A stretch of DNA of 23,182 bases. It comes from a virus. Positions 1-23,182 of the stretch are shown here, piece after piece. Positions within the stretch are counted from its first letter, which is position 1. Each line of letters starts with the position of its first letter. Location of the stretch: positions 1 through 23,182 of IMG/VR virus record IMGVR_UViG_3300021602_000289; one strand, given 5' to 3'. The position numbers and the translations under genes were made by a program. The notes below the pieces were generated by a model that did not search any database, had not been told where the DNA came from, and saw only the letters and a program-made list of their open reading frames with translations.

Positions 1-192
1 GGAACAACCCTTGCGGGTGCAAAATATGAAGCCGTTATTGGAAGAACAGTTGCTGGATCTGCTAATTTATATTTATTTACAAATGAAAAAGAACCAAAAC
101 CTTTTGACTACGAACGTCCATTTGGAAATGGTGGATGGGCAACTAGTAAAGGTAGTTTTATGACATTTAGTGGAGTATACGAAAAACAATAA
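1..192 (+). CDS. C-terminal end of an unrecognised phage gene (partial)
   Basis: The first reading frame is open from the window edge to a TAA at 190-192, giving the last 63 residues of a protein that begins outside the window. The visible part is rich in Gly, aromatic and small polar residues, with a GNGGW stretch and a C-terminus ending in YEKQ. There are no Cys residues and no membrane segment. This composition suits a beta-rich structural or tail-associated protein, but I do not recognise a family, so the role is a guess from plus-strand position alone. The following gene starts 20 bases downstream behind its own promoter-like TATAAT. Confidence 0.6.
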   Translation, partial: GTTLAGAKYEAVIGRTVAGSANLYLFTNEKEPKPFDYERPFGNGGWATSKGSFMTFSGVYEKQ

Positions 193-197
193 CAGGG

Positions 198-206
198 TGG
201 TATAAT
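198..206 (+). promoter_or_regulatory. Extended -10 promoter for the Dps-like gene
   Basis: TGG-TATAAT lies at 198-206, with exactly six bases between the hexamer and the ATG at 213. A start point about seven bases after the -10 would fall on the ATG itself, so a leaderless transcript is predicted. No good -35 is seen at 17 bp. The stop codon of the preceding gene is just upstream (190-192). An AGGGTGG at 194-200 could act as a ribosome site only for read-through mRNA. Confidence 0.5.
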
Positions 207-212
207 AGAAAT

Positions 213-668
213 ATGGAACAATTAATCAATACCCTTAAAGAACTGCTTGCAGATACTGTAGCCCTTAAATTTAAGGCTCATGGGTATCATTGGAATGTTG
301 AAGGAGATGACTTCCCACAGGCACATACATTTTTTGAGATGCTTTATAATGATTATGAAGAGGCTATTGATTTATTTGCTGAAAGCCTACGTAGACTTGA
401 TACATATGCTCCATTTAAACTGTCCCGTTTTTCTTCTCTTGCAGTAGATGTTGCAGAAACTGATGTTAGTTCAGATTTTTCAGTAATGGCAGCAGATCTT
501 CTTATTTCAAATGATGCAACACTTGTTAAATTAAAAGATTGTTTTGACATGGCTAATGGTGCTCGTGAGCAAGGTATTGCAAATTCTATTGCAGAACGTA
601 TTGATATGCATCAAAAATGGCATTGGCAACTTAAGGCTATTATTAAACCTGAATTATCAATGGATTAA
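213..668 (+). CDS. Dps/ferritin-like protein
   Basis: Encodes a 151-residue four-helix protein of the Dps branch of the ferritin superfamily. Dps proteins form dodecameric shells that oxidise and store iron, and some bind DNA. The ferroxidase residues line up with E. coli Dps: His26 (in HGYHWNVEG), His38, Glu42, Asp53 and Glu57 match the spacing of His51, His63, Asp67, Asp78 and Glu82. The iron centre at the subunit interface is therefore probably intact. The protein lacks the long Lys-rich N-terminal tail used for DNA binding by many Dps proteins. Dps-like genes occur in other phages, where protection of DNA or iron scavenging has been proposed. The family call is firm, the phage role is inferred. 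The HAD gene follows after five bases, so the two are probably co-transcribed. Confidence 0.88.
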   Translation: MEQLINTLKELLADTVALKFKAHGYHWNVEGDDFPQAHTFFEMLYNDYEEAIDLFAESLRRLDTYAPFKLSRFSSLAVDVAETDVSSDFSVMAADLLISNDATLVKLKDCFDMANGAREQGIANSIAERIDMHQKWHWQLKAIIKPELSMD

Positions 669-673
669 TTTAA

Positions 674-1042
674 ATGGCTACGATAGTAGACATTGATGGA
701 ACTTTATTAAATAATGGGAATCAGCCAATACAAAAAGTAATTGATTATGTTAATGCATTACCTGGATCTTTAATTATTGTAACAGGTAGAAATAAATCAC
801 AAAGAGCAGAAACAGTTAAGGCATTGCGTTCTGCTGGAGTAAAGTATTCTAGATTAATTATGAATCCTGGATCTTCTGCAGAAACAGCAGATTATAAATA
901 TAAAGTTGGAATTAAATTACATAATAGTGTTAGTCTTGCTATTGATAATAATCCTACTATGAGAGCAGCATATGCTAAGGCTGGTATTAAAACAATGGAT
1001 CCAGCAACAATTAAACTAATGAAAAAGTTTTGGGTATTTTAA
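674..1042 (+). CDS. HAD-superfamily phosphatase, small (PNKP 3'-phosphatase-like)
   Basis: A 122-residue HAD hydrolase. Motif I is DIDGT near the N-terminus (nucleophile and acid Asp), motif II is the Thr of IVTGRN at about residue 38, a Lys-containing stretch follows near residue 75, and motif IV is the Asp of AIDNNP near residue 93. There is almost no cap domain. This size and arrangement resemble the phosphatase half of phage polynucleotide kinases and small 5'-nucleotidases, so nucleotide or 3'-phosphate removal is the likely chemistry. No kinase domain is attached. It is the second gene of a plus-strand pair with the Dps-like gene and is convergent with the minus-strand operon beyond the hairpin at 1052-1073. 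Confidence 0.75.
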   Translation: MATIVDIDGTLLNNGNQPIQKVIDYVNALPGSLIIVTGRNKSQRAETVKALRSAGVKYSRLIMNPGSSAETADYKYKVGIKLHNSVSLAIDNNPTMRAAYAKAGIKTMDPATIKLMKKFWVF

Positions 1043-1073
1043 AATAAAAAAACCAGCCTATCTCTAGACTGGT
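1041..1073 (-). terminator. Intrinsic terminator between convergent units
   Basis: A 5-bp stem (ACCAG at 1052-1056 with CTGGT at 1069-1073, plus two further pairs after a mismatch) is flanked by an A-rich run at 1041-1051. On the minus strand the run reads as a U-tract directly after the stem, so it terminates the leftward operon ending at 1091. It may also weakly stop the plus-strand transcript, which meets only a CTTCTT tract. Confidence 0.6.
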
Positions 1074-1090
1074 CTTCTTATAAAGAAAAA

Positions 1091-1375
1091 TTACTTCTTC
1101 TTAGATGCTGCCTTCTTTACAGGAGCCTTCTTAGCAGGTGCCTTCTTAACTGCAACCTTCTTAAGTGCTGTCTTAACGTCTTCTACTAATGGCATTCTGC
1201 CAAAAGCAACGTCATTTGGATTCAATGCCCGAATTGCCACTGGTGCAATCGCAGCCAGTAAAGAGTATGAAAGCGTTCCAAAGTCTGTTACACCAGACAT
1301 ATATAATGCTAGTGCTGCTCCAAGTGTTGATCTTCCATATGATGCTAGTAGTGCCTTGATTTGTGTTGTATTCAT
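1091..1375 (-). CDS. Small membrane protein with Lys/Ala/Pro tail (possible holin)
   Basis: Encodes 94 residues. The reading frame stays open well upstream, but the ATG at 1375 is chosen because a strong AGGAGG sits at 1385-1380 and the longer version would overrun the XapX gene. Two hydrophobic segments (about residues 17-32 and 36-54) are followed by a tail made of KKA-P/KKA-type repeats ending in KKK. Two short membrane spans plus a highly basic C-terminus is a common holin layout, but no holin family is recognised and a DNA- or lipid-binding tail is equally possible. It is the last gene of a four-gene membrane-rich operon that ends at the terminator at 1041-1073. Confidence 0.6.
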   Translation of the reverse strand: MNTTQIKALLASYGRSTLGAALALYMSGVTDFGTLSYSLLAAIAPVAIRALNPNDVAFGRMPLVEDVKTALKKVAVKKAPAKKAPVKKAASKKK

Positions 1376-1383
1376 TATTCCTC

Positions 1384-1542
1384 CTAGGATATAACTCGTG
1401 TTAGTATTGTAAAGCCAATCCATAGACCAATAATTCCTGCGACTCCCGCAAAAACTGGTGGTGCTGGTACTGGCAATTTGAATGCTGCGAAAACTACGCC
1501 ACATCCAAAACCTGTTAATGTTGATAGTATAATATCTTTCAT
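1384..1542 (-). CDS. XapX-domain (DUF1427) membrane peptide
   Basis: A 52-residue protein beginning MKDIILSTLTGFG and ending in a hydrophobic helix followed by LTRVIS. It has two transmembrane segments joined by a LPVPAPPVFAGVAGIIG loop. The Pro-rich LPVPAPP-x-x-AGV-x-GI core is the hallmark of XapX-domain proteins, which are normally about 50 residues long. The biochemical function of the family is not established. The ATG at 1542 directly follows the TAA of the upstream gene (1545-1543), and the stop TAG overlaps the ribosome site of the next gene, so translation is probably coupled. It is not a usual member of a phage lysis set, but its place beside a holin-like protein is suggestive. Confidence 0.75.
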   Translation of the reverse strand: MKDIILSTLTGFGCGVVFAAFKLPVPAPPVFAGVAGIIGLWIGFTILTRVIS

Positions 1543-1710
1543 TTAACTTATTAACCCCTGACTTAGTATTTTATCATAATGTGTTTGGCAAATATCAATT
1601 ATCCTGCTTTCAGAAGAAGCATAAACTTTTTCTGCTTCATCTTTACATTCTTCTATTTCGCAAACTTGAAATGCAAAATAAATTAATGACTTAGGATCTT
1701 TTAATCTCAT
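1543..1710 (-). CDS. Hypothetical 55-residue soluble protein
   Basis: This short reading frame fills the gap between the membrane-anchored protein and XapX. It starts at the ATG at 1710 and ends at TAA immediately before the XapX ATG. The product is helical and charged, with three Cys residues (17, 22 and 41) and no membrane span. It starts MRLKDPKSLIYFAFQ, a plausible amphipathic helix. Reality is supported by exact packing between neighbours, not by a recognised family. AAAGGAATAAAAA just upstream of the ATG can serve as a ribosome site. Confidence 0.55.
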   Translation of the reverse strand: MRLKDPKSLIYFAFQVCEIEECKDEAEKVYASSESRIIDICQTHYDKILSQGLIS

Positions 1711-1713
1711 TTT

Positions 1714-2076
1714 TTATTCCTTTGGTAACATTTCTTCTATAATTTTATATCCAGAAGAAAATCTTTGCATTGCTTCATAGTGTGGATATGCAGACCCAAC
1801 AATACCGAATTTGTCAAAGTATTCAATATCCTTTTCAACCAAATTTTTAAATATCTTTAAATTTGCTTGAACATCCTCAATGTATTCATATGCCCATTCA
1901 CGAGAATCAGATACAAATTTAAGAAAACTTTCTTGTACAACTTTTCCTTCATCGGTATTGTATATTTGTACAAGTGTTTCAATTTCTGCATTTACTTGAT
2001 TAAACTTTTTCTTAAAATAAAAGGTTGTTCCAAAACCACACAAAGTAGTTAAACTCAAAATAATAACATAGACCAT
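1714..2076 (-). CDS. Membrane-anchored coiled-coil protein, unknown
   Basis: Encodes 120 residues from the ATG at 2076. A GTG at 2082 is in frame but lies only two bases from the GAAAGG ribosome site (2090-2085), so the ATG with an eight-base spacing is preferred. Residues 1-19 form one hydrophobic helix followed by a KKK stop-transfer, giving an N-out/C-in anchor. The remainder is charged and helical, probably coiled coil, with an aromatic patch (REWAYEYI) near the middle. No family recognised. It is the first gene behind the promoter at 2098-2126 and heads the XapX operon, so it may be part of an envelope- or lysis-related set, for example a spanin- or holin-regulator-like protein. That is inference only. 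Confidence 0.6.
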   Translation of the reverse strand: MVYVIILSLTTLCGFGTTFYFKKKFNQVNAEIETLVQIYNTDEGKVVQESFLKFVSDSREWAYEYIEDVQANLKIFKNLVEKDIEYFDKFGIVGSAYPHYEAMQRFSSGYKIIEEMLPKE

Positions 2077-2097
2077 TTTCACAACCTTTCAATCTTA

Positions 2098-2126
2098 AGT
2101 ATACTATAGTTACCTGTATTTGTCAA
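2098..2126 (-). promoter_or_regulatory. Consensus sigma70-type promoter of the membrane/XapX operon
   Basis: TTGACA (2126-2121), a 17-base spacer and TATACT (2103-2098) read leftward. The stop codon TAA of the upstream gene (2112-2110) lies inside the spacer. The predicted start is near 2091, giving a leader of about 15 bases with GAAAGG as ribosome site for the ATG at 2076. Confidence 0.75.
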
Positions 2127-2361
2127 TTTCTTCACCTATTGGCTTCCTAACAACTAATACAATAGCGCCATTTTGTTCTAATGCATCCTTTACCCTGTTT
2201 ACATATTTTAATGCTTCTAATTTATCATCATGAGATAAATGAAATAAATCTTTTGCATCAAGTCTAATTGTAATCCAAGCATCATTATCTTCTAATGCGA
2301 TCCCAAAGTTTCTTGGTGCAGGAATGCTATGAAAGGCTCTTCTCATTGCATCAGTATACAT
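2110..2361 (-). CDS. Hypothetical 83-residue protein
   Basis: Starts at the ATG at 2361 with GGAGA about nine bases upstream, inside the end of the WhiB gene. The protein has a mixed alpha/beta pattern: a beta strand DAWITIRLDA, a helix with HDDKLEALKYVNRVKDAL, and a final strand AIVLVVRKP. It has no Cys and no membrane span. I do not recognise the family. It is the last gene in the unit that begins with the Cys-rich protein, and its 3' end carries the -35 and spacer of the next promoter. Confidence 0.65.
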   Translation of the reverse strand: MYTDAMRRAFHSIPAPRNFGIALEDNDAWITIRLDAKDLFHLSHDDKLEALKYVNRVKDALEQNGAIVLVVRKPIGEEIDKYR

Positions 2362-2362
2362 C

Positions 2363-2647
2363 TTAACTCTCCATTGTTAATGACTGCCACATAATTCCCC
2401 AGTCTTTTTTAGTTTTGTGCTTATTAAATTCTTTAGAAATTTCTCCATTTTCCAAATATACTCCTCCCCAAACACCCCATTCTTTTTCTGATATTGCAAC
2501 TGCAAAACATGTTTTTTGAACAGGGCATTGACGACAAATAGCATCAATGCTTGGTCTAATGGTTTGATCTTCTTCATATTTATCAAAGAATAAGTTAGTA
2601 TCATAATCTAGACACTTTGAGTTATCTTTCCATAAGTATCTTTTCAT
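2363..2647 (-). CDS. whiB-like: WhiB-family Fe-S transcription factor
   Basis: A 94-residue Wbl protein from the ATG at 2647. The frame is open further upstream but would overlap the preceding gene; CGGAG inside the end of that gene supports the later start. Four Cys are conserved with WhiB spacing: Cys12, Cys38, Cys41 and Cys47 (CxxC then C five residues on), followed by the Wbl signature GVWGG at 58-62. Wbl proteins bind a redox- and NO-sensitive [4Fe-4S] cluster and contact the sigma A region 4 of RNA polymerase. Phage versions are known; WhiB of mycobacteriophage TM4 represses host whiB2 and affects septation and superinfection. The Lys-rich C-terminus (KHKTKKDW) may contact DNA. Wbl proteins are confined to Actinobacteria and their phages, so this is the main host clue. 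Confidence 0.9.
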   Translation of the reverse strand: MKRYLWKDNSKCLDYDTNLFFDKYEEDQTIRPSIDAICRQCPVQKTCFAVAISEKEWGVWGGVYLENGEISKEFNKHKTKKDWGIMWQSLTMES

Positions 2648-2648
2648 A

Positions 2649-2855
2649 TTACTCCGTATACTTATTCGGTATCTTCCATCCTTCATTCTCGTAGGAATAA
2701 ACTTTCTTGATGTGCCATTTGCCATTTACAAATGCTCCATCTACCTTAAACATTGCAGCAGGATTTCTATTTACCTCTACAACATTCCATCCATCCCATG
2801 AAAGGTTTGGATATTTCTTAACAATTTTTTCCATTGTATTTAAATCTTTAATCAT
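2649..2855 (-). CDS. Hypothetical 68-residue protein, Trp-rich
   Basis: Starts at the ATG at 2855 with AGGGG eight bases upstream, which overlaps the stop region of the preceding gene. The product is a compact beta-type protein with WDGWNVVEV, a FKVDGAFVNGKWHIKKVY two-strand hairpin, and GWKIPNKY at the end. Four Trp residues in 68 suggest a folded domain and not a spurious frame. No family recognised. It is followed directly by WhiB, whose ribosome site is in its last codons, so the two are translationally linked. Confidence 0.65.
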   Translation of the reverse strand: MIKDLNTMEKIVKKYPNLSWDGWNVVEVNRNPAAMFKVDGAFVNGKWHIKKVYSYENEGWKIPNKYTE

Positions 2856-2867
2856 TTTACTTTCCCC

Positions 2868-3218
2868 TTAGTATCTGAATATTCCAACTTCAACATTATT
2901 TTGTTCTGCAGATTCAACTATTTTAGAAACTGACTCTTTAGGTTTACTAAAAAATGCAAAATAATTAAAAGATGCTATATTTTCTTTTAGCCATGAAGGT
3001 GGAACTTTATAGACTTTAATTTTTTTACCACGAGATTTAAAACTTCTTTCAGAAATATTTGTAAATTCTGAAGCAAAAGAATTAACATTTTTTGGACCAG
3101 CAGAGTATATGTGTAGTTCATTATCTGTTTCGTTCATTCCAGATATTGCAACACCCATTGCTCTAAGAAAAACACTATAGTCATTAAAACTAGTAGTGCC
3201 CTGAATTCCCACTATCAT
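2868..3218 (-). CDS. Conserved-looking alpha/beta protein, possible SLOG/Rossmann-type fold
   Basis: A protein of 116 residues from the ATG at 3218. An ATG at 3230 is also in frame but has a GGG directly abutting it, whereas the later one has GGGA at a better distance. It opens with a beta strand and Gly-rich turn (IVGIQGTTSFNDY), then a helix, a strand ending YSAGP, and later VPPSWLKENI. This beta-turn-helix start followed by a second strand with a small-residue loop is like nucleotide-sensing SLOG/DUF2493 proteins that bind nucleotide-like ligands. The resemblance is by pattern only and key residues cannot be verified. It overlaps the upstream gene by about 30 bases. Confidence 0.55.
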   Translation of the reverse strand: MIVGIQGTTSFNDYSVFLRAMGVAISGMNETDNELHIYSAGPKNVNSFASEFTNISERSFKSRGKKIKVYKVPPSWLKENIASFNYFAFFSKPKESVSKIVESAEQNNVEVGIFRY

Positions 3219-3606
3219 CTTTTTTCCCATCCCTAATATTATCTAGTATAAAAAGCATATCGTCTATTTCTTTTTTAGACATGCTACCTGTATCAACTGG
3301 TACAGCAGTATTTGGATCAAATTGTCCATTATACAAATCTGCACAATAAAAAACATTTTGACTAACCCAATATGCTTTATTATTAGGAGCCATAACTACT
3401 TTTATAGTTGTTTTTTCGTTATGAAGTTTTGATTGAGAAGGTTTGCTTGACTTTAGTTGTGAGTTTGATGGCAATGAGTCTTTTATAAGACTATGTATCG
3501 TACTCTGTCTAAAGATTGGCTTACCTAAAGAAAACTTTTGCTTTCTTATTCTAATAAGTATATCAAAGATAACTAACCCTGTCAACACGTATAAAATGTT
3601 ATTCAT
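3190..3606 (-). CDS. Membrane-anchored protein of unknown function
   Basis: Encodes 138 residues from the ATG at 3606. Residues 3-20 (ILYVLTGLVIFDILIRI) form a single transmembrane helix followed by basic residues, so the bulk is probably cytoplasmic. A Ser/Lys-rich linker (about 40-65) leads to a compact domain with KVVMAPNNKAYWVSQN, one Cys and a C-terminal acidic helix. The last residues are Gly/Ser/Asp-rich and the end overlaps the next gene. CGGAA upstream may be the ribosome site. No family recognised. It lies directly after the Cys-rich gene, from whose promoter it is probably expressed. Confidence 0.6.
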   Translation of the reverse strand: MNNILYVLTGLVIFDILIRIRKQKFSLGKPIFRQSTIHSLIKDSLPSNSQLKSSKPSQSKLHNEKTTIKVVMAPNNKAYWVSQNVFYCADLYNGQFDPNTAVPVDTGSMSKKEIDDMLFILDNIRDGKKDDSGNSGHY

Positions 3607-3620
3607 TTTTTATTCCGTAT

Positions 3621-3875
3621 TTATGCTCTTGGAAAGAAGTTTCCACCCCAAAGAGATTTTGTTGTTGGAACAGAATTTTGCTTGCCCATCTTGTCTGCAG
3701 CACATTGAACACAATCACCGCAATCACAAGTCCCCTGGCATTCTGGACAGTCGCATGTAGGTGGCAGTACAGCCTTGCCCATATCTGCGCCACAAACAGG
3801 GCAGTCTGGACAATCAACGTTCATTTCTTTACATGTGGCACAGCCACAGCCTTTATACTCTTTAATTATATCCAT
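3621..3875 (-). CDS. Cys-rich metal-binding protein (metallothionein/zinc-ribbon-like)
   Basis: An 84-residue protein with 13 Cys, all between residues 10 and 58, arranged in CxC and CxxC pairs: 10, 12, 15, 22, 25, 28, 41, 43, 46, 50, 52, 55 and 58. Two clusters are visible, CGCATC plus CPDCPVCG, then CDCPEC plus CDCGDCVQC. This density allows several Zn or other thiolate-bound metals and resembles metallothionein more than a single zinc ribbon. Few aromatic residues occur before the C-terminal LWGGNFFPRA. No named family is recognised. Its ATG at 3875 lies six bases from a TATAAT, predicting a leaderless mRNA, and it is the first gene of a unit that includes WhiB. Both products bind metal through Cys, which may or may not be meaningful. 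Confidence 0.75.
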   Translation of the reverse strand: MDIIKEYKGCGCATCKEMNVDCPDCPVCGADMGKAVLPPTCDCPECQGTCDCGDCVQCAADKMGKQNSVPTTKSLWGGNFFPRA

Positions 3876-3881
3876 AGTATG

Positions 3882-3891
3882 ATTATACCAC
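3882..3891 (-). promoter_or_regulatory. Extended -10 promoter, leaderless, with stop codon inside the -10
   Basis: On the minus strand GTGG-TATAAT occupies 3891-3882 and the ATG of the Cys-rich gene follows after six bases. The TAA in TATAAT is the stop codon (3885-3883) of the upstream gene. No convincing -35 is seen. It matches the plus-strand promoter at 198-206 almost base for base around the -10. Confidence 0.6.
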
Positions 3892-4224
3892 TTTTAAAAT
3901 TCTTTTAATTTCATCTAAAGATTTTTGTCTTTCTTTAGGAAGTTTGGCTATTTCTTCTTCATTTAATGCTTTTTCATTAATAGTTACCTTTGGATTATCC
4001 TCTAATAGATCATCTATATCTAAAAAACCACGCTCCCAAAAATACATGATCTCAGAATTAACAAAATTTAAATGCTCATTGTATAGTTCAGGCATAATTT
4101 CTTTAAGTTTATTGGTAAATGTGTATAGAATCTCTCCGCTCTCTATATCAATACCACCAACTTCAAGACCACCCTCAAGGATTAATTTATCAATTATTGC
4201 ATTCTCAATATCTTCTTCGTTCAT
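3883..4224 (-). CDS. Hypothetical acidic helical protein
   Basis: Encodes 113 residues from the ATG at 4224, which forms an ATGA overlap with the stop of the upstream DUF2061 gene and has GGGGAAG upstream. An in-frame ATG four codons earlier at 4236 is possible but lies deeper inside that gene. The protein is acidic, mostly helical, with a central YFWERGFLDIDDL segment and a basic C-terminal helix. It has no Cys or membrane span. No family recognised. Its stop codon forms part of the promoter of the next gene. Confidence 0.6.
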   Translation of the reverse strand: MNEEDIENAIIDKLILEGGLEVGGIDIESGEILYTFTNKLKEIMPELYNEHLNFVNSEIMYFWERGFLDIDDLLEDNPKVTINEKALNEEEIAKLPKERQKSLDEIKRILKVV

Positions 4225-4424
4225 TTTCTTCCCCATTGTATTTTATTCCAAATACGCTCATGAAAATAATAAAGAATTATTTTTGTAAAAACTTCAACAC
4301 TAGCAATACCAATAGCCCATTTTCCACTACCAGTGATTATCCAAGAAATAATAAAAGTATCTATTGATCCAGTAATTCTCCATGTTATTGCTTTTATGGC
4401 AGATCTTGATTTACTTACTTTCAT
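4221..4424 (-). CDS. DUF2061 small membrane protein (first copy)
   Basis: A 67-residue protein with the full DUF2061 pattern: RSAIKAITWRITGSIDTF at the start, two transmembrane helices (about 22-34 and 37-54), and the closing signature YYFHERIWNKIQWG. DUF2061 proteins are small bacterial inner-membrane proteins of unknown function. Its ATG overlaps the stop of the upstream fusion enzyme (ATGA at 4424-4421), so translation is coupled. A second DUF2061 protein is encoded at 6173-6376. Confidence 0.85.
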   Translation of the reverse strand: MKVSKSRSAIKAITWRITGSIDTFIISWIITGSGKWAIGIASVEVFTKIILYYFHERIWNKIQWGRK

Positions 4425-5176
4425 AAACCCATATCTTTTCTTTTTTGTGTGGCAGATATTGAGTGAATTTCTGCACCCAAATCTACTTGTTCAATTTTAT
4501 ATCCAACATCACGACCATATACAATGTTTGTAATGTTAGGTAGTCTTAGAACTAATGTGTTACCATTTATATTTTGTCTCCAAATTAAATCTTCTACCTG
4601 TTTGAATTGCATAGGATCTTTTTCAGATGTACCATAAGTGTTACGAACACCCACTAAAACCTGTGCAGTACGGTTGTGAGCCTCTTGTTTCAGTGCTTGG
4701 TGGCCTTCATGCCAAGGTTGGTACCTGCCAAGTTGCAAGGTAGTTGGAGCAGACCAATCAAAAAGTTCACCTAATTCAATTACAAGATCAGCCTCTTCTT
4801 TAATTGTCATTCCTTCTTTAATATGTATATCAACATAAGATGGATCTTCCCACATCTTATTTGTATCTTCAAATCTACCCTGCTTAATTCTATCTACCCA
4901 TACCACTAGATTTGCAAAACCAAATGCTCTGCGAGTTTCTTCTGTAGGGCATATAAAGTCTACAATAACATTAAACCCTTGTTTAGATAATAATACTGCC
5001 ATTGCACCCATGCGCCTTGCTTGTTCAACCCTGTCTTCTGAAGTAAAACCAAGATCAGAGTTAACGCTAGCACGAATTTCGTCTGCATTTAAATGAATAG
5101 CATTAATACGTTCTTTAAGCGATAATGCTAATTCTGTTTTTCCTGCACCAGGAAGTCCTATAATTTGTATAATCAT
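4421..5176 (-). CDS. APS-kinase-like P-loop kinase fused to an HxGH nucleotidyltransferase
   Basis: Encodes 251 residues in two domains. Residues 1-140 are a P-loop kinase with Walker A GLPGAGKT (7-14), HLNADEIR (28-35) and VIVDFICPTEETRRAF (70-85), the pattern of adenylylsulfate kinases (CysC). Residues about 145-251 are a nucleotidyltransferase with LGRYQPWHEGH (His156 and His159 of the HxGH site), GRDVGY at 221-226 and ISATQKR (240-246), the equivalent of the ISxTxxR motif of NMN, pantetheine-phosphate or glycerol-3-phosphate nucleotidyltransferases. A kinase plus adenylyltransferase in one chain recalls bifunctional ATP sulfurylase/APS kinase and NadR, but the cytidylyl/NMN-type second domain is much smaller than ATP sulfurylase. 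The substrate is unknown; PAPS-type, NAD-type or sugar-alcohol activation are all open. It overlaps SNase by ATGA. Confidence 0.8.
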   Translation of the reverse strand: MIIQIIGLPGAGKTELALSLKERINAIHLNADEIRASVNSDLGFTSEDRVEQARRMGAMAVLLSKQGFNVIVDFICPTEETRRAFGFANLVVWVDRIKQGRFEDTNKMWEDPSYVDIHIKEGMTIKEEADLVIELGELFDWSAPTTLQLGRYQPWHEGHQALKQEAHNRTAQVLVGVRNTYGTSEKDPMQFKQVEDLIWRQNINGNTLVLRLPNITNIVYGRDVGYKIEQVDLGAEIHSISATQKRKDMGL

Positions 5177-5580
5177 TTTTTGGTATTTTCCCTTATTTTG
5201 GCAAGTGCTACAAAATCTTTAACTTTAGTTTTTCCAAGATATGCCCATGCATAACCATCATTAATCATGTGATCATTGACTGAAATTGTATCTTCATTAA
5301 TATAAAGCCATCCAAGAATTCGACCATATTTTTCAGATGAATCTATTTTTTCTGTTTTAATTATAATAGTTTTTGCATCTTTTAATTTTTTCTTTAAATA
5401 TTCTTTTGCTTCAAGTCCAAGAATTTTTTCAGCCTTATCTGTTGTTCTTGATTCAGGTGTATCAATACCTGCCAAACGAACCCTGGAATTAAATGAAATA
5501 TCAAATCCTAAATCTATATCTACATCAATTGTATCTCCATCAACAACATTTGTAATATTTTTTACATGATATTCATACAT
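5173..5580 (-). CDS. Staphylococcal-nuclease-like (SNase) thermonuclease
   Basis: A 135-residue SNase-fold nuclease. The active-site elements are present: VVDGDTIDVDIDLGF near residue 12 (Asp for Ca2+), RVRLAGIDTPES with Arg35-, Asp40- and Glu43-equivalents near residues 33-44, and the second Arg in KYGRILGWLY near residue 87. These residues hydrolyse DNA and RNA with Ca2+. There is no signal peptide, so it acts inside the cell, for instance in host DNA breakdown or phage nucleotide recycling. Its ATG shares a base with the stop of the DUF7455 gene (TAATG) and its stop overlaps the next ATG. Confidence 0.9.
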   Translation of the reverse strand: MYEYHVKNITNVVDGDTIDVDIDLGFDISFNSRVRLAGIDTPESRTTDKAEKILGLEAKEYLKKKLKDAKTIIIKTEKIDSSEKYGRILGWLYINEDTISVNDHMINDGYAWAYLGKTKVKDFVALAKIRENTKK

Positions 5581-5825
5581 TAGTAATCTTTTCCTTTTGT
5601 TTTATTTTCAATAAGTTTATCTCGTTCATCAATTATGCTAATCATAAAAGACATCATTTTTTTATAACCTTCAGGATTGTCCATAATTTTATTATAGTGA
5701 TGTCCACAAAAAATTAACTCTCCATCAAGGCCAACAACTTTTACCAATGCCTCTGCATTACATCTATCACAACGATCAAGTGGACCTAAGATCCATTCAC
5801 GCTTTTCTGTTTCAATTGTAGTCAT
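5580..5825 (-). CDS. DUF7455 zinc-ribbon-type protein
   Basis: Encodes 81 residues from the ATG at 5825. An in-frame ATG at 5834 lies one base from the TATAAT and could not be made from that promoter, so the later start is preferred. The core LGPLDRCDRCNAEALVKV...GELIFCGHHYNK is the DUF7455 pattern found across Actinobacteria, with CxxC and CxHH metal ligands. The C-terminal half is helical and charged. The family's function is unknown. It heads a unit with SNase, the fusion enzyme and DUF2061. Together with WhiB it points to an actinobacterial host. Confidence 0.85.
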   Translation of the reverse strand: MTTIETEKREWILGPLDRCDRCNAEALVKVVGLDGELIFCGHHYNKIMDNPEGYKKMMSFMISIIDERDKLIENKTKGKDY

Positions 5826-5835
5826 TACAGACATA

Positions 5836-5841
5836 ATTATA
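5836..5841 (-). promoter_or_regulatory. -10 element upstream of the DUF7455 gene
   Basis: TATAAT at 5841-5836 on the minus strand, two bases after the TAG stop (5846-5844) of the FmdB gene. Ten bases separate it from the ATG at 5825, so only a 3-4 base leader is expected. No -35 or TG extension is visible. Confidence 0.45.
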
Positions 5842-5843
5842 CT

Positions 5844-6032
5844 CTACTTCTTTCTATTATCAGTGGTATAAAATCCACTACCGTTGAATACTGCTCCTAT
5901 ATTAGAGTATACTCGCTCTAGCAAAACATTGCAAGTTTCACAGTTATATCCTGGATCATTTTCTTTAATTGACCTAACTTTAACTACAATACTATTGCAA
6001 CCTGCTGTGCATTTATACTCATACGCTGGCAC
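5844..6032 (-). CDS. FmdB-family zinc-ribbon protein
   Basis: A 62-residue FmdB-type protein starting at a GTG (6032) that overlaps the stop of the upstream gene as TAGTG. It has MPAYEYKC at the start, Cys8 and Cys12, then Cys30 and Cys33 (CETC), and the family's closing GSGFYTTD motif. The four Cys form one zinc ribbon. FmdB-like proteins are annotated as putative regulators; no clear biochemical activity is known. The GTG is chosen because the family always begins with MP-x-Y-x-Y right there. Confidence 0.88.
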   Translation of the reverse strand: MPAYEYKCTAGCNSIVVKVRSIKENDPGYNCETCNVLLERVYSNIGAVFNGSGFYTTDNRKK

Positions 6033-6172
6033 TATTTAGATCCTTTAGCCTTTTGTCCTCTATATCCAGTTTTCTTTATATTCATTGACCCTGGTTTTTT
6101 TTCACCAGGTGAATACGTTGCTGCTTGCCTTTGTACTAATGCTCTTTGCATTTTATCAAGATGTTTTCCCAT
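6032..6172 (-). CDS. Hypothetical 46-residue basic peptide
   Basis: A small gene from the ATG at 6172, directly after the TAA (6175-6173) of the second DUF2061 gene, to a TAG that overlaps the FmdB GTG. The product is very basic (MGKHLDKMQRALVQRQ start, SPGEKKPGSMNIKKTG middle, GQKAKGSK end), with no Cys or hydrophobic segment. It may be a nucleic-acid-binding peptide. The exact overlap with both neighbours is the main evidence that it is translated. Confidence 0.55.
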   Translation of the reverse strand: MGKHLDKMQRALVQRQAATYSPGEKKPGSMNIKKTGYRGQKAKGSK

Positions 6173-6376
6173 TTACTTAACCTTCTTTCCAAATTTAGCC
6201 CATAGTCTTTCATGTATAAAATATCCTAATGATTCAATTACGATATAAAGAATTGCACCAAATCCTGCATACTCCCATTCACCAGTAAATAAATAAATTA
6301 TTCCAGCAAGAACAATTAAATGAAATGTTTCCCAACTTATTGTTTTTAAAGAAGTTCTTTTTGTTGATTCTACCAT
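6173..6376 (-). CDS. DUF2061-like small membrane protein (second copy)
   Basis: A 67-residue protein similar in plan to the one at 4221-4424: KRTSLKTISWETFHLIVLAGIIYLF, a second helix and the ending GYFIHERLWAKFGK. The HER[IL]W signature is kept, but the first transmembrane motif has diverged (SWETFHLIVLAG in place of TWRITGSIDTFIIS), so these are paralogues, not a recent duplication. It overlaps the end of the endolysin gene by seven bases and is probably expressed from the endolysin promoter. Confidence 0.8.
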   Translation of the reverse strand: MVESTKRTSLKTISWETFHLIVLAGIIYLFTGEWEYAGFGAILYIVIESLGYFIHERLWAKFGKKVK

Positions 6377-6849
6377 TTTGGACGAGCCACTCCCATAACA
6401 TATTTATATGGACGTTTCTTTTTATAAACACCATCTCCATTTGACTGAGATCCAGCACCATTACCTGCTGTATTTCCCTCATATGTTACTAAATTACCCT
6501 TACCATCATTTGAAATTACAATACCTACATGCTCTGTGTCATGTGGATTAGAATCAAAATTAAAAAATACAATATCTCCTGCTTGTGCTTGACCTACTGG
6601 GACAATTTGCTTCTTTTTTGCAAACCATGCGTATCCTGCATCACACCCTGCAAAACCCTTTTTACCTGATGCAGCAACTAAATTTGCTACACCTGCTTCT
6701 GCAAAACATTTTGACACAAACATGGCACACCATGGTTGATGGTTTAGTCCATACCATTTTCCAAACACTGTGTCATTATTGAGTCCTTCTTTGTATTTTG
6801 CATCTGCATATGCCTTTGCTTTTAACAATACGTCTGCTGCTGTTGTCAT
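6370..6849 (-). CDS. CHAP-domain endolysin
   Basis: A 159-residue protein made almost wholly of a CHAP domain. The catalytic Cys41 is in NHQPWCAMFVSKCF, His107 in DTEHVGIVI, and Glu124-Gly-Asn126 completes the triad/polar residue. CHAP enzymes cut peptidoglycan as amidases or D-Ala/cross-bridge endopeptidases. There is no signal peptide, so export needs a holin, and no separate cell-wall-binding domain, although the Gly/Ser-rich stretch at 127-140 followed by basic residues may help binding. AAAGGAG six or seven bases before the ATG is a strong ribosome site, and a consensus promoter precedes it. Confidence 0.88.
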   Translation of the reverse strand: MTTAADVLLKAKAYADAKYKEGLNNDTVFGKWYGLNHQPWCAMFVSKCFAEAGVANLVAASGKKGFAGCDAGYAWFAKKKQIVPVGQAQAGDIVFFNFDSNPHDTEHVGIVISNDGKGNLVTYEGNTAGNGAGSQSNGDGVYKKKRPYKYVMGVARPKW

Positions 6850-6872
6850 AATAATCTCCTTTGTTATTACTA

Positions 6873-6902
6873 ATTATACATCACCTAAGATGCTTTTGTC
6901 AA
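6873..6902 (-). promoter_or_regulatory. Consensus promoter of the endolysin unit
   Basis: TTGACA (6902-6897), an 18-base spacer and TATAAT (6878-6873) read leftward. The TAG stop of the HNH gene (6887-6885) sits in the spacer. The leader of about 17 bases contains AAAGGAG before the ATG at 6849. This is the closest match to the sigma70 consensus in the left half of the window. Confidence 0.8.
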
Positions 6903-7157
6903 TCTATTGTATGTCCTAATCCTATGACAATTTGCACACACTACTTCACATTTTGCAATTTCTTTTTTAATTGCTGCCCAAGAAAATCCATCATGAATCA
7001 TTCTTGAAACATTATATTTTTTATCTTTTAAATGATCAAAATCTAAAACAATATGATTAGTTTCTCCACAATCAAAACAACCAGAGGACTCTTTTATTTC
7101 TTTTAAGCGTTGCTTAAATTGCTTTTTGTTATAACTAGCCAACTCTTTGTCAGTCAT
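6885..7157 (-). CDS. HNH endonuclease, small, zinc-ribbon type
   Basis: A 90-residue HNH protein: CFDC (27-30) and CANCHR (74-79) provide the zinc knuckle, LDFDHL carries the Asp41-His42 pair, Asn49 the middle residue and His78 the last His. It is likely a stand-alone nicking or double-strand DNase, comparable to phage HNH proteins that act in packaging or as mobile freestanding homing enzymes. No intron or intein surrounds it. It has its own TGA-TATAAT nine bases before the ATG, and lies directly downstream of the structured RNA at 7187-7274. Confidence 0.85.
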   Translation of the reverse strand: MTDKELASYNKKQFKQRLKEIKESSGCFDCGETNHIVLDFDHLKDKKYNVSRMIHDGFSWAAIKKEIAKCEVVCANCHRIRTYNRLTKAS

Positions 7158-7166
7158 ATTAAGATA

Positions 7167-7175
7167 ATTATATCA
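7167..7175 (-). promoter_or_regulatory. Extended -10 promoter of the HNH gene
   Basis: TGA-TATAAT at 7175-7167 on the minus strand, nine bases before the ATG at 7157; a start point two or three bases upstream of the ATG is expected. The same TGA-TATAAT-N9-ATG layout occurs at 10078-10070. No clear -35 is present. Confidence 0.5.
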
Positions 7176-7186
7176 GCAATTAAAAG

Positions 7187-7274
7187 CCCTACACAGGTTA
7201 TTCCACCACGCATAACGCCACGGTCTCATCCATAAATGGGTAACTAAGCCATCACTAAGGTCCTGTGTAGGGAC
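7187..7274 (-). ncRNA. Candidate structured small RNA closed by a perfect 11-bp helix
   Basis: The 129-base gap between Hsp20 and HNH contains CCCTACACAGG at 7187-7197 and its exact reverse complement at 7262-7272, enclosing 64 bases. On the minus strand a TATAAT at 7286-7281 would start a transcript near 7274, one or two bases before the helix, and the far arm is followed by CUUUU. An inner hairpin GUUAU/AUAAC (10-base loop) and shorter pairings such as GUGA/UUAC are possible. There is no ribosome site or credible reading frame. The shape (promoter at the 5' arm, closed terminal stem, U-run after the 3' arm) is that of an independent RNA of about 90 nt. I could not match it to tRNA, tmRNA, 6S or a riboswitch or ribozyme I know. 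Confidence 0.55.
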
Positions 7275-7280
7275 TATTCT

Positions 7281-7286
7281 ATTATA
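7281..7286 (-). promoter_or_regulatory. -10 element of the candidate small RNA
   Basis: TATAAT at 7286-7281 (minus), immediately after the TAG stop of the Hsp20 gene (7289-7287). The following AGAATAG leads straight into the helix that begins at 7272. No good -35 or TG extension is visible. Confidence 0.5.
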
Positions 7287-7703
7287 CTACTTTATCTTAA
7301 TTACTTTTGGTTTCTTTTCTTCTGGAACAATGCGATCAATACTAATATTAAGCATACCGTCCTTAAGATCTGCACCAGTTACTTCCATATATTCACCAAG
7401 AGCAAAAGATCTTACAAACTTTCTGCCTGCAATACCTTTGTGAACTACCTCAGCATCTGTTACTTCTACAATTTCACCTTTAATTAAAAGTGTTCCATTG
7501 TCTATTGATACATCAATATCATCTCTTGTAAATCCTGCAATTGCAACAGATAAACGATATGTATCTTCATCTAGTTTAAGAAGATCATATGGAGGATATG
7601 ACTGTGAATTTGTTTTATGTAAGTTATTTAAACGGCCCAACTCTCTGTTAAAGCCAATAAAAAAGGGATCATTAAAAAAATGATCCATTGTTGTTGTTAC
7701 CAT
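7287..7703 (-). CDS. Hsp20/alpha-crystallin small heat-shock protein
   Basis: A 138-residue small heat-shock protein: an N-terminal aromatic arm (HFFNDPFFIGFNR), then the crystallin domain from about residue 37 with YRLSVAIAGFTRDDIDVSI, LLIKGE, a beta-sheet RSFALGE and the GMLNISI strand, and a C-terminal VIKIK carrying the I-x-I motif used for oligomer assembly. These ATP-independent chaperones hold unfolding proteins; phage versions are known, mainly in cyanophages. It is preceded by AAAGGGG and a TGC-TATAAT, with a leader of about 55 bases. Confidence 0.93.
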   Translation of the reverse strand: MVTTTMDHFFNDPFFIGFNRELGRLNNLHKTNSQSYPPYDLLKLDEDTYRLSVAIAGFTRDDIDVSIDNGTLLIKGEIVEVTDAEVVHKGIAGRKFVRSFALGEYMEVTGADLKDGMLNISIDRIVPEEKKPKVIKIK

Positions 7704-7736
7704 GTTATTCCCCTTTCAAGCGAATAAGTTAAATTA

Positions 7737-7788
7737 GTACCCCCTGACGGCAGGTACAGAACTATTATAGCATATCTACAAGTATGAT
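7737..7788. promoter_or_regulatory. Divergent promoter region of Hsp20 and the 2OG oxygenase
   Basis: Leftward TGC-TATAAT (hexamer 7769-7764) serves Hsp20 and rightward TATGAT (7783-7788) serves the oxygenase, whose ATG is 12 bases on. The two hexamers are 13 bp apart back to back, so polymerases cannot occupy both at once. In the Hsp20 leader, GTACC (7737-7741) and GGTAC (7753-7757) form an inverted repeat that overlaps a CCTG/CAGG pair. The rightward element is the weaker call. Confidence 0.45.
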
Positions 7789-7800
7789 AGAATAACATAT

Positions 7801-8343
7801 ATGAAGTATAAACAACATTTAAATAATAAAGAAATATATGAAATTGAAAATTTTATTACAAATGCACAAATTAATGAGTTATTGTCATTTGTTAATTTGA
7901 ATGGGGATGATGGATGGCTTTATAGTCATCCAGGAAGTACTATAAGCGTAATAGATGATAGCAAAAAAACAGAATTTAATAAAATATTAAAGGAAATAGA
8001 GGAATCTTTACATAATTATTTTATTAATGCAGAAACATATGTAGGATTACATTGTATTAGAAGATTAATAACTGATGAATCAATGAGTACACATACAGAT
8101 CTTGGACCAACTAATGAAAATGCCACAATGTTATTTGGTATTGTCATATATCTAAATGATAATTTTGAAGGAGGAGAATTATATTATAGCGAATTTGACT
8201 ATAAAATCAAACCTAAAAAAGGAAGTTTAGTTATTCATAAATCAACGTATCCTCATGGAGTATCAAAAGTAATAGATGGTAAAAGATATTGTTTAACCTG
8301 TTTTGTTTTGGGCAATGAGAATACAAAAACTATTTTTAAATAA
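7801..8343 (+). CDS. 2OG-Fe(II) oxygenase (prolyl 4-hydroxylase type)
   Basis: A 180-residue protein with the facial triad: His98 and Asp100 in STHTDLG, and His152 in YPHGV, followed by Lys161/Arg162 in the position that binds the 2-oxoglutarate carboxylate. The strand IVIYLND-x-FEGGELYY between them is characteristic of P4H-like phage oxygenases. They hydroxylate proteins, nucleobases or other small substrates; the target here is unknown. It is the only plus-strand gene in the middle of a minus-strand genome and its last eight bases overlap the FkbM gene tail to tail. Few bases separate the predicted -10 and the ATG and no ribosome site is seen. Confidence 0.88.
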   Translation: MKYKQHLNNKEIYEIENFITNAQINELLSFVNLNGDDGWLYSHPGSTISVIDDSKKTEFNKILKEIEESLHNYFINAETYVGLHCIRRLITDESMSTHTDLGPTNENATMLFGIVIYLNDNFEGGELYYSEFDYKIKPKKGSLVIHKSTYPHGVSKVIDGKRYCLTCFVLGNENTKTIFK

Positions 8344-9004
8344 AATTACCATGCCATGTTTCTGAAGTAATATTTACGAATTCAGATATTCCTAAACCTA
8401 ATTGTTCATCTATCCACCAGTCTTCATCAAACCCTGCTGCTAAAATAGTATACCCATAAGAAAATAGTATCTCTCTTTGCAATTCTCTGACTTTAGCAAT
8501 TTTTGGATACATGTTAGAGCAATGTTCTAGTGTAATTGTATTAAATCTATATCTAGATAATGGTATATTTAATAAACCAAATAAGTTAGCATATTCTGGT
8601 TTTTTATCTATATCAATTTGAAGATAATCTATTCTTTTCGGAAAGTTATTTTCTTCAAAATATTTATCCCAATTAAAAGACATTGCATCTCCAGCAACAC
8701 ATTTTGTTGATCTATTTTTATTATACTCGTCTGCTAAATTTGGCATTATATCAATTGCCACACCTTGCCAACCAAAATGTTTTTCTAATACATATGTGTT
8801 ATTTTGTTCTTTCCAATGTCCAGCACCAACCTCTACAAAGTATCCATTTTTTTTATCATCATTTAAACGTAAAGCAAATCCAGCATGAGGTGTTGATTTT
8901 TCTATTCCTAAATTAAAATCTTCTAAGTTAAATTGTCTATTGTCTATGTATTCACCTGTTGAATATTGAAGTAATTTTTGAGTTCCGACTGGTTTTAATT
9001 CCAT
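8336..9004 (-). CDS. FkbM-type SAM-dependent methyltransferase
   Basis: A 222-residue protein with FVEVGAGHWKEQNNTYVLE at 56-74 (SAM motif I followed by the FkbM-like helix), GVAIDI at 81-86 with the ribose-binding acid, a motif around AGDAMSF near 105, and DYLQIDIDKK at about 126-135. FkbM-family enzymes O-methylate sugars and polyketides; phage and surface-polysaccharide loci often carry them. Its ATG directly follows the TAA of the upstream gene. Being convergent with the oxygenase, it may be co-selected with it, but co-expression is not indicated because they lie on opposite strands. Confidence 0.8.
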   Translation of the reverse strand: MELKPVGTQKLLQYSTGEYIDNRQFNLEDFNLGIEKSTPHAGFALRLNDDKKNGYFVEVGAGHWKEQNNTYVLEKHFGWQGVAIDIMPNLADEYNKNRSTKCVAGDAMSFNWDKYFEENNFPKRIDYLQIDIDKKPEYANLFGLLNIPLSRYRFNTITLEHCSNMYPKIAKVRELQREILFSYGYTILAAGFDEDWWIDEQLGLGISEFVNITSETWHGNFI

Positions 9005-9190
9005 TTAAATAAATATCCTAAGAACGTGTTCACAAGGATCTCCGCCATCTTCCCATTCTTGAATTTCTTCTTCGCTCATATACTGAGTTCCCCCATCATG
9101 AGTATGGCAATAGGGGTCACTTACCCAACCTCTCTCAATACCATTTTTTAACCAAATACCAAATTCTAAATCATCATCATCACTAATCAT
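9005..9190 (-). CDS. Hypothetical 61-residue acidic protein
   Basis: A strongly acidic small protein (DDDDLEF start; EEEIQEWEDGGDPCEHV near the end). Cys28, His29, His31, Cys53 and His55 could bind one metal ion. It carries WVSDPYCHTHDGG, which looks like a conserved loop. No family recognised. The consensus promoter at 9197-9225 places TATAAT six bases from the ATG at 9190, so the mRNA is predicted leaderless. The FkbM gene follows without spacing. Confidence 0.65.
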   Translation of the reverse strand: MISDDDDLEFGIWLKNGIERGWVSDPYCHTHDGGTQYMSEEEIQEWEDGGDPCEHVLRIFI

Positions 9191-9196
9191 AATTCA

Positions 9197-9225
9197 ATTA
9201 TACTCCTAAATACTAACTACGTCAA
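9197..9225 (-). promoter_or_regulatory. Consensus promoter, predicted leaderless
   Basis: TTGACG (9225-9220), 17-base spacer, TATAAT (9202-9197), then six bases to the ATG at 9190. The -35 lies within the last codons of the HslV-like gene and its TAG stop (9208-9206) is in the spacer. Confidence 0.8.
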
Positions 9226-9730
9226 CTGGTCCCATGCAAGATGGATTAAATTTTATTGCTGCATTTACTGCTTGTATCACTCTGTTCCTTGCATTTTTTT
9301 GTTTATCTGTTGCATATAAAACACCATAGGCATATTCTGCTCCCGATCCCATAGCCAAATATGGAACGGTATATTTAGACAAAGACATATCAGCAGTAGT
9401 ATGTTCATAAATTTCTCCACGAACTGCAATAATTAAACCTAGATCACCGTCTTTAGATGTATCAACCCAAAACTCATTATAAAATTCTTTTAACTCTTTA
9501 ATAAATTTAGTTTGCATAAATTTATCTGTGTCTTTAATGTTAGGTGCAGTTGGTTTAAAATTATAACGGATTCTTTCTCCGTCCATTGATCCAGCATAGC
9601 CAATTAAATATGGTCCTATCTTCCAAACCTTTGGTGCATCAAGTGCTAGTATAGTTCCATCATCTGATGCTCCACGATCTCCAGCCATATAAATTTTATC
9701 TTCATGGCGAACTACGGCAATACAAGTCAT
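9206..9730 (-). CDS. HslV/proteasome-beta-like Ntn hydrolase
   Basis: A 174-residue protein that aligns along its length with the HslV protease subunit. MTCIAVV is the N-terminus, and removal of Met would expose Thr2 as nucleophile. Asp18 in MAGDRGAS and Lys34 in APKVWKIG fall exactly where HslV has Asp17 and Lys33, and MGSGAEYAYGVLYAT matches the MGSG-x-x-YA region that contains the active-site Ser. The protein ends with GPVDVVSI. All active-site residues are therefore present, so it is probably catalytic. Cys3 next to Thr2 is noteworthy. No HslU/ATPase gene lies in the window, so it may act alone, with a host ATPase, or in prohead maturation. It has AAGGGG as ribosome site and its own promoter. 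Confidence 0.85.
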   Translation of the reverse strand: MTCIAVVRHEDKIYMAGDRGASDDGTILALDAPKVWKIGPYLIGYAGSMDGERIRYNFKPTAPNIKDTDKFMQTKFIKELKEFYNEFWVDTSKDGDLGLIIAVRGEIYEHTTADMSLSKYTVPYLAMGSGAEYAYGVLYATDKQKNARNRVIQAVNAAIKFNPSCMGPVDVVSI

Positions 9731-9759
9731 TATGGAAACCCCTTAAATTAGTATATTTA

Positions 9760-9788
9760 AGTATACCATTTTATCAAAAATAGGTCAA
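9760..9788 (-). promoter_or_regulatory. Promoter of the HslV-like gene
   Basis: TTGACC (9788-9783), 17-base spacer ending TGG, then TATACT (9765-9760). The TGA in the -35 is the stop codon (9787-9785) of the upstream membrane protein. The leader is about 20 bases with AAGGGG before the ATG at 9730. Confidence 0.75.
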
Positions 9789-10060
9789 GTATCTGTTTTT
9801 TGGCTATTTCTAAAGGCTTGATCAACCTCTTTTATGCTTAGCCTTCCATCATTCAGGAACCCTCTAGCAAGGCCTTCAACGACCCTTACAAGGCCTAACA
9901 TACCTGCCATGTATGCAGAGTCTAGGACCCTTACTCCAACTACTGATCCAGCCCCTACGACTGATAATGCTGATGCAAAAAATACAGCAATACTTTTTAT
10001 AATAATCTTGACAACAGTTTGTTTTATTGATACTCTTTTTACCGTTTTTTTAATAACCAT
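9785..10060 (-). CDS. Small two-span membrane protein (holin candidate)
   Basis: Encodes 91 residues: a very basic N-terminus (VIKKTVKRVSIKQT), a transmembrane helix at about 22-44 rich in Ala, Val and Gly, a second hydrophobic helix at about 49-66 (YMAGMLGLVRVVEGLA), and a soluble tail with NDGRLSIKEVDQAF resembling half an EF-hand. Two spans with a charged tail match holins of the r1t kind in layout, but the endolysin is some 3 kb away and no family can be named. The ATG at 10060 lies nine bases after TGA-TATAAT. The plus strand also has a 91-codon frame here, which I regard as a shadow. Confidence 0.6.
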   Translation of the reverse strand: MVIKKTVKRVSIKQTVVKIIIKSIAVFFASALSVVGAGSVVGVRVLDSAYMAGMLGLVRVVEGLARGFLNDGRLSIKEVDQAFRNSQKTDT

Positions 10061-10069
10061 AATAAGACC

Positions 10070-10078
10070 ATTATATCA
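10070..10078 (-). promoter_or_regulatory. Extended -10 promoter of the membrane protein gene
   Basis: TGA-TATAAT at 10078-10070, nine bases before the ATG at 10060, just after the terminator hairpin of the upstream unit. The identical arrangement precedes the HNH gene. No good -35 is present; the T-tract of the terminator occupies that region. Confidence 0.5.
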
Positions 10079-10089
10079 TTTTATTGCAC

Positions 10090-10116
10090 AAAAAAAGGAG
10101 TCAAATTAATGACTCC
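10090..10116 (-). terminator. Intrinsic terminator of the secreted-protein gene
   Basis: Perfect 7-bp stem GGAGTCA/TGACTCC (10097-10103 with 10110-10116) with a six-base loop, followed on the minus strand by seven U (A-run 10090-10096). It is 18 bases past the stop of the secreted protein gene and is the strongest terminator in the window. Confidence 0.9.
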
Positions 10117-10133
10117 CTTAGTTGTTGGATTAA

Positions 10134-11279
10134 TTACTTAAGAAGTGCAACTTTAGCGGTTGGATGCTTCTTGTTCCATTTAGCAGCAAGATAGTTATAT
10201 CTTGCCTTATAGGATGCAATCTGCATATCAGCATTTGCTTTAGCATTTGCTGCTGCAAGATCTGATGCTGTTTTAGCGTCTGTTAGTGCTTTGTCTGACA
10301 CTACCTTTGCATCAGCAAGTGCCTTTGCAGTTGCAGTATCTGATGTTATCTTAGCATCAGCAAGTGCTTTTGCAAGAGAAGCATCTGCTGCCAATTTATC
10401 TGCTGCACGACCAGCCTTTTCTGCTGCAAGAGCATTTTGTGCTTCTGTCAATTGTGCCTTAAGAACAGAAATACTCGCATCAAGATCTGTTACTGGAAAT
10501 GTAATCATAGTTGATTTTACTGCTACTGGAAGTCCTAGTGCTGTATTAGCCATATAAAGATCTGTAGCAAAAACTGTTACATTGCCTGCTGAAACTGAAT
10601 TAAGTGTAGTTGATGCTGAACCTAGAATTGTTACTGGATAAACTCCAGGAAGTGATGTTACAGATGAAGTAACAAGTGTCTTTGTAACATTGCGATCATG
10701 GAATGTTGCTCCAACCAAAGTTACTAGAATAGATTCTCCAGAAACTGGATTACCAAAAACGTCGGTTGATGAAACAGAAATTGTTGGTTCAGTGTTTGCT
10801 GCTACAGAACCTGGAACAATTGCAATAACTTTTGCTGCTGGACCTGATGTTCCCTTGATATAAATAATTGTTGAATAAGCACCATTTACAATAGTAACCG
10901 ATCCAGTTGTTGATGAAGTTGTGTATGCATAAACAGTAAGTGCTGCACCTGCAGAAAGTGTTGAAAGTGATGGAACACCACTTGTAACGTTCTTTGGAGC
11001 ATCTACTGTATTAAGAGCAGTTACCAACTTGACTGTTGATGATGCAGAAAAAGAAACACTTGTTCCTGTATCTGCTGTTGCTGCAATTGCTACAGAGTGT
11101 CCTGCATCAATTACGTTTGTTGAAGGTACCGCAACTGAATGCGGTGCTGCTGCAGTTGTTGTATTTGCAACACTGGCAACTGTCACAGCAAGAGGTGCTG
11201 CGTTAGATGACGGTGCCAATACCATTGTGCTTGTCAGGGCTGCAGCGATGACGAAAGCGATCTTTTTAAATGAATTCAT
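10134..11279 (-). CDS. Secreted Ig-like protein with Ala-rich coiled-coil tail
   Basis: Encodes 381 residues. Residues 1-27 are a signal peptide: FKK, a hydrophobic core to about 22 and a SNA-A cleavage site. Residues 28 to about 265 are Thr/Ser/Val/Ala-rich beta structure, with at least one bacterial Ig/invasin-like unit around 150-250 (PTISVSSTDVFGNPVSGESILVTL is typical of the strand-turn-strand start). Residues about 268-355 are an Ala/Lys/Asp coiled coil with a 15-residue repeat (KALADAK...SDT), visible in the DNA as a repeated 14-mer. The end is basic with aromatics (ARYNYLAAKWNKKHP). A Sec-exported adhesin-like protein is unusual in a phage; it may alter the infected cell surface, or be a host gene acquired by transfer. 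It stands alone between its own promoter and terminator, directly after the large terminase. Confidence 0.75.
   Translation of the reverse strand: MNSFKKIAFVIAAALTSTMVLAPSSNAAPLAVTVASVANTTTAAAPHSVAVPSTNVIDAGHSVAIAATADTGTSVSFSASSTVKLVTALNTVDAPKNVTSGVPSLSTLSAGAALTVYAYTTSSTTGSVTIVNGAYSTIIYIKGTSGPAAKVIAIVPGSVAANTEPTISVSSTDVFGNPVSGESILVTLVGATFHDRNVTKTLVTSSVTSLPGVYPVTILGSASTTLNSVSAGNVTVFATDLYMANTALGLPVAVKSTMITFPVTDLDASISVLKAQLTEAQNALAAEKAGRAADKLAADASLAKALADAKITSDTATAKALADAKVVSDKALTDAKTASDLAAANAKANADMQIASYKARYNYLAAKWNKKHPTAKVALLK
10309..10367 (-). repeat. Direct repeat encoding the 15-residue coiled-coil unit
   Basis: GCATCAGCAAGTGC occurs at 10309-10322 and again at 10354-10367, 45 bases apart, each encoding part of ALADA. 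A third, more divergent copy lies further left. It reflects in-frame duplication within the Ala-rich coiled coil. Confidence 0.7.
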
Positions 11280-11309
11280 TACTTTATTTCTCCTTGTTAG
11301 TTTGTTTGC

Positions 11310-11327
11310 TATACCATATTTGGTATA
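11310..11327. promoter_or_regulatory. Inverted repeat over the predicted transcription start (possible operator)
   Basis: TATACCA (11310-11316) and TGGTATA (11321-11327) form a perfect 7-bp inverted repeat with a four-base spacer. The predicted start of the secreted-protein transcript is near 11326, so a bound dimer would block initiation; alternatively it makes a 5'-end RNA hairpin. The arms also resemble TGG-TATA extended -10 halves. Confidence 0.5.
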
Positions 11328-11332
11328 TATAT

Positions 11333-11361
11333 ATTGTACTATATAAGCCCTAGATTGTCAA
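11333..11361 (-). promoter_or_regulatory. Consensus promoter of the secreted-protein gene
   Basis: TTGACA (11361-11356), 17-base spacer, TACAAT (11338-11333). The TAG stop of the large terminase gene (11341-11339) directly abuts the -10. A leader of about 45 bases contains AAGGAG before the ATG at 11279. Confidence 0.8.
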
Positions 11362-13132
11362 GAAAGTCCTTAACATCTTCTGGCATTTCCTTATTCTTAT
11401 AGTCTATCACATTGTCTGGTCTGTTGTCAATTTTGCGTTGACGGTCTCCGCTTGACCATGTATGTACCTCTACTTCAAGATTTTGTTCTCTTGGAGTAAA
11501 ACTTATTGCATCAAATACTGCCCCACAAACAGCATCTGCAAGGTCTTTAGATTTTTTGCGTGGGTGATCTACACGCTTTCCGTTATCTGTTATTTTTAAT
11601 TCTGACATTTCTTCTAATAATAAATCTATGTGTGGCATTGCTACACGCTCTTCATAAATCATCATTGCTAAATCTTCATAATGTTTTTTTGCTACTGATA
11701 CTGTTTCAGTTTTGATACCAACAGATTTTAATTCTTGCTGAATATCAAAAGATTGCCATCTATCAAATGTAACCATTCCAAGATTAAAACCTTGCCTACG
11801 CAAATTAATAATCCAATTTTTTACTTCTGATAAATCTACGGGACCTTCAACTTTAGGCTCCCAATATACAATAGCATCTACAATTACAATTGGTGCCACT
11901 TGCTCATAATCTTTAATTATCTGAACATTAACCCATTTATCAACATGGGCAATTGCTACTGCACATTTGTCGTGTTTTTGTGCAAGGTCAGCATGGACAT
12001 AGTATATCTTATCTGGATCTGGTTTAAAGTTATCTATTCTTTTTGAATTATCAATAGGATTTCTAAGGGTCATACATTTTTCAAGTTTATCTTTTTGTTT
12101 AAAAAATGCATCTGATGAGTAAGTTGGTGTGCAAAGAAAGCGCATATAGGCATCACCCATATCTTTAAAAAACGCCATCTTAAAATCTTCAATACTACGA
12201 GTAGGGTTTACTTCCCATGTAGGTCTTTTTAATGCAAATACTTTTGGAACCTTATAAGAAATAATAACATCTTCGTCCCATTCAATATCTAGTTGATTAT
12301 CAGTACTTTCTTCTGGAAGGTCTGGATTAATAACATACCTATGCTTTCTATGTATGATATCTTTTTCAAGAATAACTGCATCATATCGTTGAGAAATAAA
12401 GTCACCTTGATAGCGGGGGAATGAAAGCAAAACCACCTTACCTAAATCAGGAAAACGAGAATCTACGGTACCACTAAATGCTTTATATATATTCTCAGCA
12501 GTTTTGCCTTGTTCATTTCCAGAACTTACTTCAGATGCAAATCCAGAAATCTCATCAAGTACTGCCATTAATAAGTTCAAACCCTCATGGGATTCACGCT
12601 CTGAGTGTCCAGAATAAACTGTAATAGATTTATTAAACCCAATGCTATCTACTTTTGGATCATACTTTCCAGCAAACCAAGGGGATCTTTCAATCTTGGT
12701 TTTAAAGCCTTTAAAAAAAACATTCTTAGCCTGTTGAGCATTTATAGCAACGTTAATAATGTCTATTGCATCTCCACTTGGTTTTCCATAGTATCTGGCT
12801 GGATCCTTTAAGCATAATAGTTTATATACTACATATGCACATGCTACTGTGGATACAAAGTCTTTTCCAGATCCCTTGCCAAGTTGCAGGATAATCTCAT
12901 TTTTAGTATATTTATCATAATATTTTGAACCTTCTTCGTTTCCCATTAAAATTTGCAAATCTTCTTTACGATAGATTTGACTCATTGCCTCAACAATGCT
13001 GTATTGAATATCAGATAATGGTGGCTGTCCTAAAAAATCTGGATGTTCAACAAATGTTTTTGCATTTACTGGAACTTCTTCAAAAGGACTATCTTGAAGT
13101 GCCTCAAAAAAATCATTGAACTTCGTGGACAA
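11339..13132 (-). CDS. terL: Terminase large subunit (packaging ATPase/nuclease)
   Basis: A 597-residue terminase. The ATPase half has Walker A LGKGSGKD (84-91) and Walker B LLMAVLDE (187-194, Asp193/Glu194). The RNase H-like nuclease half has the acidic residues Asp382 (HADLA), Asp457 (VTFDRWQS) and Asp533 (KDLADAV). The motor cuts concatemers and drives DNA into proheads. The only start that fits is a TTG at 13132, because an in-frame stop lies just upstream and the next ATG is about 50 codons in; TTG starts are acceptable where translation is coupled, and here the start lies inside the end of the small-subunit gene. The frame is otherwise intact. Confidence 0.93.
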   Translation of the reverse strand: MSTKFNDFFEALQDSPFEEVPVNAKTFVEHPDFLGQPPLSDIQYSIVEAMSQIYRKEDLQILMGNEEGSKYYDKYTKNEIILQLGKGSGKDFVSTVACAYVVYKLLCLKDPARYYGKPSGDAIDIINVAINAQQAKNVFFKGFKTKIERSPWFAGKYDPKVDSIGFNKSITVYSGHSERESHEGLNLLMAVLDEISGFASEVSSGNEQGKTAENIYKAFSGTVDSRFPDLGKVVLLSFPRYQGDFISQRYDAVILEKDIIHRKHRYVINPDLPEESTDNQLDIEWDEDVIISYKVPKVFALKRPTWEVNPTRSIEDFKMAFFKDMGDAYMRFLCTPTYSSDAFFKQKDKLEKCMTLRNPIDNSKRIDNFKPDPDKIYYVHADLAQKHDKCAVAIAHVDKWVNVQIIKDYEQVAPIVIVDAIVYWEPKVEGPVDLSEVKNWIINLRRQGFNLGMVTFDRWQSFDIQQELKSVGIKTETVSVAKKHYEDLAMMIYEERVAMPHIDLLLEEMSELKITDNGKRVDHPRKKSKDLADAVCGAVFDAISFTPREQNLEVEVHTWSSGDRQRKIDNRPDNVIDYKNKEMPEDVKDFLDNLGLI

Positions 13133-13649
13133 TTGTAATCACTTCGCCTTCTTTGGCAATTTGAGAAAGTCTTTGCATAATTAAATCACGCACTTCTGGA
13201 TGTGACGATGCGACATCTCTAAGAATATTTACGAGTGTCTCCTGTCGTTTTTCTATCTCAATCATTTCTTCTGCAAGTTCTTTATTTTCTAATAGTCCAG
13301 CCTTTTGTAGCATATCAATTCGTTTTGACTCAATATCCATTACAAGTTTGATTCCTGCAGTCTTTGCACTAAGATTATTATTCATTGATGCTTCATCAAT
13401 AACTTCATATGATTTTGCAATAAGTTTACTATAATGTGTATCTGCTGCAGCAAGGGCTTCTTTAGCACGAGCACGAATAGCATCATTGGCAGAAGCCATT
13501 ACTTTCCACTCATTAATCAATTCAACAACACGAACTCTTGGAATAGCAAGTTCTTTTGAAATCTTTGTTGGATCATTTCCTTTTAGGTATTCTCCAACAA
13601 CATTATTGACTTGATCAAGATGTTTTACTAATTCTTCTTCAGTTGACAT
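13113..13649 (-). CDS. terS: Probable terminase small subunit (HTH plus coiled coil)
   Basis: A 178-residue protein: an N-terminal helix, an HTH-like segment at about 25-50 (DPTKISKELAIPRVRVVELINEW), a long charged helical middle with SAKTAGIKLVMDIESKRIDMLQKAGL, and a C-terminal helical/oligomerisation region. HTH then coiled coil is the plan of small terminases, which recognise the packaging site and stimulate TerL. The call depends on this and on the gene lying immediately before terL with a 20-base overlap. GAGGG six bases before the ATG is a good ribosome site. Confidence 0.8.
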   Translation of the reverse strand: MSTEEELVKHLDQVNNVVGEYLKGNDPTKISKELAIPRVRVVELINEWKVMASANDAIRARAKEALAAADTHYSKLIAKSYEVIDEASMNNNLSAKTAGIKLVMDIESKRIDMLQKAGLLENKELAEEMIEIEKRQETLVNILRDVASSHPEVRDLIMQRLSQIAKEGEVITIVHEVQ

Positions 13650-13881
13650 GCTTTCCCTCTAATCTATTAATTTCATCTTTAATATAAAAGATTGCTTTTT
13701 CTAAATCTTGAATAGTTTTTGATTCATCTTTAAGCCCTGCTCTCCAAAGATATTTAAAAGCATTACCAACATTAAAATTGCGATGACGAGTAATCTGTAT
13801 GCATTCAATTCCAGAAGGATCTGTAGTGTAGTGTGACGGATGATTAACTTGATCTACCGTAATATTTAAGTTATCACTCAT
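13639..13881 (-). CDS. DUF3310 protein
   Basis: An 80-residue protein with the DUF3310 pattern: VNHPSHYTTDPSGIECIQI at 12-30, then FNVGNAFKYLWRAGLKD and DLEKAIFYIKDEINRL. This domain is widespread in phages and includes the region related to T7 gp1.7, a nucleotide kinase, but the domain alone has not been given a firm activity. The ATG overlaps the upstream stop by ATGA and the last 11 bases overlap terS, so it is translated as part of the packaging unit. Confidence 0.88.
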   Translation of the reverse strand: MSDNLNITVDQVNHPSHYTTDPSGIECIQITRHRNFNVGNAFKYLWRAGLKDESKTIQDLEKAIFYIKDEINRLEGKHVN

Positions 13882-14036
13882 GCTTCTCCTCCAAGATCAT
13901 GTCCCCACATTGATTCTTCATCATCATCTTCCCAATCAAAAGCCTCTGGTATACCCCTTAAAGTTGATAATGCAAATGCAAACCCAACTGTTCCAACAAC
14001 GGCTATAGCAACTAATGTTTTTTCTAATTTATTCAT
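13878..14036 (-). CDS. Small membrane peptide with acidic tail
   Basis: A 52-residue peptide read between the neighbouring genes. Residues 7-25 (TLVAIAVVGTVGFAFALST) form one transmembrane helix with a Lys-containing N-terminus, and the rest is acidic (DWEDDDEES, then GHDLGGEA). Start and stop both overlap neighbours as ATGA, which strongly supports translation. The layout suggests an inner-membrane peptide with a cytoplasmic acidic tail; function unknown. Confidence 0.7.
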   Translation of the reverse strand: MNKLEKTLVAIAVVGTVGFAFALSTLRGIPEAFDWEDDDEESMWGHDLGGEA

Positions 14037-14188
14037 CGCTTAGACTTCCTTAATCCAAATTTTGCAAGGTAAACGTAAACTGTCTCTACTGTACATCCAC
14101 ACTCCTTTGCAATCTCTTCTGGAGTCTTTTTATCCATAACATAGCGCTTACGAAGCCAAGTCTCACTTGTATATAGTTTAGCAGCCAT
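14033..14188 (-). CDS. Small HTH DNA-binding protein
   Basis: A 51-residue protein: KLYTSETWLRKRYVMDKKTPEEIAKECGCTVETVYVYLAKFGLRK reads as one homeodomain/Hin-recombinase-like helix-turn-helix, with TPEEIAKEC as helix 2 and TVETVYVYLAKFG as the recognition helix, followed by basic KSKR. It is too small to be a full recombinase and is likely a DNA-binding regulator or packaging accessory. Start (14188) and stop (14035-14033) are tightly packed, the stop overlapping the next ATG. A GGAG lies far upstream. Confidence 0.75.
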   Translation of the reverse strand: MAAKLYTSETWLRKRYVMDKKTPEEIAKECGCTVETVYVYLAKFGLRKSKR

Positions 14189-14203
14189 AGCGTTATTTGT
14201 CAA
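14175..14203 (-). promoter_or_regulatory. Possible promoter at the start of the packaging unit
   Basis: TTGACA (14203-14198), 17-base spacer ending TGC, TAAACT (14180-14175). The -35 is in the last codons of the RuvC-like gene. The predicted start (about 14168) lies inside the HTH gene, so this would drive the genes after it (or a shorter HTH form from an ATG at 14137), not the full HTH protein. Confidence 0.45.
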
Positions 14204-14786
14204 CTCCCATTGCTTTGCCCCAATTATTTATAGCCCAATGACCAATACCGCAAGCATCTGCAACATCATTGTCTACAATATTTTTATCATAGTTTATATT
14301 AATAAACTTGATGGTTCTTTCTTTTCTTAAGTTTCTTTCATATGACTTATACCAAGATATAGACTTTCCTGGATTTTTAGAACGTATAAACAATTGTTCA
14401 TCCTTAGATATCTTTTTATTGCCAATGTAGTTTTGCCATGTTATTGGTGATACCTTGCCAATCATCTTTGTTCCTGATTGACCTGCTGCTCCAAGAATCG
14501 CCCCTTGAACTAATGCAAGATCTGCAGCAGTCTTAGGGCTATTCATGAAAACAGTATGCTCAATAACTATTGCTTCAAATCCATTATACATATCAAAGAA
14601 GGCTTTGGTTTTTTTGCCTGCATCCATAACCTTTTCATATATATCATTACCTTCAAAAGTAATTTTACCAATACTACCAAGTGTCAATGGAAATTTAAGA
14701 TTGTTTTCTGTACTGAACAAAGCAAAGGCAAGACTAGTAGTACTAGCATCAATAGCACAAATAATAGATGGCTTAGTTTTGCTCAT
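14193..14786 (-). CDS. RuvC-like Holliday-junction resolvase
   Basis: A 197-residue RNase H-fold nuclease. Acidic residues occur in the RuvC order: AIDASTTS near the start, AIVIEH in the middle, and NDVADACGIGHWA near the C-terminus, with a QNYIGN segment between. It would cut recombination junctions or branched DNA before packaging. The ATG at 14786 is preferred over an in-frame TTG at 14792 because GGGAA then has a nine-base spacing. It overlaps the upstream zinc protein gene by 14 bases and is followed by packaging genes, matching a debranching role. Confidence 0.78.
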   Translation of the reverse strand: MSKTKPSIICAIDASTTSLAFALFSTENNLKFPLTLGSIGKITFEGNDIYEKVMDAGKKTKAFFDMYNGFEAIVIEHTVFMNSPKTAADLALVQGAILGAAGQSGTKMIGKVSPITWQNYIGNKKISKDEQLFIRSKNPGKSISWYKSYERNLRKERTIKFININYDKNIVDNDVADACGIGHWAINNWGKAMGVDK

Positions 14787-15066
14787 ATTCAATAATTCCC
14801 ATCTTTTTCATTATCTTTAATACTTTAGTAACCATAAGTGGATCAATTTCACAAAAAACACAAAGAGGTCCATCCGTATATATGGAAAGCATCTCTTTGC
14901 AATTTCTGCATTTTCTATTTTTACCTTTTCTTTTTTGAATTTTTAGTACTTGATGCCGTTTAAGAATTTTTTCTTTTGTTGCATCATCACGACATTTTTG
15001 ACCACAATAAACTTGATAGGTTACTGCTGGTTTAAAATGATTGTCACACCACTTACATAGTTTCAC
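14773..15066 (-). CDS. Double zinc-ribbon protein, unknown
   Basis: A 97-residue basic protein that starts at a GTG (15066) with GGAGGA six bases upstream, inside the Cas4-like gene. Two four-Cys sites are seen: Cys4/Cys7/Cys21/Cys25 (CKWC ... CGQKC) and Cys53/Cys56/Cys69/Cys72 (CRNC ... CVFC). The first resembles zinc ribbons in phage HNH-like and late regulators. The Lys/Arg linker (KRHQVLKIQKRKGKNRK) between them suggests nucleic-acid binding. The C-terminal helix has no known motif. Confidence 0.7.
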   Translation of the reverse strand: MKLCKWCDNHFKPAVTYQVYCGQKCRDDATKEKILKRHQVLKIQKRKGKNRKCRNCKEMLSIYTDGPLCVFCEIDPLMVTKVLKIMKKMGIIEYEQN

Positions 15067-15865
15067 TCAATTCCTCCAGAGATGAGATCTTTACAGATCC
15101 TGCCCCTGCTAAATCGCATGCTGCCTTTACTGGACAAGTTTTACAGACCTTTGCATTTGATCTGTAATTTTTTGTCGGAAGCGTTTTTGCTTCTGATGCT
15201 TTTCTAACTTGTCGCATCCATTCGAATGCATTATCTACCCAATTCCTATAGTATTCATTAACATCAATTTCAAAGATTAAAAGTTCATGATTATTTTTAT
15301 TTTCATATATCAAAATACCTTTTGCCTTTTTTAAAATTTTCATATAAATCAATAATTGAATTACATGGCCAGTCTTTGGCTTTCCAGCATTTTTTCTATA
15401 TTCAAATCCTTCATTCATCATTGTTTTAATTTCACCAATGATTTCTTCACCCTTCCAATTAAGCATGCAATCTCCCCAACCAAAGATTGCTGGATCAGAA
15501 TGTGTAATTTTAAACTCAGTTGTATCGGCACCGTCTTCATCTTTAAATGCTTTTGCAATACCAGAATTAAGCATTGCTTGTTGAATTCTTGCATGAGATA
15601 AGGTTCCTGCTGTCATATTAGCAACACCATATGCATCAGCACCATCACTAAACATATTTCCTTCAAATGCAAGATACCAATATCTAGGGCATTCTCCATG
15701 CCCATATGCAATTGTAGAAGGAGCAAACGTCTTCTTTTGTGTATGCTTTGAATCACGACCAACTAAATAGCCTGCTTGAATTGCTTTGATTAATTCTTCT
15801 TGACCAATCGAATCATTTTTTTCTTTTGGTTTTACCATTATTTGCTGCAATAAACTTTTTGTCAT
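15053..15865 (-). CDS. Cas4/RecB-like PD-(D/E)XK exonuclease with Fe-S cluster
   Basis: A 270-residue nuclease. Cys59 (ECPRYWY) together with Cys241, Cys244 and Cys250 (CKTCPVKAAC) reproduces the four-Cys Fe-S cluster of Cas4-type proteins. Between them are His91 (TLSHARIQQ), Asp132 (GWGDCML), the Glu145-x-Lys147 of GEIKT and Gln170 (HVIQLLIY), the RecB-family motifs. A 5'-to-3' or processive ssDNA exonuclease for recombination or end processing is expected. There is no CRISPR array or Cas1/Cas2 in the window, so a CRISPR role is not indicated. The gene is tightly followed by the zinc protein and RuvC-like genes. Confidence 0.83.
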   Translation of the reverse strand: MTKSLLQQIMVKPKEKNDSIGQEELIKAIQAGYLVGRDSKHTQKKTFAPSTIAYGHGECPRYWYLAFEGNMFSDGADAYGVANMTAGTLSHARIQQAMLNSGIAKAFKDEDGADTTEFKITHSDPAIFGWGDCMLNWKGEEIIGEIKTMMNEGFEYRKNAGKPKTGHVIQLLIYMKILKKAKGILIYENKNNHELLIFEIDVNEYYRNWVDNAFEWMRQVRKASEAKTLPTKNYRSNAKVCKTCPVKAACDLAGAGSVKISSLEELSETM

Positions 15866-15888
15866 TTTTTACTCTTCTCTTTCATATA

Positions 15889-15897
15889 AGTATATCA
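15889..15897 (-). promoter_or_regulatory. Extended -10 promoter of the nuclease unit
   Basis: TGA-TATACT at 15897-15889 on the minus strand, three bases after the TAG stop (15902-15900) of the upstream gene. The leader is about 17 bases, with GAAAGAGAAGAG before the ATG at 15865. No clear -35. Confidence 0.5.
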
Positions 15898-15899
15898 GA

Positions 15900-16205
15900 C
15901 TATCGTGTTGTGTACTTCAGTGCTGATACCAAGTTGTTTATTGACTCCGCAGCAGTATAATATAAATTTTTCTTTCCTCTATCAGACTTATCAACATTTG
16001 CCATCCAAGTAGCCTTGAATGCCATCTTTGCAGCAATTGCTTGAAGTCTAACTATTTCAATAGTTGCCACTTGAGTTGGAATATCAGGCTTAATGATTAT
16101 TTTTGCAATAAAAGTTAAAGCAGCAGTAAGTTCTTCATCTTGCATATAGTCAGCAATCTCTGCCAATCCATTGATCATGTCTAGTGTTGTTTCATTCTGT
16201 GTCAT
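15900..16205 (-). CDS. Hypothetical 101-residue helical protein
   Basis: An all-helical protein with Ala/Ile-rich amphipathic helices (TAALTFIAKIIIKP; VATIEIVRLQAIAAKMAFKATWMANV) and a C-terminal YYTAAESINNLVSALKY helix. No Cys, no membrane helix. It may be a small helical-bundle assembly protein. The ATG at 16205 overlaps the upstream stop (ATGA) and has a strong GAGGAG ribosome site. No family recognised; it lies among recombination genes. Confidence 0.65.
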   Translation of the reverse strand: MTQNETTLDMINGLAEIADYMQDEELTAALTFIAKIIIKPDIPTQVATIEIVRLQAIAAKMAFKATWMANVDKSDRGKKNLYYTAAESINNLVSALKYTTR

Positions 16206-16495
16206 TCTTTCTCCTCTACTAATTGTTCTAACATTTCCATTTCAATTATTGCCAGTCTTACCTTTTGATTGCCTTCCCCCAAAATAACAATGATTGCTGG
16301 GGCTTTATCTTTGCCTGCTTGAATTGAATCAGTAACAGCCTTAGCCCATACATCTTTGTTTAGGGTAAAAGACTTGGAGGCTTCTTTAAAATCAACCACA
16401 AAGCCTTTCCAAGTTGCATCACCTTTTTGATTATTACGACCAGAATTCTTATGCTGTTTGGCACCAATCCTTTTAGCCTCATTCTTTTCTGTCAC
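16202..16495 (-). CDS. Small PD-(D/E)XK-like nuclease, probable
   Basis: A 97-residue protein starting at a GTG (16495) with AAGGA upstream. The order KQHKNSGR, KGDATWKGFVVDFKEA, an amphipathic helix (DVWAKAVTDSIQAGK) and PAIIVILGEG resembles the core of PD-(D/E)XK resolvases, with Asp26 and Asp35-x-Lys37 as candidate metal ligands. The usual acidic residue before x-Lys is an Asp in place of Glu, which is a known variant. Whether it is Holliday resolvase, helper nuclease or a non-catalytic relative cannot be settled by eye. Confidence 0.55.
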   Translation of the reverse strand: MTEKNEAKRIGAKQHKNSGRNNQKGDATWKGFVVDFKEASKSFTLNKDVWAKAVTDSIQAGKDKAPAIIVILGEGNQKVRLAIIEMEMLEQLVEEKE

Positions 16496-16661
16496 GGAAC
16501 ATTCCTTTTTTGTAAATAAGTTGTGTCTTTGTTAAGTGTTTATCTGAACACATCCAACTTGCTTCTCCAGTTTCAAACCATAGTCGCATTGAAAAAACTT
16601 CTTTTTTGCATTCATGGCATGTAAATAAACCTTTATAAACAGTAAATGATTTATTGGACAT
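16479..16661 (-). CDS. Small zinc-finger protein, unknown
   Basis: A 60-residue protein overlapping RecA by 11 bases and the nuclease gene by 17. Cys15 and Cys18 (CHEC) with Cys38 and His42 (CSDKH) could bind one zinc. The core FSMRLWFETGEASWMC forms a beta hairpin. The C-terminus is basic. Likely a small regulatory or nucleic-acid-binding protein; no family recognised. Confidence 0.65.
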   Translation of the reverse strand: MSNKSFTVYKGLFTCHECKKEVFSMRLWFETGEASWMCSDKHLTKTQLIYKKGMFRDRKE

Positions 16662-17670
16662 CGTATAATTTTTTCTTTAGACTATCTTGCAAGTCTAGAT
16701 CTTCTTTTACACGATTAACAAATCCATCACGACCTTGAACTTTAGTACCATCTTCAAGTTGGTACCAAGCACCAGTCTTAGTTACTATTCCTGCTAGTTC
16801 AGCCGTATCAACAAGATCACCAATGCTATCAATGCCCACATCGGCTCCCCTGAAATAAAAGTCATACTCACCAGACTGAAAGCCAGGGGAAGTTTTAGAA
16901 AACTGAAGTTCCCAACGAACCTTTCTGCCAATTTTTTCTTCAATGAGTTTATCGCCCACCTGAATTTTACCTTTAATCGCCTGATTATCCGATTCTGATG
17001 AAAATAATTTAATAACACTAGAAGAATAGAATTTAGTAGCCTGACCACCAGTAGGCTGCTGGCTAGTATACATAGCACTAATATTATTACGAGACTGGCT
17101 AATAAGCACAAGCATAGTAGGCTTAACTTTATTATTAGCATAGTTAAGCATTTTCCATGCGTTGCTAAAGTCTCTAGATTCCGCACCAATTTGTTTTGTG
17201 TTTTCAAGTTGTTTAAGTTCATCTGAATCCTTTTCAAAGTATATTGCTGGAAGAAGAGAAGTGATACTATCAATAACAATCATATCAACTCCAGCATTCA
17301 TAAGATTAGTACCAATATCTACCATTTCATTAATGGTGCGACATTGAGAGACTATAAGTTGTGAAGTATCAACACCAAGTTTGGTTGCCCAAGTTTTATC
17401 ATATGACATTTCAGCATCAATCCATGCACAGATCTTTCCTTCCTTCTGTGCTAGACCTATCATCTGAAGGCATAGAGAGGACTTTGCAGAGGATTTAGAA
17501 CCCCAAACCAAGATCTGACGACCATATGGAAGTCCACCATTTAAGGCCTTATTTAAACCAAAACTTGGAGTGGAAGCATATTCTATTGCAGGTAGCGAAT
17601 CTCCTGACATGATTGTTTTACGTAATTTAGGATTAAGTTGTGCAAGTACATCTTCAACAGTCATAACCAT
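16651..17670 (-). CDS. recA-like: RecA-like recombinase (phage type)
   Basis: A 339-residue RecA core. Walker A is WGSKSSAKSSL (56-66), with Ala in place of the usual Gly before the Lys, comparable to the divergent P-loops of phage UvsX proteins. Glu87 in DAEMSYD is the catalytic Glu, Walker B is MIVIDS (130-135), and FYSSSVIKLFSS corresponds to the region before loop 2. It ends without the long acidic C-terminal domain of bacterial RecA. The protein would catalyse strand exchange during phage recombination. The ATG at 17670 overlaps the MazG stop as TAATG; an ATG two codons on at 17664 is equally possible. Confidence 0.9.
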   Translation of the reverse strand: MVMTVEDVLAQLNPKLRKTIMSGDSLPAIEYASTPSFGLNKALNGGLPYGRQILVWGSKSSAKSSLCLQMIGLAQKEGKICAWIDAEMSYDKTWATKLGVDTSQLIVSQCRTINEMVDIGTNLMNAGVDMIVIDSITSLLPAIYFEKDSDELKQLENTKQIGAESRDFSNAWKMLNYANNKVKPTMLVLISQSRNNISAMYTSQQPTGGQATKFYSSSVIKLFSSESDNQAIKGKIQVGDKLIEEKIGRKVRWELQFSKTSPGFQSGEYDFYFRGADVGIDSIGDLVDTAELAGIVTKTGAWYQLEDGTKVQGRDGFVNRVKEDLDLQDSLKKKLYDVQ

Positions 17671-17987
17671 TAGAATCTTACCCCATGTTTTTCTGGTCTA
17701 GTTTTATTAAAATTTGTTTTTTCTTCCATTGCATAATCAAGTGATAACTTAGTATACCCTGCTTCTACCATTCCTGCATAAAGATCAAGAGTACGAATTA
17801 AAATATCTGCAACTTCTTTTGTTATTTCTTCTTCACCTTTATCTTTTCTTATTGCTTCCATAACCTCAGTTACTTCAGATACTATCATCATACACTGCTT
17901 TGCAATAAATATATCGTCAACATCTTCAGGCCAAAAACCTTTTTCAACTGCAGTCTCATGCAACTTAATTGCTAAATTATCAAGCAT
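17670..17987 (-). CDS. MazG-like nucleotide pyrophosphohydrolase
   Basis: A 105-residue all-alpha NTP pyrophosphatase. The metal-binding motif is split as usual: SEVTEVMEAIRKD with Glu38, Glu41 and Glu44, and EVADILIRTLDL with Glu58 and Asp61. Such enzymes hydrolyse (d)NTPs or (p)ppGpp-linked substrates; phage versions have been suggested to adjust nucleotide pools. It is translated between DnaE and RecA with an 8-base overlap to DnaE. Confidence 0.85.
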   Translation of the reverse strand: MLDNLAIKLHETAVEKGFWPEDVDDIFIAKQCMMIVSEVTEVMEAIRKDKGEEEITKEVADILIRTLDLYAGMVEAGYTKLSLDYAMEEKTNFNKTRPEKHGVRF

Positions 17988-20900
17988 TTACATCCTCCAA
18001 TGTTACTGTTCCATCTTTTGTTTTACCAAAAGAAAACTTATAGGGATTTCCCTCTTCAATCTTCATGTATGCTTTTGCAAATGCTGTTGGAAATACTGTT
18101 ACAGAATGCAACTCTCTTGATGTATCTGCAAGAGTTAGTGATGCCATCTTTTTGCCAGTTTTCGTAATTCTTGTCTTAAAAGATACAACAAACATTTCAT
18201 CTTCTTTATATGGAAGCATTTTATAATTTAGAAACTTTACAAGTCCAGAATTTGAACTTTTTATTTGGTCAACAGGAATAGCAGTAAGTATCCTGTTATC
18301 ATTAGCCAAAATAAGATACGATGTGCCAGCCTCAATAGTTGTTTGCTCGTCATCAAATATACCTACGCTTCCTGTTTTATCTAAAAACTCTACTCTAGAC
18401 CATCCAGTTCCACGCTTAATTGATTTAACCATTCCCATAAATATAAAAGAACCCTTTTCTTCAAAGTCCTCAACATCTTGAATAAATGCATAGTAATGAG
18501 ATGGAACTGTAATATTAAATTCTGGAAGATTTAAATACTCATAAAGATTTTCTTTAATTTCTTCATCATTGCGTGGTTGGTCTAAAAATGTTGCAGCACC
18601 TGTAACCCTTAATGCATTTAGTGCTCTAGAGTTTACTCCATTTCCTTTTGTAAAGGTAAATTCTTCAAGTTCTTTGTACGAATGGAATGGTCGTGCTGCA
18701 ATATATCTTTCACTAATCTTGTCAGATATGAACTTAATAGCACTGAGTCCAAACCGAATACCCTTACCCTCAATTTTAAAATCCATATCCGATTCGTTAA
18801 TATGAGGTAGTTTAATGCTAATGCCCATTCTTTTTGCTTCAATAAGGTATTCAGTTCTTCCATCTTTATCCTTTTCATTTTTAAGAAGTGAGTACATAAA
18901 CTCTAGTGGGTAGTAGTACTTTAGCCATGCTGTCCAGTATGACAGAGTTGAGTATGCTACTGCGTGTGATTTATTAAATGAATACCCTGCGTGAGCCTCA
19001 AAATCATGCCATAGGTCCAAAGCAGCATTTGGACTAATGTACTGTGATGCACCTTTAACAAATTGATCCTGAAAGACATCAAACTCTTTTGCATCTTTCT
19101 TTTTACCAATAATTTTACGAACTTTGTCAGCCTCTGACATTGACATTTGACCAAGGTGTACGCAAGCCTGCATTACTTGCTCCTGATATAAGATACAGCC
19201 ATAAGTATCCTGTGTAAATGGTTTCATGATTTGATGGCTATAAGAAATATTTTGCTTGCCATGTTTGCGAGCAATATAATCTTTACCAATAGTATTTGCA
19301 GCACCTGGACGAACTAATGCATTGGATGCAGCAAGTTCATCTAGATTTTTTACACCCATCTTGACAAGTAGATTTGTGTATGGTGCTGCTTCACATTGAA
19401 ACACACCCTTTGTATATCCTTCTGAAAGCATTTGATACACATTTGCATCATCCATATTAATTGATAATAGGTCAATCGTTTTCCCATCACGTTCTTTTAT
19501 TATATTAAGAGTGTCTTTGATAACACTTAATGTTTTAAGTCCTAGAGCATCAATCTTAATCAAACCAATGCGTTCTGCTTCTTCCATATCAACACCAACA
19601 ACAGGAATTCTTTCATCTTGTCCCGTAACTGCTCTTGTTTCCATTGGTGCATATCTAAAGATTGGATCTTTACTTGTTACTACACCTGCTGCGTGAATTC
19701 CAGTACCACGAATTCTTCCACGCAGTTGCTCTCCATAAATTTCTATTTCTGGATATTTATCTCTAAAATCTTTTGTTGATTTAGAACTGCAAAAATCATC
19801 CCATGTATCAACTTGTTTTAAAACTTTATTAACATCTGCAAGAGGAATATTCAAAACTCTAGAAATGTCTCTAACAATGCCTTTTCCTTTAAACTCTAAA
19901 AATGTTGCAATTGAAGCAACATGTCTATATTGTCTAACAAGATAATCTTTGACTTCTTCACGACGAGTATCTTGAATATCTGTGTCGATATCTGGAAAGT
20001 CATTACGCTCAGGGTTAATAAAACGGAAGAACAATAGTCCATGCTTAATTGGATCAATGTCTGTAATATTTAAACAATAACATAGCAATGAACCTGCAGC
20101 AGATCCACGACCTGGACCAACAAGAATATCTTCTTTTTTAGCCCAAGCAATCATGCTTTGAACAACTAAAAAATATGGACCAAACTTTTTATCATTAATA
20201 ATTGTTAACTCTTCTTCAAGACGATCTAAATACTCCTGATTATCTGCTAAACCTCTAGCAACTAAACCTTCTAGTGCAAGTTTTTTTAGTTCTTTATCTG
20301 GACTTTTATATTGAACTGGCAATAGGTTAAGTCCATCTTTAATGTCATAGTTATCTACTTTATCAGCAATGCCAAGACTATTTGTATATAAGTCTTCTCT
20401 ATCTATCCCCTGTTTTTCCATCGCAGACTTAATTTCTTCATATGATAAAAGATGTATATCAAATTTGTTAAACGACATTTGACGATCTGCACCATAGAGG
20501 TAGTCAAGACGTTCAAGCATATTTCCTTTTTTCTTTGACTTTTCATATGTTACACCTTTCTCAACCTTAGCATGTGAATTCATCAAAAGTTTAAATTCTT
20601 GAATTTCCTTTTGAGATTCATCAACATGGTGGCAGTCAGGGGATACAACAATATTAATTTTATAATAATCTGCTAACTCAATTAGTTGTTTATTAACTTC
20701 AGAAGTATTGTGTGGCATAATCTCAATATAGTAATCATCTTTGAATACACGACTAAACCATTCAATCTTTTCTTTTGCAACTGCTAATTCACCAAGTTCG
20801 ATTGCCTTTGCAACAATACCACTAGGACAAGCAGATAAAACTATAATACCTTCATGATATTTTTCTAATGTTTCAAAATCAAATCTTGGCTTACTGAAAA

Positions 20901-21252
20901 ATCCTTCAGTCCAAGCAATTTCATTAATCTTGTTTAAATTTTCTAAACCAATTTGGTTCTTGGCTAGAAGGACTATATGGTTATAATTCATATCAAGAGG
21001 ATCAGTCCTTTCGGTTTTTGATCTTCTATCAAATCTATCAGAACACATATAGCCTTCTACACCAAGTATAGGCTTAATACCCTTTTCTTTAGCAGCACGA
21101 TACATTTCACGATGCCCTGAAAGGGTTCCATGATCTGTGATAGCAATTGCTTTCATGCCTAAAGCATTAGCACGATCAACATACTCTTGTGGAGTTGCTA
21201 CGCCGTCAAATAATGAGTAATGGGTATGTATATGTAAGCCTACGTAATTCAT
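17980..21252 (-). CDS. dnaE-like: DNA polymerase III alpha subunit (C-family replicase)
   Basis: Encodes 1090 residues, near full length. A PHP domain starts the protein (GLHIHTHYSLFDG at 5-17, ITDHGTLSG at 38-46), then the polymerase core with GPGRGSAAGS (379-388), DFPDIDTD (418-425, giving two catalytic Asp, 421 and 423) and KIDALGLKTL with the third Asp568. HHH-type and OB-fold segments follow, the latter around 950-1010 (FIFMGMVKSIKRGTGW). The PHP His and Asp residues are largely retained, so proofreading or phosphatase activity is possible. This is a bacterial-type replicase carried by a phage. It is preceded by the SSB gene, is followed by MazG, RecA and nucleases, and has no frameshift. 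Confidence 0.95.
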   Translation of the reverse strand: MNYVGLHIHTHYSLFDGVATPQEYVDRANALGMKAIAITDHGTLSGHREMYRAAKEKGIKPILGVEGYMCSDRFDRRSKTERTDPLDMNYNHIVLLAKNQIGLENLNKINEIAWTEGFFSKPRFDFETLEKYHEGIIVLSACPSGIVAKAIELGELAVAKEKIEWFSRVFKDDYYIEIMPHNTSEVNKQLIELADYYKINIVVSPDCHHVDESQKEIQEFKLLMNSHAKVEKGVTYEKSKKKGNMLERLDYLYGADRQMSFNKFDIHLLSYEEIKSAMEKQGIDREDLYTNSLGIADKVDNYDIKDGLNLLPVQYKSPDKELKKLALEGLVARGLADNQEYLDRLEEELTIINDKKFGPYFLVVQSMIAWAKKEDILVGPGRGSAAGSLLCYCLNITDIDPIKHGLLFFRFINPERNDFPDIDTDIQDTRREEVKDYLVRQYRHVASIATFLEFKGKGIVRDISRVLNIPLADVNKVLKQVDTWDDFCSSKSTKDFRDKYPEIEIYGEQLRGRIRGTGIHAAGVVTSKDPIFRYAPMETRAVTGQDERIPVVGVDMEEAERIGLIKIDALGLKTLSVIKDTLNIIKERDGKTIDLLSINMDDANVYQMLSEGYTKGVFQCEAAPYTNLLVKMGVKNLDELAASNALVRPGAANTIGKDYIARKHGKQNISYSHQIMKPFTQDTYGCILYQEQVMQACVHLGQMSMSEADKVRKIIGKKKDAKEFDVFQDQFVKGASQYISPNAALDLWHDFEAHAGYSFNKSHAVAYSTLSYWTAWLKYYYPLEFMYSLLKNEKDKDGRTEYLIEAKRMGISIKLPHINESDMDFKIEGKGIRFGLSAIKFISDKISERYIAARPFHSYKELEEFTFTKGNGVNSRALNALRVTGAATFLDQPRNDEEIKENLYEYLNLPEFNITVPSHYYAFIQDVEDFEEKGSFIFMGMVKSIKRGTGWSRVEFLDKTGSVGIFDDEQTTIEAGTSYLILANDNRILTAIPVDQIKSSNSGLVKFLNYKMLPYKEDEMFVVSFKTRITKTGKKMASLTLADTSRELHSVTVFPTAFAKAYMKIEEGNPYKFSFGKTKDGTVTLEDVNA

Positions 21253-21255
21253 CTA

Positions 21256-21909
21256 TTACCAGTCAGCGTTTGTTGCTGTAATAGATGGAGTGTCAAACCC
21301 AAAGTAGAACGCTTCTTGTTCTGCATATGGGAAGTCACGAACAACCTTTTCTAGGTTGAATGCTTCATATGAACCCCAAGCAAATGGTTCAGAATCTGGC
21401 TTTGTTGGAATTAATGTGTAATTTGTTTCAGTTCCCTGACCATTACGCTTTAACTTCCAAACAACATTTGAGACGCTTCCAGTCTCCATTGCATATTCTT
21501 TAATGGTATTAAATGCTGATTGCTTACTAATACCTTGAGACCATACTGCAACATATGCATCTTCAAGTCCATCGTCTACAAGAACATTGCAATAAAAACG
21601 AAGACGTGCTCTCCAACCAGACTTAGGTTCTTTACGTGCCATCTCGCAACCAAAACAACGACCTAATGATTCAATTGTACAAGTTGCCTTGCGCTTATAA
21701 TCTTTTGGATTTGTATGTTCTGAAATTACAACTGCAAGACCACGATCTTCATTGTAATGTGCAGAGTCTGCATCTAATTCTTCAACAAAACGAATTTTTG
21801 CTGATTGTCCATCCGCTAATTTTACCCAGCGAACCTTCGGACCTGATGATTCCATCTTTGGCTTGTCAAGCAGGGCATTAATGTTTTTGAGTCCCTTTAT
21901 TACGCTCAT
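21256..21909 (-). CDS. Phage ssDNA-binding protein (gp32-like)
   Basis: A 217-residue protein with a predicted OB fold: VRWVKLADGQSAKIRFVEEL, a zinc site His65 ... Cys77, Cys85, Cys88 (in CTIESLGRCFGCE) comparable in layout to the His64/Cys77/Cys87/Cys90 site of T4 gp32, then WRARLRFYCNVLVDD and the strand KLKRNGQGTETNYTLIP. The N-terminal region is basic. It would coat ssDNA for DnaE and RecA. The ATG has AAAGGAG seven bases upstream and the gene has its own consensus promoter, so it may be made in excess. Confidence 0.78.
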   Translation of the reverse strand: MSVIKGLKNINALLDKPKMESSGPKVRWVKLADGQSAKIRFVEELDADSAHYNEDRGLAVVISEHTNPKDYKRKATCTIESLGRCFGCEMARKEPKSGWRARLRFYCNVLVDDGLEDAYVAVWSQGISKQSAFNTIKEYAMETGSVSNVVWKLKRNGQGTETNYTLIPTKPDSEPFAWGSYEAFNLEKVVRDFPYAEQEAFYFGFDTPSITATNADW

Positions 21910-21939
21910 GTGTTTCTCCTTTTATGTTTGTGTTGTATT

Positions 21940-22884
21940 CTATTTTAGCATGGCACTAATTGATTTGTCAAATGAAAACTCTAAAGACTTTATTGCATCA
22001 TCATTCATATCTCCAATATCTTTATACTTCTTATCAAGTTGCACAACAGATACCCTAGATCCTAGATTTTCAATTAACTTATCAATCATATTACTTCCAG
22101 CATCATCATTATCAGCCAATACAATAATATTATTAAAGTATTTTCTTAATAACTCTATTTGCATCTTTGAAACGTTTGCTCCCAAAGTTGCTACTGCTGG
22201 AAAACCAACCTGATCAAGTCTTATGGCATCAAATGATGATTCGACAACATATACTTTATCAGAATTCTTTATTCTATGAAGATTAAAAAGAATTTTAGAT
22301 TTTGGCAATCCTGGTGTATTTTTAAATTCTTTACCTTCAATACTTCGTCCTACAAAACCTATGCACATTCCATCTGGAGACTCTACTGGAATAGTTACCA
22401 TATCTTGTTTTTCAGAATAACCTAAATTAAATTTTAGCATTGACGCTTCTGAAATATTTCTTCCAGAAAAATACATATTGGCTCTTGGAGAATTAACTGC
22501 TTGATTGTTTAGTCTTTTGATTAACAGTTCATCATATGGCACATAGTCTGGTTTTTCATATAATGCTTTATTTATAAGAGTAGATATATCAGATTGTTGT
22601 TCTTTGCTTTTTATGTACCTTGTTGCTTCAAAATAAGATCTTCCAGAAGATAGCATAACTAACTCTAGCAAAGTTTTAGATATTTGGCATGAAAAACAAA
22701 AGAAAATTCCACTTCGTTTTGAAACTTCTGCTGCAGGTGTTCTTGTATTATTGTGGTATGGACAGAATATAATAAAGTCTGAATCTACTTCATTGGCAAC
22801 ATCTATACCTGCTCCGTTGAGAACTCTTTTAATTTGTTCTGCTGTATAGGTATCGCTCTGTGTCTTTCTATTCCTTCTATCCAT
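21940..22884 (-). CDS. DnaG-like primase (zinc-binding plus TOPRIM)
   Basis: A 314-residue primase. The zinc domain has CPYH (41-44) and CFSC (63-66), as in CHC2-type DnaG. The linker is followed by a TOPRIM domain with VVESSFDAIRL (Glu215, Asp219) and VLADNDDAGS (Asp258, Asp260). It is shorter than DnaG because there is no DnaB-binding C-terminal domain. It makes RNA primers for the phage replisome. The start at 22884 overlaps the previous gene by 82 bases but no other start precedes the zinc motif. Its last codons contain the -10 of the SSB promoter. Confidence 0.9.
   Translation of the reverse strand: MDRRNRKTQSDTYTAEQIKRVLNGAGIDVANEVDSDFIIFCPYHNNTRTPAAEVSKRSGIFFCFSCQISKTLLELVMLSSGRSYFEATRYIKSKEQQSDISTLINKALYEKPDYVPYDELLIKRLNNQAVNSPRANMYFSGRNISEASMLKFNLGYSEKQDMVTIPVESPDGMCIGFVGRSIEGKEFKNTPGLPKSKILFNLHRIKNSDKVYVVESSFDAIRLDQVGFPAVATLGANVSKMQIELLRKYFNNIIVLADNDDAGSNMIDKLIENLGSRVSVVQLDKKYKDIGDMNDDAIKSLEFSFDKSISAMLK
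21942..21971 (-). promoter_or_regulatory. Consensus promoter for the SSB/DnaE unit
   Basis: TTGACA (21971-21966), 18-base spacer ending TGC, TAAAAT (21947-21942). The primase stop TAG (21942-21940) overlaps the -10. The leader of about 26 bases carries AAAGGAG before the ATG at 21909. Confidence 0.8.
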
Positions 22885-23129
22885 TCGCTTTTCTTCTTTC
22901 CTACATAGAGTGTGTATATTGTTATTTTAAATTCAAAGTACTTTTTGCTTTCATTATAGTCTATCGTAAAATCTGGTTCAATGTCAAGTAATGGAACATA
23001 CCCCAACAACCTCATTTGAGATATTAATAATTGTATATATTCAGTTTTTAGTCTTGGTGTTGATGCTTCATCATTAATTTTACCATCTAAACTAAATGAT
23101 TTAATTCTTTTATGATGAAATTGTTGCAT
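22803..23129 (-). CDS. Hypothetical 108-residue protein before the primase
   Basis: Encodes 108 residues with a basic N-terminus (QQFHHKRIKSF), a helix around EYIQLLISQMRLLGYVP, two acidic-aromatic strands (PDFTIDYNESKKYFEFKITIYTLYVG), and a basic tail. No family recognised; the middle could be a nuclease-like beta-sheet but key residues are not identifiable. The ATG at 23129 lies seven bases after TATAAT, predicting a leaderless mRNA, and the gene overlaps primase by 82 bases, so the two are expressed together. Confidence 0.6.
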   Translation of the reverse strand: MQQFHHKRIKSFSLDGKINDEASTPRLKTEYIQLLISQMRLLGYVPLLDIEPDFTIDYNESKKYFEFKITIYTLYVGKKKSEWIEGIERHRAIPIQQNKLKEFSTEQV

Positions 23130-23136
23130 AACATAT

Positions 23137-23142
23137 ATTATA
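23137..23142 (-). promoter_or_regulatory. -10 element for the primase unit, leaderless
   Basis: TATAAT at 23142-23137 on the minus strand, seven bases before the ATG at 23129. The TAA inside it (23140-23138) is also the likely stop codon of the gene entering from the right edge. No clear -35. Confidence 0.5.
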
Positions 23143-23182
23143 CACTCTTATCTTCATAATCTTTATAGCGATAATATCCTCC
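23138..23182 (-). CDS. C-terminal end of a gene running in from the right edge (partial)
   Basis: The minus-strand frame from 23182 is open for 14 codons (GGYYRYKDYEDKSV) to a TAA at 23140-23138 inside the TATAAT of the next promoter. The choice of frame rests on this recurring stop-in-promoter pattern and on plausible residue use; another frame is also open. Too short to identify. Confidence 0.4.
   Translation of the reverse strand, partial: GGYYRYKDYEDKSV

What the first reader, a model, noticed from the sequence alone, without database searches (positions are those of the whole stretch)
7187..7286. Unassigned structured RNA with an 11-bp closing helix, its own -10 and a U-run
CCCTACACAGG and its exact reverse complement enclose 64 bases in an otherwise gene-free gap. 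On the minus strand a perfect TATAAT places the start one or two bases before the helix and CUUUU follows it. The inner part can form at least one 5-bp hairpin. It sits between a chaperone and an HNH gene and fits no RNA class I know. It could be a phage regulatory RNA, a decoy for host RNA-binding proteins, a new ribozyme or riboswitch, or an element mobilised with the HNH gene.
Basis: partly seen in the sequence, partly recalled or inferred. Interest (0 to 1): 0.65.

Follow-up and report, generated by a model that had tools for sequence, protein, structure and literature searches.

The report
New phage RNA travelling with nuclease
A large group of uncultured bacterial viruses carries a previously uncatalogued, strongly folded small RNA gene that almost always sits beside one small DNA-cutting enzyme gene; the fold is real, but what the RNA does is still unknown.

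Summary
The 11-bp inverted repeat is the closing helix (P1) of an ~86-nt RNA on the minus strand. I found 86 distinct relatives in IMG/VR phage contigs. In them P1 is 99.7% paired, 10 of its 11 pairs show changes on both sides, and G·U outnumbers A·C 17 to 1, which fixes the strand. Two inner hairpins and an invariant core, CCUU(A/G)G…GAUGG…UAGUUACC, complete it. Rfam 15 has no match.

A -10 box lies just before P1 whatever gene precedes it (hsp20, pstS, tRNA), so it looks like an independent small-RNA gene, one copy per genome. It is tied to the downstream ~90-aa HNH gene: 76 of the 80 closest HNH relatives have it immediately upstream, and the other four have a truncated copy, a partial copy, or the RNA ~900 nt away. 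Comparisons between loci suggest that [-10, RNA, HNH] moves as a ~400-bp cassette. The RNA also exists without that HNH, and with a gene inserted between them, which argues against a simple cis leader.

Most likely it is a trans-acting small RNA carried by a homing-type HNH cassette. Its target is unknown. A bipartite match to 23S rRNA helix 69/70 (p≈0.004) is a lead, not a result.

The parts
7187..7272 (-). the structured RNA (P1 to P1'), 86 nt
   Evidence: CM R1 match 73 bits, E 9e-17; 86 homologues; covariation
7262..7272 (-). P1 5' strand CCCUACACAGG
   Evidence: 10 of 11 pairs with changes on both sides, 99.7% of cells paired
7187..7197 (-). P1 3' strand CCUGUGUAGGG
   Evidence: as above
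7255..7261 (-). linker ACCUUAG (ACCUURG in relatives; invariant CUU core), predicted single-stranded
   Evidence: alignment A4; complementary to 23S rRNA CUAAGGU
7235..7253 (-). P2 hairpin: GAUGG (7253-7249), loop CUUAGUUAC (7248-7240), CCAUU (7239-7235)
   Evidence: 94.8% of cells paired; variation at two pairs is C/U opposite G, with 3 exceptions
7203..7223 (-). P3 variable hairpin (CCGU.GCGU / GCGU.GUGG here; GGC/GCC type in most relatives)
   Evidence: MFE; partial covariation in relatives
7281..7286 (-). -10 box TATAAT of the RNA, inferred start about 7274
   Evidence: 36 of 41 non-hsp20 contexts have TATAAT with at most 1 mismatch upstream of P1, against 32% of shuffles; loci listed
7167..7172 (-). 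-10 box TATAAT of the HNH gene, 9 nt before its ATG (near-leaderless mRNA inferred)
   Evidence: same arrangement in relatives
6885..7157 (-). small HNH endonuclease (90 aa), partner gene of the cassette; aligns to the C-terminal part of longer HNH profiles
   Evidence: phrog_2255 E 8e-23, residues 93-173 of 211; linked to the RNA
7287..7703 (-). hsp20 small heat-shock protein, the commonest upstream neighbour; not part of the cassette
   Evidence: PF00011 E 9e-17; upstream neighbour in 113 of 139 loci

Best explanation
An independent small non-coding RNA gene of actinophage-like viruses, carried as the first half of a ~400-bp mobile cassette: -10 box, RNA, then a leaderless small HNH endonuclease gene. 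Shown by sequence: the RNA fold, its strand, its single copy per genome, its own -10 in many contexts, and its linkage to the HNH gene. Inferred: RNA polymerase starts at the first base or two of the long P1 helix; P1 ties the two ends together and protects them; the invariant linker ACCUURG and the P2 loop UAGUUAC are displayed single-stranded and bind a target in trans (a phage or host RNA, or a protein); the HNH enzyme spreads the pair by cutting phage genomes that lack it.
For: P1 covaries at 10 of 11 pairs; over the whole structure 108 double-change cells against 33 in shuffles, 0 of 500 shuffles reach it. G-U 17 versus A-C 1 in P1 fixes the strand. The core is invariant in sets not selected on it: 61 contigs found by P1 arms, hsp20 loci, HNH loci. 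There is a -10 before P1 whether the upstream gene is hsp20, pstS, a sulfotransferase-like gene, a tRNA or another RNA module. One copy in each of 22 RNA-bearing records. Upstream genes vary while sequence from about -12/-28 to about +285/+345 is shared. 76 of the 80 closest HNH genes lie 74-80 nt after the invariant core; the other four are a contig cut inside the RNA, a partial RNA, and two with a thioredoxin-like gene inserted between. The five records without the RNA lack this HNH. RNA without that HNH: G006/L150.
Against: No transcript data. The U-run is poorly conserved, so the 3' end is unknown and the RNA could be read through into the HNH mRNA. No target has been proved. RNA and HNH sequence distances correlate only moderately (r 0.37, versus 0.25 for RNA-hsp20; bootstrap interval of the difference -0.005 to 0.24), so co-mobility over long times is only partly shown. 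P3 is poorly conserved in detail.
Confidence: 0.5

Rival explanations
1. Cis-acting leader of the HNH gene: the RNA controls when the nuclease is made (riboswitch-like, attenuator, or timing hairpin, as recalled for T4 homing endonuclease genes).
For: Fixed distance to the HNH ATG (74-80 nt after the core) in 76 of 80 loci; same orientation.
Against: The HNH has its own -10 7-9 nt from its ATG. In L340, L342 and G015 another gene lies between RNA and HNH. L150 and L167 have the RNA before unrelated genes. No alternative pairing with the start region was seen.
Confidence: 0.15
2. RNA cofactor of the HNH nuclease (loosely HEARO/OMEGA-like): the minimal HNH, which aligns only to the C-terminal part of longer HNH profiles, needs the RNA for binding or targeting.
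For: No close HNH gene without RNA traces in 80 independently selected loci; the HNH covers only the C-terminal part of longer HNH profiles.
Against: The RNA persists without this HNH (G006/L150) and next to a longer HNH with an extra N-terminal part (L149). It has no guide-like variable single-stranded end. There is no RuvC or IscB-like protein.
Confidence: 0.12
3. Antisense RNA against host 23S rRNA: the P2 loop (UAGUUAC) kisses the loop of helix 69 (GUAACUA, E. coli 1910-1916) while the linker ACCUUAG pairs with CUAAGGU (1925-1931), altering or shielding the ribosome during infection.
For: 14 of 14 Watson-Crick pairs in two blocks at the same spacing as in E. coli 23S. 15 of 4000 shuffles of the core do as well over 16S+23S+5S. 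Both blocks are the predicted unpaired parts of the RNA. The few linker variants (A to G, C to U) keep pairing by G-U.
Against: The match was noticed after the fact; over the whole interior 13 of 400 shuffles do as well. The spacer varies by 1-2 nt in relatives. Only an E. coli 23S was used. From general knowledge the H69/H70 region is at the subunit interface of 70S ribosomes and hard to reach.
Confidence: 0.1
4. A transcription terminator or insulator placed between hsp20 and the inserted HNH gene, with no function in trans.
For: Strong GC-rich stem followed by CUU(U) just after the hsp20 stop codon.
Against: A conserved interior of about 60 nt with an invariant ~20-nt core; U-run weak; the terminator scan finds no minus-strand terminator here; it also follows tRNAs and other RNAs.
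Confidence: 0.08
5. A new small self-cleaving ribozyme (three helices around a conserved core).
For: Architecture: closing helix, two hairpins, invariant core; phages carry several ribozyme classes (general knowledge).
Against: No match to any Rfam ribozyme; the promoter abuts the first base of the helix, which is unusual for a processing ribozyme.
Confidence: 0.05

Closest known systems
Free-standing HNH homing endonuclease genes of phages (T4 mob genes and others; PMC2988022, PMC10448857)
   Same: small HNH gene in an intergenic site, shared between loci with different neighbours, near conserved phage genes
   Different: here the mobile stretch begins with a structured RNA gene with its own -10; this RNA partner was not found described in the papers searched
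HEARO / IsrB-IscB OMEGA RNAs (recalled; PMC9755519 describes compact HEARO enzymes)
   Same: a structured RNA next to an HNH-containing nuclease gene, mobile together
   Different: the protein is a ~90-aa HNH domain without RuvC; the RNA is ~86 nt with no guide region and survives without the HNH; no Rfam HEARO match
Phage-encoded small stable RNAs such as T4 RNA C and D (recalled)
   Same: short phage RNAs of unknown function; in two loci this RNA follows a tRNA
   Different: no sequence or structural relation tested or known
Large phage-associated ncRNAs GOLLD and ROOL (PMC12286853)
   Same: phage-associated structured RNAs found by comparative genomics
   Different: those are large ornate RNAs that form multimers; this is 86 nt

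Membership tests
Any Rfam 15 family | covariance-model score at or above the family threshold | tested here: not met
   window: none at gathering score or at E<=10; relatives L143, L140: only a 13.6-bit chance hit
tRNA / tmRNA | cloverleaf with anticodon, or tmRNA tag | tested here: not met
   ARAGORN finds none
structured RNA (as opposed to a DNA palindrome) | compensatory changes in the stems, with a G-U strand bias | tested here: met
intrinsic terminator | short-loop GC stem followed by a run of at least 5 U | tested here: not met
   none on the minus strand at this site; tail varies
HEARO / OMEGA RNA | adjacent IscB/IsrB-type protein with RuvC and HNH | tested here: not met
   protein is a 90-aa HNH domain
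HEARO / OMEGA RNA | RNA directs the nuclease to a DNA target | not testable with these tools
   needs biochemistry
free-standing homing endonuclease cassette | HNH nuclease family member | tested here: met
   phrog_2255 E 8e-23
free-standing homing endonuclease cassette | same unit in different flanking contexts | tested here: met
free-standing homing endonuclease cassette | cleavage of cassette-free alleles and conversion | not testable with these tools
   needs crosses of phages
riboswitch / cis leader | always in the 5' UTR of the regulated gene | tested here: not met
   intervening gene in L340, L342, G015; other genes downstream in L150, L167
trans-acting antisense sRNA | conserved single-stranded block complementary to a target | tested here: inconclusive
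   bipartite 23S H69/H70 match, p about 0.004 for the core, 0.03 for the whole interior

The most novel reading that the evidence does not exclude
A phage small RNA folds so that a hairpin loop and an adjacent linker base-pair with the loop of 23S rRNA helix 69 and the following CUAAGGU segment, i.e. a virus-encoded antisense RNA that targets one of the most conserved functional sites of the ribosome, spread between phages by a minimal HNH nuclease that is not found without it.
Probability: 0.08. Interest if true: 0.95.

Novelty: new variant of a known kind. Interest (0 to 1): 0.6.

Why it matters
It adds a well-supported RNA family, absent from Rfam 15, to a large group of uncultured phages, and a case in which a homing-type nuclease gene is almost never found without a structured RNA gene. 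That makes concrete questions testable: does the RNA serve the phage, the nuclease, or the cassette; does it bind the ribosome; and why do related phages place other covarying RNA modules at the same locus.

Tried and rejected
Rfam at permissive thresholds, ARAGORN: nothing. Isolated phage genomes: no similar RNA by blastn and none in three Streptomyces phages with the nearest terminases (no positive control in that set). Prokaryote genomes (84,980 species): one pattern hit, inside a coding sequence and without P1, so chance. A mini-ORF AUG-NNN-UAG in the core is present in most but not all relatives (linker length varies), so not conserved. The alternative P2 (CC/GG, columns 15-16 with 28-29) is invariant and uninformative; GAUGG/CYAUY fits better. 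Four core-pattern hits in apparent coding sequence without P1 (L163, L178, L196, L222) and three with only short chance pairing (L162, L195, L206) were discarded. Plus-strand transcription: the G-U bias argues against it. My first impression that L144 has a broken HNH was wrong: its frame is open and appears to start inside P1. Literature searches for this RNA found nothing.

Full report
Observation. The inverted repeat is exactly where described: arms 7187-7197 and 7262-7272 around 64 bases, between an HNH gene (6885-7157) and hsp20 (7287-7703), both on the minus strand. An 11-bp repeat with a GC-rich arm within 100 nt is expected 0.06 times in a random window of this composition. Folding energy alone is only mildly unusual. 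Rfam and ARAGORN give nothing, also at permissive thresholds and for two relatives.

Relatives. A scan of IMG/VR for the exact arms with a 50-80 nt gap returned 61 contigs, and every one is a homologue. Independent searches with Hsp20 (inspected), with the core pattern and with the HNH protein brought in relatives with different P1 sequences. 86 distinct sequences were aligned to a covariance model.

Structure. P1: 99.7% of cells paired, 10 of 11 pairs with changes on both sides, e.g. CCCUACACAGG, CCCCGCAUAGG, CCUCACGUAGG, CCUCAUGCGAA with matching partners. For the whole structure there are 108 double-change cells against 33.4 in shuffles, 0 of 500 reach it, and slid registers collapse (first seen). 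Selection caveat: the 61 exact-arm contigs do not inform covariation, so it comes from the other sets. I kept core-pattern hits only if a helix was found, but the excluded ones were contig-truncated copies or chance hits in coding sequence. In P1 there are 17 G-U and 1 A-C cells, so the minus strand of the window is the RNA strand. P2, GAUGG with C(C/U)AU(U/C) around a 9-11-nt loop holding UAGUUAC, is paired in 94.8% of cells; two of its pairs vary, nearly always between G-C and G-U. P3 is a variable hairpin with partial support. The core CCUU..G..GAUGG..UAGUUACC is essentially invariant, also in sets not selected on it.

Transcription unit. A TATAAT-like box lies just before P1 whatever precedes it: hsp20 (113 of 139 loci), pstS-like, sulfotransferase-like, protease, tRNA (L149, L172), or another RNA module. 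In 41 non-hsp20 contexts 36 have the box with at most one mismatch, against 32% of shuffles; exceptions are largely loci where another structured module lies between box and RNA. There is no -35 match. The downstream gene has its own -10 7-9 nt before its ATG, which suggests leaderless mRNAs. I take the start as about 7274; the 3' end is unknown because the U-run is weakly conserved. No transcript data were available.

Linkage to the HNH gene. The RNA is single copy in each of 22 records that have it. 119 of 139 RNA loci are followed directly by an HNH gene. In the reverse direction, of the 80 closest HNH relatives, chosen without regard to the RNA, 76 have it immediately upstream, one contig is cut inside it, one has a partial copy, and two have it about 900 nt upstream with a thioredoxin-like gene between. 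Among 27 records tested, the five without the RNA also lack this HNH; 21 of 22 with the RNA have exactly one. This sample was chosen partly by the RNA, so the HNH-first count is the cleaner test. The RNA can occur without this HNH (L150/G006; L167; L149 has a longer HNH). Different upstream contexts share sequence only from about -12 to -28 before P1; many comparisons end at +283 to +345, near the HNH stop. In L233 the shared stretch starts 28 nt before P1 and carries the same AAAATCAAGTAGTACAATATAA string as hsp20 loci, although the upstream gene is a protease; the pstS locus L109 carries nearly the same. This fits a cassette of -10, RNA and HNH that has moved. RNA distances track HNH (r 0.37) slightly better than hsp20 (0.25), with an interval touching zero, so exchange also breaks the pair up.

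Phage group. The window's terminase is 53-54% identical to that of Streptomyces phages of the Stanwilliamsviridae type, and 22 of 27 long records tested (18 of them bearing the RNA) have a related terminase. The host is therefore probably actinobacterial (inference). The RNA was not found in isolated phages nor in 84,980 prokaryote genomes apart from a chance coding hit.

Function. A leader of the HNH gene is unlikely (intervening genes, HNH-free loci, a second -10). A plain terminator does not explain the invariant core. I favour a trans-acting small RNA whose linker ACCUURG and P2 loop UAGUUAC contact a target, spread by the HNH nuclease; the first is inference, the second rests on the linkage. 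One candidate target: these two blocks are exact reverse complements, at the same spacing, of GUAACUA (1910-1916, loop of helix 69) and CUAAGGU (1925-1931) of E. coli 23S rRNA. 15 of 4000 shuffles of the core do as well over all rRNA, 13 of 400 for the whole interior. It was noticed after the fact and is a lead only.

Novelty. No curated RNA family matches, and the papers searched do not describe it. HNH genes as mobile phage elements are well known; an HNH gene so consistently paired with an independent structured RNA is the new part.

Noticed in passing
L079, L118, L064, L112 and others, after hsp20 or before tRNAs: A 25-30-nt H-type pseudoknot, consensus N4-CCUGRGYAUG-N4-UAAAACURCYC, in about 33 distinct copies with both stems covarying; no Rfam match. 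Often at the 5' end of the endolysin mRNA or right before a tRNA or another RNA.
   Followed up: partly
L065, L131, L164, L245 (before the RNA) and L063, L106: Another small module, GUCG-GGGGAGACAG-CGAC-UAAAUACCUGG, whose outer stem changes in a paired way; sits between the -10 and either this RNA or the pseudoknot. Longer modules (AUCUGC...GCAGAU; CUUGUGUG...CACACAAG) also occur at the same place.
   Followed up: partly
L144 3667-3749 (-): HNH start codon appears to lie inside the 3' strand of P1, in the relative with a 16-bp P1.
   Followed up: no
window 7167-7172 and relatives: -10 boxes 7-9 nt before start codons are common in these phages, which suggests leaderless translation.
   Followed up: no
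window 6888-7157: Pfam reports Cytochrome c552 just above its cut-off for the HNH protein, evidently a spurious hit.
   Followed up: yes
L340, L342, G015: A thioredoxin-like gene (MKSIY...) is inserted between the RNA and the HNH gene, with its own -10.
   Followed up: partly
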